Source: Spartobacteria bacterium (GTDB taxonomy: Bacteria > Verrucomicrobiota > Verrucomicrobiia > Chthoniobacterales > UBA10450). Taken from it: a stretch of DNA of 64,000 nucleotides. The notes under the pieces were generated by a model. It worked only from the letters and a program-made list of their open reading frames with translations, searched no databases and was not told where the DNA came from. Numbering within the stretch: position 1 is the stretch's first letter; the number at the start of each line of letters is the position of its first letter. Location: contig PMTM01000012.1 of the NCBI GenBank assembly GCA_003167365.1, forward strand, positions 159,928 through 223,927, read 5' to 3'. Made by a program: the position numbers and the translations under genes. Positions 1 through 64,000 of the stretch are shown one piece after another.

Positions 1-277
<277 letters not shown>

Positions 278-509
278 TTCTTTTTTGTTAACCCGTCGTT
301 CGCTTTATGCGGACGACGGCACACAGAGGGGAAATGATCCTAAAAACAAAACGAAGCTTGAAGAAGTTAGACCTACACTTCCTGTATGTAGATTTCAGAG
401 AACCAGCGAAATTGTTCTTTGGAAAAATGTAAGATCGACAACGTCATCAGACAGTCGGCACCGGCCGAGCTCGCCGCGATAGCGGCGAAATGCCACTCCG
501 GTTACGGAG

Positions 510-624
510 TCTGGTGATAATAGCGCAGTGGCACCACCCGTTCCCATTCCGAACACGGCAGTGAAACGCTGCAGCCCCGATGGTAGTACGACGATAGGTT
601 GTGCGAGAGTAGGACGTCGCCAGA
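510..624 (+). rRNA. 5S ribosomal RNA
   Basis: A 115-base 5S rRNA. The ends TCTGG and CCAGA pair to form the terminal helix, and the core has the conserved CCCATTCCGAACACGG loop region and the GAGAGTAGG segment. It follows 23S in the usual 23S-5S order and is followed at once by an intrinsic terminator. Confidence 0.93.
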
Positions 625-625
625 A

Positions 626-665
626 CAAAATGCCCGGTGGGTTAATCTCATCGGGCATTTTGCTT
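626..665 (+). terminator. Rho-independent terminator of the rRNA operon
   Basis: A strong hairpin with arms AAAATGCCCG and CGGGCATTTT around a loop near 638-650, flanked by A-runs and T-runs so it can act in both directions. It ends the rRNA operon and lies 14 bases from the stop codon of the convergent gene at 679, so it may serve both transcripts. Confidence 0.85.
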
Positions 666-678
666 TTACAATTGAGGG

Positions 679-1614
679 CTACCGCAAAGACGCGTTAACA
701 ACGAGTCTTTCCAACTCGGCTTCAAGCTCGTCGGCCTGATCCAATAACCCGTCGAGATCTTTGCCATCAAGAAGCACCATAACACTTTCTTCATGCGAAT
801 ACCGCAACTCATGATTACGGGCGTCATTTGAGATCGAATTGGCAGAGCAAAGAAAGCCCAGTTTGCACATTCCTCTGCGGTTCTTCATTTTCGCCGCGAG
901 ACTAGTCACCGCTGGCGCGCCGGCACCCCCTTTCGAATTTTTACCAGAAAGCAAAACTACTGGGCTGCTCGGCCAACAGCGACCGTGAACACGTCGATTA
1001 AGAAACACCGCATCAATTTCTTCCGTTTCGGTACGATAATTGTGATTAAACAATTCGAAGTCGGATACCTGACTGAAGAGGAGACACAACAATCTTTCAA
1101 AGAGCCGCCCCCGAATATGCCTATCGGTTGCTGCTCGTGCGTTCCCCAACGTCTTTCGTCCGATCAACTGAAGATTGCTTGGAGCAACAATTAGATTCTC
1201 TCCGGCTACAAGGTCGACGATCGTGTCGTAGCCTTTCGCCTTCCAAATTTTGCCTGACAATCGCAACACGATTCCCGCGGCATCAAGTTCATCAGCCGCA
1301 AGTATCGTTTCATTCGCATACCAGCAGCTTAGCGGTGCAGCTATCGTGACCTGCCGCTTAGCTTTTTTGGCAGCAGCCATGCGCTTTGTCCAATGATCTC
1401 GAAGAACAGAAACGGCATGAACATGACAGGCGCGCTTGGCGGAAACTAAATGCGGGCGCCAATTAGCAGGCGTTAGTCCTAGCGATTTCTTCGGCTGCTT
1501 CCATTCGGCGTCGAGTTTTTGTATCGCCGTCATCATCTTGGCGACGTCGGCTAAGTCGAATTCGTTCGCGCTTGCGACGTCCTTAGCCTCATCTTCTCTT
1601 GACTCGATAGCCAC
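679..1614 (-). CDS. Mrr/restriction endonuclease-like protein, possibly catalytically altered
   Basis: A 311-residue protein of unknown function, third gene of a leftward cassette, 12 bases after the ParB-like gene. It starts at GTG. The C-terminal half resembles the Mrr-type PD-(D/E)XK fold: GRLFERLL with E173 in the first helix, EIDAVF with D201, a hydrophobic strand PVVLLSGKN with K225, then SLAAKM and a GFLCSANSIS strand. In typical Mrr proteins the strand reads (E/Q)xK; here the acidic or Gln position is S223. Nuclease activity is therefore uncertain, and the domain may bind DNA without cutting or use another residue. The N-terminal 150 residues are not recognised. Fold assignment is by motif only. 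Confidence 0.6.
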   Translation of the reverse strand: MAIESREDEAKDVASANEFDLADVAKMMTAIQKLDAEWKQPKKSLGLTPANWRPHLVSAKRACHVHAVSVLRDHWTKRMAAAKKAKRQVTIAAPLSCWYANETILAADELDAAGIVLRLSGKIWKAKGYDTIVDLVAGENLIVAPSNLQLIGRKTLGNARAATDRHIRGRLFERLLCLLFSQVSDFELFNHNYRTETEEIDAVFLNRRVHGRCWPSSPVVLLSGKNSKGGAGAPAVTSLAAKMKNRRGMCKLGFLCSANSISNDARNHELRYSHEESVMVLLDGKDLDGLLDQADELEAELERLVVNASLR

Positions 1615-1626
1615 GCCTAGGGGGTC

Positions 1627-2577
1627 TTATCCGGTAAAACGAGCGAGCCTTTTCTCCAGTGAAGATACAAGATTTTCGACGCTATTGAGGACGAGCTTCT
1701 TTTCGTCCTCCTCTTTGGTCTTCCGCATCAATCGATCGAACCGCTTGACCAATTGGGCGCATTGACGTCCAAATTTTTCCGCCTCGACGATCATTTCGAC
1801 AGTGTTTTCGTACGTGGCTTGAATTGTCTGCTTTGGCTTTTCGATCAATCCGACGATCTCACTATCCAGGTCTGACTTGGCCTCTGGAGACTTTGCTTCC
1901 TCGGATGCCACTTTGATAATTGGACGGACCTGTCGAAGATCTACGGTGTCGGAAATAATGTTGTTCAACTTCTTCCGAACAAATGCTTTTAGAATTCTGC
2001 GTTCGCCATATTTCCTAAAGATAGCGGGGCGATACTTCGCTAATGGATCTATGACATTTGCCTGCAGTTCGAAAAAAAAGTTTAGCGGGACTTTGCCGGT
2101 GTCGATCAAGTTTTGATATTCCACAGGTAGCCGAGTAGCAAAAAGCATCCTGCGGATTTGCGGAACCGACAGCCCCGTCAATTCACGCAACTCTTCGGCT
2201 TCATTCACACCGGTTCGATCAACAACCTTTTGGAGAGCCCAAGCCGTGGGCATGTCGTCCCAGGCATCCCGAACCAAATGAATGTGGAACATCGTTAGAA
2301 TGTTCTCCTTCTTGTCCGGCTTTGGGATGATGATCGCTGGGATCTTTTTCAGTCCGAGTTCTTTCGCGCAAATCCAACGACGCTCGCCATCGACCAACAC
2401 GTATCGCTTCTTGCCTTTACCGCTCTTTTCATAAACAGAGACCGGTACCAAAATTCCCACCCGCGCGATTGATTCGGATAATTGTTCCAATTCCTCGCGA
2501 GGGAAATGAAGGCGTGGATTTTCCTTATTGCGCTCGATTTCGTCGGGCGAAAGCGCTTTTAGATCGTGCGGTTCCAT
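1627..2577 (-). CDS. ParB/Srx-fold (ParB N-terminal domain) protein
   Basis: A 316-residue protein with a ParB N-terminal domain at about residues 7-105. It has NPR at 20-22, the SI..VGIL.PV segment at 35-46, and the CTP-binding-type GERRW..A at 64-71 followed by LGLKKIP. A helical DNA-binding region follows, with an HTH-like ELTGLSVPQIRRML at about 132-145. The C-terminus (about 215-316) is long, charged and helical and could dimerise. The partner ParA expected in chromosome partitioning is not adjacent; the neighbours are a Dam-type methylase 12 bases upstream and an Mrr-like protein 12 bases downstream. A role as a DNA clamp or specificity factor of that cassette is inference. Phage and plasmid ParB-like proteins are the nearest remembered relatives. 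Confidence 0.8.
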   Translation of the reverse strand: MEPHDLKALSPDEIERNKENPRLHFPREELEQLSESIARVGILVPVSVYEKSGKGKKRYVLVDGERRWICAKELGLKKIPAIIIPKPDKKENILTMFHIHLVRDAWDDMPTAWALQKVVDRTGVNEAEELRELTGLSVPQIRRMLFATRLPVEYQNLIDTGKVPLNFFFELQANVIDPLAKYRPAIFRKYGERRILKAFVRKKLNNIISDTVDLRQVRPIIKVASEEAKSPEAKSDLDSEIVGLIEKPKQTIQATYENTVEMIVEAEKFGRQCAQLVKRFDRLMRKTKEEDEKKLVLNSVENLVSSLEKRLARFTG

Positions 2578-2589
2578 TTTTGAATCCGA

Positions 2590-3375
2590 TCAATTGAAAA
2601 TCAGCAATTCGCGCGCGTATCGACGATGTTTCGCGAAACCTGCGACGTTCCGGCGAACACGCACTAACTTTGTTTTGAAACCCTTCGCTAAAAACCATGC
2701 TTCTTTGCATACAGCATAACTAACCAAAAACTTTACCTTGTTCGCAGCTAATTCCTCCAAACAAATGCGCAATCGCCAAATACTTCCGAAGTCGAATTGT
2801 GAAGGATCGTACTCACGAAAAACGCGTCGGGAACTAACGGAAAATGGCGGGTCAATGTACACGAAGTCACCGCACTTGGTTCGACTCAATACTTTCTCGA
2901 AATCGCCGGAGACAAGAACAACCGAACGCAGCGCGCCTGCGTGTTTTCGCAAGTTCCTTGGAATCGCGCCGCTCGCCTTCCCGCCGTAAGGCACGTTAAA
3001 CTCACCCCTCCTGTTTGTTCGATAAATCCCGTTGAAACAACAACGATTCAAGTAGATGAACCGGGCTGCTTTGTGAGCACGTGTGGCGCTTCGTCTGTTG
3101 GTTTTGCGGCGTCGCAGAAATTCTTTTTTGCTCTTTCGGAACCGGCGCAGTCGATCAGTTACGTCTTTATGACGATACTTTACGTCTCGGTAAGTTCGAA
3201 TTAGGTCGCCATTGATATCCCCAAGAAGCGCTTTCTTCGGCTTCAGAGAAAAAAACAGGCAAGCAGAGCCAGCAAAAGGCTCAACGTACCGCTCGTAGCG
3301 ATTCTCGTCGAAATAGTTGGCTAAGGTGGGAACAATTTGTCGCTTGCTGCCCGCCCATCGCAGAAAGGGCTGCAT
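2590..3375 (-). CDS. D12-class (Dam-type) DNA adenine N6-methyltransferase
   Basis: A 261-residue protein with all hallmark motifs of Dam/DpnM-type enzymes. FLRWAGSK is at the N-terminus (SAM binding) and YVEPFAGSACLFF at 30-42. LGDINGDLI is at 51-59 and YLNRCCFNGIYR at 108-119, followed by GEFNVPYG. The catalytic motif is DPPF at 175-178, with RRYARELLIFN at the C-terminus. It should methylate adenine in a short site; GATC would be typical but cannot be read from sequence. The ATG at 3375 is preferred over a TTG at 3402 because family members start just before FLRWAGSK. It is the first gene of the cassette. It is visibly more AT-rich than the ferritin gene at 3919, suggesting acquisition. 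Confidence 0.9.
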   Translation of the reverse strand: MQPFLRWAGSKRQIVPTLANYFDENRYERYVEPFAGSACLFFSLKPKKALLGDINGDLIRTYRDVKYRHKDVTDRLRRFRKSKKEFLRRRKTNRRSATRAHKAARFIYLNRCCFNGIYRTNRRGEFNVPYGGKASGAIPRNLRKHAGALRSVVLVSGDFEKVLSRTKCGDFVYIDPPFSVSSRRVFREYDPSQFDFGSIWRLRICLEELAANKVKFLVSYAVCKEAWFLAKGFKTKLVRVRRNVAGFAKHRRYARELLIFN

Positions 3376-3487
3376 GTCAGTTTGTCGCAGAGCAAGGCCC
3401 AACCGTCAACAGAAACAGCATTGGTCCGTTAGCATTGGAGGTCTTCACTCGACCGCCCCAACTAACGGGATAAACTGGAGAGATTGA

Positions 3488-3889
3488 ATGAAAACAAACC
3501 CCACTAGAATAATTTGGACTGCAGAAATGCGCCGCCTGTTGTACGCATGTTTATTATCCGAGTTCGGACCACATCGAGATTGGAGCGGTTCGCGTTACCC
3601 GAGAGATCGACGGACAGAGTTTCACGCTCTACTTACGAAATTGGCCGGCGTGTTTTCTACATTAACCGGAAAGACCATTACACGCGATGCAGTTGAACAA
3701 CAGGTGGACTGGGGAATTACCGTGCAAAAAGAGATCAAAAGTAATGGGCATGCCCGTGCTTTCATAATGAACAAGGCGGCGGCCTTGGACGTTGGTTTTA
3801 TCACAACAGCAGATCTGCCTGCGTTTATGAGCGTCGGTAAACACGGCAGCCTTTCAGCACAGCGGAAGAAAATTCTAGATCAGTTGTAA
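3488..3889 (+). CDS. hypothetical protein divergent from the methylase cassette
   Basis: A 133-residue soluble, basic protein that I do not recognise. It starts at ATG after a good ribosome-binding site (TGGAGA about 7 bases upstream). It has no signal peptide, membrane segment or clear HTH. It is transcribed away from the Dam-type gene across a short intergenic region (3376-3487), so it may share a promoter region with the cassette and could regulate it. Its base composition resembles the cassette rather than the ferritin gene 29 bases downstream, so it probably belongs to the same inserted block. Function unknown. Confidence 0.6.
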   Translation: MKTNPTRIIWTAEMRRLLYACLLSEFGPHRDWSGSRYPRDRRTEFHALLTKLAGVFSTLTGKTITRDAVEQQVDWGITVQKEIKSNGHARAFIMNKAAALDVGFITTADLPAFMSVGKHGSLSAQRKKILDQL

Positions 3890-3918
3890 CAACCCAGAAC
3901 CACAACGAAAGGTCTCTT

Positions 3919-4431
3919 ATGCTCACCAGTAAGAAAGTTATCAACGCCATCAACGAACAGATCGGGTACGAGTTCAGTGCTTCGATGCAGTACTACGCGA
4001 TCGCGGCGCATTTTGCGGCGGAGGCGTTGCCGCAGTTGTCGCAGCATTTTTTCAAGCAGGCGGAGGAGGAGAAAGGTCATGCGTTGCGCTTCATCAAGTA
4101 TGTGGTCGATGCGGGCGGGCGCGTGGTGATTCCCGCGATCGACGCGCCGAAAGCGCACTTCAAGACGCCGAAGGACGCGGTCAAGCTTTCCCTCGATCAA
4201 GAGGTCAAAGTGACCCATCAGATCAACGCGCTCGTCGAGCTGGCGCGTTCGGAGAAGGATTACATCACTTTCAATTTCCTGCAGTGGTTCCTGACTGAGC
4301 AGCTCGAAGAAGTTTCGTCGATGGATAACCTTCTCAAAATCGTCCAGCGCGCGGGTGACGACCTGCTCCAGGCCGACGAGTATCTGGCTCGCGTCGGGGT
4401 GAAGGCGATGCCCGAGCCGCCGAAAGAATAG
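3919..4431 (+). CDS. non-haem ferritin
   Basis: A 170-residue four-helix ferritin that stores iron in the cytoplasm. Ferroxidase-type ligands are visible: E in IGYEFSASMQYY (helix A), EEEKGHALRF (helix B, ExxH), and helix C-D residues in QWFLTEQLEE. GGRVVIPAIDAP forms the usual linker. Length and motif order fit bacterial Ftn rather than bacterioferritin; I see no clear haem-binding Met. It starts at ATG with AAAGG upstream. It marks the return to the GC-rich chromosomal background after the methylase cassette. Confidence 0.9.
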   Translation: MLTSKKVINAINEQIGYEFSASMQYYAIAAHFAAEALPQLSQHFFKQAEEEKGHALRFIKYVVDAGGRVVIPAIDAPKAHFKTPKDAVKLSLDQEVKVTHQINALVELARSEKDYITFNFLQWFLTEQLEEVSSMDNLLKIVQRAGDDLLQADEYLARVGVKAMPEPPKE

Positions 4432-4456
4432 CAACGTGACGTTGCATCCATTATTT
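4431..4456 (+). terminator. possible terminator after the ferritin gene
   Basis: A perfect 6-bp hairpin, GCAACG-TGA-CGTTGC, begins at the last base of the ferritin stop codon and is followed by ATCCATTATTTT. The stem is short and the T-tract loose, so this is a weak call. Confidence 0.4.
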
Positions 4457-4569
4457 TGCGACTGAGGGCCCCGAATCGTTCGCGAGGTAGCCGCTACTGC
4501 GCCGGGCATAGCGCCAAGATGATCGGTAAAGGCTTGCCTTAAAAGGCGGCCCAGGCGTTCAATGCCAGA

Positions 4570-4848
4570 ATGAAAATGAAATTACTCCTTAGCCTGGCAG
4601 TCATAGGAAGTTTCGCGCTCAGCGCGTCATTCGCTCAGATAGCGGCCCAAAAAACACAAATCACTGGGAAAGTGATAGCGATCACGGCCACCAGCATCAC
4701 AGTGCAGAGGGCAAATGAGAAAGGGGTATGGGAGATTCAAACGGGGACTGGGACGGATACAACGGTAACCGGCAAAGCGGAAGTCGGCGCAACCGTAACG
4801 GTGAGTTGCATCCAGACGAATGCTCAGAAAAAGGAAGCCCCACTCTAA
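4570..4848 (+). CDS. small secreted protein, OB-like (DUF5666-like) repeat unit
   Basis: A 92-residue protein with a clear Sec signal peptide (MKMKLLLSLAVIGSFALSAS followed by FAQ). The mature part is about 60 residues: ITGKVIAITATSITVQ, then a WEIQ.G..T.VTG strand and VGATVTVSC. This alternating-strand pattern resembles DUF5666-type OB-like domains. It is similar to the protein at 5584 and both share a C-terminal NAQKKE motif, so the two are paralogues. Function unknown; periplasmic location inferred. Confidence 0.7.
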   Translation: MKMKLLLSLAVIGSFALSASFAQIAAQKTQITGKVIAITATSITVQRANEKGVWEIQTGTGTDTTVTGKAEVGATVTVSCIQTNAQKKEAPL

Positions 4849-4976
4849 TCCAGCGCCGAGCAGGAAAATAATTAAATCATCTTAGCCGCGCGGGGGAATT
4901 TTTTGGTTCTTCCGCGGGGACGCGACCGGCCTCGCCAAAGCTACGGCTCGGCGGGCCGAGCGCATCCCTCCATCCA

Positions 4977-5399
4977 CTATAATTCGCGCCGCCGCCACGC
5001 GCCCAGGACGACGCCGCTGATCGCAAACGCGATGAAGGGTCGACCCATGTTAATGAAAACGAGCGGCCACGGATTTGTTTCAAACGCCGAGAAGACGGAG
5101 ATGGCCGCGTATTGGACAAACAAGAAAGCGAACCAGCAGATGAGCGCGATCTTCAACCCGGTGATGGCGTGTGCAACATGCATTTTTGCGAAGAGCCAGG
5201 CCAGCGCGTAATTGACAAAGATTGCGGCGACGATCGCGATCAAATAGGGAATCGCGCTGTGCGGTGGTTCGATATCGGTCATGGTGCGGGCGTTGTAATT
5301 CAACCACGCCTCGCCGAAAAGCGCGTACCATCCGAGTCCGATAAAGAAATGTATAACTACGAGGATCCAGACAGCGAGATGATGGATTTTGTGGTTCAT
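4977..5399 (-). CDS. DUF1761-like integral membrane protein
   Basis: A 140-residue protein with four predicted membrane segments: LAVWILVVIHFFIGLGWYAL, AIPYLIAIVAAIFVNYALAW, ALICWFAFLFVQYAAISVF and PFIAFAISGVVLGAW. The N-terminal pattern (a helix with GLGWY.LFG..W) matches DUF1761. Function of the family is not established. The ATG at 5399 is preferred over a GTG at 5429. Confidence 0.7.
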   Translation of the reverse strand: MNHKIHHLAVWILVVIHFFIGLGWYALFGEAWLNYNARTMTDIEPPHSAIPYLIAIVAAIFVNYALAWLFAKMHVAHAITGLKIALICWFAFLFVQYAAISVFSAFETNPWPLVFINMGRPFIAFAISGVVLGAWRRREL

Positions 5400-5583
5400 C
5401 GAGGCGCATGAGTATTCCGACTTCTCCACTGGCGTGGCAAGCGGATTCTGATTGCCGCGGCGGTCATCAAAACGATAACTGGGCTGTCAGGGAACTACCC
5501 GGCGCAACCTATCCGATCTAACGATCGAGCGATTCTTAGCTTAAGTCTTGCCTCGCGGACGGTTCCGTCCTGTAATCGCCGGC

Positions 5584-6000
5584 ATGATGAAAACCAAGAC
5601 AACATTTAGTTTGTTGGCCATAGCCAGCTTGGCCTTGAGCGGTGTCGCTTTCGCCGGCGGGAAGACCTACCAAGCCACGGGGCAGGTGGTCAAAGTCAGC
5701 GCCGCGATGGTCGTGATCCAGAGCGGCACCCAGAAATGGGAGATCGCGCGCGACACAACCACCAAAGTCAAAGGCGACCTCAAAAAAGGCAACACCGTAA
5801 CGGTCACATATACGATGAACGCCACCGCAATGGATGTGAAAGCGATGCCCGCGGCACCTGCTGCGACAGCTGCACCGGCGAAGAAAACTGCACCGCCGAA
5901 GTTAAAAGCTTCCGCCCCGACCACGTCTGCCGCCGGGGAGCCGAACGCGCAGAAAAAAGAACAGCCAGACGCTACAGCCACTCCTACTCCCGACGAGTAG
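5584..6000 (+). CDS. small secreted protein, paralogue of the 4570 protein
   Basis: A 138-residue protein with a Sec signal peptide ending GVAFAGG. A short OB-like domain follows (YQATGQVVKVSAAMVVIQ, then KWEIARDTTTKVKGDLKKG and TVTVTY). The C-terminal tail is low complexity, rich in Ala, Pro, Lys and Thr, and shares NAQKKE with the paralogue at 4570. Two adjacent Met codons (5584, 5587) can start it. A copy of the TGTCGATCTT motif lies two bases after the stop codon, at 6002-6011. Function unknown. Confidence 0.7.
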   Translation: MMKTKTTFSLLAIASLALSGVAFAGGKTYQATGQVVKVSAAMVVIQSGTQKWEIARDTTTKVKGDLKKGNTVTVTYTMNATAMDVKAMPAAPAATAAPAKKTAPPKLKASAPTTSAAGEPNAQKKEQPDATATPTPDE

Positions 6001-6062
6001 TTGTCGATCTTGTTCCGGCGAGCGGGCGCGAGATTGCAGCCCGCTCGTCGTTGAATCTTGAT

Positions 6063-6117
6063 TGTAGCGGCGTGTGTCCCCACGCGCAGGCCTCTCCTAG
6101 TTGGCGGCCGCCTCTAC
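6063..6117. repeat. small palindromic REP-like element
   Basis: GTAGCGGCGTGTGTCCCCAC and a right half ending GGCGGCCGCCTCTAC form imperfect hairpins bounded by GTAG and CTAC. The core GTGTCCCCACGCG recurs inverted near 43636-43655. The element runs into the stop codon of the giant GreA gene (6114-6116). Confidence 0.55.
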
Positions 6118-7988
6118 ACCGACGCAGGTTCGGTTTCTGACAGGCTTGGATCGGGCGCAGTCGCGTCGCGCGGCGCAGCTTCGATCGAGACAATCGCGTA
6201 ACGTCCGCCGTCGGCATTGAGCGTAACGACGTCGCCGACTTTGCGACCGAGCAACGCCTGCCCGATCGCTGTTTGATAGGAAATAATGTTGCGATCGGGA
6301 TCGCCATCCCACGCTCCTAAAATCGTGTAGGTTTCTTCTTTTTTTGAATCTGACTCACGCAGAGTCACGATTGTGCCGACGGAAACGCGAGAGGTATCCG
6401 GATTCTCAAACGCAGTTCCACGCGCACGATCCAGCATCGACTCGAGCTCGACTTTCCGGCGCATAAGCACGGCCTGCATTTGTTTGGCGGCTTTGAACTC
6501 GAAATTCTCGCGCAGATCGCCGTAAGAACGAGCGACGCCGATTTCCTTGCTGTTCTCGGGGATTTTCTTGTTCACGAGCTCTTCAAATTCCGCCCTGCGT
6601 TTTTCCAGGCTGCTCCAGGATACAACCAGCGCTTCGCTCTTTTCCGGCGCCTGTGCACCAGTAATCATGCCTTCGAGCTCGGGATAAAGTTTAACAATTC
6701 GCGCGAGCAACGAACGCTTCGTCAATTCGTCGAACAACGGACTGAGGAGAAGTTTCCTCATCGCGTCGCGCGCGCGTCCGATCTCCGCGCCTTTAAACAT
6801 CGCGCCGATCAACTCTCGATCTTCCATGAGTAAACGTTGCAATTTGCTGCCGCGCGTCGGCGCGATGTGTTGCTCACGCTCCATCGCTGAAAGAATCGCG
6901 CCAAGCAGGTCCGGCGTGACCAATTCCGTCCAGCGATCGCGTTCGTTGCTCAACCAAATAAGCATGTCACTCGTTGCGGAATGTTCGCGAATGCTACGTT
7001 CGAGCATTGTGCGAAGTTCGGCATGCTGTCCGGCTTCGCCCAAGACGCGCGGGATTTGCGCGACTATGCGGCCCTGACTTCTCTGCATTAATTGCAGGGC
7101 GCGCGCCGTCCAACGCTCACCCAGCGCAACCGGCAGCGTTTGCAAAACCTTCTTTTCTTTAGCCGCGGGCAACTTTGGCAAGATCGCCATCAAACGCGGT
7201 TCCTCGTCGGCGATCAATTTTGGCAACGTCAGAGAAAGATTGCTGGCCTTGAGTTTCGGCACGCGTTCGAGCAACTCGTCGCGAGCGATTACAAACTCGA
7301 ACGTCAGCGCCGGATGCAATTTTTGATTTCGCACAGCCGCGTTCTCAATCGTAACGATGATCGGCTGCAACTGTTTCTCCGGTTCTTTAAACTCCTGATA
7401 AAGTTTTACTATCTGATCGAGCGCAGTGGCCTGTTCCTTTGGCTGCGGGGCTTGATTGAAAGACTCGATCAACTCCTCGGCGTGGGAGACAGGCGTGGCA
7501 CGAAGTTGGATCGGCTCGTTCTTTTTCGTGGGGACAAGGAAATTACCTTCTTTCTTGAGCGTTTTTTTGGTGGACTCCCACCAGCGTTTCCACTCGGCTT
7601 CGCTGAAAATATCGCCGATTAGCCACTCGCTGATTTGCTGCACGGTTGCTTTTCCGCCGAGGCTTTCGAGAATGTTCCGCACAATCGCGGCTGCATCTCC
7701 CTTTACCAATTTCTTGATCGCCGTTAAATCGACAGCTTTTCGAGCAAGAAAATGTTCGGGGGCAAGTGGAGTGAGATTTTCCGCTGCGTATTGGAGCTGC
7801 ATGGGATGCGCCTTCTTGCCCGCGAAATCGATCACGATCTGGTTGAGCAGAAGATTCCACTCGGCCACGCGTCCGAATCCCCAGCTTTTGTGCAGGCAAT
7901 AAGTCCTCGGTTTCAACTCCTCGAGTTGTTCTGCCGATTTTGAGGTCAGTTTTTCCGATTCAACGAGTTTTTGCAGTTCAGCATCCAT
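6114..7988 (-). CDS. GreA/GreB-type transcription elongation factor with a long N-terminal extension
   Basis: A 624-residue protein. The last 160 residues are a GreA unit: a coiled coil with the tip motif SYGDLRENFEFKAAK (acidic D and E of the cleavage-stimulating tip), then an FKBP-like C-terminal domain with GDVVTL. This domain rescues backtracked RNA polymerase through the secondary channel. The N-terminal 450 residues include a beta-rich CLHKSWGFGRVAEWN segment reminiscent of CarD/TRCF-type polymerase-binding modules, followed by helical, TPR-like sequence. Chlamydial GreA proteins have similar N-terminal extensions, so this architecture fits the PVC group. It stands alone, divergent from the terC gene. 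Confidence 0.85.
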   Translation of the reverse strand: MDAELQKLVESEKLTSKSAEQLEELKPRTYCLHKSWGFGRVAEWNLLLNQIVIDFAGKKAHPMQLQYAAENLTPLAPEHFLARKAVDLTAIKKLVKGDAAAIVRNILESLGGKATVQQISEWLIGDIFSEAEWKRWWESTKKTLKKEGNFLVPTKKNEPIQLRATPVSHAEELIESFNQAPQPKEQATALDQIVKLYQEFKEPEKQLQPIIVTIENAAVRNQKLHPALTFEFVIARDELLERVPKLKASNLSLTLPKLIADEEPRLMAILPKLPAAKEKKVLQTLPVALGERWTARALQLMQRSQGRIVAQIPRVLGEAGQHAELRTMLERSIREHSATSDMLIWLSNERDRWTELVTPDLLGAILSAMEREQHIAPTRGSKLQRLLMEDRELIGAMFKGAEIGRARDAMRKLLLSPLFDELTKRSLLARIVKLYPELEGMITGAQAPEKSEALVVSWSSLEKRRAEFEELVNKKIPENSKEIGVARSYGDLRENFEFKAAKQMQAVLMRRKVELESMLDRARGTAFENPDTSRVSVGTIVTLRESDSKKEETYTILGAWDGDPDRNIISYQTAIGQALLGRKVGDVVTLNADGGRYAIVSIEAAPRDATAPDPSLSETEPASV

Positions 7989-8093
7989 TTCGAGTCGAAC
8001 AAACTACGATGAACGTCCGAGTTCGCGAGAGAAAATTGGCGCGCGCGATGGTTTGCCATTGCCGTGAGCCTCGCGGCATGAAACCGTGCGGCG

Positions 8094-9029
8094 GTGACGA
8101 CGAGCATCTGGTTTTGGATCGCCTTTCACTTGGGCGTTTTTCTCGCGTTGACCGTCGATCTTGTCAGTTTCAAGCGGCGGGACCGCGAGTTGTCCATGCG
8201 TGCGGCTGCACAGCGAAGTCTTCTCTGGATAGCACTGTCGCTCGCTTTCAACCTCCTGGTCGCGCACATAAAAGGAGCGGAACACGGCCTCGATTTTCTC
8301 ACTGGCTACCTCATCGAGTACTCGCTGAGCGTCGATAACATTTTCGTTTTCGTCTTAATCTTTGCCTATTTCCGGGTCTCCGGCCGCGCGCAGCATCGCG
8401 TTCTGGTTTGGGGGATTCTCGGCGCGCTCATCATGCGTGGTCTCATGATTTTGCTCGGGGTTACGCTGGTCGCGCGTTTTCATTTTGTTTTGTACATCTT
8501 CGGAATCTTCCTTGTCATTACTGCATTTCGAATGTTCTTTGCGAAGCATCCCCAACCCGATTTCGGGAACAGTTTTGTGATGCGGCTCTGCCGAAAGTGG
8601 ATCCGCGTGACGCCCGATTTCGACGGCGAGAACTTTACCGCCAAGATCGACGATCGCTGGATGTTTACGCCGCTCGTTCTCGTTCTCATAGTGATCGACG
8701 TGATGGATCTTGTTCTCGCGGTCGATTCCATTCCCGCGGTCTTCGCGATCACGCAGGATCCCTTCATTGTTTATACGTCGAACATTTGCGCCATCCTCGG
8801 TTTGCGATCGCTTTACTTTCTTGTCGCCAATTTGATCGACCGTTTCATTTATTTGAAAACCGGCCTGGCGATCATTCTCGGATTCGTCGGCGTCAAAATG
8901 ATCATGGCGGATTTCTTCCCGCTTCCGAATGGACTGTCGCTCATCCTCATTATCCTCGTTCTCGCAATTACGATTACGGCCTCAATGATCGCGACAAAGA
9001 AGCGGGCAGTCGCGGAGAATCAAGAATGA
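8094..9029 (+). CDS. TerC/Alx-family integral membrane protein
   Basis: A 311-residue polytopic protein. YLIEYSLSVDNIFVFVLIF and VIDVMDLVLAVDSIPAVFAI are the paired acidic membrane motifs of the TerC family (SVDN and VDSIPA). Related proteins export Mn2+ or are linked to tellurite and alkaline stress. It starts at GTG. I searched the leader for a yybP-ykoY-type riboswitch, common before such genes, and saw none. It lies divergent to the GreA-type gene. Confidence 0.88.
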   Translation: MTTSIWFWIAFHLGVFLALTVDLVSFKRRDRELSMRAAAQRSLLWIALSLAFNLLVAHIKGAEHGLDFLTGYLIEYSLSVDNIFVFVLIFAYFRVSGRAQHRVLVWGILGALIMRGLMILLGVTLVARFHFVLYIFGIFLVITAFRMFFAKHPQPDFGNSFVMRLCRKWIRVTPDFDGENFTAKIDDRWMFTPLVLVLIVIDVMDLVLAVDSIPAVFAITQDPFIVYTSNICAILGLRSLYFLVANLIDRFIYLKTGLAIILGFVGVKMIMADFFPLPNGLSLILIILVLAITITASMIATKKRAVAENQE

Positions 9030-9077
9030 AGCGTTGATTTCGCGCTTCAAATGTTGTTTAACTAATCGGCGCCCCCC

Positions 9078-9482
9078 ATGAAGAACTTTATCGCCCTCCT
9101 GCTCGCGTTCGGTCTGGCGCGCACTGTCGCTGCCGACATTCAAGACCCGCCGTCGAATGATTATGGACCGACGCGCAAACTCGGCCGCGGTCTTTCAAAT
9201 TTTTTCCTCGCGCCAGCGGAGATTCCGGTGACGATCGCGAAGATCAACAAGGACGAAGGTAACGCCGCGGCCGCCGGATACGGCGTGGCGCGCGGACTTG
9301 GGCGTGCCGCCACGCGGCACATCGCGGGTTTTCTCGAGATCGTGCTCTGGCCTATTCCGGCCTGGCGTCAAAGTTATTATCCTTTGCTGCGAAGCGATGT
9401 TCCGTGGATCCACGCCGGCTACCAAGAATTTTCGCCCGAGCTCGGGAATGAATCGAAATATCCCTACGTGCGGGATTATTAA
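9078..9482 (+). CDS. exosortase system-associated protein, TIGR04073-like
   Basis: A 134-residue secreted protein with a signal peptide (MKNFIALLLAFGLARTVAA). The motif RKLGRGLSNFFLAPAEIP, followed by a Gly/Ala-rich segment and GLGRAATRHIAGFLEIVLWP, is characteristic of the TIGR04073 family found mainly in Verrucomicrobia. Function unknown. A PEP-CTERM-like substrate at 18702 fits this context, although no exosortase gene is seen in the window. Confidence 0.7.
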   Translation: MKNFIALLLAFGLARTVAADIQDPPSNDYGPTRKLGRGLSNFFLAPAEIPVTIAKINKDEGNAAAAGYGVARGLGRAATRHIAGFLEIVLWPIPAWRQSYYPLLRSDVPWIHAGYQEFSPELGNESKYPYVRDY

Positions 9483-9490
9483 TCGACGCA

Positions 9491-9512
9491 TGTCGATCTA
9501 AAAAAAGATCGA
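9491..9512. terminator. hairpin built from an inverted pair of the AGATCGACA motif
   Basis: TCGATCT and AGATCGA form a perfect 7-bp stem around an all-A loop, 10 bases after the stop of the preceding gene. The left arm is part of a full TGTCGATCT motif. Placement suggests transcription termination, although no T-run follows on the plus strand. Confidence 0.45.
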
Positions 9513-9576
9513 GCTAGATTTAGTCAATCCACGGTTGACCACGCTGCGAAGCGAAGTAGAGGTAGAGCGATTTCCC

Positions 9577-11622
9577 ATGGCGCGTGCGCTGAAATCGCGG
9601 CTCGTTCGGACATTGCCGGCCATCGGTATCCTGACCGTTGTCTACTTCGCCACCGGCAAGCTTGCCCTAAAGCTCGCATTCTTAAACGCCAGCACTTCAC
9701 CGGTGTGGCCGCCCGCGGGCATCGCGCTCGCTGCGTTGCTCGTGTTCGGTTATCGAACATGGCCGGGCATTTTTCTTGGCGCCTTCCTTGTCAATCTCAC
9801 GATCACCCACAACGTCGCCACGTCCCTGTGCATCGCGACCGGGAATACACTTGAAGCTGTATGTTGCGTCTGGCTCGTGAACCGTTTTGCCAGTGGCACG
9901 CGTGTTTTTGATCGGGCACAAGACGTCTTCAAGTTCGCTTTCGCGGTAATGATCGGCACGGTCGTCAGTCCAACCTTTGGCGCAACCAGTCTTGCACTTG
10001 GCGGGTTTGCGAACTGGGCTCATTACGGCGCCATCTGGTTGACATGGTGGCTGGGCGACACGACCGGCGATTTGGTCGTCGCGCCATTAATCATTCTCTG
10101 GAGCATCACTCCAACCTGGCGATTGAATCACCGGGAAACCGCCGAGGTCATCCTGCTCTTGATTCTATTGGCGTTTCTGGGCGAAACGGTTTTTGGTGGA
10201 TGGCTTCCCATTTCGGCGAAAAACTATCCGATCTCATTCATTTGCGGACCGATTGTGATCTGGACAGCTTTCCGCTTCGCGCAACGCGAAACCGCCACGG
10301 GCATCTTCATTCTCTCGGCCATTGCCATTTGGGGCACGCTTCGCCATCTTGGCCCGTTCATCATGGAAACGCAAAATCAGTCGCTGCTTATCCTGCAAAC
10401 TTCGACGGCGGTGCTGGCTATCACCGCGATGGCGCTGGCTGCGGGCGTGGCTGAGCGGCGACGCGCCGAAGAAGCCATCGAGCAGCAGAAAGCGACTGTC
10501 GAAGCGGCGAACAGAACGAAAGATAATTTCCTCGCGATGCTGTCGCACGAACTGCGCACGCCGCTCACGCCCGTTCTCGCGGCGGTGGACGTATTGGAAA
10601 CCGAACCCACACAATCCGAAGATTCCAAAGCCGCGCTGGCCATGATCCGCCGCAATGTCGAGTTGGAAAGCCAGCTCATCGACGACCTGCTCGATCTCAC
10701 CCGGATCACACGAGACAAATTGCAGTTGAAGTTCGATCCGATCGACGCGCATCAGGCGATCACCAACGTCGTGGAAATTTGCGCCACGGAGACGGCCGCG
10801 AGAAAACTTCGGGTCAATCTCGACTTGCGGGCCGGCGCTCATCACGTCGCTGCGGACACAACAAAGTTCCAACAGATCATTTGGAACCTATTGAAGAATG
10901 CGATCAAGTTCACCCGCGAAGACGGCGAGATTTCGATTTCATCGGTAAATCCGGCGCCGCAAACTTTGGCCATCTCAATGCGCGACACAGGCGTCGGCAT
11001 CGAACCGGAGGTCATGGAGCGAATGTTCAATCCCTTCGAACAAGGCGATCGTTCCTTCCAGCGCGGTTTTGGCGGTCTCGGTTTGGGACTCGCGATCTCT
11101 AAATCGCTCGCACAAGCGCATGGCGGTACGCTCGATGCCCAAAGCGAGGGTCCCGGTAGCGGATCGACATTTACTCTCACAATCAAAACTGTGCCGCCGC
11201 GCCAGCGCGCAACGCGGTTCCCAAGAGCAAGCGCCGAATCGCCGCCACGTCCTCTTCGAATTCTGCTGGTGGACGATCATCAAGACACTTGCTCGGCGCT
11301 GGAAAGATTGCTTACCCGGCGCGGCCATCTCGTCGCGCCGATGCACAACATGCGCTCGGCCATGGAGGCAGGCGCGCGAAATCAATTCGATCTGCTCATC
11401 AGCGATATCGCGCTGCCCGATGGCAGCGGCACGGAACTAATGACTTGCCTCCACGCCATTTCGGGGATTCGCGGAATTGCCATCAGCGGCTTCGGAATGA
11501 ATGGCGACATCCAAAAAAGTTTGCAGGCCGGCTTTTCCGAACATCTCGTCAAACCGGTGAAACTCGAACGGTTGGAAGCGGCCATCGAGTCGGTCATGCG
11601 GAGCGAAACTGTTTCGTCCTGA
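9577..11622 (+). CDS. MASE1-domain hybrid sensor histidine kinase with receiver
   Basis: About 681 residues. An N-terminal MASE1-type membrane sensor has about eight segments, with motifs SPVWPPAGIALAALL and WWLGDTTGDLVVAPL. A short coiled linker leads to HisKA with the phospho-acceptor motif SHELRTPLTPVL. The HATPase_c domain has an N-box (IIWNLLKNAIKF), DTGVGIEP and GLGLAISK. The C-terminal receiver has acidic VDDH, phosphorylatable D in ISDIALPDGSG, and K in LVKPVKL. MASE1 ligands are unknown. The ATG at 9577 is preferred to a TTG at 9535. No partner regulator is adjacent. Confidence 0.88.
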   Translation: MARALKSRLVRTLPAIGILTVVYFATGKLALKLAFLNASTSPVWPPAGIALAALLVFGYRTWPGIFLGAFLVNLTITHNVATSLCIATGNTLEAVCCVWLVNRFASGTRVFDRAQDVFKFAFAVMIGTVVSPTFGATSLALGGFANWAHYGAIWLTWWLGDTTGDLVVAPLIILWSITPTWRLNHRETAEVILLLILLAFLGETVFGGWLPISAKNYPISFICGPIVIWTAFRFAQRETATGIFILSAIAIWGTLRHLGPFIMETQNQSLLILQTSTAVLAITAMALAAGVAERRRAEEAIEQQKATVEAANRTKDNFLAMLSHELRTPLTPVLAAVDVLETEPTQSEDSKAALAMIRRNVELESQLIDDLLDLTRITRDKLQLKFDPIDAHQAITNVVEICATETAARKLRVNLDLRAGAHHVAADTTKFQQIIWNLLKNAIKFTREDGEISISSVNPAPQTLAISMRDTGVGIEPEVMERMFNPFEQGDRSFQRGFGGLGLGLAISKSLAQAHGGTLDAQSEGPGSGSTFTLTIKTVPPRQRATRFPRASAESPPRPLRILLVDDHQDTCSALERLLTRRGHLVAPMHNMRSAMEAGARNQFDLLISDIALPDGSGTELMTCLHAISGIRGIAISGFGMNGDIQKSLQAGFSEHLVKPVKLERLEAAIESVMRSETVSS

Positions 11623-11642
11623 GACCTGGCGAGCATCTTCCA

Positions 11643-12710
11643 TTGCGCATTGTCGATCTAACCATCGAAGATATCGCCTTTGGCGGAAAGGGCGTCGCGC
11701 GGGAAAACGGCAGAGTCATCTTCATCCCATTCACCATCGAAGGCGAGAAAATCTCCGCCGAGATCGTGCGCGAAAAGAAACAATTCGCCGAGGCCGAGCT
11801 TGTCGATCTTCGCGAAAGCTCGCCGCATCGCGTCCAGTCCGAATGCCCTTACTTCGGTCGATGCGGCGGTTGCAGTTATCAGCACATCGATTACGAACAT
11901 CAGCTCGCCATTAAGTCGCGACAGGTTCGCGTCGTTCTGCGGCGAATCGGAAAACTAAAAGACCTTCCGATGCGGCCGATTGTCCCCTCGCCCACCCCCT
12001 ATGGTTATCGAAATCGAATCACGGTCCACGTCCAGGATGGAGTGGTCGGATTTTTCCGGCGCGACTCTCATCGTTTGATCGATATCGAACGTTGTCCGAT
12101 CGCGATGGAAAAAGTTAACCGCGCATTGGACGAGTTGCGGGCGCAGAATGTACGCGACGGACATTACACTTTGCGCGCTGAGCGTGGCCCGCGCGTCTTT
12201 TCCCAGGCAAATGATGTGGTCGCGAACGCATTGCGCGAATCGATTGTGAAGATGATCCCAACCGATCAGGAATTGTTGATCGATGCTTATTGCGGCGCGG
12301 GATTTTTTGCGAAAGCACTGCTCGATAAATTCCAGCGCGTCATTGGAATCGATTGGGACAGGTTCGCGATCGAGTTGGCGACAAATAATGCCAGCGCAAA
12401 AGAAACTTACATAGCCGGCGATATTGAAGTGGAACTAAGGGGTGCGTTAAGACCTACGTCTGGTGCAAGTGCTCCGGATAAAACGACAGTGATTGTCGAT
12501 CCTCCGGCCAGCGGTCTAACTGCAAACATTAGAAAAGTGCTTGTCGATCTTGCACCGGCAACGCTTATTTATGTTTCCTGCAACCCACCGACACTCGCGC
12601 GCGATCTTGCAGAACTGCAGCAGACATTTGCAATCGCCTCCATCACACCGCTCGACATGTTTCCGCAGACCGCCGAGATAGAAGTTGCGGTCCATTTGCA
12701 AGCGTCTTAA
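11643..12710 (+). CDS. TrmA/RlmD-family RNA (uracil-C5)-methyltransferase
   Basis: A 355-residue SAM-dependent enzyme that makes 5-methyluridine, probably in 23S rRNA; the exact target cannot be read. The N-terminal TRAM domain is IVDLTIEDIAFGGKGVAREN. An iron-sulphur motif reads CPYFGRCGGC. The SAM site is DAYCGAGFFA, with VIVDPPASG and the catalytic Cys in YVSCNPPTLARDL. The frame stays open upstream into the kinase gene, but the TRAM domain begins right after the TTG at 11643, which I take as the start. That start lies inside a copy of the TTGTCGATCT motif. Confidence 0.85.
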   Translation: MRIVDLTIEDIAFGGKGVARENGRVIFIPFTIEGEKISAEIVREKKQFAEAELVDLRESSPHRVQSECPYFGRCGGCSYQHIDYEHQLAIKSRQVRVVLRRIGKLKDLPMRPIVPSPTPYGYRNRITVHVQDGVVGFFRRDSHRLIDIERCPIAMEKVNRALDELRAQNVRDGHYTLRAERGPRVFSQANDVVANALRESIVKMIPTDQELLIDAYCGAGFFAKALLDKFQRVIGIDWDRFAIELATNNASAKETYIAGDIEVELRGALRPTSGASAPDKTTVIVDPPASGLTANIRKVLVDLAPATLIYVSCNPPTLARDLAELQQTFAIASITPLDMFPQTAEIEVAVHLQAS

Positions 12711-12777
12711 GCGGCAGCCTCGTAAGAAAGAACTTGTCACCCATCGAGCCTGCAATGAAGAGTCACAGCCGATAGCG

Positions 12778-14676
12778 ATGGCTGATTTAATTGTCACGGA
12801 GACCGCAGGTGTGCATCGCCCGCGGAACTTGGATTGGAAACGCGCGGCCGCTCTGCTTTACGGGGATTGGGGCACGAGCAAGGCCTACGTCATTGGCCTG
12901 GCTTTCGTCGCGGCCGGCTTCTCCTCATTTCCGATTATTCTCGCCGTCTGCGTGTTGACCGGTTTGGTCGGAATCAATTACGCGGTCATCTGCCGTTATT
13001 TTCCAGATGGCGGCGGCGTTTACTCTGCGGCGCGTTCGCAGGGCCGATTGCTCGCGGTGGTGGGAGCGTTGCTGCTGGTGGCCGATCTTACCGTGACCGC
13101 GGCGCTGAGCGGCTGGTCGGCTTTGACCTATGTTATTTCCGGCGCCGAGGGCATTTCCTGGCTGAAATTTCTCAAAGACCACATTGCGTTCACGACGATT
13201 GGAGTGCTGCTCTTAATTGGGTTCATTAATTGGTTCGGCCCGAAACACTCTGGCAGTTTGGCCGTGGTCCTTGCCGTGCCGACTGTGATCGTAGTTGTGG
13301 CGTTGATCGCTGTCAGTGCGCCACATCTTACGACGCATTTTCTCGAGCCACGCCATGAAAGCCTCAGCATGCTCTGGGTTCAGTTTGTCGGCGTGATTCT
13401 CGCGCTCTCGGGAGTGGAGGCGATCGCGAATCTCACCGGCGTAATGAAACTCGATCCCGGCTCGGGTCATGACAAACCAAGTGTCGCGCGGGAATCGATC
13501 AAAGCGATCACGCCCGTGGCCATCGAAGTTGTGCTCGGTACGGCCCTGCTCGGGTGGGCCATGCTCTCGCTGCCCAGTGTCTTGCAGAAGACGCTTGGGC
13601 TAACCAGCCGGAGCGACATCTCGGCCGCGCTGACCAAGCGGCACGAGGACATGCTGCGGTTCATCGCCGAACAATTTGGAACCGCGTCGTTTGGAATATG
13701 GTTTGGTCAAGCGTTCGGATGGGTGGTCGGCATTGTGTTTTTGCTGCTGCTGTTGAGCGCCGCTAACACCGCGATCGTGGCGATGATCGGTTTACTTTAC
13801 ATGACGGCACGCGATGGGGAAATGCCGCCGCAATTCAAACGCTTGAATCGACATGGCGTGCCGCTATATCCGCTCCTTATCGCGGTCGGTCTCCCGGTTG
13901 TCGTGCTGCTGACCGCGACGAGTTTCGAAGGACTCGCCGGTTTGTATGCCATCGGCGTGGTCGGCGCCATTACCGTCAATCTGGGTTCGTGCACGTTCAA
14001 TCGCGCCATCGGCTTCACCTGGTACGATCGCGCGCTGTTTGGCGTCACGTTTACCATTCTATTTTGTGTCGAGATAACCCTGGCCCAGACAAAACATGAA
14101 GCTCTTTTCTTCGTTGTTTGCGTGCTCGGAATTGGTCTCGCGTTGCGCGCATGGACGCAGAAGCGCGCCGGCTTCACCACGCTTACCGTCACTCGTCAGG
14201 TCGCCGCAATGGTAACGCCGGACCTCGTCGCGACGATGCAACCCCGCTTGCAGGAAGGCCAGAAAATCATGGTCGCGGCGCGCGGCATCACCCCCGTCCT
14301 CAGCTTCGCGCTCGATGAAGCGCAACTGCGCAAAGCAACGTTGTGCGTGCTCTACGTGAAAGAGATCGCCGTGTTTTATGGCGGTGGCCCGGCTCAGGTC
14401 GCTCGATCGCGCTGGCAAGAAAATCCGGAAGCGAACGCGATCATGTCGCTAATGCTAAAGCTTGGCGCCGAGCGCAACATTTCGGTTCTTCCCGTTTACG
14501 CTGTCAGCGAAGACACCGCTTCGACGATTCTCGATCTTTCGGCCACGATGGGCGTCGATTACCTCATCATCGGAGCATCGCAACGTCCAGCCCTTGCGAA
14601 ACTGCTCCGTGGCAGCGTGGCCACGAATGTCGCGCAACAACTGCCGGACTCGATTCGCCTTTTGATTTTCGGCTGA
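12778..14676 (+). CDS. APC-family amino acid permease with C-terminal universal stress (USP) domain
   Basis: 632 residues. The first 460 form an APC transporter with about 12 membrane segments. GDWGTSKAYVIGLAFVAAGF is the first helix and the conserved FPDGGGVYSAAR loop follows helix 2. The last 170 residues form a UspA-like nucleotide-binding domain, ending in DYLIIGASQRPALAKLLRGS and VAQQLP, which resembles the G-2X-G-9X-(S/T) ATP-binding signature. The USP domain probably regulates transport. Substrate unknown. The ATG at 12778 is chosen because the open frame upstream overlaps the methyltransferase gene. Confidence 0.82.
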   Translation: MADLIVTETAGVHRPRNLDWKRAAALLYGDWGTSKAYVIGLAFVAAGFSSFPIILAVCVLTGLVGINYAVICRYFPDGGGVYSAARSQGRLLAVVGALLLVADLTVTAALSGWSALTYVISGAEGISWLKFLKDHIAFTTIGVLLLIGFINWFGPKHSGSLAVVLAVPTVIVVVALIAVSAPHLTTHFLEPRHESLSMLWVQFVGVILALSGVEAIANLTGVMKLDPGSGHDKPSVARESIKAITPVAIEVVLGTALLGWAMLSLPSVLQKTLGLTSRSDISAALTKRHEDMLRFIAEQFGTASFGIWFGQAFGWVVGIVFLLLLLSAANTAIVAMIGLLYMTARDGEMPPQFKRLNRHGVPLYPLLIAVGLPVVVLLTATSFEGLAGLYAIGVVGAITVNLGSCTFNRAIGFTWYDRALFGVTFTILFCVEITLAQTKHEALFFVVCVLGIGLALRAWTQKRAGFTTLTVTRQVAAMVTPDLVATMQPRLQEGQKIMVAARGITPVLSFALDEAQLRKATLCVLYVKEIAVFYGGGPAQVARSRWQENPEANAIMSLMLKLGAERNISVLPVYAVSEDTASTILDLSATMGVDYLIIGASQRPALAKLLRGSVATNVAQQLPDSIRLLIFG

Positions 14677-14690
14677 GCCCTTCAGAATTC

Positions 14691-14726
14691 GACATTGGGC
14701 GTTGGGCGTTCGACGTTCGGCGTTCT
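14691..14726. repeat. heptanucleotide micro-repeat upstream of serA
   Basis: A run of near-identical 7-base units, GTTGGGC, GTTCGAC, GTTCGGC, GTTCTC, preceded by CATTGGGC, ends 10 bases before the serA start codon. It keeps the upstream frame open and would add a spurious N-terminus to SerA. Confidence 0.6.
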
Positions 14727-14735
14727 CTTTTTCAT

Positions 14736-16328
14736 ATGAGCCTGCCGAAAGTTCTCGTCGCCGATTCCATTTCACAGAGCGGAGTTGACGAGCTTTCGCG
14801 CGACGGCGCCCTGGATGTTGTGGTGCAAACAAACTTGGGCGCCGCGAAGCTGCTCGAGATCATTCCGGAGTTCAGCGCCCTCGTCGTCCGCAGCCAAACC
14901 AAAGTGACGGCGGAAATCTTAAACGCCGGGAGCAAACTGCGCGTAGTCGGTCGCGCGGGCGTCGGCGTAGACAATGTCGATGTTGAAACCGCGACGCGGC
15001 GCGGCATCATCGTCTTGAATGCACCCGGCGGAAATACAGTGTCGACGGCCGAGCACGCGTTTTCGCTTTTGCTTTGCGTCGCGCGCAAAATTCCGCCAGC
15101 CGAGGCGAGCGTGCGCGCCGGCAATTGGGACCGCAAGAATTTCGAAGGCGTCGAGCTCTATAATAAAACTCTCGGCGTTATCGGAATGGGACGCATTGGC
15201 AGTGAGCTCAGTCGCCGCGCTATTGCTTTCGGCATGCGCGTCGTGGCTTACGATCCATATCTTTCCGCGACACGCGCCCGCAGTTTGCAAGTCGAGCTCG
15301 TCGATGAGCTCGACGATTTGCTCGCCAGCGCGGATTTCATTTCGCTGCATACGCCGTTGACCGCGGAGACGCATCACCTTGTCGATCTTGCGCGGTTGCG
15401 AAAAACCAAACGTGGCGTGCGCATTATCAACTGCGCGCGCGGCGGATTAATCGACGAAACCGCTCTCGCAGCCGCTCTGCAAGATCGACACGTTGCTGGC
15501 GCGGCGCTCGATGTTTTCGAAACGGAACCATTGCCGGCTGATTCGCCATTGCGCAGTGCGCCGAATCTGGTGCTCACTCCACATCTCGGCGCCTCCACCG
15601 CCGAAGCGCAAGAAAGCGTCGGGATCGAGATCGCCCAATCGATTCGCGCCGCACTGCTCGAAGGAACCATTCGTAACGCGGTGAACATGCCGAATCTCGA
15701 CGCCAAGACGTTGTCGATCGTCGGACCACATCTGCGTTTCGGCGAAAAGCTCGGGAAATTTTTGTCGCAAATCGCACCGAAACGCGTGGATGCCTTGAAC
15801 ATCAATTACAGCGGCAAAGTGAACGAAGTCGATACCACTGCGATCACCCGCTCAGTCCTGAAAGGATTTTTGCAAACCGCCGGTGGTAGCGATGTAAACG
15901 AAGTGAACGCGCCCGCTTTCGCGGAAAGTCTCGGCTTGCAGATCAGCGAGTCGCGTCTGAGCGCGCCCGGCGATTACACCGACATGCTCGAATTATCCGC
16001 CGCCGCTGAGGGGAAAACCGTTTCCGTCGGCGGCGCATTCTTCGGCGCCACGCCGCGAATTGTCAGCATCAATAGCCGTCCGGTCGAAGCACGACCGCAC
16101 GGCGTCGTCCTCGTCCTCGAAAACAGCGATCGTCCCGGAATGGTCGGGCGCATCGGTAGTATGCTCGGCGATCACGGCGTAAACATCGCGACCATGTCGT
16201 TGAGCCGAAACCAAGCCGGCGGCACCGCGTTAACCGTTCTGAATCTCGATACTGCGCCCGGCGAAAACTTGCTCGCCGAAATTCGCGCCAGCGAAGACAT
16301 TCGCTCCGCGCAAGTAATCGAACTGTAG
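14736..16328 (+). CDS. serA: D-3-phosphoglycerate dehydrogenase
   Basis: 530 residues, the length of the long SerA type. It oxidises 3-phosphoglycerate with NAD+, the first step of serine synthesis. An N-terminal catalytic half (VLVADSISQSGVDEL) is followed by the NAD-binding GMGRIGSE. Catalytic residues are the R in NCARGGLIDE, the E region in DVFETEPL, and H in LTPHLGAST. An intervening ASB-type domain (about 320-450) precedes a C-terminal ACT domain (VLENSDRPGMVGRIGS) for feedback control. The ATG at 14736 matches the family start. Its stop codon abuts a cruciform repeat. Confidence 0.93.
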   Translation: MSLPKVLVADSISQSGVDELSRDGALDVVVQTNLGAAKLLEIIPEFSALVVRSQTKVTAEILNAGSKLRVVGRAGVGVDNVDVETATRRGIIVLNAPGGNTVSTAEHAFSLLLCVARKIPPAEASVRAGNWDRKNFEGVELYNKTLGVIGMGRIGSELSRRAIAFGMRVVAYDPYLSATRARSLQVELVDELDDLLASADFISLHTPLTAETHHLVDLARLRKTKRGVRIINCARGGLIDETALAAALQDRHVAGAALDVFETEPLPADSPLRSAPNLVLTPHLGASTAEAQESVGIEIAQSIRAALLEGTIRNAVNMPNLDAKTLSIVGPHLRFGEKLGKFLSQIAPKRVDALNINYSGKVNEVDTTAITRSVLKGFLQTAGGSDVNEVNAPAFAESLGLQISESRLSAPGDYTDMLELSAAAEGKTVSVGGAFFGATPRIVSINSRPVEARPHGVVLVLENSDRPGMVGRIGSMLGDHGVNIATMSLSRNQAGGTALTVLNLDTAPGENLLAEIRASEDIRSAQVIEL

Positions 16329-16418
16329 GTGGATTGAGCAAGTCCCTTGCTCGATGTTGGAAGATGACGGCGCAGCCGCTAATCAATTAACATCGCGCGA
16401 CGGAGCGCGCGATCCACC
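16328..16418. repeat. 91-base cruciform repeat element
   Basis: Outer arms GGTGGAT (16328) and ATCCACC (16412-16418) enclose two hairpins: a perfect GAGCAAG-TCC-CTTGCTC at 16336-16352, and a GC-rich hairpin built on CGCGC/GCGCG around 16393-16411. An inner CGATGTT/AACATCG pair adds a third stem. It has the look of a mobile REP/MITE-type element. Confidence 0.6.
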
Positions 16419-16471
16419 ATGAGTGCGGCATTGGCCAGTTGCTCTGCCGACTGAATCGCACAATGTGATGA

Positions 16472-17428
16472 ATGCCGGAGCCGAAAAGAATCTCGATCAT
16501 TCTCGCGTTCGGCGGGATCTATCTGATTTGGGGTTCGACTTATCTCGGGATTCTTTTCGCTATTCAATCGATCCCGCCGCTACTGATGGCGGGCACGCGA
16601 TTTCTTCTCGCCGGCCTCATCTTGTACGCGGGAGCACGCATCAGCGGCGCACCGCGTTCGCCACGGGCTGACTGGCGAACGGCGTTGATCGTCGGCGCGT
16701 GTTTGCTCCTCGGGGGCAACGGCGGGGTCACGCTGGCGGAACAATATGTGCCTTCCGGAGTCGCCGCGCTGCTGGTCGCCACGGTTCCGATTTACATCGC
16801 ACTGTTGAGTTGGTTCTTTGGAATGTCCAAACGGCCGAGTGCGATCACATGGGCGGGATTGGCTGGCGGCTTTGTGGGAGTCGGTGTGCTGATCGGCCCA
16901 ACGCTACGTTTTTCGACAACGGGCGAGTCACCGCATGCGTGGATCGGAATAACGATTCTGCTTTGTTCGTCGCTGATCTGGTCTGCGGGCTCGCTTTATT
17001 CGCGCACGGCCAAGCATTCCTCGTCGCCGTTTCTCGCGGCTGGTCAGCAGATGCTTTGCGGCGGCGTGCTTTTGCTTATCGCGGGAATCGCGACCGGCGA
17101 GTTGCGCCACTTCGATCCGCGGCAGATCACCATGCAATCGTTCGGCGCGTTCGTTTATCTGGTGTTGATCGGCGGGATCATCGGCTACGTCTCGTATGCC
17201 TGGCTGCTGCGTCATTGCGAACCGGCGAAGGTGGCGACGTATGCGTATGTGAATCCGATCGTGGCTGTATTTCTCGGCACTGCTTTCGCGGGAGAGACTC
17301 TGACGTTGCGCACGCTGGTTGGTGCGGGATTGATTATCGGCTCAGTCGCGGTTGTAATCATGGCACAACAGATGAAAGCGAAAACTTATTCGATCCCTGC
17401 GATCATTGAACCAGCCGATTGTGCATGA
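16472..17428 (+). CDS. EamA/DMT-family transporter
   Basis: A 318-residue inner-membrane protein with ten predicted helices in two EamA repeats. The N-terminal repeat begins ILAFGGIYLIWGSTYLGI and carries the conserved ..PPLLMAGTRFLLAG; the second contains YAYVNPIVAVFLGTAFAGE, a signature of the family. Members export amino acids or other small metabolites; the substrate is unknown here. Its stop codon overlaps the start of the next gene (ATGA), so the two are probably translationally coupled. Confidence 0.88.
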   Translation: MPEPKRISIILAFGGIYLIWGSTYLGILFAIQSIPPLLMAGTRFLLAGLILYAGARISGAPRSPRADWRTALIVGACLLLGGNGGVTLAEQYVPSGVAALLVATVPIYIALLSWFFGMSKRPSAITWAGLAGGFVGVGVLIGPTLRFSTTGESPHAWIGITILLCSSLIWSAGSLYSRTAKHSSSPFLAAGQQMLCGGVLLLIAGIATGELRHFDPRQITMQSFGAFVYLVLIGGIIGYVSYAWLLRHCEPAKVATYAYVNPIVAVFLGTAFAGETLTLRTLVGAGLIIGSVAVVIMAQQMKAKTYSIPAIIEPADCA

Positions 17429-18609
17429 TGAAGATCGACAATCCATCTGACGAATCGAAAGATCGACAGGAGACGATCGGCGTCGTTGTGCGCAATTGGC
17501 GGGCAGAAGCGGAAACGGCGCAGGCTTATCGCGATCTGGCATCGCGAGAGCAGGATGATAAGCGCAAAGGCATCCTCATACGCATGGCGGAAGCGGAAGA
17601 GCGGCACGCGCAACGTTGGGAAAAAAAACTTCGCGATCTCGGCGCCGAACCGCCCGTTCTCGAAAATACTATCGGCCATCGTCTGAGCCGTTGGTGGAAC
17701 AAGCTCGCTGGAGCTGACATCGCGATTCGCCGCATGGAAGCAGCCGAAGAAAAGCATGAGGCCGAGTTCCGCGATCAGCGGGATCGCGCGTTGGCCGGAG
17801 AAGAAGATGTGCGAGACTTTCTGCGGGAAAGTGCGCTTGAAGAAAAGGCGCATGCCCGCGCGTTGAACGCGATGGTTGCGCCACCCGGTCCGCGAACCGC
17901 GCTCGATGCGATCTTGAAACGCGAACGCTGGCATGGACGCGGCGGTAGTTGGGTGGCCGACGCGATTTATGGCGTCAACGATGGCTTGGGTGCGGTGTTC
18001 GGAATTGTGTCCGGTGTGGCCGGCGCGACGAACAATGCGCAACACGTCATTCTCATCTCCGGTCTCGCCGGGATGATTGCGTCGTCGTTGTCGATGGGCG
18101 CCGGCGCTTATCTCGCGGTGAAAAGCGAAGGTGAAGTTTACGAGGCTGAAATCGCGCGAGAGAAAGCCGAGGTCGAAGAAAATCCAGAGGAAGAAATCGA
18201 AGAAATGTCGCTCTTCTATCAGCTACAGGGATTCGCGCCGGAGGAATCGCAACGCATGGCCGAAAAACTGGCCGAGCAACCGGAACAACTCGTTCAAGCG
18301 ATGGCGCAGAGTGAGCTCGGTTTGTCCGAACATCGTTTCCCGCATCCGTGGAAATCGTCGGCCTCGGCTGCCATTTCCACAGCAATCGGTGCATTCATTC
18401 CGATCATCCCGTTCTTTTTCATGACCGGGATTGCTGCTGTGATCGCGGCATTCGCCATCAGCATCGTCGCGCATTTCATTGTCGGGGCGTTGAAATCGCT
18501 GATCACACTGCGTTCGTGGTGGGCATCAGGATTGGAAATGACATTGGTCGGCATCATTGAAGCCGCGGTCACTTACGGCCTTGGCCTCGCCTTTGGCGCG
18601 ATCGCCTAA
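17425..18609 (+). CDS. ferritin-like/VIT1 fusion, MbfA-type iron exporter
   Basis: 394 residues. The first 150 form a rubrerythrin-like four-helix domain with repeated acidic ligand motifs: E in WRAEAETAQAY, EAEERHAQRW (ExxH), AAEEKHEAEF and ESALEEKAHAR. The C-terminal 230 residues form a VIT1/CCC1 domain with motif DAIYGVNDGLGAVFGIVSGV, the SLSMGAGAYLAVKSE metal-binding loop, a long cytosolic acidic helix and three more membrane helices. The arrangement matches membrane-bound ferritin MbfA, which exports Fe/Mn. Start ATGA overlaps the EamA stop. With the ferritin at 3919 it suggests active iron management. Two AAGATCGACA motifs lie in its first 15 codons. Confidence 0.87.
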   Translation: MMKIDNPSDESKDRQETIGVVVRNWRAEAETAQAYRDLASREQDDKRKGILIRMAEAEERHAQRWEKKLRDLGAEPPVLENTIGHRLSRWWNKLAGADIAIRRMEAAEEKHEAEFRDQRDRALAGEEDVRDFLRESALEEKAHARALNAMVAPPGPRTALDAILKRERWHGRGGSWVADAIYGVNDGLGAVFGIVSGVAGATNNAQHVILISGLAGMIASSLSMGAGAYLAVKSEGEVYEAEIAREKAEVEENPEEEIEEMSLFYQLQGFAPEESQRMAEKLAEQPEQLVQAMAQSELGLSEHRFPHPWKSSASAAISTAIGAFIPIIPFFFMTGIAAVIAAFAISIVAHFIVGALKSLITLRSWWASGLEMTLVGIIEAAVTYGLGLAFGAIA

Positions 18610-18701
18610 TTTACAATGCGATCACTCGTTGGTGTGGACTGATACGGACAATGCCGAACTGCTTAGAACACGAGCGGTCTATTCACCCGACGAAAAAATT
18701 T

Positions 18702-19547
18702 CTAAATACGCAACTTTCGCCGACGCCGCCCGAATTCCAAGGCGACGGCTGCTATGCAGACAGTGGCGACAGCCCAGCCCGGCGAGGTCTCCGGGAGGAC
18801 CGAATAGGTTAAGGGACCGAGTCCGATCGTCTGTGTAGTTAGAGATCCGGTGGCGGTGTTGGAATACCAAAACGAAAGCTGTGTAATCGCTTGCGAGAAG
18901 GTGATGTTCACCGTTCCCTGGTCGGTGCCATTGGCGGCCCCCGCAGGTTGAGAGGGATCTCCCGTAATGCTGAGCGTCGGGCCTGAGCCGGTAATAGAAT
19001 TGTAAGAGATGCCGGGGTTACTCGTGTGAGTATTATCGATGGTGTCTGGGAACAGTGTTCCGCCGCCCACCGCGATCGCCTGGAGGTGTGTAATCGTATC
19101 GATGAAACCGTTGCCACTCGCATCGACCGTGGCGTCTATATCCCAGAGTTGGAAGGAGACGTTGTTTACGCCACCCGGATTATTGAAGTTGATCGTAAGT
19201 TGAATAAACGTTCCCGTCGAGGTCTGGGCGCTTGGCTGCACAATTAGACCGTTGTTTGCAGTTCCCCCGTTCACGAAGCCTGTTCCACCCGCGGCCACTT
19301 GTGGGTAGCCTCCATTCCACGTCGCTCCCGTGTTCGCTATGGTGACGGAAATGTTCTGGCCCGTGCTCGAATAATCCACCGTTTGGGCTGGCCCATTGAT
19401 GTCCGGTTGTCCTGCCGTCCAGCCCGGGCTCGTGGGCCAATCGAAAACTGTGCCTTGGGCTATGGGTGAAAACGCAACGATCACCCACGATAATGCTCCG
19501 ACCACTGCAATGCGTCGCAGCAGCCCGCCAGGTCCAAATATTCTCAT
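18702..19547 (-). CDS. PEP-CTERM-like sorted surface protein
   Basis: A 281-residue secreted protein. The signal peptide is near residues 8-32. The body is Gly/Thr/Asn-rich and beta-stranded, with no Cys and no enzyme motif. The C-terminus reads VLPETSPGW, a hydrophobic helix AVATVCIAAVALEFG and a basic tail RRRRK. That is the tripartite exosortase sorting signal (PEP motif, here PET, plus TM plus Arg cluster). The protein should be processed and surface-attached or released into matrix. The exosortase itself is not in the window. Confidence 0.75.
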   Translation of the reverse strand: MRIFGPGGLLRRIAVVGALSWVIVAFSPIAQGTVFDWPTSPGWTAGQPDINGPAQTVDYSSTGQNISVTIANTGATWNGGYPQVAAGGTGFVNGGTANNGLIVQPSAQTSTGTFIQLTINFNNPGGVNNVSFQLWDIDATVDASGNGFIDTITHLQAIAVGGGTLFPDTIDNTHTSNPGISYNSITGSGPTLSITGDPSQPAGAANGTDQGTVNITFSQAITQLSFWYSNTATGSLTTQTIGLGPLTYSVLPETSPGWAVATVCIAAVALEFGRRRRKLRI

Positions 19548-19889
19548 ACGTTCGTATTCGCCAAATCGCCCCGTGAGGGGCTTACAAGGAGTTCCCTAGC
19601 AGGTCTTCGGCCAAGTTGAATATTGACGGTATGATAGAGAAGCCTTTCGACGTTAGAGGCTTCGCAAGGTTGTCGGTACGTTGGTCCGAGCGGACTAAGA
19701 CCGAACGCGATTCGGGTCGCCCTTTTCACTTGATGAATCCCGCTCCACCCCGGTACTTTTCCTCGCTATTGGGCGATGCGGTGAGTGGCGAAAGCCCATT
19801 GCAATATCGTTCAACTTTGATTTTTCAGACAGAAGCGGACTCTCCGAAAATCATCAGGGGATATGGATGCTACCGTGCTACGTTAAGAC
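19548..19889. other. intergenic region without a convincing gene
   Basis: 342 bases between the PEP-CTERM-like gene and a tiny basic ORF. It should hold the promoter of the former. A short hairpin (GGTCCGAGCGGACTA) is at about 19682-19696. A 94-codon open frame at 19616 shows no recognisable protein pattern. Confidence 0.4.
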
Positions 19890-20024
19890 ATGGGCGATAG
19901 ATCTCCGAAGGCAGTACAAAAACAAGCGACGCAGAAGCAGTCGAAGAACAAGGCGCAGCAGCAACAAAAAGGGCAGGCTCTAGCCGCCAAACAAGCGGGA
20001 AATAATCCGAAGCGGACCAAATGA
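19890..20024 (+). CDS. small basic protein (44 aa)
   Basis: An ATG-initiated frame of 44 codons starting MGDRSPKAVQKQATQKQSKN and ending NNPKRTK. It is extremely rich in Lys, Gln and Ala. Very short proteins starting MGDRSPK are, as I recall, common hypothetical genes in several soil phyla, which supports a real gene. The basic, disordered composition suggests nucleic-acid or ribosome association, but function is unknown. The ribosome-binding site is weak. It precedes tRNA-Ala by 84 bases. Confidence 0.55.
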   Translation: MGDRSPKAVQKQATQKQSKNKAQQQQKGQALAAKQAGNNPKRTK

Positions 20025-20108
20025 TTTTCAGCTAATCAATCCAAAGCGGCGTTGCTGTGATCTGGAATGACAAATTTTCTCATCGTGATAGTTTTCGCTC
20101 GCCGTTTT

Positions 20109-20181
20109 GGGGGTATAGCTCAGTTGGTAGAGCGTCTCGTTCGCAATGAGAAGGTCAGGGGTTCGAATCCCCTTACCTCCA
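20109..20181 (+). tRNA. tRNA-Ala (anticodon CGC)
   Basis: A complete 73-base cloverleaf. Acceptor arms are GGGGGTA and TACCTCC with discriminator A; the D arm is in TAGCTCAGTTGGTAGAGC. The anticodon stem is TCTCG/TGAGA with loop TTCGCAA, giving anticodon CGC (reads GCG). The T arm is AGGGG-TTCGAAT-CCCCT. CCA is not encoded here, but a second copy of the 3' end at 20240 is followed by CCA. Confidence 0.95.
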
Positions 20182-20255
20182 TTTTGTAGAAATGGAGTAA
20201 CACAAAACTCCGGGGGCACTTCGGATCGCTCGGGAGAGCAATCCCCTTACCTCCA
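20166..20255. repeat. direct repeat of the tRNA-Ala 3' end (att-like)
   Basis: The 16 bases AATCCCCTTACCTCCA occur in the tRNA (20166-20181) and again at 20240-20255, where they are followed by CCA. The 58 bases between are non-tRNA. A duplicated tRNA 3' end is the usual footprint of site-specific integration, or of replacement of the tRNA terminus by an incoming element. Confidence 0.65.
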
Positions 20256-20281
20256 CCAATTCCGCGCAACAATCTTTGCGC

Positions 20282-21070
20282 TTAGCCGGGAAGCCTGGTC
20301 GGCGAACTGTGGCGCTTGAGAAATTCGCGGGCGAGCGCCCGATAGGCGTATGCGCCGGCGCCGCCTGAGTCGTATTCCAAAATAGTTTTCCCAAAGCTCG
20401 GTGCTTCGCTCAAACGAACCGTGCGTGGGACCACGGTCCGATAAACCTTCCCCGCAAAATGCTCGCGCACGTCCGCCACCACCTGGCCGCTCAGATTGGT
20501 GCGACCGTCAAACATCGTCATGACGATCCCGCCGATCTCCAACTGGTCGTTCGCGCCCGAACCGCGCACTTGTTCGACTACGCGTACGATTTTCACCAGA
20601 CCCTCAAGCGCGAAATATTCGCATTGAATCGGCGTAAGCAGCTCGTCCGCGGCGGCGAGCGCGTTGGTCATGAGAATGCCGAGCGACGGTGGACAATCGA
20701 GCAGAATGAAGTCGAATGTTTGATCGTCGCGCAAGATCGACAATGTTTTTGACAACCGCGTGAGATGGTCGCTCATGCGCGCGATCTCCACTTCGACGCC
20801 AGCAAGATCGAGATTGGCCGGAACCAAAAACAATCTTTCGATTCGCGTAGGCAAAATTTTGTCGACGATGGATTCATCGCCCAAGAGCGCTTCATAGAGA
20901 TTTTCGCTTTCAAGCTCTTGCATGCCCAGCGCGCTGGTCGCGTTTCCTTGCGGGTCAAGATCGACAATCAAAATGCTCTGATCTTTTTCGGCGAGAGCGT
21001 GACCGAGATTGACGGCCGTGGTCGTCTTGCCCACGCCTCCTTTTTGATTTGCAATCGCGATAATTTTCAT
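20282..21070 (-). CDS. ParA/Soj-family ATPase
   Basis: 262 residues. Deviant Walker A KGGVGKTTTAVNLGHAL near the N-terminus, Walker A' IVDLDPQGNATSALG, and Walker B FILLDCPPSLGILMTNAL. These match ParA/Soj proteins, which bind non-specific DNA as ATP dimers and position cargo. The ATG at 21070 overlaps the stop of the upstream LanB-type gene (ATGA), so the pair is translationally coupled. No parB or gidB lies beside it; the only ParB-like gene in the window is in the distant methylase cassette. It may be chromosomal ParA or an orphan positioning ATPase for the LanB neighbour. Confidence 0.88.
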   Translation of the reverse strand: MKIIAIANQKGGVGKTTTAVNLGHALAEKDQSILIVDLDPQGNATSALGMQELESENLYEALLGDESIVDKILPTRIERLFLVPANLDLAGVEVEIARMSDHLTRLSKTLSILRDDQTFDFILLDCPPSLGILMTNALAAADELLTPIQCEYFALEGLVKIVRVVEQVRGSGANDQLEIGGIVMTMFDGRTNLSGQVVADVREHFAGKVYRTVVPRTVRLSEAPSFGKTILEYDSGGAGAYAYRALAREFLKRHSSPTRLPG

Positions 21071-23502
21071 GAGCGAGGAATGATAAGCGTTCGCAATTCG
21101 GATGTGCGCCGGCCGTCGGATTCCGGCCAAAACAAATGGTCGGGATCGGGAAGCATTTCAGTAACTTCCAGTTCGCCCGCTTTCACCAGCCAGCGGTGAA
21201 GAATTTCGAGGAAAAGATAACTCTCGAGATCGACAAAGACAGGTTTCGTGTCTTTATCGCGCCCCTCCGCGCCACTGCGGCGAAGTGCTTGCTCGGTCGG
21301 CCGAATGTAAACATAGCGGGGCAAATCTCTGTCCGCGCGCAATCGCTCGACCGCGAGAACGAGATCGCGCGAGATGCCTGTGTAGTCACCCGGTCCGAGT
21401 TCTTCATGCGTCACGGTCCAGGAGCGACGCTGCACGATCACGCGCCCACAGCGCAGCCGGGGCATGTGCGGAGACATTCCAAATTGGAACGGATGAAACC
21501 CGAGTGGAATGAGCCACGCGCGTGCGAGTGAACCGAGGTGCTCACGCGATCCAATTTTTCGAACGCAAACATCGCCGCTCGTTTCATCGACATAAACTTC
21601 CGCGTCGCCCGGCGCGACCGTGCGCCACTTGGGATTTCCTCGCTGCGGTGCGACAAAGTTTGAAAACTCGGGCAATGCGTCAAAAATGCGGACGGTCGTG
21701 TGAGACGTAAAATCTGCGGCGAAAAATCCGAAGTGAAAACTCGGCTTGCCGCCAATTGTTTGCGCGAACGCCTCGTTCAGCAACTTCTTGTCCGGACAAC
21801 TCCAGTAAGCGCCGTGATGCAACAACGCGGCCGGCGGATGAAGTTCCGCTAGAATCCATTGGTAATCGCCGGCCGCAACCGCTTCGGTCGATCGTGCAGA
21901 CAATTGCAGATCGGCGGAGGGATAAGTGTATTCGTCGAACTTGGCATAATCGAAGTTTCGCCTGACCAGATGGCAATCATCCGCGGTCAGCTCGTACTCC
22001 GGCTTGTCACAATGCGGTTCCATCATTTTTCGGAAAGCTGCTTTGATCTCCTGAAATGCGATGTGCGCGAGAGCGACCAGTCCGGGGCCAGTGAGCGGCA
22101 ACTTTGCAGTTTCGCAGGCGCGAAGAAATGCGGGCAACGGCGCGGCGCCATTTTGGATCGACATTCTCTTCAGGACATTTCGTAAACCTGCCGCGACGCG
22201 ACTGGCGACAAATGCATAGGAATCGCGCCAAAGATCGATCCATGGTTCCGCTTCGATGGCGACCTCATTGATCAATTCCTCATTAATTTGAAATCTGGAC
22301 TCCCGAAAACATTCCTCGCCAATCGGATTAACGGCCGAATACAAGAAGCGCTCGCCGGGTTTTCGCTCCGCGCCGAGCGCCTTCAGGCGTGAGTTCGCAT
22401 CCTCCAAAATCTGTCGCCGATCTTCAAGGTCAGCAGTGTCAGCAAATCTTGCCGGCAACTCGGCAATGGGTTGCAAGATCGACAACCATTTGTCGCGAAC
22501 GCTGCCCCCGCGCCATTTCTCAACGTCATCGCACAAGACGCCAAATGCGTGGGCCTCAAGCGCCGGAACTTCGACGGCACAGCGCAGAACTCTTCCTTCA
22601 ACGAGCACGCGAATCATCTCCATCGGCGCGCCCAACGCGTGAGCCGGCGTCGCTCCATCGCAACGCTGGATCAGCTCAAGCTGTGACGAATCGAGTTCGA
22701 CGCTTTCGCCCGAATCGGTAAAGACAAATTTCGAATCGTCGATCCTGCCGCTGGGATTTAGACGCGGCGCGAGTTCCGGAAAGATTTCCAAATCGGCGTT
22801 CATGGCGGTGGTGATGGCATCCGCTGTCCAGCGCTCTAGGAAAACCTCGCGCGCTCTGATCCCAGGCCGAGGGTCCAAATTTATTGTGGCAGTTCTGCTG
22901 TCGATCTTGCCCCAGCCGGTGGGTCCAAACTCGCTGAAGGCATCGTTTTTCGCCGCGATTCGCTGCAGGTACAGAAGCAAATGACGCTCACGTTCTCCAG
23001 CACGTGAGTTGCGGCGGGGCAACGTGTTGCTGTCAGCATCAGATGATGTCAACAGATCATTGAGAAGTTCATGAACGCCACCGAGACCGAAAATAAGAAG
23101 TCGCGGCAAGAATATTCGGCTCGATTTCCACAGCGCCGCCCGCGCAACGCTGAGTTCTCGATTGAGAACAGCGTCAAGTTTGGATTCCGCATCTGCGACC
23201 GCAACCGTCGCAGACGCGTAATTCGTGAAGAACGAGGGTTGTTTTCCAGTTACCCCAACGGGCGGGCGGTTCAATCGCAAGGCAGTGCGCAAAGCACGAA
23301 ATGCCTCTTCGGAAAGTAGGCGCTCGCGTGATTGAAAGAAGCGCTCTACCTCCGTGCGCGCTTTTGCGCACTCATTTTTTCGAGCGAGTAGCTCGCGTGC
23401 TGCCGAGATTGTTTTCGGCGTTCTAAGGCGTTCGATTATCTCGAACGGCACGCCGGCCATTCGAATAAGAAAGATGGGCGCAACGCGATACCGAGCGGAC
23501 AC
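21067..23502 (-). CDS. LanB-type lantibiotic dehydratase (N-terminal glutamylation-domain) protein
   Basis: 811 residues. The N-terminal YRVAPIFLIRMAGVPFE and the motif RERHLLLYLQRIAAKND with EFGPTGWG (about 171-198) are characteristic of lantibiotic dehydratases, which use glutamyl-tRNA to activate Ser/Thr for dehydration of RiPP precursors. A later GRVIVQRRSW segment and the C-terminal LPRYVYIRPTE...VDLESYLFLEIL...ELRTLII region match the rest of that domain. I see no separate elimination domain, no LanC cyclase, no transporter and no convincing precursor peptide nearby. It may act alone, act on a distant peptide, or have another aminoacyl-tRNA-dependent role. The GTG start at 23502 is uncertain; ATG at 23460 is possible but would cut the motif. 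Confidence 0.75.
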   Translation of the reverse strand: MSARYRVAPIFLIRMAGVPFEIIERLRTPKTISAARELLARKNECAKARTEVERFFQSRERLLSEEAFRALRTALRLNRPPVGVTGKQPSFFTNYASATVAVADAESKLDAVLNRELSVARAALWKSSRIFLPRLLIFGLGGVHELLNDLLTSSDADSNTLPRRNSRAGERERHLLLYLQRIAAKNDAFSEFGPTGWGKIDSRTATINLDPRPGIRAREVFLERWTADAITTAMNADLEIFPELAPRLNPSGRIDDSKFVFTDSGESVELDSSQLELIQRCDGATPAHALGAPMEMIRVLVEGRVLRCAVEVPALEAHAFGVLCDDVEKWRGGSVRDKWLSILQPIAELPARFADTADLEDRRQILEDANSRLKALGAERKPGERFLYSAVNPIGEECFRESRFQINEELINEVAIEAEPWIDLWRDSYAFVASRVAAGLRNVLKRMSIQNGAAPLPAFLRACETAKLPLTGPGLVALAHIAFQEIKAAFRKMMEPHCDKPEYELTADDCHLVRRNFDYAKFDEYTYPSADLQLSARSTEAVAAGDYQWILAELHPPAALLHHGAYWSCPDKKLLNEAFAQTIGGKPSFHFGFFAADFTSHTTVRIFDALPEFSNFVAPQRGNPKWRTVAPGDAEVYVDETSGDVCVRKIGSREHLGSLARAWLIPLGFHPFQFGMSPHMPRLRCGRVIVQRRSWTVTHEELGPGDYTGISRDLVLAVERLRADRDLPRYVYIRPTEQALRRSGAEGRDKDTKPVFVDLESYLFLEILHRWLVKAGELEVTEMLPDPDHLFWPESDGRRTSELRTLIIPRS

Positions 23503-23595
23503 GCGTTGAGCAAAACCAAACGCATGAGGACTGACAAGTTAATCCGCCTGCCGAAGGGGTCCATCTTGCCGACACAGCGCCTTTGCTTAGCGCGT

Positions 23596-24744
23596 TTACT
23601 GATTCGAGAGCGGCAATCGAATCGTAAAAATGGTTCCGACGTCCGGTGTGCTATCGACCTTGATGGAACCATGGTGATCTTCGACAACCTTTTTCGTAAT
23701 GTAGAGACCGAGACCGGTTCCGCTCTTGCCCTGCTTGGTCGTAAAGTAAGGGTCAAATATCTTGCTCATCTGCGCGGGCGTAATTCCCGGGCCATTATCT
23801 TCGACGCGAATATCGACATAGAAATCTTTTTGCGTACAACTAATGGCAACGGTTCCTTTTTTTTCCGCGGCGGCTTGGATGGCATTGATGATGACGTTTT
23901 GAATCGCGCGCTTAATTTGTGTAGCATCGCCAACCAGGGTGGACGGATCTTCGCAAACGTCCGCCTTCAATTCCACGCCGCTCTGGGCCGCCATCGCGTC
24001 AACTCCCTTAATAACTTCCCGAAGGATCGCCGAGACCGAAATCGACTTGGGAGGTGAGCCTTCGACACTACCGTAACCTTGCCACATGGTAAGAAGTTCC
24101 CGGCAAAGCCGAACGTTTTGCTCGATAATATTGAGCTCTTTAACCGAGCTGGCATTCTCGCCACCCCCATTGTCGGATTGCTCCAGTTTCTTGGCGAGCA
24201 GCTGGACATAACCCCAGACGATCGTGAGCGGATTGCCGAGGTCGTGCACAAATTCAGCGGAGGCCTGACCGAGCGAGGCGAGCCGCTCCTTTTGCGCGAG
24301 CTGTTTCAGCAAATGGTTGTTCAATTCCTTAATCTCCGCCGCGGCGGTTTCGCTTGTCCGCTGCACACGCGTTCGCTCGACATTCCGGCTGATCACTTCG
24401 CGCATTTCGCGGGCGTCAAATGGCTTGCTGATGTAATCGTTAGCTCCAAGGCGCAGAGCTTCTTTCGCCGTTTCCAAGGCGCCAAATCCCGTCAGCATAA
24501 TGACTGAAAGATGCTGATCGATCTCCCGAATTTTTCGCAGTCCCTCGATACCGGTCATTCCCGGCATGCGGATATCCATCACGATGGTGTCGGGCCGCTT
24601 CTCCTTGAGAAGTTTTATTCCCGCTTCTACGCAATCGGCGGTATGGACCTGATAATCAGTTTTGAGCAACATCCGCAGGCTTTCGCGCGGACCCAGTTCA
24701 TCGTCGATTACAAGGATTTGGGGAAGATCGGTTGAGACGGTCAT
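23596..24744 (-). CDS. receiver-histidine kinase (REC-HisKA-HATPase)
   Basis: 382 residues, soluble. Receiver domain at 10-125: ILVIDDE, phospho-acceptor D in IVMDIRMPGMTG, T in MLTGFG and K in YISKPFD. A short coiled coil leads to a HisKA-like domain with FVHDLGNPLTIVWGY (H-box HDLGNP) and HATPase_c with NVIINAIQAA, DNGPGITP and GTGLGLYITK. The inverted order (receiver first) suggests it takes phosphate or a signal from another kinase. It is divergent from the 25080 operon and probably linked to that signalling block. Confidence 0.88.
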   Translation of the reverse strand: MTVSTDLPQILVIDDELGPRESLRMLLKTDYQVHTADCVEAGIKLLKEKRPDTIVMDIRMPGMTGIEGLRKIREIDQHLSVIMLTGFGALETAKEALRLGANDYISKPFDAREMREVISRNVERTRVQRTSETAAAEIKELNNHLLKQLAQKERLASLGQASAEFVHDLGNPLTIVWGYVQLLAKKLEQSDNGGGENASSVKELNIIEQNVRLCRELLTMWQGYGSVEGSPPKSISVSAILREVIKGVDAMAAQSGVELKADVCEDPSTLVGDATQIKRAIQNVIINAIQAAAEKKGTVAISCTQKDFYVDIRVEDNGPGITPAQMSKIFDPYFTTKQGKSGTGLGLYITKKVVEDHHGSIKVDSTPDVGTIFTIRLPLSNQ

Positions 24745-25079
24745 GATCGGCCAACTCGCTTAAGAGCTAGGCGCGTGCCGCATACGCGAACGAATAGGGG
24801 AAGGCTCGGCCCATATAACCGGGAAGCGTGAAATAGTTTTTTCTGGCGCGCAAGCTGCAATTTGTGAATAACTTGCAAATTTGGTGAATAAGTTGGTTAA
24901 AGATCGCCAAAAAAATATAATGACTGGATTTAATGTAGCGCTTAGAATGTGGCGTGATCGCCTAGTGGCAAAATACGCCAAGCATTTAGAACCTCTGGAG
25001 TTTCTCCGAAGATCGCAGTCGGCGATGTTACTTTCGTCCAGTCGGGGCGCGGCGTGGTTATCGCTTTCGAATCATTATT
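24745..25079. promoter_or_regulatory. divergent intergenic region with tandem GTGAATAA repeats
   Basis: 335 bases between the REC-kinase (leftward) and the ketosynthase operon (rightward). An AT-rich core holds GTGAATAACTTG at 24864-24875 and GTGAATAAGTTG at 24884-24895, exactly 20 bases apart, about two helical turns, a spacing typical of tandem regulator sites. The first also fits the DnaA box consensus on the minus strand (TTATTCACA). No gene is seen here. Confidence 0.4.
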
Positions 25080-26333
25080 ATGAGGAAACGTAATCGCGTC
25101 GTCATTACCGGTATTGGAATTCTGGCTCCAAACGGGATTGGTGTGGATGCGTTCTGGAAGTCGCTTCTTGCCGGCGAAAGCGGGATAGGACCGATTACTC
25201 TTTTCGATGCCTCCAAGTTCAAGAGCCGCATTGCCGGAGAAGTTAAGGATTTTGATCCAGCCGATTATATCGAAGCGGAATTGAAACCGAAACGAATGGC
25301 CCGACACACCCAATTCGCATATGCGGCCGCAATGATGGCCTTGAGAGATGCCGGACTTGATCCCGACAATCTAAAATTGCCGAGCCCGACCCCGGTTGTG
25401 ATCGGTGTTAGCACAAGCGCGATTGATGTCATCGAGAGCGTGTATTTCGCGATGCACGATAATGGCCCGAATCGCGCGCCTACAACCTCGTCGGCAGCAT
25501 CGATTCCGCAGGCTCCGGCCAATACCATTGCAGACCGCATCGGAGCATCCGCGCATGCTGCTACCATCTCGTCGGCGTGTCCATCAGGTTTGGATGCGAT
25601 CGCGGATGCCGCCGCTCTCATCCGATCCGGTGAAGCAGAAATAGCTATCGCCGGCGGATCCGATGCTCCGATTACTCCTTTGACGATGGCGAGCTTCATT
25701 GCGAGCGGCTTGAGCTCGTACCGGAACGGTGATCCAAATCACGCGAGCAGACCTTTCGACCTAGAGCGCGATTCGGGCGTCATATCCGAAGGTGCGGGGG
25801 TTTTCATATTGGAAAACCTCGAACGGGCACAGGCCAGAGGCGCGCATGCATACTTGGAAATTTGCGGCTATGGCAAGCAACGTGATCTAGATCCCAAGAG
25901 GCCCGGGTCGGGACTCGAGGATTCCATGAACATCGCACTAGCTAATTCCAACTCTCCGCCGTCCAACGTTGACTATATTTCTGCCTACGGACCTGGACAT
26001 CCCGTCCTCGACGCGATCGAGGTCGAGGTCATCAAGAAAGTCTTCGGGAACTACGCCTACTCAGTGCCGGTGAGTTCGATTAAGGGGGTAACCGGCAATC
26101 CGCTGGCGGCAGGAGGCCCGTTTCAGGTTGCCGCTTGCGCGCTGACTATGCGTGATCAACTAATCGCGCCAACGGCAAATTACGAAGTAGAAGATCCGGC
26201 TTGCGACCTGGATTTTGTCCCGCACCGCGCACGAAGAGCCAAGGTGGATTGCGCTCTCATCAACGTCCGCGGGATTGGCGGCAGCGCCAGCACATTGGTC
26301 GTGCAGCGCGACAACGGATCTAACGGACACTAG
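25080..26333 (+). CDS. beta-ketoacyl-ACP synthase-like protein lacking both catalytic histidines
   Basis: 417 residues with the full KAS I/II (FabF) thiolase fold. VVITGIGILAPNGIG is at the N-terminus and the nucleophile is C167 in ISSACPSGLDAI. Late-fold motifs are present, but the usual NAHGTST reads SAYGPGH (Y303 for His) and the usual GHLLGAAG reads GNPLAAGG (N340 for His); K335 remains. The Cys-His-His triad is thus Cys-Tyr-Asn. It may bind an acyl chain without normal decarboxylative condensation, act like a chain-length partner, or sense acyl groups. The stop codon abuts the start of the next kinase gene, so it is the first gene of a three-gene operon with two kinases and no other fatty-acid gene. 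Confidence 0.85.
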   Translation: MRKRNRVVITGIGILAPNGIGVDAFWKSLLAGESGIGPITLFDASKFKSRIAGEVKDFDPADYIEAELKPKRMARHTQFAYAAAMMALRDAGLDPDNLKLPSPTPVVIGVSTSAIDVIESVYFAMHDNGPNRAPTTSSAASIPQAPANTIADRIGASAHAATISSACPSGLDAIADAAALIRSGEAEIAIAGGSDAPITPLTMASFIASGLSSYRNGDPNHASRPFDLERDSGVISEGAGVFILENLERAQARGAHAYLEICGYGKQRDLDPKRPGSGLEDSMNIALANSNSPPSNVDYISAYGPGHPVLDAIEVEVIKKVFGNYAYSVPVSSIKGVTGNPLAAGGPFQVAACALTMRDQLIAPTANYEVEDPACDLDFVPHRARRAKVDCALINVRGIGGSASTLVVQRDNGSNGH

Positions 26334-28865
26334 ATGAACGGCGCGACAACGGCGGTCCTCGCGGCGCTAATAATTCAAATTGGTTTAGGATTGGCGGTCT
26401 TTCAGGCCAATCCGAAACGCCATTCGAATCAATGTTTTCTCATTCTGTCTTCAGCGATAGCATTTTGGCTCGGAAGCCTATACTTCGCCTTCCATGCGAC
26501 AAATTCGGTTGTCGCGGAGCGAGCAATCCGAGGAGCGTCGACGGCGGTCCCCCTAATTCTTATCGGATTCAATATTCTGCGGTTGTCGATTCGCGAAAGA
26601 CGGCGTGGCTGGCGCGGCATCCTGCGTCATTCCCGCCTTTGGTTGATCATTGGTTTTGCCATTGTCTGGCTTTGCCAGACAAAACTCTTTCTCAATAGCG
26701 TGGAGGTGCTTGGACAAACAAGCACTGGCACGGCGCGGCTGCATCCGATTTATGGGCCAGGATTCACCGTGCACGCGGTTTACTTCGGCCTGGGCATTCT
26801 CGCTCTCATCTTCAACTACGTTCGTGACTTGCGACGCGCCACCGGCGGCGAACGGGCAGAGCTCGCATTTATTCTGATCGGAGCGACGGCAACGATCGCT
26901 TTTTCTATTCTGACGAACGCAGTTCTTCGCTTCTTTGTCGAACCAACGCAGCTGATTTGGTTAGCACCGTTTCGCGGCGTTCTGTTCAGCTTGGTAATCG
27001 CCTACGGGATTGCGACACGAAAAATTATGGACGTGGGTTTGTTCCTTCGCCGCGTCATGTCCTACGTGCTCCTAACCATCTATCTTTTGGCTCTTTATGC
27101 CGGGGTTTGGTGGATAGTTACTACGCTTCTTCATGAACTAGCCGTGGCAAATGCGCAAACGATCGCCCATATTGCGGCAGCGATAATCATCGCTTTTGCC
27201 ATGGCGCCGGCGCGAGGCATTTCGCAGAGATTGGCCGAGCGGCTTTTCATTAGCACGCGGGGACTGGATTTTCAGACAACCGTGAGCAAGGCGGCAAAAA
27301 TACTTAGCTCAGTTACCACTCTTAGAGATTTGCTCGAAAGATTTGCCAATACCGTTGCCGAAGCAGTCGGAACAGATCGGGTCTTTATACTTTTGCCTAG
27401 TAAGCAGGGCTTCTCGCAACAATATCCGATCGTCCAGCCTGGCGCACGGCTTGGTCGATTAGAATTGGATCATGAACAAGCAACAATCAAACAACTTGCA
27501 GCGAGCCGGGAACCGATTGTTCTCGACGAGTTGCATCGTGCCCGACCGACGCCACAACTGGAGCGCGTCATGCGGCAATTGGATTCGCTTCAGATTGCGC
27601 TGGCCATTGGAATCTTTGCGCGCGATCACCTCGCCGGAGTCATGCTGCTCGGTCCGCGCATATCCGGACGCATTTACGGGAGCGTCGAGCAAAATGCGCT
27701 GCAAGTTTTGTGCGGCCAACTTGCGGTAGCAATCGAGAATGCGCGACTCTTCACCGAAGTGCAGAACGCAAAACTCTATAATGAAACGCTACTCGAAAAT
27801 CTTACCACCGGAGTTATAGCAGCCGGTCCCGATGAACGCATTACGGTGTTTAACAACGAAGCCGGGCAGATCACCGAACTCAATTCCCGCGAAATCCAAG
27901 ACGAGTATCTGGACAAGTTACCCGGGCCGCTGCGGGACGCGCTGCGCAAAACACTGCAGACGGGTGAAAGCCAGGAAAACAGCGAACTCACCCTTCGTTC
28001 AGGTGACCGAAGCGTTGTCGTCCGCACGAGCAGTTCGATCTTTCACGGACAAGAGGGTGAGATGTTGGGTGCGCTGATGGTTCTGACGGATATTACCGCG
28101 CTGAAGCGCCTCGAACTACAGATCCGCCGTAGCGATCGTCTCGCCAGCCTTGGCACACTTTCGGCCGGCATGGCGCACGAGATCAAGAATCCGCTCGTGT
28201 CGATCAAGACTTTCGCCCAATTATTGCCCGAGCGATATCAGGATTCGGATTTCCGGGAGACGTTTTCCAATCTAATCGGCCACGAGATCGAGCGGATCGA
28301 CTCGCTCGTCAATCAACTGCTGCGTTTCGCCCGGCCGGCCAAGCCCGTTCTAAAACTCATGCACGTGCAGGAGATTTTGGAGAAGTCGCTTCTCCTCGTA
28401 GGACATCGCTTGTATCAAAAAGATATTAAATTATCTCGTTCTTGGGAGGCGAATGTTGATACAATCCGGGCCGATGCCGATCAACTCGAGCAAGTCTTTC
28501 TCAACTTTTTTCTCAACGCGATGGATGCAATGAAAAATGGCGGCGAACTAAACGTGCAAACCGAGATTCGCACGGATGAAGAGTGGGTTTCGGCACTCGC
28601 TCAGAACAATGGCAACACCCACGAGATTCTTCGAATCACCATTCGGGATACCGGTGACGGAATCCGCGGTGAAGACATCCCGCACGTCTTCGATCCATTC
28701 TTCACAACAAAGGACTATGGTACTGGGCTGGGCCTCTCCGTTGTCCACGGAATCATTCAAGAACATGGCGGCCAGATCGAAGTGGAGAGCGAATTGAAGA
28801 AGGGGACGGCATTTCACATCCTCCTTCCGCTCGTTCGTTTCGACAGCGAGGTAGCCGCCGCATGA
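26334..28865 (+). CDS. membrane sensor histidine kinase (7TM-GAF-PAS-HisKA-HATPase)
   Basis: 843 residues. About eight N-terminal membrane helices (residues 5-290) resemble the histidine kinase N-terminal 7TM region seen in PrsK-like kinases. A GAF domain follows (about 315-475), then a PAS domain with NLTTGVIAAGPDERITVFNNEAG. HisKA carries phospho-acceptor H in MAHEIKNPLVSIKTFAQLLP. HATPase_c has FLNFFLNAMDAM, DTGDGIRGEDIPHVFDPFFT and GTGLGLSVVHGI. It starts immediately after the ketosynthase stop and its own stop overlaps the next gene by four bases. No DNA-binding regulator is in the operon. Confidence 0.88.
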   Translation: MNGATTAVLAALIIQIGLGLAVFQANPKRHSNQCFLILSSAIAFWLGSLYFAFHATNSVVAERAIRGASTAVPLILIGFNILRLSIRERRRGWRGILRHSRLWLIIGFAIVWLCQTKLFLNSVEVLGQTSTGTARLHPIYGPGFTVHAVYFGLGILALIFNYVRDLRRATGGERAELAFILIGATATIAFSILTNAVLRFFVEPTQLIWLAPFRGVLFSLVIAYGIATRKIMDVGLFLRRVMSYVLLTIYLLALYAGVWWIVTTLLHELAVANAQTIAHIAAAIIIAFAMAPARGISQRLAERLFISTRGLDFQTTVSKAAKILSSVTTLRDLLERFANTVAEAVGTDRVFILLPSKQGFSQQYPIVQPGARLGRLELDHEQATIKQLAASREPIVLDELHRARPTPQLERVMRQLDSLQIALAIGIFARDHLAGVMLLGPRISGRIYGSVEQNALQVLCGQLAVAIENARLFTEVQNAKLYNETLLENLTTGVIAAGPDERITVFNNEAGQITELNSREIQDEYLDKLPGPLRDALRKTLQTGESQENSELTLRSGDRSVVVRTSSSIFHGQEGEMLGALMVLTDITALKRLELQIRRSDRLASLGTLSAGMAHEIKNPLVSIKTFAQLLPERYQDSDFRETFSNLIGHEIERIDSLVNQLLRFARPAKPVLKLMHVQEILEKSLLLVGHRLYQKDIKLSRSWEANVDTIRADADQLEQVFLNFFLNAMDAMKNGGELNVQTEIRTDEEWVSALAQNNGNTHEILRITIRDTGDGIRGEDIPHVFDPFFTTKDYGTGLGLSVVHGIIQEHGGQIEVESELKKGTAFHILLPLVRFDSEVAAA

Positions 28866-30871
28866 CCTCTGCGCCGGTCTGCGTTCTTTATACCCAAGAC
28901 CCTGATCTCGCTCGGCGAGTCAAGGCTTACCTGCGTACCATGGCGCAAGTGCGGCATGTGACAGATGCCGATCGCCTTGACGTCGTTCTTCAACAAGCTG
29001 GACCCGCATTGTGCATTGTAGATCTTCGCGCCAAAGAAAGTCGCGACTTGGTCGAGCAGATCCAGAAAGATTGGCCGGAAGTCCTGATTACAGCCTTGGG
29101 CGCTTTGCGCTCAGAGCCACTGCGCGAGACGGAACAATCTGGGATTTATGCGGCCGAGGATTTAGAACTCGATCGCCGGCGCTTTCAAGCTCTCGCCGGG
29201 CGCGCCTTCGACCATCTTAAAGTTCTCCAGGAAAACCGGGCCCTCCGTGAAACAACGTCGACAAGCAATTTCTCTTCTGAAACGCCGCCCCGATCCGAGT
29301 CCGTTCCTGAGCGGACCAGCGGTCCCTCATTGCGCTTGCTTCGTTTTCCTCGCGTGTTCCGCCGATTTGAAAACGTCGATGCGCTGCTTGCCAGCATTGT
29401 GGAAAGCGTCGCCGATGCCGCTGGCGTTACGCGTGTTGGCATTTTCTCCAAGAGCCGCCAAGGCGATCGTTATCGGCTCCGAGCCGGCTTGCGCTGTCTG
29501 CCCGAAACGCATGACGTGGAATTTGGCGAGCGCGATGCGCTCGTGCGCTGGTCCGAACTGCATGCGCATTTGATTTCGCGCGCCAACCTTGCCCAGACCC
29601 CAGAGCAAGCGCAACGGGCGCTTCTCCGCCGCGCGCTCGACACGTTCGGCGCGGAAGTCATCGCCCCGCTTTATGCTCGCAGCCGCATCATTGGCTGGTT
29701 GTTCTTCGGGCACCGGTTAACCGGACAACGATTCAACTATTCCGACCTCGAGGGTCTGATGATCCTGGCCGAACATGTCTCGACCGTCCTCGAAAACGCT
29801 CTGCTCCACGAGGAAATCTCACTGCAAAAAACTTTGGCCGAAACGCTGCTCAAATCCATTCCGGCTGGAATTGTGGCGACGGACCAGGATGGCGTGATTC
29901 GCTGGTTTAATCCGACCGCGGAGCAAATTCTTGGTGTATCAGGTTCCGAAGCCTTGAACAAACCGGTCGAAGCTACTGGGGGAACGCTTGCCGCTTTCTT
30001 GCGCGACACACTCGATACCAAAACGAATTTGCCTCCGCGAAATTGGATCGACAATAACACACGCCGATCGCTGTCCGTGAAAACTCGCAAACTGCTCGAT
30101 CACGACACGCCACTTGGCGCGGTCGCTGTCATCGAGGATCTGACCGTTGAGGAGAGCCTGCGCCAAAAACAAGACCTCGTGGATCGGACCGCATTTTGGA
30201 CGGACCTGGCCGCGAGCATGTCGCACGAAATTCGCAATCCGCTTGTCGCGATCAAAACGTTCGCTCAACTGCTTCCCGAACGGTTCGATGATGCTGATTT
30301 TCGAAAAGAATTTAACGAGATCGTCGTCGGCGAAGTCGACCGGCTCGACACGATCATTACCCAGATCAGCAATTTCGCTCACCCTCCCGATCTCGTTTTG
30401 AAGCCGATCGATGTCCGGTCGTCCGTCAAAAAAGGAATCGAGATCGCGAGGTCGCGCTTCGGCGTCAACGGTGGCGTCGCTGTTGAAACCTCCCTGCCTA
30501 ACGATTTGCCGAAAGTGCTGGGCGACGAGACCGCTCTCGCGGAAGTATTCGCGCATCTGGTGGTCAACGCAGCTGAGGCTTTGTCCGGTAAGACCAAGCC
30601 GCGTATTACACTTGCGGCAAAACCGCTGCGTCAGGGGAAAACCGGAGGCGGTGTAATCGTCACGGTTCGAGACAACGGGAAGGGCATCGCTCCCAATTTA
30701 AGGGACAAGGTTTTTTCTCCGTTTTGCACGACCAAGCCGCGCGGAATGGGGCTTGGTTTGCCAATCGTCAAGCGCACTATCTTCGACCACAATGGCCGAG
30801 TCGATATCGATTCTACCACTCACGGAACGTCTGTCAGCGTAGTCTTGCCGGCGAGCACGAAGAAAAACTGA
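28862..30871 (+). CDS. soluble sensor kinase (pseudo-receiver-GAF-PAS-HisKA-HATPase)
   Basis: 669 residues without membrane segments. The N-terminal 120 residues look like a receiver domain (VCVLYTQDPDLARRVKAYL, then CIVDLRAKES), but the usual acidic pair is reduced, so it may not be phosphorylated normally. A GAF domain (about 180-325) and a PAS domain (SIPAGIVATDQDGVIRWFNP) follow. HisKA has H in MSHEIRNPLVAIKTFAQLLP, almost identical to the upstream kinase, which suggests duplication. HATPase_c ends with DNGKGIAPNLRDKVFSPFCT and GMGLGLPIVKR. The start overlaps the preceding stop (ATGA). A strong hairpin follows the gene. Confidence 0.87.
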   Translation: MTSAPVCVLYTQDPDLARRVKAYLRTMAQVRHVTDADRLDVVLQQAGPALCIVDLRAKESRDLVEQIQKDWPEVLITALGALRSEPLRETEQSGIYAAEDLELDRRRFQALAGRAFDHLKVLQENRALRETTSTSNFSSETPPRSESVPERTSGPSLRLLRFPRVFRRFENVDALLASIVESVADAAGVTRVGIFSKSRQGDRYRLRAGLRCLPETHDVEFGERDALVRWSELHAHLISRANLAQTPEQAQRALLRRALDTFGAEVIAPLYARSRIIGWLFFGHRLTGQRFNYSDLEGLMILAEHVSTVLENALLHEEISLQKTLAETLLKSIPAGIVATDQDGVIRWFNPTAEQILGVSGSEALNKPVEATGGTLAAFLRDTLDTKTNLPPRNWIDNNTRRSLSVKTRKLLDHDTPLGAVAVIEDLTVEESLRQKQDLVDRTAFWTDLAASMSHEIRNPLVAIKTFAQLLPERFDDADFRKEFNEIVVGEVDRLDTIITQISNFAHPPDLVLKPIDVRSSVKKGIEIARSRFGVNGGVAVETSLPNDLPKVLGDETALAEVFAHLVVNAAEALSGKTKPRITLAAKPLRQGKTGGGVIVTVRDNGKGIAPNLRDKVFSPFCTTKPRGMGLGLPIVKRTIFDHNGRVDIDSTTHGTSVSVVLPASTKKN

Positions 30872-30919
30872 CGAATTTTCGGATTTCGGTTTTCCGAAAT
30901 CATCAATTAGATTCGTCAG
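30868..30919 (+). terminator. nested hairpin at the end of the ketosynthase-kinase operon
   Basis: Outer arms CTGACGAAT (overlapping the stop codon) and ATTCGTCAG enclose a perfect 8-bp hairpin GATTTCGG-TTTT-CCGAAATC at 30882-30901. It has no long T-run after it, but the position and stability fit a terminator or mRNA 3'-end structure. Confidence 0.55.
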
Positions 30920-30958
30920 GAGTTTTCGATTCCAGGCTAAGATCGACATCTTCATTTT

Positions 30959-31927
30959 ATGATCGTTACTACCGCTCAACTTTACAAAGTCGCTTATGGC
31001 AAATTCGCCGTCGGCGCCTATAACATTAATAACATGGAACAGATTCTCGGCCTGTTCCGCGGCAACGTGCAAAGCAAAGCGCCGTTTATCGTTCAACTCT
31101 CCAAAGGCGCACGAAAATATGCGGACAAGCGCATGCTCGAAGCGATGCTCCGCACGGCCGAGGAAATATTCCCCGAAGCCATCTTCGCCGTTCATCTCGA
31201 TCACGGCGATGAGGAAACCTGCTATGACTGCATCGATTCCGGCTTTTACAGCTCGGTAATGATCGACGCCAGCCACGAGCCGTTCGAAAAGAACGTCGCG
31301 ATTACGAAGCGCGTTGTCGATCGGGCGCACGCCAAACGAATTAGCGTCGAGGCCGAACTGGGAATGTTGGGCGGTGTCGAGGAAGACATTCAAGTCGACG
31401 AAGGTCACGCTTGCTTGACCAACCCCGAGGAAGCGATTGATTTCATCAAACAAACCAAGTGCGATTCACTTGCCGCTGCGATCGGAACCAGTCACGGCGC
31501 TTACAAATTCAAGGGACAGCAATCGCTGCACTTCGAAGTCATCGAAGGGATTCGTGATAACTTGAAGAAAGCCGGCTTGCCGCCGACGCCAATTGTGATG
31601 CACGGCTCATCGAGCGTTCCCAGATCCGAGGTCGAGCGAATCAATGCCGCCGGCGGCAAACTCGATCCGTCAGCGCGCGGCGTAAACGAAGAGGAATATC
31701 TGCCCGCCGCAAAACTCGGCGTGACGAAAGTGAATATCGACACCGATGGCCGGCTTGTCTGGACCCGCGTTCATCGCGAATTCTTCCGCGATAAACCGTC
31801 CGAATTCGATTTCCGTCCTCCGGGGACAATTTTCGTCGAGGAATATGCCAACTTCATCGCGCATAAAAACGAGAAACTCGGTTCCGCCGGGCAGCTTGAG
31901 GCCGTGCGCGCAAGCGTGAAAAAGTAG
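30959..31927 (+). CDS. fba: class II fructose-bisphosphate aldolase
   Basis: 322 residues. It cleaves fructose-1,6-bisphosphate to DHAP and glyceraldehyde-3-phosphate in glycolysis and runs in reverse in gluconeogenesis. Class II signatures are GAYNINNMEQ near the N-terminus, the zinc-binding HLDHGD region, YSSVMIDAS, SVEAELGMLGGVE, HGAYKF and VMHGSSSVP (zinc His), and the phosphate-binding KVNIDTDGR. A copy of AAGATCGACA lies 10 bases before the ATG. It is followed by a double hairpin repeat. Confidence 0.93.
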   Translation: MIVTTAQLYKVAYGKFAVGAYNINNMEQILGLFRGNVQSKAPFIVQLSKGARKYADKRMLEAMLRTAEEIFPEAIFAVHLDHGDEETCYDCIDSGFYSSVMIDASHEPFEKNVAITKRVVDRAHAKRISVEAELGMLGGVEEDIQVDEGHACLTNPEEAIDFIKQTKCDSLAAAIGTSHGAYKFKGQQSLHFEVIEGIRDNLKKAGLPPTPIVMHGSSSVPRSEVERINAAGGKLDPSARGVNEEEYLPAAKLGVTKVNIDTDGRLVWTRVHREFFRDKPSEFDFRPPGTIFVEEYANFIAHKNEKLGSAGQLEAVRASVKK

Positions 31928-31974
31928 CGCAAGCCTCCGGCTTGCGTATCGGAGCCACAAGCGGGACGCTTGTG
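31928..31974. repeat. double-hairpin REP-like element after fba
   Basis: Two hairpins lie side by side: CGCAAG-CCTCCGG-CTTGCG (31928-31946) and CACAAGCG-GGA-CGCTTGTG (31956-31974), beginning right after the aldolase stop codon. They may also end fba transcription. The layout is like the cruciform element at 16328. Confidence 0.6.
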
Positions 31975-31990
31975 CTACTTTTCTTCTCGA

Positions 31991-33013
31991 TTGAAAACAG
32001 TGACTTTCACGCTCCAGGAACTCGAGAAATTATCGGGCGGTGAGCTGCTCGGCGATCCCGCCCAACAAATTACCGGGGTCGCGTCTCTCGCGGAAGCGAC
32101 TGCCGGTGAAATCAGTTTCTTCGGTAGTCCCCGATACGCGGCTCAGCTTCGCAAGACGCGCGCTTCCGCCGTCTTCGTTCCGCTCGACTTCTCGGAAAAG
32201 ACCGCAGCCGCCCAGATTCGTGTTTCAAATCCGGCGAAAGCGTTCGAGCAAATCGTCCTGAGACTTGCGCCGAAAGCGATCGCGTTTGCACCGGGCGTTC
32301 ATCCAAGGGCGGTTGTCGATCCTGGCGCGAAGCTCGGGCATGGCGTTTCGATCCAACCCAACGCCGTCATCGAACCTGGCGTCTGCATCGGCGACAATTC
32401 AGTAATCGGAGCGGACTGCTATGTCGGTCATGAAACAACGATCGGCGCCGATTGCATAATTTATCCGCACGTGACGATTCGCGAGCGCGCCCGAATCGGA
32501 GCGCGGGTCATCATTCACAGCGGCGCGGTCATCGGTGCAGATGGTTTCGGCTTTGAACCCGCACAAGGCCGCTACGAGAAAGTGCCACAGTTAGGAATTG
32601 TCCAAATCGACGATGACGTGGAGATCGGCGCGAATACGACCATCGATCGCGCCAGATTTGGGCGGACTTGGATTCAGGAAGGCGTAAAGATCGATAATCT
32701 CGTCCAGGTTGCCCACAACGTCGTCATCGGAAAACATACCGTCATTGCCGCGCAGACCGCGATTGCCGGGAGTACGCGCATTGGCGAACGAGTGTTAATG
32801 GGTGGCCAGGTTGGCGTGGTCGGCCATATCGAAATCGGCGATGGAACCATCGTAGGCGCACGAGCCGGCGTTACGAAGAGTATTTCCGGTGGCACCTGGT
32901 GGTCTACGCCGATCGTGCCTCTCGCGGTCGCCAAGCGGCACACGGCATGGCTTCATCGGCTCGGAAAGCTCATCGAGCGGGTGAAGGAAATCGAGAAAAA
33001 GCTCGGATCATAG
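31991..33013 (+). CDS. lpxD: UDP-3-O-acylglucosamine N-acyltransferase
   Basis: About 340 residues, matching the usual LpxD length. It adds the N-linked acyl chain in lipid A synthesis. The N-terminal uridine-binding domain contains the [16 protein letters not shown] segment. A long left-handed beta-helix of hexapeptide repeats follows (for example [21 protein letters not shown]), with catalytic-type H in [18 protein letters not shown]. The C-terminal helix ends [10 protein letters not shown]. The TTG at 31991 gives the family-like N-terminus; a GTG nine bases later is also possible, and the open frame extends into the hairpin element. It implies a lipid A-containing outer membrane. Confidence 0.9.
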
Positions 33014-33123
33014 GTCCCAACCGGTCCGTTGCGTTTCAATCTTGCGAACGGAGCATCGCAACCTTAGGAAAGGAAAAGGATTTCCGAGAGGGAAATCAGA
33101 ACCGGAGACAGATGGCAAGGTTA

Positions 33124-33145
33124 GTGCTTATAGTAATTATAGCAC
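33124..33145. promoter_or_regulatory. palindromic AT-rich site upstream of the CheY-like gene
   Basis: GTGC-T-TATA-GTAAT-TATA-GCAC is an imperfect inverted repeat centred about 24 bases upstream of the next start codon, in an otherwise GC-rich area. It could be an operator overlapping a promoter. No known regulator consensus is recognised. Confidence 0.35.
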
Positions 33146-33157
33146 CTATAAAACACT

Positions 33158-33604
33158 ATGGAGTTACTTACCCGCGATTCTTTCCAGTTCCTCATCGTCG
33201 ATGACGACCCAACCATCGCCAGATTTGTTGTCACCTACCTGCGCCAACGCGGGCATACCTGCCATTCTCTAACCGATGGGTTCCAAACTGCCGCCTGGCT
33301 TGCCCACCACGACTGCGACGTGGTGGTTGTCGATCTCAAGATGCCGAAAGTGGACGGGATTACCCTCATTTCCTTCATCCGCGAGGTTAATTCCCAAGTT
33401 CCGATCATCGTTTTTACCGGCGTCGGTTATAATGAAGAGCAAATGCACGCTGCTTTGCGAGCCGGAGCGAACGGTTATGTCAGCAAGAATCTACCGATTG
33501 AGCAGCTTTACTGCGTCCTTTCGCGCGTGCTCGCGACGTGCCATCAACGAGCGCAGCACGAGACTGTCAATACCGAACACCCCGCGCTCATGGGCGCGGC
33601 GTAA
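33158..33604 (+). CDS. single-domain response regulator (CheY-like)
   Basis: 148 residues, receiver domain only. Acidic pocket IVDDDPT, phospho-acceptor D in VVVVDLKMPKVDG, T in IVFTGVGYNEE, K in GYVSKNLP. After about residue 125 there is only a short tail with no DNA-binding domain, so it should act through protein contacts. Candidate inputs are the orphan kinases at 9577-11622 and 23596-30871. No ribosome-binding site is obvious. Confidence 0.87.
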   Translation: MELLTRDSFQFLIVDDDPTIARFVVTYLRQRGHTCHSLTDGFQTAAWLAHHDCDVVVVDLKMPKVDGITLISFIREVNSQVPIIVFTGVGYNEEQMHAALRAGANGYVSKNLPIEQLYCVLSRVLATCHQRAQHETVNTEHPALMGAA

Positions 33605-33621
33605 CAACGACAATTCTCAAA

Positions 33622-34101
33622 TCAAGGCAATCGCACTTCTTCCAAAAGTTCACGCAGCGCATCATTTGAGATGCACGCGGCGCCGGAAGCCATAACGGTT
33701 TGCTGCTCCAGGTAGTCTGACGTTGCCACCGTCAGGTAGAAGTGCGCGGCATATTTCGAGGCAAGACGTTCAATTACAGCGTCGGCGGTTTGGCCGGCAC
33801 GAGAATAGAAGATCTCTATCTCGCCCGCATCGGAGAGTTGAGTTACTTTCGGACCGCGGCCGTCGAACACGACTACCATGCGAACGCCGGTCCAATCCTG
33901 ATAATCTCGAAGCCGTTTAATCAAGACTTCGCGCGCCATCGATGTTCGCCTTTTATGAAGTGCGCGTAATTCCGGCCACGCAAAAATCACACTATGTCCA
34001 TCGACAATTAACAGATGGCGCGGACCAGGCGCAACAGCGTCGTTGCTGTTCTTATTGCGCGGCGGCCGATTGCTTTTTGGCCTTCGGTTTCGGCGACTCA
34101 C
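33622..34101 (-). CDS. YacP/Rae1-like NYN-domain protein
   Basis: Up to 159 residues. HLLIVDGHSVIFAWPELR, the acidic VVVFDGRG, a TADAVIERLA helix and VATSDYLEQQTV reproduce the PIN-like NYN_YacP fold with its metal-binding aspartates. Family members are ribonucleases; Bacillus Rae1 cuts mRNA in the ribosome. The GTG at 34101 lies inside the 3' end of the preceding small gene, and the first 25 residues are basic and disordered, so the true start may be further in. It converges with the CheY-like gene. Confidence 0.75.
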   Translation of the reverse strand: MSRRNRRPKSNRPPRNKNSNDAVAPGPRHLLIVDGHSVIFAWPELRALHKRRTSMAREVLIKRLRDYQDWTGVRMVVVFDGRGPKVTQLSDAGEIEIFYSRAGQTADAVIERLASKYAAHFYLTVATSDYLEQQTVMASGAACISNDALRELLEEVRLP

Positions 34102-34189
34102 GGCGTGTTCCCTTCACGGCAACTCTCTTGCGCTTCACATATGCCTTGCGCCGTTTCCGTTTGGTTCTGACTCGATGTTGCTGGCCCAT
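34052..34189 (-). CDS. small highly basic protein (45 aa)
   Basis: An ATG-started frame of 45 codons, MGQQHRVRTKRKRRKAYVKR at its N-terminus and ending KKQSAAAQ. Nearly half the residues are Lys or Arg. It overlaps the start of the NYN gene and probably heads that two-gene unit, so it may bind RNA or ribosomes; this is inference. The open frame extends upstream, but the composition changes sharply at this Met. Confidence 0.6.
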   Translation of the reverse strand: MGQQHRVRTKRKRRKAYVKRKRVAVKGTRRESPKPKAKKQSAAAQ

Positions 34190-34323
34190 GAGATGTTCTA
34201 TAGATGCGCTGCGCAACCGACGCAATGGCCAACGCCGGCGAACATAGCAATGCCGGAATCCTAATAATCGGATTGCGTTTCCCCGCCGAAGGCAGTTACA
34301 ACAGCTACTCCAAATCATCCCCC

Positions 34324-35112
34324 ATGACATTCCCGATTACGCCCAAGAATTTGATAGGCCTTTCCGCCATTCTCTTGATGCTGGCGGTTGTATTTGGCGT
34401 TCTCAATACTCAGAAACTGAAATCGTTCCGGACGAGCGCGTTTAACGCCGCCACCTCGGGTGACAACTCTGAGCATCGCCACTCCGCGCAAGAAAAAGAA
34501 TCAAAGGCACGTGAGGCTAGCCTTACCGCCAAGTTCTCCGAGATGGAAGGCAAGACGGCAAAAACGGAAGCGGAGCTGGTGAGAATCCAGGCCGACAAAG
34601 CCAATCTGCAATCAAAGCTCCAGGTCAATGAGGGTCAAATTGCGGCTCTGCACCGCCAGGTTGACGAAGCCAGTGCAAAACCCTCGGCCAACCCTGGCGC
34701 TCCATCTACGATTGAATTGCAAGCGCAACTCGAGGAAACTCGGAGTCAATTGGAGGTAGCGGAGCACGAGAAAATGCCTTTGTCAGACAAGACACGCAGC
34801 GCCCAGGAGCGCTCATCCCAGCTCGAGGATGAAAAGAAGCAGCGCGATACGGCAGCCAAAAAGACGGGGATTCGCGGAACCATTCTCGCGGTAAACCAGG
34901 CTTACAACTTTGTTGTGCTTAATTTGGGCGGTCGTTACGGCGTGGAGTTGAACGCGGAAATGCTCGTCGTGCGTGGCGGCACGCTGATTGGAAAAATTCG
35001 CGTTTCTTCAGTTGAACCTTTCACCGCCATCGGCGATATCATTACCAGTAGCTTGACGCGTGGCGTCCAAGTGCACCCTGGAGATACTGTCATTTATGCT
35101 GGCAATTTTTAA
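34324..35112 (+). CDS. membrane-anchored coiled-coil protein
   Basis: 262 residues. One N-terminal membrane helix (about 7-24) is followed by a long charged coiled coil (about 45-170) rich in Glu, Lys and Gln. A compact C-terminal beta domain contains GIRGTILAVNQAYNFVVLNL and GKIRVSSVEPFTAIGDII, ending GDTVIYAGNF. The C-terminal pattern looks like a conserved periplasmic module, but I cannot name it. Its 3' end overlaps the start of the small lipoprotein gene, so the pair is probably co-translated and may form one envelope unit. An open frame extends 40 codons upstream without family-like sequence. Confidence 0.65.
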   Translation: MTFPITPKNLIGLSAILLMLAVVFGVLNTQKLKSFRTSAFNAATSGDNSEHRHSAQEKESKAREASLTAKFSEMEGKTAKTEAELVRIQADKANLQSKLQVNEGQIAALHRQVDEASAKPSANPGAPSTIELQAQLEETRSQLEVAEHEKMPLSDKTRSAQERSSQLEDEKKQRDTAAKKTGIRGTILAVNQAYNFVVLNLGGRYGVELNAEMLVVRGGTLIGKIRVSSVEPFTAIGDIITSSLTRGVQVHPGDTVIYAGNF

Positions 35113-35302
35113 TCTGCCAAAAAAAATCGCGTTTGTCCTTTTGCTTTTAACTGCGGCCTCGCTTGTTTCCTGCGCTACACACAAAGATACTGCGCTGATT
35201 AGCGATCCTAATAACAAGACCGACTCGGCCATTCCATGGAATAAGCCGGAACAGTGGGAAAGCGCGCAGGGTGGGCTCAGCAACATTAGCGACAGGCGAT
35301 AG
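35096..35302 (+). CDS. small lipoprotein (68 aa)
   Basis: It starts at the ATG at 35096, overlapping the upstream gene by 17 bases. The signal sequence (FVLLLLTAAS) ends in a lipobox LVSC, so it should be lipid-anchored at Cys 26. The mature part is about 43 residues, with IPWNKPEQWE as its only distinctive motif. Function unknown; coupled to the coiled-coil protein. Confidence 0.65.
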   Translation: MLAIFNLPKKIAFVLLLLTAASLVSCATHKDTALISDPNNKTDSAIPWNKPEQWESAQGGLSNISDRR

Positions 35303-35344
35303 CCCGCCTCGCGCGAAGATCGACATCGTTATCGATCGGACTCG

Positions 35345-36697
35345 TCAAATCCAGAAGCCGGCAGGAATCACCGCGTTCTTGGGCACGATCACAATTCCGT
35401 CGCGGATGAAATAATTGTCTCCGTCGAAATCTGTCGGCTTCCCCTCCGGAGTAATGACTACGCCGTCGGCGATCCGGGCGTTCTTGTCGATGATGGCGCG
35501 ATCGATTACGCAATTGCGCCCAATCCCGATCGCAGGTTGCCTGGAATCGGGCGGTCGATCCTGCTCGAAGTAATCCGCCCCCATCACGATGCTGTTGCGG
35601 ATGGTCGCGCCGCTTTGAATAATGCTACGCACGCCGATGACGGAGCGCTCCAGATGCGCGTCTGAAATAATGCAGCCGTCGGCGATGATGGCTTGCCGCA
35701 GAGTGGCGCCATTGATTTTGCTTCCCGGCAAAAAGCGCGGGTGCGTATAAATCGGGGCCGCAGCCTCGAAGAAACTGTATTCGGGCAGGAGATCGGTAAG
35801 ATTGAGATTCGCCTCATAAAAAGCGCGCACCGTCCCGATGTCCTCCCAATAGCCTTGAAAAATATACGCGCCCACATTCTGTTTTTCGATCGATTGCGGA
35901 ATGACGTGTTTGCCGAAATCGGCCAAGTTGTTGTTCAGGCATTCGACCAACACGTCGCGATTGAAAACGTAAATGCCCATTGAGGCTTGGAACAATTCCT
36001 CTTCCTTGTCCGAGCCAATCTCAGTCATGAGTTCGCGGCTCATTTTCATTTCTTCGAGAACGCTGGCATCCGTTGGTTTCTCTACGAAACGCGTGATGCG
36101 ACGATCGACGTCGCTTTGCATGATCCCAAACTCGGAAACTTGCTCGCGATGGACCGGTTTCGTCGCCAAAGTAATATCGGCGCCCGAACGAATGTGCTGG
36201 TGCAGTAGCGCGCGAAAATCCATTCGGTAAAGCTGATCGCCGCTTAGGATCAGGAAATAATCGAACGGCCCCTCCAGGAAATAGCGCATGTTTTGCCGGA
36301 CGGCATCGGCCGTTCCTTGATACCATTGCGAACCTTCAGGTGTTTGTTGCGCCGCCAGGATATCGATGAAGCTGCGAGAAAAATTATCGAACTTGTAGCT
36401 CGCTTGAATGTGCCGATGCAACGAGAGGCTGTTGAACTGCGTCAGCACATAGATCGACCTCATACCCGAGTTGAGGCAATTGCTGATCGGGATATCGACC
36501 AGCCGGTATTTTCCGCCGAGCGGCACTGCCGGTTTCGCGCGGTCCTTCGTCAGCGGAAACAAACGCGTGCCAGCGCCGCCGCCCATGACAATTGCCAGCG
36601 TCCGCTGCGTTGTGCCGGGTGGAAGCGCGGGGGTATTCACGACCGAAGCCGATTGGACCGGAGATGAATCGCGCTTGGAACGATTTGGGGTTGCCAC
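35345..36697 (-). CDS. glgC: glucose-1-phosphate adenylyltransferase
   Basis: 450 residues. It makes ADP-glucose for glycogen synthesis. The N-terminal catalytic motif is MGGGAGTRLFPLTKDRAKPAVPLGGKYR (read in two pieces around residues 38-65), with VDIPISNCLNSG, the substrate-binding YQGTADAV, LSGDQLYRMD, FVEKP and YWEDIGT. The C-terminal part is a left-handed beta-helix (RSIIQSGATIRNSIVMGAD). The first 30 residues are Ser/Pro-rich and may be partly spurious. It is convergent with the lipoprotein gene and divergent from glmS. Confidence 0.93.
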   Translation of the reverse strand: MATPNRSKRDSSPVQSASVVNTPALPPGTTQRTLAIVMGGGAGTRLFPLTKDRAKPAVPLGGKYRLVDIPISNCLNSGMRSIYVLTQFNSLSLHRHIQASYKFDNFSRSFIDILAAQQTPEGSQWYQGTADAVRQNMRYFLEGPFDYFLILSGDQLYRMDFRALLHQHIRSGADITLATKPVHREQVSEFGIMQSDVDRRITRFVEKPTDASVLEEMKMSRELMTEIGSDKEEELFQASMGIYVFNRDVLVECLNNNLADFGKHVIPQSIEKQNVGAYIFQGYWEDIGTVRAFYEANLNLTDLLPEYSFFEAAAPIYTHPRFLPGSKINGATLRQAIIADGCIISDAHLERSVIGVRSIIQSGATIRNSIVMGADYFEQDRPPDSRQPAIGIGRNCVIDRAIIDKNARIADGVVITPEGKPTDFDGDNYFIRDGIVIVPKNAVIPAGFWI

Positions 36698-36739
36698 GCC
36701 TGCAATAACTCAGCGTCCGCGCGTTCCGGCAACTCTTTT

Positions 36740-36800
36740 GGTGGAGCGGCACGTGTCCTCATGCGCAGAGACCGCCGCTAAGGGACAGCAGCCACTACAG
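36740..36800. repeat. REP-like palindromic element between glgC and glmS
   Basis: GTGGAGCGGCACGTGTCCTC and a right part GACCGCCGCTAAGGGACAGC ending CCACTACAG have the same word set as other elements in the window (GCGG, GTGTCC, CCGCC, CTAC) and fold into imperfect hairpins. It sits in the divergent promoter region. Confidence 0.45.
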
Positions 36801-36852
36801 TCCCAGTCAGGCTTGCGCGCCCTCAGCCTTGTGTCACGCTTCCCTCCCAAAT

Positions 36853-38709
36853 ATGTGCGGAATTGTCGGTTACGTTGGCCGCTCCGAAGCGGCACCTATC
36901 TTACTCGATGGCCTGCGTCGTCTCGAATACCGGGGCTACGACTCGGCCGGCGTGGCGATTGTCGATGGGGATCATATCGGGACCCGCAAATGTGCAGGAC
37001 GCATCGCGTCGCTCGCGAAATTAATGTCGGAAAAGCCGCTGTCAGGTTCGTATGGAATCGGCCACACACGCTGGGCTACCCACGGCAAAGTGACCGATGA
37101 AAACGCGCATCCCCATTTCGACGCCAGCGGCAAGATCGCCCTCATTCACAACGGCGTGATCGAGAATTACCAGGCGCTCAAAGACCAGCTCGCGGTTGAC
37201 GGCGACGACCAATTCACTTCGGAAACCGACACCGAGGTGCTCGCGCATTTGATTGGCAACATTTACCGACAGCTCGACGGCAAGGATTCCAAAGCGCGGC
37301 TGGTCAACGCCGTTCGCGCCGCGTTGAAGCAAGTCATCGGCACATATGGCATTGCAGTCTTGCACAGCGACATTCCGGATTTCATGGTCGGTGCGCGGCG
37401 CGGCAGTCCTCTCGTCCTCGGCGTCGGCAAAGACGAAAACTTTCTCGCCAGCGACGTCGGCGCCATTGTCGCTTACACACGCGACGCGGTTTACTTGAAT
37501 GACTTCGATGTCGTCGCGGTTGAGCGCGACAAATTCGAGATTAGTTCGCTCGCCGGCGAGATTGGCGATCGTCAGGTCAGCAAAGTCGAATTCACGGCCG
37601 AGGACATTAAGAAGGGCGACTACCCCCACTACATGCTCAAGGAAATTTTTGAGCAGCCAGCCACTGTGCGCGACGCCATGCGCGGTCGTCTCAGTCTGGA
37701 AGAATGCACCGCCAAACTCGGCGGGTTGAACATGACACCGGCCCAACTGCGCGAAGTCGGCCGCGTCGTCCTCACCGGCTGCGGTACCGCGCTTCACGCC
37801 GCGATGGTCGGCGAATACTTGATCGAGCAACTGGCAAATGTCCCGACGGAAGTCGAATACGCGAGCGAGTTTCGCCATCGCAATACGCCAATGACTCCGG
37901 ACACGCTCGTCTTTGCCATCAGCCAGAGCGGTGAGACCGCCGATACGCTCGGCGCCTTGCGCGAGAGCCGGCGCAAAGGTTATCGCACGCTCGGCATTTG
38001 TAACAACGTTGCCAGCACGATCGCGCGTGAAAGCGACGGCGGCGTTTACATGCACGCCGGGCCGGAAATCGGTGTGGCCGCCACGAAATCGTTTACCTCG
38101 CAGCTCGTTATTCTCACGCTTATCGGTCTGCTCCTTGGCCGGATGCGAAGTCTTTCTACCGCGGAAGGGAGCAGAATCATCGAAGCGCTCGAAGCGTTGC
38201 CGAAGCAAATCGAGGAGGTTCTCAAACTCAGCGACGAGATCAAAGCGATCGCCAAGAAATATGCCGATGTTAACGGCGTGCTTTTCTTCGGACGCCAGTT
38301 CAATTTTCCCATCGCCCTCGAAGGTGCGCTCAAAATGAAAGAGATCACTTATCTCTTTGCCGAAGGTCATCCGAGTGCCGAGCTCAAACACGGCATCATC
38401 GCGCTCGTGCGTCCCGATCTCCCTTCCGTTTTCATCGCGCCCGATGACGGCGTCTTCTCGAAAAACGTCAACAACATCGAGCAAGTCAAAGCGCGCAAAG
38501 GCCCGATCATCGCTCTGACCAGCGGCAACGGCGCCAAGAAACTCAAAGGAATCGCCAACGACATCATCGAGATTCCGGATGTCCCCGATTGTGTCAGTCC
38601 GATCCTGACCGTTATCCCGCTTCAGCTTCTCGCCTACCATCTCGCCGTCGAGCTCGGTCGCGACGTCGATAAGCCGCGCAACCTCGCCAAAAGCGTGACG
38701 GTGGAGTGA
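36853..38709 (+). CDS. glmS: glutamine-fructose-6-phosphate aminotransferase (isomerizing)
   Basis: 618 residues. It makes glucosamine-6-phosphate for peptidoglycan and lipid A. The N-terminal amidotransferase begins MCGIVGYVG with Cys2 as nucleophile, then YRGYDSAG, GHTRWATHG and HNGVIENY. Two SIS domains follow: LTGCGTALHAAM, FAISQSGETADTL, FFGRQFNFPIALEGALKMKE and AEGHPSAELKHG. It ends in KPRNLAKSVTVE, as usual. An 8-codon upstream extension is rejected because Cys2 must follow the start Met. Together with lpxD it supports envelope synthesis. No glmS ribozyme is seen. Confidence 0.95.
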   Translation: MCGIVGYVGRSEAAPILLDGLRRLEYRGYDSAGVAIVDGDHIGTRKCAGRIASLAKLMSEKPLSGSYGIGHTRWATHGKVTDENAHPHFDASGKIALIHNGVIENYQALKDQLAVDGDDQFTSETDTEVLAHLIGNIYRQLDGKDSKARLVNAVRAALKQVIGTYGIAVLHSDIPDFMVGARRGSPLVLGVGKDENFLASDVGAIVAYTRDAVYLNDFDVVAVERDKFEISSLAGEIGDRQVSKVEFTAEDIKKGDYPHYMLKEIFEQPATVRDAMRGRLSLEECTAKLGGLNMTPAQLREVGRVVLTGCGTALHAAMVGEYLIEQLANVPTEVEYASEFRHRNTPMTPDTLVFAISQSGETADTLGALRESRRKGYRTLGICNNVASTIARESDGGVYMHAGPEIGVAATKSFTSQLVILTLIGLLLGRMRSLSTAEGSRIIEALEALPKQIEEVLKLSDEIKAIAKKYADVNGVLFFGRQFNFPIALEGALKMKEITYLFAEGHPSAELKHGIIALVRPDLPSVFIAPDDGVFSKNVNNIEQVKARKGPIIALTSGNGAKKLKGIANDIIEIPDVPDCVSPILTVIPLQLLAYHLAVELGRDVDKPRNLAKSVTVE

Positions 38710-38720
38710 TTCGCTAAGCT

Positions 38721-38750
38721 ATGGCGATCGATCGCCATCTTCCGCTTTTT
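38721..38750 (+). terminator. terminator after glmS
   Basis: A perfect 18-base palindrome ATGGCGATCGATCGCCAT lies 12 bases after the glmS stop and is followed by CTTCCGCTTTTTG. The arrangement fits an intrinsic terminator, although the T-tract starts seven bases after the stem. Confidence 0.55.
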
Positions 38751-38834
38751 GTGGTCTTTCTCTGGCGACGGCTCGGCAGTCGTTTCTCTTTGCCGCAGCG
38801 GCTGCTCTTTTGATATTCTTCCAGGCACCCCCCG

Positions 38835-40538
38835 GTGCAAAAGAACGAAAATCACGTGCTCGAGCTCCTGTGCGAAGCAGGACTTGTTACGCGTAAGCAA
38901 ATCGACAGCGCGCGAACGACCTTAAACGGCGCAAGCACCGTTCTCGAAGTTCTGATCAACGACGGTGCCGTCTCGGCAATTGATGTCTCGCGCACGCTCG
39001 CGGCGCACGCGCACATGGATTGGATCGACATCTTATCGAGAGTCATTCCGCCGGAAGTAATCAAACAGATTCGTGCCGAGGATGCGCGCCGGTTCAAAGT
39101 CATTCCCGTCGGCTTCGGTGAAACCGGATTAATCGTGGCGGTGAGCGATCCGCTCGATATCGACGCGATCGACAGCCTGAGTTTTCTTTTGCAGCGCGAG
39201 ATCGAGCTTGTTTGCACGAGTCCGGAAAAAATTCGCGAGGCGTTGATCAAATATTACGGCACCGCCGATGAAGCCGCCGATATTATCCAGCGAAAGATTG
39301 GCGAAGATGTCGATCTTGGCCTGGAGATCGATGAAGGCGCGACGATCGCCGACGGCGATGAAACTGATGCGCCAATCATTCGCATGGTGTCGATGTTGCT
39401 GGTCGAAGCGTATCGCGCCGGCGCAAGCGATATTCATCTCGAACCGCTCGACAAAAAATTCCGCGTACGTTTTCGCATCGACGGCGTGCTGCAGGAAATG
39501 CAGGCGCCGCCCAAGCGTTTGCAGTCGGCCATCGTCAGTCGCATCAAGATCATGACCGGCTCGATGAGCATCGCGGAAAAACGTTTGCCGCAAGACGGCC
39601 GGATTCAGGTGAAGATCAAAAAGAAGCCGGTCGACCTTCGCGTCTCGACCATTCCTACGAACCATGGCGAGAGCGTAGTCATGCGCGTCCTCGATAAATC
39701 TAGTCTGATGCTTGGTTTGCCCGAGCTCGGCTTTTTCAGCGACGACCAGGACATTCTCGAGCGTTTGATTCAACTTCCGGATGGAATTCTTCTCGTCACC
39801 GGCCCGACTGGTTCAGGCAAAACGAGCACGCTCTACGCCTGCCTAAATTACATCAACAAGCCGGATCGCAAGATCATCTCTGTCGAGGAGCCGATCGAAT
39901 ATCAAATGAACGGGATCAATCAGGTACAAGTGAATCCGGAAATCGGCATGACCTTTCCGGCGGCATTGCGTTCCATTCTGCGGCAGGCGCCGAACATCAT
40001 CATGATCGGCGAGATTCGCGATCTTGAAACCGCGACGATCTCCACCAATGCCAGTCTCACCGGCCATCTTGTTTTCAGCACGTTGCACACGAACGACGCG
40101 CCATCCGCCATCGCGCGTTTGATCGATATCGGCGTGCAACCGTTTCTCGTCGCATCATCCGTACGTGCGATCATGGCGCAGCGGCTCGTTCGTCGGCTCT
40201 GTGCTAATTGCAAGCAACCTGACGAACTTAGCGAAACTGAGTTGCGCGCATTCCGCATCGAGCGCGGGCAACTTGGCGAAGCGCAAGTGATGAAGCCGCT
40301 CGGTTGCGAGCAATGCCGGCAGACCGGTTACAAAGGCCGCATGGGAATCTTCGAGATTTTTATCATCGACGATGAAGTGCGCCACATGATCAACAAACGC
40401 GGCTCGACTCCCCTCCTCCGGCAACGGGCGCGCGAGTTAGGCATGCGCACGCTGCGCGAAGATGGCGTCCGCAAAGTCTTGGCCGGTCTGACTTCAGCGG
40501 AAGAAGTGATCTCAACCACTCTCGGCGATGTCAGCTAA
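38835..40538 (+). CDS. PilB/GspE-family type IV pilus or type II secretion ATPase (first copy)
   Basis: 567 residues. An N-terminal MshEN-type domain is followed by the ATPase core: Walker A GPTGSGKTSTLYA, Asp box EEPIEYQMNGINQVQV, Walker B IIMIGEIRDLETA and His box STLHTNDAPSA. A zinc tetracysteine motif is CANC...CEQCRQTGYKGR. It powers pilin or pseudopilin assembly at the inner membrane. It starts at GTG. Followed 17 bases later by a second ATPase of the same family, then PilC and a pseudopilin. Confidence 0.9.
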   Translation: MQKNENHVLELLCEAGLVTRKQIDSARTTLNGASTVLEVLINDGAVSAIDVSRTLAAHAHMDWIDILSRVIPPEVIKQIRAEDARRFKVIPVGFGETGLIVAVSDPLDIDAIDSLSFLLQREIELVCTSPEKIREALIKYYGTADEAADIIQRKIGEDVDLGLEIDEGATIADGDETDAPIIRMVSMLLVEAYRAGASDIHLEPLDKKFRVRFRIDGVLQEMQAPPKRLQSAIVSRIKIMTGSMSIAEKRLPQDGRIQVKIKKKPVDLRVSTIPTNHGESVVMRVLDKSSLMLGLPELGFFSDDQDILERLIQLPDGILLVTGPTGSGKTSTLYACLNYINKPDRKIISVEEPIEYQMNGINQVQVNPEIGMTFPAALRSILRQAPNIIMIGEIRDLETATISTNASLTGHLVFSTLHTNDAPSAIARLIDIGVQPFLVASSVRAIMAQRLVRRLCANCKQPDELSETELRAFRIERGQLGEAQVMKPLGCEQCRQTGYKGRMGIFEIFIIDDEVRHMINKRGSTPLLRQRARELGMRTLREDGVRKVLAGLTSAEEVISTTLGDVS

Positions 40539-40555
40539 TCGATGTCGATCTCGAA

Positions 40556-42241
40556 ATGAACAACAAGCAGGTTGCTGAAATTTTCATTGAGCAAAACGTC
40601 CTGGATCCGTCGCAGGCGGACGATGTCCTGAATGAGGCGAGCCTGAATGGAAAAACCATCGCACAAGCGATAGTGGACGGCGGCTTTGTCGATGCGCACG
40701 GATTTTATCAGACGATCGCCGACGCGCTCGGGACCGAATATGTCGATCTTGCCGATCACGAAATCGCGCCGGAAACCTTGCGTCTGATTCCGAGCGGACT
40801 CGCGCGATTGCATTGCGCGCTTCCGATTGGAATGAGCGGCAACACGCTGCGCGTTGCGTTAATTGATCCGCTCAACCCGCGAGCGGCTGAAGACCTCCGG
40901 TTTGCATTGGGCATCGATGTCGATGTTGTCATCGTGCCGACCGAGCAAATCGAAGAACGAATCAGGCAGTATTATGGCTCGGACACGTCGAGCATTGAGG
41001 ATGCCCTTAAGCATCTCGGCGAAGCGGGCGGGCTTCTGCAATTGCGAGAGGATGGCGCAGCCGGCGATGTCGAAGCGGAGGCAAACGCCATGCCGATCAT
41101 TCGCTTCGTCGATCTAATCTTGTATCAAGCGATTCAGAATCGTGCGAGCGACATTCATTTCGAACCGTTCGAAAACGAATTCAAGATTCGATACCGCGTG
41201 GACGGTGCGCTCTACGAAATGTCGCCACCGCCCCGCCATCTCGCTCTCCCAGTCATCTCGCGCGTCAAAGTGATGGCGAGCATGAACATCGCCGAGCGCC
41301 GCCTGCCGCAGGATGGCCGTATCCAAAAACATATTGCCGGCCGCAGTGTCGATCTTCGCGTTTCAACATTGCCGACGCAATTCGGGGAGAGCGTTGTCCT
41401 CCGGGTACTCGACCGCACGACCGTGAATCTAGATCTCGAGATGCTCGGCATGCCCGATTACATCCACGAGTACATTCTCGACCTCATCAATCGTCCGAAC
41501 GGACTTTTCATCGTCACGGGACCAACCGGATCAGGGAAAACGACAACGCTCTATTCCTGTTTGCGCAAGATCAATACGATCGATTCCAAATTGCTCACCG
41601 CGGAAGAACCAATCGAATACGATCTCGAAGGGATCATGCAAGTGCCGGTGAATGAAAACATCGGACTGAGCTTCGCTCGCATCCTTCGCGCATTCCTCCG
41701 GCAGGATCCCGACCGCATCATGATTGGCGAAACACGCGACTTGGAAACCGCGCAAATCGCAATTCAAGCCTCGCTCACCGGGCATCTCGTTTTCACGACG
41801 TTGCATACGAATGATGCGCCGGGTGCAGTCACTCGCTTAATCGACATGGGCGTCGAGCCATTCCTGATTTCCTCAACACTCGAAGCTGTCCTTGGACAAC
41901 GATTGATTCGCAGCATTTGTCCGGATTGCCGCGCCACTTACCAACCGAGCGAAGACTTAATGGCGCAGCTCGAAATTTCACGCCGCGACATCGGCAAGAA
42001 GATTTTTCACTACGGCAAAGGTTGTGAGACGTGCAATGAGACCGGTTACAAGGGCCGCAAAGGAATTTACGAACTGATGCGAATCACCGATCCGATCCGC
42101 GAATTGATCAACGAACGGGCGCCGACAGTCGCGTTAAAACAAAAAGCGATCGAGCTTGGAATGATTACCTTGCGCCAGGACGGTCTGCGTAGCGTCTTCG
42201 CCGGCGACACCACGATCGAAGAGGTGCTGAAATACACCTAG
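40556..42241 (+). CDS. PilB/GspE-family ATPase (second copy)
   Basis: 561 residues with the same layout as its neighbour. An N-terminal MshEN-like domain precedes Walker A GPTGSGKTTTLYS, EEPIEYDLEGIMQVPV, the Walker B region MIGETRDLETAQIA (Thr replaces Ile-Arg context of copy one), TTLHTNDAPGAVTR, and zinc cysteines CPDC...CETCNETGYKGR. The two proteins are clearly paralogous but diverged throughout, so they likely have separate roles, for instance two different substrates or a hetero-oligomer. A TGTCGATCTC motif lies four bases before the start codon. Confidence 0.9.
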   Translation: MNNKQVAEIFIEQNVLDPSQADDVLNEASLNGKTIAQAIVDGGFVDAHGFYQTIADALGTEYVDLADHEIAPETLRLIPSGLARLHCALPIGMSGNTLRVALIDPLNPRAAEDLRFALGIDVDVVIVPTEQIEERIRQYYGSDTSSIEDALKHLGEAGGLLQLREDGAAGDVEAEANAMPIIRFVDLILYQAIQNRASDIHFEPFENEFKIRYRVDGALYEMSPPPRHLALPVISRVKVMASMNIAERRLPQDGRIQKHIAGRSVDLRVSTLPTQFGESVVLRVLDRTTVNLDLEMLGMPDYIHEYILDLINRPNGLFIVTGPTGSGKTTTLYSCLRKINTIDSKLLTAEEPIEYDLEGIMQVPVNENIGLSFARILRAFLRQDPDRIMIGETRDLETAQIAIQASLTGHLVFTTLHTNDAPGAVTRLIDMGVEPFLISSTLEAVLGQRLIRSICPDCRATYQPSEDLMAQLEISRRDIGKKIFHYGKGCETCNETGYKGRKGIYELMRITDPIRELINERAPTVALKQKAIELGMITLRQDGLRSVFAGDTTIEEVLKYT

Positions 42242-42269
42242 CTGTAACCATCCATCGCAGCATTCCCCC

Positions 42270-43559
42270 ATGCCACGTTACACTTATGTAGCACTTGATT
42301 CGCGCGGACAGGAATCGACCGGCTCAGTTGAAGCCAGCTCAACAAATGAAGCTATCGGTCACCTCCGACAGTCTGGCTATTTTCCAACGAGCGTTCATGA
42401 GGAAAGCAAAGGCAGGCCAGACGAAAAATCGTCTCGAAGATCGACAACTGTTCCTCGTATTGCCCGCGCCAGTTTCGCGCGCAGGGAGGTCACGTTTCTT
42501 CAGCGCAAGAAAATAAAGCCCAAGACGCTGATGATTTTTACGCGTCAACTCGCCACGCTGATTGATTCCGGATTGCCGCTTCTTCGTGGACTTAACGTTC
42601 TTGCAAAACAAGAACGTGACTCTGTTCTCAAAAAAACGATCAACCAACTGGCCGATTCGATTCAAGGCGGAGGTACATTTTCGGAAGCCTTGGCTCAGCA
42701 CCCGATCATTTTCAATGATCTCTATGTGAACATGGTAAGAGCAGGCGAGATCGGCGGTGTGCTCGAGCTCGCTCTTAGGCGCCTCGCAGAATTCCAAGAA
42801 AAAGCCGCTAAGATTAGGAACAAAGTCGCCGCCGCAATGGTCTATCCGATCATCGTTATGGCGCTCGCCGTCGCGATCATGGCGTTTCTCCTCGTCTTCA
42901 TCGTACCGAAGTTTGAGGCGATCTTCCACGAAATGCTCGGCGACAAACCGCTGCCCGGCATCACGCTCTTCGTCATCGGCGCAAGCCGGTTCATCCAAAA
43001 TCACTGGCTCGTGCTGCTCGGTATAATCATTCTGCTTCTCACCGGATATAAATTTGCCGCGCGCACGGTCGGCGGGAAATCGATGGTCGACCACCTCAAA
43101 CTTCGTATGCCGCTTTTCGGCAGTCTTATTCGCAGGACCGCGATCTCGCGTTTCTCACGCACACTCGGAACGCTTGTGACCAGTGGCGTTCCGATTCTCC
43201 AAGCGCTCAACATCACGCGAGAAACTGCCGGCAACACCGTAATCGCGTGCGCGATTTTACAGGTACACGACAGCGTGAAGGAAGGCGAATCGATCGTGCA
43301 ACCGCTCGAAGCCAGCGGCGCGTTCCCGCCGATGGTCGTCAGCATGATCGACGTGGGGGAAGAAACCGGTCGGTTGCCGGAAATGCTTTTAAAGATCGCG
43401 GATGTTTACGACGACGAAGTGGATAACTCGGTCGCGGCACTCACAGCTGCACTCGAGCCCATCATGATCATCATTCTCGCTGTCGTTGTGATGACAATTG
43501 TTATCGCCCTGTTTATGCCGCTCCTCAGCATCATCAGTGGATTGCAGCAGCAAACGTAA
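42270..43559 (+). CDS. PilC/GspF-family inner-membrane platform protein
   Basis: 429 residues. A short N-terminal YTYVALDSRGQESTGSVEAS segment is typical of GspF/PilC. Two repeated cytoplasmic four-helix domains each carry a TxxLATL/TLGTLVTSGVP-type motif: FTRQLATLIDSGLPLLRGLN and FSRTLGTLVTSGVPILQALN. Three membrane helices are seen (about 197-220, 245-265, 398-420). It recruits the ATPases upstream to the membrane. Residues about 45-80 form a variable, basic linker not usual in the family. Confidence 0.92.
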   Translation: MPRYTYVALDSRGQESTGSVEASSTNEAIGHLRQSGYFPTSVHEESKGRPDEKSSRRSTTVPRIARASFARREVTFLQRKKIKPKTLMIFTRQLATLIDSGLPLLRGLNVLAKQERDSVLKKTINQLADSIQGGGTFSEALAQHPIIFNDLYVNMVRAGEIGGVLELALRRLAEFQEKAAKIRNKVAAAMVYPIIVMALAVAIMAFLLVFIVPKFEAIFHEMLGDKPLPGITLFVIGASRFIQNHWLVLLGIIILLLTGYKFAARTVGGKSMVDHLKLRMPLFGSLIRRTAISRFSRTLGTLVTSGVPILQALNITRETAGNTVIACAILQVHDSVKEGESIVQPLEASGAFPPMVVSMIDVGEETGRLPEMLLKIADVYDDEVDNSVAALTAALEPIMIIILAVVVMTIVIALFMPLLSIISGLQQQT

Positions 43560-43562
43560 GCA

Positions 43563-44201
43563 ATGCGCCACCAGAGTTCTCGACTTCGATTTGGTGTAGT
43601 GGCGGCTGTCCCCAACCGCAGATCTTCAATCGATGCGCGTGGGGACACGCGCCTCTACCCCGCTGCGTTCACGCTCATCGAGTTGGTCGTCGTCATCGCC
43701 ATCATCATCGTGCTCGCCAGTCTGATTCTGGGGACGTCCACGTATGTGCAAATGAAAGGCAAGCGCTCCCGTGTCGAAGTCGAGATCGCCGCCATGTCCG
43801 CCGCGCTCGAGAGTTATAAGGCGGACAATGGGATTTATCCGCGCGATACGGCTAACGCGACGACCGACAATCTCGATGCTCGGATTTCAGGTGATCCCGC
43901 GACTTATCGGTCGGCCAGTCTGTTTCTTTACACGCAGCTTTCGGGGACTAACCCAGACCGAAGTTCCATTCCCGGCGCAAGATCCTATTTCACATTTCAG
44001 CCCAATATGCTCATTCCTCGCGATCAATCGTCGAGCGTAACCGCGATCGCTGATCCGTTCGGCAACAGTTACGGCTACTCGACCGCGTATCAGGCGAATC
44101 AAACAACGGGCTATAATCCGACCTTCGATCTTTGGAGCACAGGAGCGGTTACTAGTAACGCCAATCCACCGGATCAATCGAAATGGATTAAGAATTGGTG
44201 A
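43563..44201 (+). CDS. type II secretion/type IV pilus pseudopilin (GspG-like)
   Basis: 212 residues in the longest frame. The prepilin signature AFTLIELVVVIAIIIVLASL has the conserved Glu at +5, and cleavage would fall after Ala rather than Gly. The globular part (DNGIYPRD, then LYTQLSG...PFGNSYGYSTAY) matches the GspG-type fold. The leader is unusually long (about 34 residues) because it is encoded largely by a palindromic repeat (43594-43662). The true start could be further in, but no ATG is available between 43563 and the hydrophobic helix. Confidence 0.82.
   Translation: MRHQSSRLRFGVVAAVPNRRSSIDARGDTRLYPAAFTLIELVVVIAIIIVLASLILGTSTYVQMKGKRSRVEVEIAAMSAALESYKADNGIYPRDTANATTDNLDARISGDPATYRSASLFLYTQLSGTNPDRSSIPGARSYFTFQPNMLIPRDQSSSVTAIADPFGNSYGYSTAYQANQTTGYNPTFDLWSTGAVTSNANPPDQSKWIKNW
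43594..43662. repeat. REP-like element inside the pseudopilin leader
   Basis: Left half GTGTAGTGGCGGCTGTCCCC and right half GCGTGGGGACACGCGCCTCT form inverted halves bounded by GTAG and CTAC. The right half is the inverse of the core at 6063-6090. The element is read through in frame as the prepilin leader. Confidence 0.6.
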
Positions 44202-44286
44202 GCGTTGCAGCTACCGATCTATTGGCAAGCCTTGAAACCTGAATTCGGCGCTCATGGAGCGCGGCTACAGTCCGGATCGACCAGCA

Positions 44287-45354
44287 CTACTCATTCGCGT
44301 CCACTGACAGAACGACGCGTCGATTTAGATGCTGCCGCGCGATTTCCGCGTCCAATTCGGGACCAGGCGAAAGCGAAACCGATCGAGGTGGTGTCAGAAA
44401 TTTCGTCGCTCCGTAACCTTGCGCCCTGATTTGCGCAGAATCGATTCCCAGAATTTGGACGAGGTATTGGCGCACGCTTTCCGCGCGACGCTGGCTCAGC
44501 TCCAGGTTGTAATCCGGCGTGCCGATTGAATCGGTATAGCCTTCGATGGTAAATCTCGCTTTCGGATTGCGCTTGAGCAGCGTGACCAACTTTTGCAGCA
44601 CCTCGCTGGGCTGCAGCTCCGCGCTATCGAACGAGAAAAGCTGATCGTCAGGCATTGGAATTTTCGTCCCGGAACCAAGCGGACCTTTTTGCGAAAGAAG
44701 CTGATCAAGATCGCTGAAGCCGGGAGCGTGTCCTTTGCTGGGACCGGCGCTGTCCGTCTGGATCTTGCTCGTAAAACTATTGGGCCGTTTGATGATTGTG
44801 CTCGTGGCCAGTTCCGTTCCACTGAGTGCGGGTTGCGGACGACCGGAGACCGCGCTGTCGTTTAACAACGATTGTTCGTGCGTGGCATTTGGACTATTCG
44901 AGAGCGTCCGCGCGCTGGAGCGCTCGATCTCGGTCATGACTGAAGTCGCGTCCGGCTCGACTTTTGGTTTGTCCGGCAGCGCGTCGCGCATGTCGTCCGG
45001 CATGGCGGCGCTGGCGTGCACTTCTTCCAGTAATTTATCGAACGATTTCTTTTCATCGGGCAACTGCACGTCGGTATTGTCCGGCACCGGCTTCGCCGCG
45101 GCGACATTTGAATCAGCGCTGGTTTTATCAAGCGCCTTGAGATCAACGTTCTTTACTTTGAATGTCGGCGTCTGCGGGCTTTCGAGGACGACCGATTCGG
45201 CCGATTGAAAGCGAGTTCGGTAAAAATATGTGCACAGCGCAATGTGCAGCACCAGCGAGATCATCAAACCGAACCAGAGCCAATTGCTTTGCTGGCGACC
45301 GGAAAGCAACGCGTCGTAACTCGGATCGTCGAAATCAGCGTATTCGGCTTTCAT
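44287..45354 (-). CDS. OmpA-domain envelope protein with TonB-like N-terminal anchor
   Basis: 355 residues. One membrane helix (WLWFGLMISLVLHIALCTYF) near the N-terminus is followed by a long disordered Pro/Ser/Asp-rich region (50-230). A C-terminal OmpA-like peptidoglycan-binding domain follows: FSFDSAELQPSEVLQKL, FTIEGYTDSIGTPDYNLELS and RRAESVRQYL, ending with NRRVVLSV. The anchored N-terminus looks like TonB/TolA-type proteins rather than a beta-barrel. It lies 5 bases downstream of panB and may be read from the dap-pan unit. Confidence 0.83.
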   Translation of the reverse strand: MKAEYADFDDPSYDALLSGRQQSNWLWFGLMISLVLHIALCTYFYRTRFQSAESVVLESPQTPTFKVKNVDLKALDKTSADSNVAAAKPVPDNTDVQLPDEKKSFDKLLEEVHASAAMPDDMRDALPDKPKVEPDATSVMTEIERSSARTLSNSPNATHEQSLLNDSAVSGRPQPALSGTELATSTIIKRPNSFTSKIQTDSAGPSKGHAPGFSDLDQLLSQKGPLGSGTKIPMPDDQLFSFDSAELQPSEVLQKLVTLLKRNPKARFTIEGYTDSIGTPDYNLELSQRRAESVRQYLVQILGIDSAQIRAQGYGATKFLTPPRSVSLSPGPELDAEIARQHLNRRVVLSVDANE

Positions 45355-45359
45355 TTTTT

Positions 45360-46151
45360 CTAAGCTGAGGTCTTAGACATCGATCCCGTCCCGCGCGTTC
45401 GTTCTATGAAAGCTCGGGTCGCTTTGCGAATTTCCTCAGCCACGCGCGCTTCCGGTGAAACGAACTTGGGAGTAAACCACGGAAATAAACCGATCAAATC
45501 GTGGGTGACCAGAACTTGCCCGTCGCAATGTTCGCCTGAGCCAATGCCGATAGTCGGAATGCTGACGGCGTCTGTGACCTGCTTGGCGGCTTCTTTGGCG
45601 ACAATCTCCAAGACGACCGAAAAAGCGCCGGCCTTTTCCACCGCTTGCGCATCACGAATCAATGCGTCGGCTTCCGCTGGCGTCCGACCTTTCAATTTAT
45701 AACCGCCTTCTTCGCGGACGCTTTGCGGCAGCATTCCAATGTGCGCCATGAAAGGAATGCCCGCGCCAGTGATTGCTTCGATTTGCGGGACATGACTCAC
45801 GCCGCCTTCGAGTTTCACTGCTTGCGCGCCGGCCTCGACCAGTTTTTTCGCCGTCGCCACCGCCTGTTCCGGCGTGTGGTAAGTGTTGATCGGAAGATCG
45901 GCCACCAGCAGCGCCTGCTTCACCGCGCGAGCGACCGCCCGCGTGTGATGCAGCATTTCATCGAGCGTCACGCTGGTGGTGTCTTCGTACCCAAGCACAA
46001 CCATCCCAACGGAATCGCCCACCAGAATGATATCGATGCCACTTTCATCGAGTAAACGCGCCATCGGATAATCGTAGGCGGTTAAGACGGCGATCTTTTC
46101 GCCTTTCCGCTTCATCTCGCGAAATTTTTCCATCGCCTTCGAACTTACCAT
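45360..46151 (-). CDS. panB: 3-methyl-2-oxobutanoate hydroxymethyltransferase
   Basis: 263 residues, the usual length. It makes ketopantoate, the first committed step to pantothenate and CoA. Motifs are LTAYDYPMARLLDESGIDI, the metal-binding VGDSVGMVVLGYEDT, VKLEGG, AHIGMLPQS and IGIGSG. The ATG at 46151 overlaps the folK stop region; a frame extending 32 codons upstream gives a Ser/Arg-rich tail unlike the family. It is part of the dap-folK-panB leftward cluster. Confidence 0.93.
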   Translation of the reverse strand: MVSSKAMEKFREMKRKGEKIAVLTAYDYPMARLLDESGIDIILVGDSVGMVVLGYEDTTSVTLDEMLHHTRAVARAVKQALLVADLPINTYHTPEQAVATAKKLVEAGAQAVKLEGGVSHVPQIEAITGAGIPFMAHIGMLPQSVREEGGYKLKGRTPAEADALIRDAQAVEKAGAFSVVLEIVAKEAAKQVTDAVSIPTIGIGSGEHCDGQVLVTHDLIGLFPWFTPKFVSPEARVAEEIRKATRAFIERTRGTGSMSKTSA

Positions 46152-46645
46152 TGGTCTTCCCGCCGCACCACTCCGGCCGGATCGTTCAAGTTTGCGAGCA
46201 ATTGCCCTACTGTTTTCGTCTGATTTGGAAGAATCAAATTGGGACAAATCTCAGCCAAAGGTGCCAGCACAAATCTGCGTAAGTGCATGCGTGGATGCGG
46301 CAGGTGCGATCGTTCATCGTCGATCTTCATGTCGTCGGCATAGAGCAGGTCGATGTCGATGCTGCGCGAAATGTTGCGAGCATGATCTCCGGGGCGACCG
46401 AGCGAGCTCTCGATCGCTTTTAGATTTCTCAAGAGACTCTGGGGATCGCCTTCATAATCGAATTCCAACACCGCGTTGAGAAATTTGTTCGCGCCCGGTT
46501 CACAATCGACCGGTTCTGTTTCATAGACCGACGAAAACAAAATTGGCGGTTGAATGCCGGCGAGATCGACCATTGCATTTCGCGCTGCTCGCAAGTTGGC
46601 CAATCGATCGCCGAGGTTCGATCCGAGCGCGACGCCGACTCTCAT
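46145..46645 (-). CDS. folK: 2-amino-4-hydroxy-6-hydroxymethyldihydropteridine pyrophosphokinase
   Basis: 166 residues. It transfers pyrophosphate from ATP to the pterin in folate synthesis. Family motifs are VALGSNLGDR at the N-terminus, VYETEP, FLNAVLEF, the LGR motif with the signature RSIDIDLLY, and LPHPRMHLRRFVLAPL. Its ATG (46645) overlaps the dapB stop and its stop overlaps the panB start, so dapB, folK and panB are coupled. Confidence 0.93.
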   Translation of the reverse strand: MRVGVALGSNLGDRLANLRAARNAMVDLAGIQPPILFSSVYETEPVDCEPGANKFLNAVLEFDYEGDPQSLLRNLKAIESSLGRPGDHARNISRSIDIDLLYADDMKIDDERSHLPHPRMHLRRFVLAPLAEICPNLILPNQTKTVGQLLANLNDPAGVVRREDQW

Positions 46646-47331
46646 TTCAGCCCGAGCACATCTTGCATGCTGTAAAGCCCCGGCGGTTTGCCGATAACCC
46701 ACTCCGCCGCGCGCAGAGCGCCTTTGGCAAAAGTTTCGCGGCTCTTTGCGCGATGAATTAATTCCAAGCGTTCGCCTTTCCCATCGAAAATCACCGTATG
46801 CTCGCCAACGACGTCACCTTCCCGAATCGATTGGATGGAAATTTTCTGGTCGCCCACGCGGGCTTTTTTCAGGATCTCGGCCAGGGTTTTCGCTGTTCCG
46901 CTCGGCGCATCTTTTTTCCCGGTGTGATGAGCTTCGATAATCTCAAGATTGAAATTATCGCCCAAAACTTGGGCCGCCTTCTCCGTTAGCGCGAAAAGCG
47001 TATTCACCCCGACGCTAAAGTTCGACGCAAAAACAATTGCCAGCGATTTCGCCGCATCCTGGATGATCGCTTTTTGCTGATCGGAATGACCGGTCGTTCC
47101 AATCACGAGCGGTTTTCGATGCGACAACGCCGCTTGGCAAACATCGCCAATCGAATCAGCCAGACTGAAATCGATGACCACGTCGGATTCTTTTATCCCC
47201 GCGGCGATGTCATTCCCCTGGTCGCATTGCGCAACGATCTCGATGTTGGGTTCTGTCCGGGCACAGTCGGCAATCGTGCGTCCCATTCGTCCGGCCGAAC
47301 CGACGAGTGTGACCCGCACCGGTTTTTTCAT
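46642..47331 (-). CDS. dapB: 4-hydroxy-tetrahydrodipicolinate reductase
   Basis: 229 residues. It reduces the DapA product in lysine/diaminopimelate synthesis. Cofactor motif VGSAGRMGRTIADC, VVIDFS, VIGTTGHSDQQ, the active-site region EAHHTGKKDAPSGTA, and IREGDVVGEHTV. It is shorter than E. coli DapB, as in several other phyla. The ATG at 47331 overlaps the dapA stop by four bases. Confidence 0.93.
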   Translation of the reverse strand: MKKPVRVTLVGSAGRMGRTIADCARTEPNIEIVAQCDQGNDIAAGIKESDVVIDFSLADSIGDVCQAALSHRKPLVIGTTGHSDQQKAIIQDAAKSLAIVFASNFSVGVNTLFALTEKAAQVLGDNFNLEIIEAHHTGKKDAPSGTAKTLAEILKKARVGDQKISIQSIREGDVVGEHTVIFDGKGERLELIHRAKSRETFAKGALRAAEWVIGKPPGLYSMQDVLGLK

Positions 47332-48206
47332 TTTGCTTGCTCGAAGGCTTCGAGAGTTTTGCGCAAACGCTCTTGATTTATCTCGCTCATCTCGCACAAC
47401 GGTAAACGAACTTCCGCCGACATCGCGCGACGCCAGGCCAGCGCCGTTTTTACCGGCACGGGATTTGGTTCGATGAACAAATCTTTAAAGAGTGCAAATA
47501 ATTTGCTGTGCAGTTCGCGCGCGCACTTTATCTCGCCCGAGGCAAAGGCGCGAACCAGTGCGCAAACTTCCGCAGGCAACAAATTGGAAACAACACTGAC
47601 GACGCCGACTGCGCCAACCGCCATGAAAGGCAGCGTCAACGAATCGTCTCCGCTCAAAATTGTAAACGCTTCCGGTAAACGCACACGCAACTCGCCTACT
47701 CGATCCACGCTCCCGCTCGCTTCTTTGATCGACACGATATTTTTACAAGCGCCCGCCAGACGCACGACGGTATCGGCGCCGATATCAACCCCGCAGCGGC
47801 CGGGAATGTTATAGAGCATGATCGGAAGCGCCGTCGCTTGCGCGATCGCTTGAAAATGGCGAAACAATCCTTCCTGGCTCGGTTTGTTGTAATACGGCGC
47901 AACGATCAATGCGCCATCGACATCCAGTTTCTCCGCTAGTTTCGTGTCGGCCACGGCATGCTGCGTCGAGTTGGAACCGGTGCCAGCCAGAACTTTGCAC
48001 CGGCCTTTGGTTATCGTAACTGTCAGCCGAATAACTTGCTCTCGTTCGTCGTGCGAGAGAGTCGGCGATTCTCCGGTCGTGCCCACGGCAATGAGGCCGT
48101 CGATTCCCGCCGCAATTTGCCCTTCGATCAGTTTTTCAAAGGCCGGAATGTCGATCGCGCCGTCGCGAAACGGCGTGACCAGCGCAGTAAAAGTGCCGCG
48201 AAACAT
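47328..48206 (-). CDS. dapA: 4-hydroxy-tetrahydrodipicolinate synthase
   Basis: 292 residues. It condenses pyruvate with aspartate semialdehyde. Motifs are TALVTPFRDGAID, GTTGESPTLSHDE, the tyrosine in MLYNIPGRCG, and the Schiff-base Lys in VSIKEASGSVDR. The ATG at 48206 is preferred because the upstream 15 codons overlap a palindromic repeat (48216-48240). It is coupled to dapB. Confidence 0.94.
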   Translation of the reverse strand: MFRGTFTALVTPFRDGAIDIPAFEKLIEGQIAAGIDGLIAVGTTGESPTLSHDEREQVIRLTVTITKGRCKVLAGTGSNSTQHAVADTKLAEKLDVDGALIVAPYYNKPSQEGLFRHFQAIAQATALPIMLYNIPGRCGVDIGADTVVRLAGACKNIVSIKEASGSVDRVGELRVRLPEAFTILSGDDSLTLPFMAVGAVGVVSVVSNLLPAEVCALVRAFASGEIKCARELHSKLFALFKDLFIEPNPVPVKTALAWRRAMSAEVRLPLCEMSEINQERLRKTLEAFEQAK

Positions 48207-48215
48207 TCCGCCATT

Positions 48216-48240
48216 GTAGAGGCGGCTGTCCTCAGCCGCA
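48216..48240. repeat. REP-like hairpin upstream of dapA
   Basis: GTAGA followed by a perfect hairpin GCGGCTG-TCCT-CAGCCGC. It shares GTAG-GGCGGCTGTC with elements at 43594 and, inverted, near 56917-56940. It lies 10 bases from the dapA start. Confidence 0.6.
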
Positions 48241-48278
48241 ATCGCGGCCAAACATAGGTAGTGGGTCGGTTTGAAACT

Positions 48279-48593
48279 TTAAGCGGGCGGCTTGTACGTG
48301 AACTGTTTTACAATCCAAACAACGGCTATGTACACGGCCACAGCGTAACCGATAAATCCAACGACGAACGCAACTCTCAGAATATAGATAGACTTTACGC
48401 CCACGATTTCGAATAAAGATACCGCACTCAATAGAGGCATCATTGCTAGGATGCCAAGTTGCGCCCATAACTCGGACTGCCACCACGCGGGATGCCAATC
48501 GAGTGGTGGACGCGACTTCCAAAACACCACCTGCGCCGCCGTAAAGACAAGTAAGAGCACCACAAAGCCCGCTATAGTTCTAGGGAGTTTCAT
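48279..48593 (-). CDS. small integral membrane protein, unknown
   Basis: 104 residues with three membrane helices: TIAGFVVLLLVFTAAQVVFW, GILAMMPLLSAVSLFEIVG and VAFVVGFIGYAVAVYIAVVW. Between helices 1 and 2 lies a Trp-rich loop (DWHPAWWQSELWAQ). Not recognised. It sits between dapF and dapA on the same strand, with gaps of over 60 bases on both sides, and may be an unrelated insertion in the lysine cluster. Confidence 0.6.
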   Translation of the reverse strand: MKLPRTIAGFVVLLLVFTAAQVVFWKSRPPLDWHPAWWQSELWAQLGILAMMPLLSAVSLFEIVGVKSIYILRVAFVVGFIGYAVAVYIAVVWIVKQFTYKPPA

Positions 48594-48658
48594 GTTTAAG
48601 GTTCCAGCAGGACAATAACTTCGTCCAAGCTCCAAACATGCGGGCGACACGCCCGCCG

Positions 48659-49462
48659 CTATACCTCGATCGTTCCTTCGAAAACGAAATCGGCCGGACC
48701 GGTCAACGTAACTTCGTGGAAATGATCGCCATGCTTCGTAAATCCTACGCTTAGTTCGTCGCCACCGCGAACCAGCACGCCAACGGGACCATCAATATTT
48801 TCGGTGGAGGCGAAGATCAATGCGCTTGCCACCACGCCGGTGCCGCAAGCGAGAGTTTCATTTTCAACGCCGCGTTCGTAGGTGCGGATGGCAATCTTCT
48901 TGGCGCCGCGTTTCTCCAGGAAATTCACATTCGCGCCGGCGGGCGCGAACGCCTTGTGCCGGCGAATCGCCGCGCCCTGAGTCGTAACGTGGACCACATC
49001 GACCCGCGAAACTGGAACAACGACGTGAGGAACACCGCTGTTGATGTAATGGACGGCCGTTTCCTCGCCGTCGACTTGAAGCGGCATATTCAGTTGCGTG
49101 TCAGTCGGATCGCTCATGTGCAACGTCACGAGTCCATCGTGCAGTTCCGCGCGAATCACCCCGGCGGGAGTTTCAAAAGAAACCTTCTTCGGTGCACGCG
49201 CGATCTTATTGGCAAAACGCGCAAAGCAACGCGCGCCGTTGCCGCACATCTCCGCTTCGCCGCCGTCGCGGTTATAGTAGCGCATTCGAAAATCTGCGCC
49301 GTTGGTCGACTTTTCGAGCAACAGGATTCCATCGGCCCCTACGCCGCGATGCCGATCACAAATCATCGAGATTTGAGTCGGGCTTAACTGAATGTCCCCG
49401 CCGCGATTATCGACCATCACGAAATCGTTGCCCGCGCCGTTCATCTTGGTGAAACGCAGCAT
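48659..49462 (-). CDS. dapF: diaminopimelate epimerase
   Basis: 267 residues. It interconverts LL- and meso-diaminopimelate for peptidoglycan and lysine. Both catalytic cysteines are present: AEMCGNGARCFARF and ETLACGTGVVASA. The N-terminal KMNGAGNDFVMVDNR is characteristic. First gene of the leftward lysine cluster; transcribed away from the secreted protein gene at 49542. Confidence 0.95.
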   Translation of the reverse strand: MLRFTKMNGAGNDFVMVDNRGGDIQLSPTQISMICDRHRGVGADGILLLEKSTNGADFRMRYYNRDGGEAEMCGNGARCFARFANKIARAPKKVSFETPAGVIRAELHDGLVTLHMSDPTDTQLNMPLQVDGEETAVHYINSGVPHVVVPVSRVDVVHVTTQGAAIRRHKAFAPAGANVNFLEKRGAKKIAIRTYERGVENETLACGTGVVASALIFASTENIDGPVGVLVRGGDELSVGFTKHGDHFHEVTLTGPADFVFEGTIEV

Positions 49463-49541
49463 ATTGTTCGTCTAACACAGCTTTCTCCGAAATCCAGTTC
49501 CTCGCCGTTGCTCGCCGGGCGTTTTGCCGCTTACTTGTGCG

Positions 49542-50303
49542 GTGCCGAGAAAATTCGTCGTCTGCTTCGCGGGTTTAGCCGTCATCGGGCTAAGCATTTC
49601 CCAGGTTGCCGGCGAAGATCTAAACAGTCTGGTTCTTCAGCAAGTAAGAGCCATGCCGCGCGGCGGGAGTTATTCTACCTCGCATTACGCCAAGATTAAA
49701 TTGCAGTCCGCCGCGCACTTTGAGTCCGGAAAGATATTTGTTCTGCCTTCGGCTGCGTCGCCGAGCTTCTGCTCGGGCGCGACTTATCTGGTTTTCATTC
49801 GAACGCTGGAAGCGTTGCGAGACCGCGGCGACCTCCACCTCGACGTCGCCACGCTCGATCAGCTCATCATCAGAGATCAGCGCGACGGCGAAGGGATCTG
49901 GGGTCGATGGAATGCGAACGGCCCCGGCACCGCCCGGCTTTTTCACGAGTTGGCCTTAGGGCCCAACTTCGACAATTTCTCCGACGCGCAACCGGGCGAT
50001 TTCATGAAGATTTTCTGGTCGAAGAATGTCGGCCGGCGCGAAAGCGGACATTCCGTCATTTTTCTTGGAACGGAGAACCGCGGCGGTTTGGAATACGTGC
50101 GCTTTTGGTCGAGCAATGTCCCATTGGGTTACGGCGAAAAAGAAGTTCCGCGGAGCAAAATTGCTTACGCTATTTTTTCGAGATTGCAGACGCCGGCAAA
50201 CCTGGCGCGCATTAACAGCGTACCGGCGGTCGATTCCTATCTCGCATCGCTGTTGCGCAAAAGCTCGAGTCTGTCCGAAGCAGCGAGCAAATGCGGTCTT
50301 TGA
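49542..50303 (+). CDS. secreted protein, possible papain-like/NlpC-like cysteine hydrolase
   Basis: About 253 residues from a GTG at 49542, which gives a clean signal peptide (FVVCFAGLAVIGLSIS). The motif PSFCSGATYLVFIRTL places a Cys at the start of a long helix, GDFMKIFW precedes SGHSVIFLG, and FWSSN follows. A helix-capping Cys and a later His-Ser strand are the usual layout of papain-like peptidoglycan hydrolases, so I suggest such a fold. I do not recognise the specific family and the assignment is tentative. Confidence 0.55.
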   Translation: MPRKFVVCFAGLAVIGLSISQVAGEDLNSLVLQQVRAMPRGGSYSTSHYAKIKLQSAAHFESGKIFVLPSAASPSFCSGATYLVFIRTLEALRDRGDLHLDVATLDQLIIRDQRDGEGIWGRWNANGPGTARLFHELALGPNFDNFSDAQPGDFMKIFWSKNVGRRESGHSVIFLGTENRGGLEYVRFWSSNVPLGYGEKEVPRSKIAYAIFSRLQTPANLARINSVPAVDSYLASLLRKSSSLSEAASKCGL

Positions 50304-50342
50304 CGCGACGGAGAGCGCGCCGACCATTCGTCAAATTGAACG

Positions 50343-50959
50343 GTGCCGATCTTAATTAACGGATTCGTGCTCGACTGGTCGGTGGCCTGGCCGCCGGGGC
50401 CGGTCAACGCTGAGATGATCCGTCGCGGCTTGCTTCCGCGCGAACAAGGTGGCGGGTTCTGGGGGACTTGGCGTGTCGGACTCGGCGCCTGCACCGGCGA
50501 TTTTCTGTGGGCGCTGTCGGTCGCAGCCGGCGCCGGTGTGCTGCTCAACAAACCTGGCGTCCGCACGGTTCTCGGCCTGATCAGTCTGGCGCTGCTGCTC
50601 GTTCTCGCGGCGATTTTCTCCGTCTCCGCCTGGAAGACCGCTCATCGCGGGATTGCCAAAAGACGGCGGCAGACGCGGCTACATTTTTCGCGCTCTCGAG
50701 TCCTTGGAACATCGGCTTTTGGCTCGCAGTGGTCGGCAGCCAGCAAACCGCAACGACGGCCCCCTCATTTCTAAATTCACTCATGCTGGCCTGCGCGGTT
50801 GTTCTCGGCGCGATCACCTGGACCATTGTCCTCTGTCTCGCGGTGCGTTCCGGCGCCCGCATTTTCGCGCGACCCATGTGGCAAATCTGGACGCAAGCGC
50901 TGACCGCGGCGGTGATGATCTACTTCGCGGCCAAGCTTGCCTTTCGACTCTTCGGGTAA
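50343..50959 (+). pseudogene. LysE/RhtB-family amino acid exporter, frameshifted
   Basis: The first part (GTG at 50343) reads LysE-like sequence with the family motif WPPGPVNAEMIRRGL and a membrane helix to about 50640. The rest of the fold (FALSSPWNIGFWLAVVGS and two more helices, ending AKLAFRLFG at 50959) continues in the frame one base back. The switch lies near GCCAAAAGACGG (about 50657-50670). Either a real inactivating indel, a programmed shift at the A-run, or an assembly error. It lies between the secreted protein and queE. Confidence 0.75.
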
Positions 50960-50973
50960 GATCGTCGACGAGA

Positions 50974-51633
50974 ATGCCAGAGCCCGAAAAAACACTGACG
51001 ATCAACGAGATTTACCACTCGATTCAGGGCGAAAGCACTTGGGCGGGACGGCCGTGCGTTTTTGTGCGCCTGACTTTCTGCGATTTGCGCTGCAACTATT
51101 GCGACACGGAATACGCTTTTTACGAAGGGAAGAAGCAGACGCTGCAAGAAATAGTCGATCTTGTAGAAAAGTTTCAGTGTCCGCTGGTCGAGATCACCGG
51201 CGGCGAACCGCTTTTGCAAAAGAATGTGCTGCCGTTGATGTCGCTGTTGTGCGACGCGGGCCACACCGTTTTGCTCGAAACCAGCGGTGCGCACGACATT
51301 TCAAACATCGATGAGCGCGTGCATCGGATTATGGACTTGAAAACACCGGGCAGCGGCGAAGTCGATCGCAATCATTGGGCAAACATCGACCATCTTGGCT
51401 CGCGCGATGAAGTGAAGTTCGTCATCGGCTCGCGCGAAGATTACGAGTGGTCGCGCGAAAAAATTCAGCGCTTAAATTTGTCGGCGCGTTGTCACGCCGT
51501 TCTCTTCTCGCCCATTTTTGGCCGGATCGATCCGCGACAAATTGTCGAATGGATCCTGACCGACAAACTGGATGTCCGTTTTCAGCTCCAAATGCACAAG
51601 TTCATCTGGACGCCGACTCAACGCGGAGTGTGA
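50974..51633 (+). CDS. queE: 7-carboxy-7-deazaguanine synthase
   Basis: 219 residues. A radical-SAM enzyme of the queuosine/7-deazaguanine pathway. The N-terminal EIYHSIQGEST is typical, and the cluster motif is CDLRCNYC (CxxxCxxC). ITGGEPLLQ and METSG-type LLETSGAHD contribute SAM and substrate binding. It ends QLQMHKFIWTP. The ATG at 50974 is preferred; the frame runs further upstream through the LysE gene. queD follows after a repeat. Confidence 0.93.
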   Translation: MPEPEKTLTINEIYHSIQGESTWAGRPCVFVRLTFCDLRCNYCDTEYAFYEGKKQTLQEIVDLVEKFQCPLVEITGGEPLLQKNVLPLMSLLCDAGHTVLLETSGAHDISNIDERVHRIMDLKTPGSGEVDRNHWANIDHLGSRDEVKFVIGSREDYEWSREKIQRLNLSARCHAVLFSPIFGRIDPRQIVEWILTDKLDVRFQLQMHKFIWTPTQRGV

Positions 51634-51656
51634 TCTCGCGCGCGCGTCGTGCAGAT

Positions 51657-51772
51657 TGTCATCCTGAGCGGAGCGAAGGATCTCCCAATCGAAGCTTGAA
51701 CGTTCGGAGGCCCAAAGGGATGCAATGAGTCTGTGTGAGATCCCGAGTCGCCGCGGTGACCTCGGGATGACA
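51657..51772. repeat. MITE-like element with TGTCATCC/GGGATGACA ends
   Basis: 116 bases starting TGTCATCCTGAGCGGAGCGA and ending CTCGGGATGACA. The right half is itself a hairpin (GATCCCGAG with CTCGGGAT). This is a widespread repeat type in environmental genomes, recalled from memory. It separates queE from queD and runs to 31 bases before the queD start. Confidence 0.7.
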
Positions 51773-51802
51773 ACGCGAGAGATGCAGTGCAGCTTCAGAA
51801 AC

Positions 51803-52165
51803 ATGCGCGCGCGTTTAACCAAAGACTTCACTTTTGAGGCGGCCCAGACTTTGCCGAACGCTCCGGAAGGTCACAAATGCCGCAAAATGCACGGGCACAG
51901 TTTTAAAATTGAAGTTTCAGTCGAAGGCGAAGTCGATCCGGAAACCGGCTGGGTCTACGATCATGCCGAGATTGGCGCGGCCATGAAACCATTATTGGAA
52001 AAATTGGATCACTCGTATCTCAACGAGATCGAAGGCCTGGAGAATCCAACGATTGAAAATATGGCGACCTGGTTTTGGAAAAAACTGCAATCCAAGTGCA
52101 CTGGCCTTCGCGAGATTGTTATCCACGAAACGCCGACGGCCCGCTGCGTTTATCGCGGCGAATGA
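51803..52165 (+). CDS. queD: 6-carboxytetrahydropterin synthase
   Basis: 120 residues, typical length. It converts dihydroneopterin triphosphate to 6-carboxytetrahydropterin, the substrate of QueE. FTFEAAQTLP is followed by CRKMHGHSFKIEV (zinc His pair and catalytic Cys), GWVYDHAEIG, LDHSYLNEI, NPTIENMATW and the C-terminal VIHETPTARCVY. The ATG at 51803 excludes 26 upstream codons that come from the repeat. Flanked on both sides by MITE-like repeats. Confidence 0.93.
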   Translation: MRARLTKDFTFEAAQTLPNAPEGHKCRKMHGHSFKIEVSVEGEVDPETGWVYDHAEIGAAMKPLLEKLDHSYLNEIEGLENPTIENMATWFWKKLQSKCTGLREIVIHETPTARCVYRGE

Positions 52166-52174
52166 TGATGTCGA

Positions 52175-52316
52175 TGTCATCTCGAGCAGAGCGAGAGACC
52201 TCTCACTGCACCCAGCCTATGCAGGCGTCCTTCAAGCAAGAAACGAAGCTCACGATTTCAAACATCCAAACACACTGGTGTTTTTGTGAGGCCCCTCGCA
52301 TCCGTTCGGGATGACA
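52175..52316. repeat. second MITE-like element after queD, containing a terminator hairpin
   Basis: 142 bases from TGTCATCTCGAGCAGAGCGA to CGTTCGGGATGACA, with the same end words as the element at 51657. Inside, AAACAC-ACTG-GTGTTT followed by TT (about 52268-52285) is a good intrinsic terminator for queE-queD. Confidence 0.65.
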
Positions 52317-52386
52317 AGCGTGGAAACCGCGGTCGCCGCTACACCGGTTGTGCTTTAAAAGCGCTCCCGTATAATCGCCAAACCGC

Positions 52387-52460
52387 GCGCTCGTAGCTCA
52401 ACTGGATAGAGCGTTGGCCTCCGAAGCCAAAGGTTGTGGGTTCGACCCCCGCCGGGCGCA
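52387..52460 (+). tRNA. tRNA-Arg (anticodon CCG)
   Basis: A complete 74-base cloverleaf. Acceptor arms GCGCTCG and CGGGCGC; D arm in TAGCTCAACTGGATAGAGC. The anticodon stem is TTGGC/GCCAA with loop CTCCGAA (anticodon CCG, reading CGG); the T arm is GTGGG-TTCGACC-CCCGC. CCA is not encoded. An inverted-repeat element starts 19 bases downstream. Confidence 0.94.
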
Positions 52461-52478
52461 GAGAACTGGTAGGGACGT

Positions 52479-52548
52479 GTCCGTGCGCGATCTAATTGTC
52501 TCGTTTTTCGCCTCGAAGTCCAAAAAATCGGACATATAGGTCGCGGAC
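52479..52548. repeat. inverted-repeat element upstream of the RND operon (left copy)
   Basis: GTCCGTGCGCGATCTAATTG opens and GGACATATAGGTCGCGGAC closes a 70-base imperfect palindrome. A related, oppositely oriented copy is at 57290-57352. It sits between tRNA-Arg and the efflux operon and could be a transposon-like end or a regulator-binding operator. Confidence 0.65.
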
Positions 52549-52612
52549 TCACAGGGCGGCGCGTATTATATATGATGCTGAGTTGCAACCGCGTTTCGCT
52601 CGGATAATTGCG

Positions 52613-53764
52613 ATGAAGAACGTGCGCGCTAATTTTCCGTTTTTATTTCTCTGCCTAGCCCTGGCGATTTCCGCTTGCTCGCGTAAGCCAGCTGCTCCAC
52701 CCCCGGCGCCGACAGTGCTGGTGACGAATGTGAAGCAGGAAGATGTGCCGATCTTTGACGACTTCGTCAGCACGCTCGATGGCTCCGTGAACGCAAGCAT
52801 TCAGGCGCGCGTGCAGGGTTATCTTACTTCGCTGAACTACAAGGAAGGGACTGCGGTCAAGAAAGGCGATCTTCTATTTCAGATAGATCCGCGGCCGTTC
52901 GAAGCCGCGCTGGCGCAGGCGAAAGCAGCCTTGGCGCAATCACAGGCGGCCCAGCGGCAGGCCGATCTCGCCGCGGAAAGAAATCTCAATCTATTCAAGA
53001 CGAAAGCGATCAGCGAACAGGACCGCGATAACGCCGTGCAAGCCGCGGCCGCGGCCAAGGCACAGGTGGAAGCGCAAGAAGCAGCAGTCCAGCAAGCGCA
53101 ATTGAACCGCGAGTTCACTGGCATTACGTCGCCCATCGATGGCATCGCGGGATTAGCCAAAGCGCAGGTCGGCGATCTGGTTGGCCCGAGCACGGGCGCG
53201 CTCACGACAGTCGCCACGGTCGATCCGATCAAGGCTTATTTTACCGTTAGCGATCAACGTTACACCACCTACTCGCAGCGCTGGGCAAATCCCGAGCAGC
53301 GCGCGGAGCACGAGAAGCAGCTCCAATTTGAATTGATCTTGGCTGATGGCTCCCATTTTTCCCAAAAGGGGGAACTCTTCGCGAAGGAAAACCAGGTGGA
53401 TGTGCGCACCGGTTCGGTCCGCATCGCGGCGATCTTTCCAAACCCGGGCAGTATTCTTCGACCAGGACAATTCGCGCGCATCCGCATCCGGACCGACGTG
53501 AGGCCAGGCGCGCTGCTCGTGCCGCAACGCGCCGTGACGGAACTGCAGGGCACTTACCAAGTGGCGGTCGTTGGGCAGGACAACAAGGTGCAAATTCAGA
53601 CGGTGAAAGTCGGACGGACGTTCGGCCAGCAGTGGATCATCGAAGATGGACTGCATGCCGGGGATCGAATTGTGATCGAGGGCGTGCAAAAGGCGCGCAA
53701 CGGCGCAACCGTTTCGCCGCAGCCGTGGACTCCGCCGAAGATCGCGGCAACAGAAACTCGCTAG
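52613..53764 (+). CDS. RND efflux periplasmic adaptor (membrane fusion) lipoprotein
   Basis: 383 residues. A signal peptide ends in lipobox AISAC, so it should be anchored to the inner membrane. Lipoyl/barrel-sandwich halves are SIQARVQGYLTSLNYKEGTA and ITSPIDGIAGLAKAQVGDLV, with an Ala/Gln-rich coiled-coil hairpin between them (about 105-175). The beta-barrel (SILRPGQFARIRI) and membrane-proximal domain follow. MexE/AcrA-type. It lies 10 bases upstream of the pump gene. No outer-membrane channel gene is nearby, so it probably uses one encoded elsewhere. Confidence 0.9.
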   Translation: MKNVRANFPFLFLCLALAISACSRKPAAPPPAPTVLVTNVKQEDVPIFDDFVSTLDGSVNASIQARVQGYLTSLNYKEGTAVKKGDLLFQIDPRPFEAALAQAKAALAQSQAAQRQADLAAERNLNLFKTKAISEQDRDNAVQAAAAAKAQVEAQEAAVQQAQLNREFTGITSPIDGIAGLAKAQVGDLVGPSTGALTTVATVDPIKAYFTVSDQRYTTYSQRWANPEQRAEHEKQLQFELILADGSHFSQKGELFAKENQVDVRTGSVRIAAIFPNPGSILRPGQFARIRIRTDVRPGALLVPQRAVTELQGTYQVAVVGQDNKVQIQTVKVGRTFGQQWIIEDGLHAGDRIVIEGVQKARNGATVSPQPWTPPKIAATETR

Positions 53765-53774
53765 CGCATCGCGC

Positions 53775-56700
53775 ATGTCGAAGTTCTTCATCAATCGGCC
53801 GATTGTCGCGATCGTCATTGCGATCCTGATGACGATCGTTGGCACCGTCGCGATGATTCAACTGCCGATCGCGCAGTTTCCGAAGATTGTCCCGCCGGAA
53901 ATTCAGGTGCGCGCCAATTACACCGGCGCCGACGCGCAAACGATCGAGCAATCGGTTGCGGCCCCAATCGAGCAACAGATGAGCGGCGTGGACCAGAGCA
54001 ACTACATCCAGTCGGTCAATGCGAACGGCTCCATTCGCATGACGATCAATTTCGACATCACGACGGATCCGAACACCGACCAGATCCTCTCGCAGCTCCG
54101 CGTTTCGCAAGCTACGTCGCAGTTGCCCACGGATGTCATCAACGCCGGTGTCACCGTGCAAAAGTCAACCACCGCGCCGCTCATGCTGGTCTCCTTGAAT
54201 TCACCGAAGGGAACTTACGACAATATTTTTCTCGCGAACTACGCCAACATCAATCTGATCGATCAACTCACGCGCGTGCCCGGCATTTCGAATGTGCAAG
54301 TATTCGGGGCCGGACAGTATGCGATGCGGCTGTGGGTGAAACCCGATCAGTTGGCGAAACTGAACGTGACCGTTCCCGACATCACGAATGCTTTGCGCGC
54401 GCAGAACACGGTCAATCCCGCAGGACAAATTGGCGGTGAACCCGCACCACCGGGACAGGAATTTACTTACACCGTGCGTTCTCCCGGACGCCTTACTTCG
54501 ATCGAGGAATTTGGTGAAATTGTGATTCGCGCGAATCCCGACGGCTCGCTTTTGCGACTGAAAGAAGTCGCGCGCATCGAGCTGGGCGCGCAAACCTACA
54601 ATCTCGCCGGTCGTCTCGATGGAAAACCTTCGGCGATTCTCGCGCTCTACCAGCTTCCGGGCACGAACGCGCTCGACGCCGCGAACGGAGTGAAGGCACT
54701 GATGAAGCGCGTGGCGCAACAATTCCCGCCCGACATGACTTACGCGATCCCGCTCGATACCACGCTGGCGGTCACGGCCGGAATGCATGAGATCATTTTC
54801 ACGCTGCTCGAAGCGCTCCTGCTGGTCATTCTGGTCGTTTTCGTTTTTCTGCAAGGCTGGCGCGCGACATTGATCCCGCTTTGCGCCGTGCCGGTTTCGC
54901 TCATCGGCACTTTCATGGTGTTCCCGCTCTTCGGATTTACGATCAACACGCTCGCGCTATTCGGTCTCGTGCTCGCGATCGGTCTGGTCGTCGATGACGC
55001 CATCGTCGTCGTCGAAGCCGTCCAGCATCATATCGATGAAGGCATGGCGCCGCGCGATGCCACGCTCCGCGCTATGGAAGAAGTTTCCGCGCCGGTCATC
55101 GGCATCGCGTTGGTTCTCTCGGCGGTCTTTGTTCCGACCGCGTTTATTCCCGGAATCACCGGCCGGCTTTATCAACAGTTCGCGCTCACCATTGCCATCT
55201 CGGTAATCTTGTCCGCTTTTAATGCGCTCACCCTCAGTCCCGCGCTTTCCGCCATGCTGTTGCATCCGACTAAAACCGCGCGCGGTCCGCTGGGTTGGTT
55301 CTTTGGCAAATTCAACAAAATCTTCCGCCGGACAACGGACCGTTACGTGAGCACGTCGCGGCTCGCGATCCAGAAAAGCGGAAGAAGCCTGATGCTACTC
55401 CTCATCTTCGCGATCGCGGCCGGCTTCTTCGGTTCCCGTTTGTCTTCCAGTTTTCTTCCGGAAGAAGACCAGGGTTATCTATATGGATCGCTGGCGTTGC
55501 CCTACGCAGCATCGCTGCAACGGACCGGCGATGCGGCCCGCAAAGTGGAAGAGGTGCTGCTGAAAACACCGGGCGTCGCCCACGTCACCAGTGTGCTCGG
55601 TTTCAGTTTGCTGAGTACCGTGCAGAACACCTACAACGCGTTTTTCTTCATCACCTTCAAACCTTGGGACGAGCGCACCAAGCCGGAGGAGCAATACGCC
55701 GCGCTCAAACAGAGCATCAACAAGCGTCTCGCCGCCATTCCCGAGGGCGTCGGATTCGCCTTTCCGCCGCCATCGATTCCAGGCATCGGCACTTCCGGCG
55801 GTGTGACCATGATGCTCGAAGATCGCGCCGGACGTGACGTCAATTTCCTCGGCGACAATCTGAACAAATACCTCGAAGCCATTCGTAAACGTCCGGAGAT
55901 CGCGTCCGCCACCACGACTTTTCTACCTTCAGTGCCGCAGGTTTTTATCGATGTCGACCGCGACAAAGTTCTGAAACAAGGCGTCGATCTCTCGGAAGTC
56001 AGTCAAACGCTGCAAACATTCATGGGCGGCTTCTTCGTTAACTACTTCAATCGCTTCGGACGCCAGTGGCAGGTCTTCGTGCAGGCCGAAGGCGAATACC
56101 GTGTCCGCGCCGAGAACGTGGGACTTTTCTTCGTGCGCAATGCCAATAGCGACATGGTGCCTTTGAGTTCGGTCACGAAAGTCGAACCGCGCGATGGCCC
56201 GGAGTTCACCATGCGCTTCAATCTTTATCGCGCCGCACAAATCAACGCGAGCGCCGCGCCCGGCTTCAGTTCCATCCAAGCGATGAAAGCGCTCGAAGAA
56301 ACATTCGCGCAAACGATGCCTCCGGAGATGGGTTACGACTACGCCGCGATGTCGTTCCAGGAAAAAAAGGCGCAAGAAGGCGTATCGCCGATGGTCGTTT
56401 TCGGCATGTCGCTTCTCTTCGTTTTTCTGATTCTGGCCGCGCTCTACGAAAGCTGGTCGCTGCCCTTTAGCGTCTTGTTAGGCACACCCATCGCCGTTTT
56501 CGGCGCGTACCTCGCCCTTTGGATGCGCGGCATGGAGAACAACGTTTACGCTCAGATCGGCCTCGTGATGTTGATCGGTCTCGCCGCCAAGAACGCGATT
56601 CTCATCGTTGAATTCGCCAAGCTCGAATACGAACGCGGCAAACCTTTGCTCGATGCCGCACTGGAAGGCGCGCGCTTGCGTTTGCGGCCAATCATCATGA

Positions 56701-56900
56701 CCTCGTTCGCCTTCATTCTCGGATGCGTCCCGCTTTGGCAGGCGTCCGGTTCAGGCGCCGTCGCCCGGCGCGTTATGGGCACGACCGTGATCGGCGGAAT
56801 GCTGGCCGCAACCTTGCTCGCCATCTTCTTGATTCCAGTCACCTACTACGTAATCCAGCGTTTCGCCGAACGTAAAAAGAGAAACCGGGCGTTCGAATAA
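53775..56900 (+). CDS. RND multidrug efflux pump, AcrB/MexF-type (HAE1)
   Basis: 1041 residues, full length. MSKFFINRPIVAIVIAILMT is the standard first helix. Twelve membrane helices and two large periplasmic loops follow. The proton-relay aspartates appear in GLVLAIGLVVDDAIVVVEAV (helix 4), and the second half has QIGLVMLIGLAAKNAILIVE. Substrate-loop motifs such as LPEEDQGYLYGSLALPYAAS are present. It exports hydrophobic or amphipathic compounds from the periplasm. The operon has adaptor and pump only; substrates cannot be predicted. Confidence 0.95.
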   Translation: MSKFFINRPIVAIVIAILMTIVGTVAMIQLPIAQFPKIVPPEIQVRANYTGADAQTIEQSVAAPIEQQMSGVDQSNYIQSVNANGSIRMTINFDITTDPNTDQILSQLRVSQATSQLPTDVINAGVTVQKSTTAPLMLVSLNSPKGTYDNIFLANYANINLIDQLTRVPGISNVQVFGAGQYAMRLWVKPDQLAKLNVTVPDITNALRAQNTVNPAGQIGGEPAPPGQEFTYTVRSPGRLTSIEEFGEIVIRANPDGSLLRLKEVARIELGAQTYNLAGRLDGKPSAILALYQLPGTNALDAANGVKALMKRVAQQFPPDMTYAIPLDTTLAVTAGMHEIIFTLLEALLLVILVVFVFLQGWRATLIPLCAVPVSLIGTFMVFPLFGFTINTLALFGLVLAIGLVVDDAIVVVEAVQHHIDEGMAPRDATLRAMEEVSAPVIGIALVLSAVFVPTAFIPGITGRLYQQFALTIAISVILSAFNALTLSPALSAMLLHPTKTARGPLGWFFGKFNKIFRRTTDRYVSTSRLAIQKSGRSLMLLLIFAIAAGFFGSRLSSSFLPEEDQGYLYGSLALPYAASLQRTGDAARKVEEVLLKTPGVAHVTSVLGFSLLSTVQNTYNAFFFITFKPWDERTKPEEQYAALKQSINKRLAAIPEGVGFAFPPPSIPGIGTSGGVTMMLEDRAGRDVNFLGDNLNKYLEAIRKRPEIASATTTFLPSVPQVFIDVDRDKVLKQGVDLSEVSQTLQTFMGGFFVNYFNRFGRQWQVFVQAEGEYRVRAENVGLFFVRNANSDMVPLSSVTKVEPRDGPEFTMRFNLYRAAQINASAAPGFSSIQAMKALEETFAQTMPPEMGYDYAAMSFQEKKAQEGVSPMVVFGMSLLFVFLILAALYESWSLPFSVLLGTPIAVFGAYLALWMRGMENNVYAQIGLVMLIGLAAKNAILIVEFAKLEYERGKPLLDAALEGARLRLRPIIMTSFAFILGCVPLWQASGSGAVARRVMGTTVIGGMLAATLLAIFLIPVTYYVIQRFAERKKRNRAFE

Positions 56901-57049
56901 TCCTCTCAAAGATTTGTGGCTGAGACAGCCGCCACTACATCTCAACGTCTCAACTCCTGGCCGCTCAACCTCCCGCTTTACACCTGGGACAGAAACTCTT
57001 CCCGCCCGCGAGTTTTCGCGTGGCTGGTTTCCGGCATGAAGAACCAAAA

Positions 57050-57299
57050 AATTCCCAATGCCCGCGCCGATCCCGTCCATTAACTGCACGCCGACGAGAT
57101 AGTAAGGATTATCGCTCAGCGTATAAAGCACGCCCCGAATCGGCAGCGCTGCGAAACCGATGAGAAAGACCGCTTTACGTCCCCAGGAACCAGCGAAGCG
57201 CCCGGCCGCCAGCGCGACTGGAATCATGATCATTTGTGCTCCAACGATACAAACAGCCATGTAGAGCGACGATCCTGTCGTTGCGCTGGCTAATTGTCC
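57050..57299 (-). pseudogene. MFS transporter internal fragment
   Basis: On the minus strand, about 80 residues resemble an internal part of a major facilitator transporter: GSSLYMAVCIVGAQMIMIPV, then the loop motif GRFAGSWGRKAVFLIGF, ALPIRGVLYTLSDNPYYL and VQLMDGIGAGI. The similarity stops abruptly near 57056 and the N-terminal half is absent. The fragment begins inside the right inverted repeat (57290-57352) and is followed, toward the pump gene, by a REP-like piece (GGCTGAGACAGCCGCCACTA near 56919-56938). Confidence 0.7.
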
Positions 57300-57352
57300 G
57301 ATTTCTTGGAACTTTGGACGCCTAATTTCGGACAATTAGGTCGCGCACGGAC
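57290..57352. repeat. inverted-repeat element (right copy)
   Basis: CTAATTGTCCG ... CGGACAATTAGG with the outer segment GTCGCGCACGGAC at 57340-57352. On the reverse strand it begins GTCCGTGCGCGACCTAATTG, matching the left copy at 52479 in 19 of 20 bases. The two copies point toward each other around the RND operon. Confidence 0.65.
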
Positions 57353-57668
57353 AGACTTATAAGGAATGGAATCAATTACGCGGAGAAGAGTCCCGTGGAA
57401 TAGTGCTGCCGTAAAGGAAGGCGAACATGAACACCAAGCCACAAACGCTCAACGAATTCCTCTGATGTGCGCGCAGTCGTCGGGACGACAAAGAATCCAT
57501 TCGCAATCTGTGACAAGGCCAGCGAAGCGAATGCCGATCAGCCGGCCGTTGGAGCGCCCTCAATCGTCAGTCATCAGGCATCCATGCTTTAAAAGTATCA
57601 GGTATTATCAAAAGAGGTATTGTCCCGACGAAGTGCCAACGTCCAAGGTGCCAGGAGGCGTAAAAGTT
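57353..57668. other. leader region of the DUF3300 gene, no clear gene
   Basis: 316 bases. A 12-codon ATG frame at 57427 with AAGGAAGG upstream is the only initiation-like signal; it is too short to name. A possible -10 (TATTAT) occurs at about 57602, and AGGAGG lies about 13 bases before the DUF3300 start. The long open frame across this region has no protein-like pattern. Confidence 0.4.
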
Positions 57669-58769
57669 ATGAAAGGATTCTTTGTATTGGTTTGCTTTTT
57701 AGCGATTCCGCCGGTCGCCCACGCGGTAGACCCTTCTCCCGTGGCGCCCGCCAAAACTGAAACCGCCGCGGACCTGAAGCAACTCGTAGCACCGATTGCA
57801 TTGTACCCAGACGCATTGGTCGGGCAGATCCTCGCGGCTTCAACGTATCCGGATCAGGTGGTCGGGGCTGATCGTTGGATGCAAGCGCATTCCAATTTGA
57901 AGGGAGCGGAGCTGGCAAAAGAGGTGGATCAGCAAAGCTGGGACCCGAGCGTCAAAGCTCTGACCGAGTATCCGTCGGTTCTTGCTAACATGGACAAGAA
58001 CCTGGCGTGGACATCGTCGCTTGGGGACGTCTATATGAACCAGCCCGACGCCCTACTCAAAACGGTGCAGACGATGCGCCAGATAGCGAAAAAGGCGGGA
58101 ACACTAAAGAGCACACCGCAGCAGACGGTAGCGATGGAGGATCAATCGATTGATATCCAGCCGACCAACCCCAACGTCGTTTACTTGCCGCAATATAATC
58201 CATGGAGTGTTTATGGAGAACCCATCCCGGCCTACGCGGACTGGTTCGAAGAGCCCGGGATCTTCTTCGGCGGACCAGACATTTTCTGGGGGGATGGTTT
58301 TGATCTGGGTTTTTACGACGGGTTCGACTGGGGTTGGCCAGTTTGGGGATGCGACTGGCATCACCACAGAGTCACCCACCGCGGAACTGCCTACACCTCG
58401 TACAGTCGAACCTTTGTCGACCGCAAGAACTTCAATCGCGTCCAGGCGGAGCGAACTCGCGCCGCCAGCACTACGGCCAACGAGCGCGAGCGAGCGGTGA
58501 ATGCGAATGTCGTGCCAAACGACTTGCGTTCGACAAGGTCAGTCAATCAAGCAACCCGGACCGTGCCCCCCGCTCCGACCTCAAATATTAGCAGCTTAAC
58601 GCAAGGGCGAACCATGGAGGGCACCCATTCCACTGCCTTCAGTGGTTTTAACCATGGTGGCGCAACCCGGAGCTTCTCCGCCCGCGGACAAATGAGCGCC
58701 GGCCGTAGTTTCAGCGGAGGTGGATTCTCTGGCGGTGGCGGTCACGGCGGCGGTGGCGGCCACAGATAA
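57669..58769 (+). CDS. DUF3300 secreted protein
   Basis: 366 residues. The signal peptide MKGFFVLVCFLAIPPVAHA is followed by the DUF3300 domain: LKQLVAPIALYPDALVGQIL, ASTYPDQVV and VKALTEYPSVLANM, then NPNVVYLPQYNPWSVYG. A Gly/Trp/Asp-rich stretch comes next, and the tail is Ser/Arg-rich, ending in a Gly/His run (GGGGHGGGGGHR). Function is not established; the His-rich tail could bind metal. Paired with a DUF2950 gene, a common neighbour. Confidence 0.85.
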   Translation: MKGFFVLVCFLAIPPVAHAVDPSPVAPAKTETAADLKQLVAPIALYPDALVGQILAASTYPDQVVGADRWMQAHSNLKGAELAKEVDQQSWDPSVKALTEYPSVLANMDKNLAWTSSLGDVYMNQPDALLKTVQTMRQIAKKAGTLKSTPQQTVAMEDQSIDIQPTNPNVVYLPQYNPWSVYGEPIPAYADWFEEPGIFFGGPDIFWGDGFDLGFYDGFDWGWPVWGCDWHHHRVTHRGTAYTSYSRTFVDRKNFNRVQAERTRAASTTANERERAVNANVVPNDLRSTRSVNQATRTVPPAPTSNISSLTQGRTMEGTHSTAFSGFNHGGATRSFSARGQMSAGRSFSGGGFSGGGGHGGGGGHR

Positions 58770-58804
58770 ATCAATCTCTATATAGAAAGAACGAGGAACC
58801 TCAT

Positions 58805-59716
58805 ATGAAAACAAAACTTACGCACAGCGCACGCACAGCGTTCACTGGATGCAAACCCGCCATCATTCGTTGGAGATTATTGACCGTCGCCGGGTTGCTA
58901 GCGCTGGTTGAATTCAACTTCAGTCACAACTGCCCGGCACAGCAACCGCAGCCCGCGAATGACCGGACCTTCCCATCGTCGGAAGAAGCAAGTCGTGCTC
59001 TCTTCAACGCGGTGCAGAGTCATGACGACCAGGCCATCATGCAGATTCTCCATGGAGAAAAGGGCCTTGTTTCTCTCGGCGACGCCGAGGCGGAGAAATT
59101 CGAGCGGGAAAATTTTGTCCAGAAATACCAAGAGATGCACCGGCTGGTGCGAGAACCAGACGGAGCAACCGTGCTTTACATCGGGGCCGAGAACTGGCCT
59201 CTCCCGATCCCCCTGGTGTCGAAAAAGGGACACTGGACGTTCGATTGCAAAGCGGGAAAGAAGGAAGTGCTATTCCGGCAGATCGGAAGCAATGAGTTAA
59301 CGGCCATCGCCATTTGCCATGAGCTCATCGCGGTGGGAAAAGGAGACAAGCCCACTCTCGACGAAGCCGTCAGCGATTATATGAAACACGTTGTCAAAAC
59401 CGACGCGGAAAATAAGAGCGATGCTGCGGCCGACGGGGGAAGTGAGAAATCGACGCCGTTCCACGGCTACTATTTTCGCGATCTAACCGGTCGGAAGAGT
59501 AGCGAGGCCCAGGGAACGACCGGCGAAGTCGCGTTTCTGGCCTATCCCGCCGAATACCGCTCTTCAGGAGTGATGACGTTTATCGTAAATCAAGACGGCG
59601 TGGTCTATGAAAAAGACCTTGGTCCGAACAACGCCAAGCTGGTCACGGCCATGGTGAGCTACAAGAAGGATTCCACCTGGCGAGCGTCGGAAAATCAGGA
59701 AGTCTCAGAGCCGTAG
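58805..59716 (+). CDS. DUF2950 secreted protein
   Basis: 303 residues. The N-terminus has a hydrophobic export segment (LLTVAGLLALVEF). The DUF2950 pattern follows: FPSSEEASRALFNAVQSHDD, HWTFDCKAGKKEVLFRQIG, then FHGYYFRDLTGR, GEVAFLAYPAEYRSSGVMTF and QDGVVYEKDLG. Family function unknown. It follows DUF3300 by 35 bases with GAACGAGGAA upstream, so the two form an operon and probably act together in the envelope. Confidence 0.85.
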   Translation: MKTKLTHSARTAFTGCKPAIIRWRLLTVAGLLALVEFNFSHNCPAQQPQPANDRTFPSSEEASRALFNAVQSHDDQAIMQILHGEKGLVSLGDAEAEKFERENFVQKYQEMHRLVREPDGATVLYIGAENWPLPIPLVSKKGHWTFDCKAGKKEVLFRQIGSNELTAIAICHELIAVGKGDKPTLDEAVSDYMKHVVKTDAENKSDAAADGGSEKSTPFHGYYFRDLTGRKSSEAQGTTGEVAFLAYPAEYRSSGVMTFIVNQDGVVYEKDLGPNNAKLVTAMVSYKKDSTWRASENQEVSEP

Positions 59717-59904
59717 CCAGGAAAACAGCAGATCTCAACAAGGACATAATTATGTTGGGAAGCGGACTCTCCGGTCTGAATTCGCACTATTATGTTGTCT
59801 TCTTTGGCGTCACTATCGAGCTCCAAACTTCGTGACGAAAAAGAGCTCGCCCCGCTAAAATAAGCATGTTCGAACCGATATTTCTTTGGGTCCCAGTCTG
59901 TTAG

Positions 59905-60120
59905 CTTAAAAAGGTCGACGTTGTGGCGAAACTCGTGGGTTGCGATAAAACCAGCGTCTTGAATTGGGAGAAAGGACATACAACCCCGGGCGCCAGTCAC
60001 ATAGCCGGAATGATGAACTTCTTGAGTCACAACCATTTCAAAATGACCGCGGCGCGAACCAATACATCTAAGCGTGGTCGCGCAATCCAAAGGACCGCAC
60101 GAGCGATGACCGGAACGTAG
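59905..60120 (+). pseudogene. remnant of an XRE-type HTH domain
   Basis: The frame LKKVDVVAKLVGCDKTSVLN-WEKGHTTP matches the second half of a helix-turn-helix of the short XRE-like proteins that read ...VAKLIGVDKTSV.NWE. A stop codon lies just before it and the sequence after residue 35 is unrelated, so the gene is truncated at both ends. The rest of 59717-60159 shows no other gene. Confidence 0.5.
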
Positions 60121-60159
60121 GGCTCGGTCGTGGGAGCTGCCGGCTTTGGTAAAAGGCGG

Positions 60160-60927
60160 TCAAAGTCCTGGACTGCCCTGCATGATCCCGCCATCGGCGA
60201 AGACAGTTGTGGCCGTAATGTAACTAGCTCCCTCGCTGGCCAAGAACCCAACGAGACTGGCGATTTCCTCGGGCATTGCCACGCGACCCAACGGAATCGC
60301 GCTGTCCAGTTTTTTCAAGAGCGTCGGATCATTCATCGTGCCGAGGTTAATCGGCGTCGTCACGGCGCCGGGACCGACGCCGACGACGAGAATGTTGTGC
60401 GGCGCCAGCTCGACTCCTGCCGTACGCGTCAACATCCGCATCCCGCCTTTCGAGAGGCAGTAGGCTGTGTTGCCGGGCATCGGCCAGTCTTCATGCACGG
60501 AGGTGATATTAATAATGCGACCACCATCACCTTGTCTGATCATCTGCTGCGCGGCGAACTGGGTGCCGAAGAACGCACTCTTTAGATTTATGGCGAGCAC
60601 CTTTTCATACTGCGCCTCGGTCGTATCGAGAATAGACGTGCGCGTTTCGATGCCGGCGTTATTGACCATGATGTCCACGCGCCCGAATTCCTTGACCGCG
60701 GTGGCGAATAAGTTTTGCAAATCGGCGACCTGGCTAACGTCGGCTTCCACCCCGATCACACGATCACCGAACGCGAGGACCTGTTTTTCGAGAGCATCGG
60801 TCGCTTCGGGATGCGCGAGATAGTCAATGATAATGCTGGCGCCTTGCCGGGCGAGTTCCAATACGATGGCCATGCCGATGCCGCTATTGCCACCGGTGAC
60901 GATGGCTACTTTGCTTTTAAGATTCAT
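60160..60927 (-). CDS. short-chain dehydrogenase/reductase
   Basis: 255 residues, classical SDR. The cofactor motif is VTGGNSGIGMAI, with NNAGIETR, catalytic S in NITSVHEDWP and Y/K in AYCLSKGGM, and the C-terminal TTVFADGGIMQ. It resembles glucose 1-dehydrogenase-like enzymes; substrate and cofactor preference are not certain. The ATG at 60927 is chosen because upstream sequence lacks SDR character. Third gene of a leftward operon after a GMC oxidoreductase and an MFS transporter, suggesting sugar or polyol oxidation. Confidence 0.88.
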   Translation of the reverse strand: MNLKSKVAIVTGGNSGIGMAIVLELARQGASIIIDYLAHPEATDALEKQVLAFGDRVIGVEADVSQVADLQNLFATAVKEFGRVDIMVNNAGIETRTSILDTTEAQYEKVLAINLKSAFFGTQFAAQQMIRQGDGGRIINITSVHEDWPMPGNTAYCLSKGGMRMLTRTAGVELAPHNILVVGVGPGAVTTPINLGTMNDPTLLKKLDSAIPLGRVAMPEEIASLVGFLASEGASYITATTVFADGGIMQGSPGL

Positions 60928-60968
60928 GATGTTTTCCCTGGTTCTTGAGCTGGATCGTTGAGTGAATG

Positions 60969-62159
60969 TTAGGCTGGGGCCGAAGATTTGCGGGTAACGA
61001 AGAAGGATAAGGCCGCCATGGCGAGAGCAATCAGTGCGGTTCCACCGTAGATGGTGTTCAAAGCTAATCCCGCCCACGTTTGCAATGGGCCAACACCAAA
61101 AGCGGCAAGGCCGTAGCCTATCTGATAGAATGCAATCAGGCCGCCGGCCACTGAAGCGGTGATGGTCGTCAATTCCTTCTGGCCAAAACTGATGGTCAGC
61201 GGCAACAAGGCCGAACAACCGAGTCCGGCCACACCAAAACTAAAAATGCCGAGTAGCACACTGGCTTTTGGCACAACCGCACTGGCAACGAAAGCGGCCG
61301 CGACGACGAGCGGCAAAACCCGGCAGACCAGTCGTTCGGGAAACCATTTTCCGATCGTGGCGAACAGGATGCGTCCGGCGGTCACCGTGGCCCAGAAAAT
61401 CGTCAAGGCGGACGACGCGAGCGACATTTTTGCGCTGAAATGTTTCGTCATGTAAAGCGAAGCCCAGTTGCCGTTCATGGTTTCGCACACGCCGTAGAGC
61501 ACGGCGAAGGCGGCGAAAATCCAAAAGCGCACGGGAAATTTGATCTTAACTTTCTGTACGCGGGCGGTGTCAGTTTGTCCGCCTTTTTTCAAGGGCTGAC
61601 TGAAACTGGAAAACAACAGTCCGAAAATCAGCATGCCGACGAGTACCGGTAGACCCCACCAGATTCCCAGCCCCACAAACAGTGCGATAAAGACTGGGGC
61701 CAACGCCGTGCCCAATCCCAAGAGCGCATTCAAAGCGAGCACGGCCTTGTCCACCTTATGGGGAAAAAATGCCGCGGCCAACGTATTGAGCGCCGGTACG
61801 GTGAAGCCAAAGCCGATTCCCATGCAACTCGTGGCGACCAGCAGAGTTCCATAAGCCAATAAGTGTTCCGACATCGCGAACCGGCTCACGACGAGCAGGG
61901 TCATGGCCAGCAGATTCGCAAACAGTCCCAGCAGATAAATGCGTTTGGTGCCGAGGCGGCTTCGCAGACCCGCGCCCAGCAGCGCCGCTACAATGGCCAT
62001 GATGGCCTGCGGCACAAACATGCCGCCGTATTCCGTGCTAGTTAGGCCATAATGGGTGGGACTAGTGAATACGGCGCTCGCCGCCGGAAAGGTGACCAGC
62101 CCGACGCCTTGAATCACACCGGCGGCATAGACGGTGATGATCTCGCGGCGTTGAGCCAT
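60969..62159 (-). CDS. MFS transporter
   Basis: 396 residues with about 12 membrane helices. The first helix region reads VYAAGVIQGVGLVTFPAASA, loop 2-3 has the Gly/Arg-rich RSRLGTKRIYLLG, and there is a central loop of about 30 residues (KKGGQTDTARVQKVK). The substrate is unknown. Co-transcription with GMC and SDR genes suggests uptake of a sugar or alcohol, or export of its product. The start at 62159 is 10 bases from the GMC stop. Confidence 0.85.
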   Translation of the reverse strand: MAQRREIITVYAAGVIQGVGLVTFPAASAVFTSPTHYGLTSTEYGGMFVPQAIMAIVAALLGAGLRSRLGTKRIYLLGLFANLLAMTLLVVSRFAMSEHLLAYGTLLVATSCMGIGFGFTVPALNTLAAAFFPHKVDKAVLALNALLGLGTALAPVFIALFVGLGIWWGLPVLVGMLIFGLLFSSFSQPLKKGGQTDTARVQKVKIKFPVRFWIFAAFAVLYGVCETMNGNWASLYMTKHFSAKMSLASSALTIFWATVTAGRILFATIGKWFPERLVCRVLPLVVAAAFVASAVVPKASVLLGIFSFGVAGLGCSALLPLTISFGQKELTTITASVAGGLIAFYQIGYGLAAFGVGPLQTWAGLALNTIYGGTALIALAMAALSFFVTRKSSAPA

Positions 62160-62169
62160 TTTGAATTTT

Positions 62170-63723
62170 CTATCGGAGACGTTCGAGTAGATGATCCCCC
62201 ACACGGAGTGCGTTGGCGATAATGGTTAGTGATGGGTTAACCGCCCCGCAGGAAGGAAAAAAGGAACCGTCCACGACATAGAGATTGCCAATGTCGTGTG
62301 CGCGGCAGTCGAGATTCAGCACAGAAGTCTTCGCGTCCGATCCGAACCGACAAGTACCGTTCTGATGTCCGATGCCTTCCAGAGGAATGGATTTCTTGAG
62401 GTAGAACTCGTCCGGAACATAAGTATGTCCACCGTCCACTTCCTTTAAGACTTGTTCCCATCGCTTGATCAAGCGTTGGTAAGCCTTCTCGTTATTCGGA
62501 GTGTAATCGAGCTGGATGCCTTCCCCGGCGATCCACCGCACGCGGTTATTGTGGCTGGGCAAATCTTCAGTCGTTAACCACCAAGGAACAGCGTGAGACT
62601 TCATCGTCTTTAACACGATGGAAGGCGTGAGGGGCGGCGCTTCGCCCTTCATCATTTCCCATTTGAAAGAGCCCACCAATTGAATCCCGCCCATCGGATA
62701 GGGGTAATCTTTCTCGCCGAAGTAGAAGTCGTGCACGGCCACCGTCTTCATATACTTGCTGGGATTCGGCTTTAAGCCGATCGAAAGGACGATGGCGGCT
62801 TTGTGAAACATGAAGTTCCGCCCGACCAGGTCGGAACTATTGGCCAAACCGGTAGGATGAGAGCTATTCGCACTGCGCAAGAGTAACGCGGCGGAGTTGA
62901 TCGCCCCGCAGGCGACTACCACGATGGGGGCAGTGTACGTTTGCTTGCGCTTGCCGCCGTCGAATTCAACTTCGACGCCCGTGATCTCGGTGCCGGTGGC
63001 GTTGGTTGTAAGTTTATTGACGTAGGCGCCAATGAGAAGCGTCACGTTCGGCAATCCGAAGATGGGTCGGATGCAGTTATGGTCCGCGTCCGACTTGGCC
63101 CCGACCAGGCAAGGAAAGCCGTCGCAGGTATCGCAACGGATACACTGACTCTGCCAGCGCACTTGCTCGTTTAATTTAATCCCAACGGGGCACGGAAAGG
63201 GATGGTAGCCGCCTGCCTTAAGCTCATCGTGAATCTCCTGGATGCGCGGCTCGTTACTAACGGGCGGATGGGGATAGGGCTGTCCGCTCGGCGGTTCCGT
63301 CGGATCGGCACCGCGCTCGCCATGCGCTTGGTAAAGGACCTCGGCTTTGTCGTAGTAAGACTGGTAGTCGCGGTATTTCAACGGCCACTCGAGCGAGATC
63401 CCATCTTCGTGCCGGACCTCGTCAAAGTCGCGCTCCCGCAGTCGGAAGAGGGCGGCGCCATACACCTTGGTGTTACCGCCGACCCAGTAAGCAGTCTGAG
63501 GGTGCAGTGGCTTGCCGTCGCTATCCTGCCAAACTTCGTCGGTATGATAGCGGTTCTCGCTAAAGACCGCTTCGGTATTCCAGTTCTCTTTCTCCTGGGG
63601 TAGGAAGGTGCCGCGTTCCAGAATGAGGATACGCTTTCCGCTCGGAGCGAGGCAGTGAGCAAGAGCGCCTCCGCCCGCGCCAGTCCCGATGATGATGACG
63701 TCAAAATCCTCAGAAGAAGTCAT
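62170..63723 (-). CDS. GMC-family FAD-dependent oxidoreductase
   Basis: 517 residues. FAD motif VIIIGTGAGGGALAHCLA is at the N-terminus and ILERG follows. VGGNTKVYGAALFRLRERDF is the usual second FAD contact. A Cys-rich segment (CIRCDTCDGFPC) lies near 193-204. The C-terminal catalytic region is GIGHQNGTCRFG (His) and GNLYVVDGSFFPSCGAVNPS-LT. GMC enzymes oxidise alcohols or sugars. First gene of the leftward GMC-MFS-SDR operon; its upstream promoter lies in 63724-64000. Confidence 0.92.
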   Translation of the reverse strand: MTSSEDFDVIIIGTGAGGGALAHCLAPSGKRILILERGTFLPQEKENWNTEAVFSENRYHTDEVWQDSDGKPLHPQTAYWVGGNTKVYGAALFRLRERDFDEVRHEDGISLEWPLKYRDYQSYYDKAEVLYQAHGERGADPTEPPSGQPYPHPPVSNEPRIQEIHDELKAGGYHPFPCPVGIKLNEQVRWQSQCIRCDTCDGFPCLVGAKSDADHNCIRPIFGLPNVTLLIGAYVNKLTTNATGTEITGVEVEFDGGKRKQTYTAPIVVVACGAINSAALLLRSANSSHPTGLANSSDLVGRNFMFHKAAIVLSIGLKPNPSKYMKTVAVHDFYFGEKDYPYPMGGIQLVGSFKWEMMKGEAPPLTPSIVLKTMKSHAVPWWLTTEDLPSHNNRVRWIAGEGIQLDYTPNNEKAYQRLIKRWEQVLKEVDGGHTYVPDEFYLKKSIPLEGIGHQNGTCRFGSDAKTSVLNLDCRAHDIGNLYVVDGSFFPSCGAVNPSLTIIANALRVGDHLLERLR

Positions 63724-64000
63724 ACGCGGAGTAACTTCTAAGCTGAGCGCACCTTGAGAGCAAAGTCCCGCGTAGCTGCAGGTGCGGAGCCTTTAGTTTG
63801 GTCGATGGCAATTCCGGCGGGTGGAGAGTCGATCCTATGCGCAGCATTTTGCCGGAAGGCATCGCGCGAATCTTGTCGTTCACCCGCTATACCATGCGCG
63901 AGCGATTCAGTTTCTCGGTAAGGTAGCCTTGCAGGGTTTGGGTCGGCAGGTCGAATACCGGTCGGTCGCGAAGTGAGTGTTGCACAATCTCCCATCGTCA
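63724..64000. other. upstream region of the GMC operon; no supported gene
   Basis: 277 bases to the window edge. An 85-codon minus-strand frame (63738-63995) has biased, Arg/Ala-rich sequence without motif and is not called. The GMC operon promoter should be here, but no clear -35/-10 pair is visible. Confidence 0.35.

Follow-up and report, generated by a model that had tools for sequence, protein, structure and literature searches.

Operons that combine the HEPN family MAE_28990 with ParB and DNA methylase genes were described in a 2013 survey of HEPN domains (Anantharaman et al.; PMC3710099). The operon studied here lies in a 64,000-nucleotide stretch of Spartobacteria DNA (the window) and belongs to a module in which, as in those operons, genes for a DNA methylase and a ParB-fold protein mostly accompany one for a HEPN RNase, the ParB and methylase families being compared by description. 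An earlier note on this DNA recognized no named system of such composition; PADLOC-DB indeed names none, but the MAE_28990 operons reduce the novelty of the module. Unlike MAE_28990, the HEPN members of the module carry an N-terminal REase-like domain, and none of 15 HEPN-class members matches the Pfam profile HEPN_MAE_28990 (PF18737), which was also silent in nine genomes and in controls, a search that is uninformative by itself. The window's own third protein has no Pfam HEPN match. We found no description in the survey (PMC3710099) of effectors exchanged for Mrr, PRTase-CE, HD or PLD forms.

The DpnII/MboI type II restriction-modification (R-M) system comprises DpnM, DpnA and DpnII, and the nearest solved structure to the window's methylase is DpnM (PDB 2dpm, 1.9e-37). 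Two relatives of the module (L063 and L125) reside inside a full DpnII operon, in which a D12 methylase, the DpnII REase (matches of 8e-96 and 7e-90), ParB, a HEPN effector and a second adenine methylase are encoded together. In contrast, the DpnII enzyme is absent from the window's operon and genome, the window has no second methylase, and classical DpnII systems have neither ParB nor effector.

Proteins with a ParB/Srx fold are also found in defence, such as GmrSD (DUF262-DUF1524) and DndB/DpdB (PMC10952713, PMC10853773, PMC12839542). The module would likewise combine a ParB-fold NTPase with DNA modification for defence, but it uses a true ParB/Noc-type N-domain with an HTH, and its DNA modification is D12 methylation rather than phosphorothioate or deazaguanine. 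Hallmarks of GmrSD are missing from the window's ParB, which has DGERRW instead of DGQQR, matches ParB_N only, and contains neither DUF262 nor HNH. PRTase effectors occur in retrons and in DprA-PRTase, and NCBIfam lists DS-32; DprA-PRTase protects against T7 and lambda (PMC9122126). Seven relatives of the module have a PRTase-CE-like third gene, and there is a weak match to NF053875, far below the family cut-off; however, the sensor side of the module would consist of methylase and ParB, and not of RT/msDNA or DprA.

An operon between rRNA and ferritin genes

Table 1. Features of the insert and its flanks (positions in the window)
Feature	Position	Strand	Basis or remark
5S rRNA, last gene of rRNA operon, left flank	510..625	+	Rfam RF00001, 87.1 bits
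rRNA-operon terminator	628..666	+	Sequence; relatives align up to 666
Third gene, effector candidate	679-1614	-	C-terminal half Mrr-like via intermediates
ParB-subfamily protein	1627-2577	-	ParB_N CTPase fold and ParB-type HTH
D12 methylase	2590-3375	-	Pfam D12 1.7e-42; Dam/DpnM-like; DPPF intact
Imperfect inverted repeat	3426..3468		18-nt arms, 72% complementary; between operon and divergent ORF
Divergent ORF, within insert	3488..3889	+	133 aa; no homologue found
Ferritin gene, right flank	3919..4431	+	Pfam Ferritin 1e-38

The three genes lie on the minus strand with 12 bp between neighbours (Table 1), as the earlier note had read them, and the block does follow directly behind the rRNA terminator, the left edge of the insert being at about position 667. 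Four relatives carry an empty site in which 5S rRNA and ferritin genes are 68 to 471 bp apart with nothing between them, and therefore the suspected insertion is established. The GC content of the insert is 0.493, below that of all 112 other 3.2-kb windows (minimum 0.534), and all of its ORFs are intact. Proximity to tRNA genes is not general. Searches of Pfam, PADLOC, PHROGs and NCBIfam, as well as further searches, detected no homologue of the divergent gene, which had likewise been listed as unknown.

Assignment of the first gene to D12-class adenine methylases holds, with a further match to the NCBIfam family "dam" (6.4e-57); the ATG at 3375 is more likely to be its start codon than the upstream TTG at 3402. 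To judge by DpnM, its closest relative of solved structure, which acts at GATC, the enzyme presumably has GATC specificity. GATC is neither avoided nor enriched in the window (observed/expected 1.04).

The third protein has no direct match in Pfam, PADLOC, PHROGs or NCBIfam. It does match a 176-aa protein (30% identity, 1.7e-10), and because this relative matches Pfam Mrr_cat (1.3e-8), the Mrr fold proposed earlier is probably correct for the C-terminal half. The accompanying proposal of a PD-(D/E)XK nuclease fares less well, since the catalytic Glu is missing: EID is retained, but ECK is replaced by SGK, a departure from D...(E/Q)xK, and the domain may be inactive. The protein also differs from Mrr and type IV restriction enzymes in its N-domain and in its methylase and ParB partners. 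Its N-terminal ~130 amino acids bear a weak likeness to an N-domain common to the other effectors of the module (1-2 of 200 shuffles scored equally well). An AlphaFold model based on a partial alignment has a pLDDT of 42.8, and its order of helices and strands resembles a REase core, at a confidence too low to build on. No matches were obtained with the protein as sole query against the genome and viral contigs, with the Mrr-like alignment against viral contigs, or with the Mrr-like profile against the PDB. An Mrr-like match in Kozakia is not a member of the module, as it adjoins SIR2 and has neither methylase nor ParB.

A conserved methylase-ParB pair with exchanged third genes

ParB clamps are known for their role in chromosome segregation. 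The window's second protein has the ParB N-domain (ParB_N 6.7e-19, TIGR00180 4.7e-22) and the GERRW box that the earlier note assigned to it, and belongs to a subfamily separate from the ParBs of ParAB systems (E-values of 1e-66 and better versus 1e-24 for the rest). A tree agrees with this separation, and phyla are intermixed within it. Members are conserved over their full length, and the nucleotide pocket (GERR) is invariant among those aligned. Box III (ENxxR) is changed in every aligned member; F-x-I-H-x-x-R-x-x-W takes its place, with a two-residue insertion, and is invariant in 23 members. Beside the subfamily ParBs that were read, the neighbours are methylase and effector genes and there is no parA partner; the window's insert is flanked by rRNA and ferritin genes. 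Among 72,556 plasmids we found ordinary ParAB ParBs only and no close relatives, and cultured phage records gave no convincing full-length match to the subfamily.

In 23 of 27 loci a D12 methylase gene lies no more than 1.5 kb from the subfamily ParB, compared to 0 of 59 loci with ordinary ParBs (Fisher p 4e-17); three of the 27 were found by a methylase query, and the count is 20 of 24 without them. These loci span bacteria, archaea and viral contigs. The Dam/DpnM-type D12 methylase and this ParB subfamily thus form a conserved module, in most loci with the gene order methylase, ParB, third gene, and with spacing that ranges from overlaps of a few nucleotides to ~100 nucleotides. It is rare and patchy, occurring in about 3 of 384, 4 of 347 and 2 of 398 genomes in three samples. 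Four subfamily loci (L046, L124, L066 and L067) have no adjacent D12 gene, so the HD form and some PRTase forms, at least, may be able to do without methylation.

Of the three families that the earlier note united, the methylase-ParB pair recurs, but the Mrr-like third gene is so far unique to the window. Elsewhere the third gene is exchanged for other forms: among 28 loci, it encodes a HEPN protein in 16, PRTase-CE in seven (matches of 2e-39 to 4e-22), an HD-like protein in two, and a protein with a PLD-like motif, an uncertain HEPN-like protein and the Mrr-like protein in one each. The PLD-motif protein has no match in the PDB, so its label rests on a short motif.

The HEPN effectors have an invariant RNxxxH. 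In an AlphaFold model of one (pLDDT 92.8), the closest structures to the C-terminal domain include Csm6 and HEPN toxins (Z 7-9), while the N-terminal domain, which looks inactive, matches REase-fold proteins (3dnx, Z 9.4; 2vld, Z 8.6). This REase-like N-terminal domain is common to three effector classes: HEPN and HD sequences are related at 3e-5, and HEPN sequences and the PLD-motif protein at 7.6e-6, with none of 200 shuffles scoring as well.

A proposed role in defence

We consider it probable that the operon was acquired horizontally and is a defence module linked to methylation, in which a core of D12 methylase and unusual ParB clamp is combined with an exchangeable effector. The methylase would mark GATC sites of the host as self, and ParB, with bound nucleotide, would load on DNA and report its methylation state or a failure of the methylase. 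The N-domain of the effector might dock on this ParB-DNA complex, and unmarked infecting DNA would then release the C-terminal domain. In most members the outcome would be abortive infection through cleavage of RNA (HEPN) or attack on nucleotides (PRTase). The window's variant would instead attack DNA through its Mrr-like domain, if that is active at all; a nuclease licensed by a sliding clamp, the mechanism the earlier note had in mind, fits only this variant.

A more specific proposal, which we put forward tentatively, is that a ParB clamp that does not hydrolyse its nucleotide, or uses another one, reads adenine methylation and, through a REase-like adaptor that the effectors have in common, arms a suicide or nuclease effector that can be swapped for another, either alone or as a second line within DpnII R-M operons, in archaea as well as bacteria. 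The module has the appearance of a mobile anti-virus system, largely undescribed, that is based on DNA methylation. If so, a ParB switch would have gained a role in immunity by association with a methylase and exchangeable toxic effectors, which would suggest how cells couple the marking status of DNA to suicide rather than to simple cutting. The copies in DpnII operons allow this to be tested in a well-understood GATC system.

The earlier note suggested R-M, and several copies are indeed in or beside R-M loci: besides the two DpnII operons, one (L051) adjoins type III Mod/Res and another (L053) HsdM/HsdS, these neighbours having been examined at chosen loci without a matched control. In its classical form, the module would be a small R-M system whose ParB-like protein acts only as a transcriptional regulator, comparable to a C protein, and whose third gene is the restriction enzyme. 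The pairing of a methylase with an Mrr-like nuclease in the window, the HTH of ParB, the copies within DpnII operons and the intergenic inverted repeat, which is possibly, if weakly, a putative operator or loading site, are all consistent with this arrangement. However, most third genes encode RNase-type HEPN or PRTase proteins and not DNA nucleases, and the DpnII operons already have a restriction enzyme, so ParB and effector are an addition there. Also, full-length conservation of ParB and its invariant pocket exceed what a repressor needs, and no parS- or operator-like counterpart of the repeat is shared upstream of other modules. We therefore regard a classical R-M system as unlikely.

It is similarly unlikely that the module is a toxin-antitoxin or addiction system that guards the methylase, whereby loss of methylation, or of a plasmid or island, frees the effector, so that the module would ensure stable maintenance and not defend against phages. 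Both HEPN and PRTase domains are usual in toxins or abortive-infection proteins, and the module is a small mobile cassette that is also found in viral contigs. Against addiction are the lack of close relatives on the plasmids searched and the location in or beside R-M loci, although the mechanism neighbours that of a defence module and the two are not mutually exclusive.

Least probable is that the insert is what remains of a plasmid or phage that once integrated, with a partition ParB, an orphan phage methylase and a decayed third gene: phages commonly carry ParB and D12 genes, the AT-rich insert is patchily distributed and its nuclease lacks the catalytic Glu, but no parA gene accompanies the subfamily ParBs read, these stand apart from ParAB ParBs in both E-values and tree, every ORF in the window's insert is intact, and the methylase-ParB pair recurs in tight order in many phyla.

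The operon in the window and its insertion

An earlier note proposed a minus-strand operon of methylase, ParB-domain and Mrr-fold genes, and domain scans bear out the first two assignments (table). Successive genes are separated by 12 bp. The solved structure nearest to the methylase is DpnM (1.9e-37), followed by E. coli Dam (9e-24), and therefore GATC is its likely target. The genome yielded no other D12 gene, and a search of it for DpnII found none.

The third protein is Mrr-like by kinship, but not in having a complete active site. A search of 388 genomes of the phylum turned up a 176-aa relative (30% identity, 1.7e-10) that itself matches Mrr_cat (1.3e-8); a second relative is a 'restriction endonuclease' on a Kozakia plasmid. 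In the alignment with these relatives the window protein retains EID, whereas their ECK is replaced by SGK.

Features of the window operon and of two DpnII-embedded loci
Feature	Location	Strand	Domain matches (E-value)
D12/Dam-type adenine methylase	2590-3375	-	D12 1.7e-42; NCBIfam dam 6.4e-57
ParB-domain protein	1627-2577	-	ParB_N 6.7e-19; TIGR00180 4.7e-22
Third protein, 311 aa	679-1614	-	no match in four domain libraries
DpnII R-M operon with ParB and HEPN genes between restriction enzyme and second methylase	L063:6618-11843		
DpnII R-M operon with ParB and HEPN genes between restriction enzyme and second methylase	L125:6279-10810		

The suspicion that this block was inserted is upheld. The window has the end of its 5S gene at 625 and the start of its ferritin gene at 3919. 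Four genomes from this family have the two genes separated by gene-free gaps of 68, 288, 362 and 471 bp. Flanks from these genomes align with the window up to 666 and again from about 3906, and the GC content of the insert (0.493) is below that of every one of 112 other 3.2-kb windows. The insert also contains a divergent 133-aa ORF, for which a search for homologues found none.

Between 5S and ferritin in another genome (G393, locus L138), the 5S 3' end and terminator are duplicated behind the rRNA operon, which suggests that, in this family, the operon tail is a place where recombination or insertion occurs. Adjoining the window's ferritin gene are two small exported-looking proteins (4570-4848 and 5548-6000, plus strand). 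They are similar in sequence pattern, with a signal peptide and then a short beta-rich core, and look like tandem paralogues.

A ParB subfamily paired with D12 methylases

The profile of the window's ParB matches ParB and Noc structures over the CTPase domain and HTH (2e-24). GERR is retained in 23 aligned subfamily members, and a further member (L114) has GQRR. In all 23, box III (ENxxR in ParB) has become F-x-I-H-x-x-R-x-x-W with a two-residue insertion. Since the box III Glu promotes CTP hydrolysis in ParB, these proteins may be slow or non-hydrolysing clamps, or may use another nucleotide. ATP or GTP binding by ParB folds was reported in a 2025 survey (PMC12704722).

Co-occurrence holds for the methylase and ParB: of 27 subfamily loci, 23 have a D12 gene no farther than 1.5 kb away (20 of 24 without three loci found through the methylase), compared with none of 59 loci of ordinary ParBs (p 4e-17). 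It does not extend to an Mrr-like third gene, found among module loci in the window alone. Genes are tightly packed in the order methylase, ParB, third gene. Full-length ParB relatives are present in Verrucomicrobiota, and a profile of the C-terminal half retrieved more from Acidobacteriota, Myxococcota, Alpha- and Gammaproteobacteria, Bacteroidota and archaea. In the alphaproteobacterial members scanned, the D12 enzyme is longer and divergent (Pfam D12 1e-16 to 5e-6). The module is mobile, and the same methylase-ParB pair occurs on three distinct viral contigs. The subfamily is rare (about 3/384, 4/347 and 2/398 genomes in three samples), and in the 384-genome sample it is set apart by E-value (1e-66 versus 1e-24 for other ParBs).

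tmRNA genes (L052:13510-13861 and L122:1108-1459) lie within about 4-6 kb of two modules, and at L060 a fragment resembling a tRNA T-arm 3' end precedes the methylase by about 247 bp. These are possible integration scars.

Exchange of the third gene

At 16 loci the third gene encodes a HEPN-class protein of ~285 aa with an RNxxxH motif, invariant in 15 of 15 aligned members. In an AlphaFold model (pLDDT 92.8), one of these proteins folds into two domains: residues 1-127 resemble REase-fold proteins (3dnx, Z 9.4; 2vld, 8.6; XisH-type 2okf, 8.5) and residues 144-283 resemble HEPN proteins (Csm6, 9.1; HEPN toxin 7bxo, 7.7), although Foldseek E-values are weak and such Z scores alone may reflect a common arrangement. 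No ExK is visible in the N-domain, which is therefore probably non-catalytic.

Seven loci carry PRTase-CE-like proteins instead of HEPN, two carry ~500-aa proteins with an HD-like motif (HDIG 0.007), one carries a protein assigned as PLD-like by its HDRY motif only, and one a protein assigned with uncertainty as HEPN-like. HEPN-class and HD-class proteins share the N-domain (3e-5), which is also present in the PLD-motif protein (7.6e-6; equalled by 0 of 200 shuffles). For the window's third protein, 1-2 of 200 shuffles equal the score and a WRP motif aligns, which is no more than suggestive of the same domain. In the ParB tree, effector types track deep branches and phyla are intermixed.

Restriction-modification neighbourhood and a proposed mechanism

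At L063 (a Flavobacterium MAG) and L125 (G1019), a complete DpnII operon encloses ParB and effector genes, in the order D12 methylase, DpnII restriction enzyme, ParB, HEPN effector and second adenine methylase; these are apparently restriction-modification systems with a built-in second line. Elsewhere, a type III Mod/Res pair comes after the module at L051, and HsdM/HsdS at L053.

PADLOC-DB contains no system of such composition. A clear forerunner is the HEPN family MAE_28990, tabulated as co-operonic with ParB nuclease and DNA methylase genes (Anantharaman et al. 2013, PMC3710099), although the module's HEPN members give no match to that family. A search mostly confined to literature outside subscription journals found no paper on effector exchange, D12-specific pairing or the DpnII-embedded form.

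We propose that the methylase would mark self DNA, that ParB would read the DNA or failure of the methylase, and that the effector would be armed via its N-domain. Since RNase- and PRTase-type effectors make up the majority, abortive infection would be the usual outcome, with DNA attack confined to the window's variant.

On the Kozakia baliensis plasmid (L003:2337-6413), the gene for the Mrr-like 'restriction endonuclease' is followed by genes for a SIR2 protein and an ATP-binding protein. Flanked by toxin-antitoxin genes and an IS110 transposase, this set looks like a separate defence cassette.
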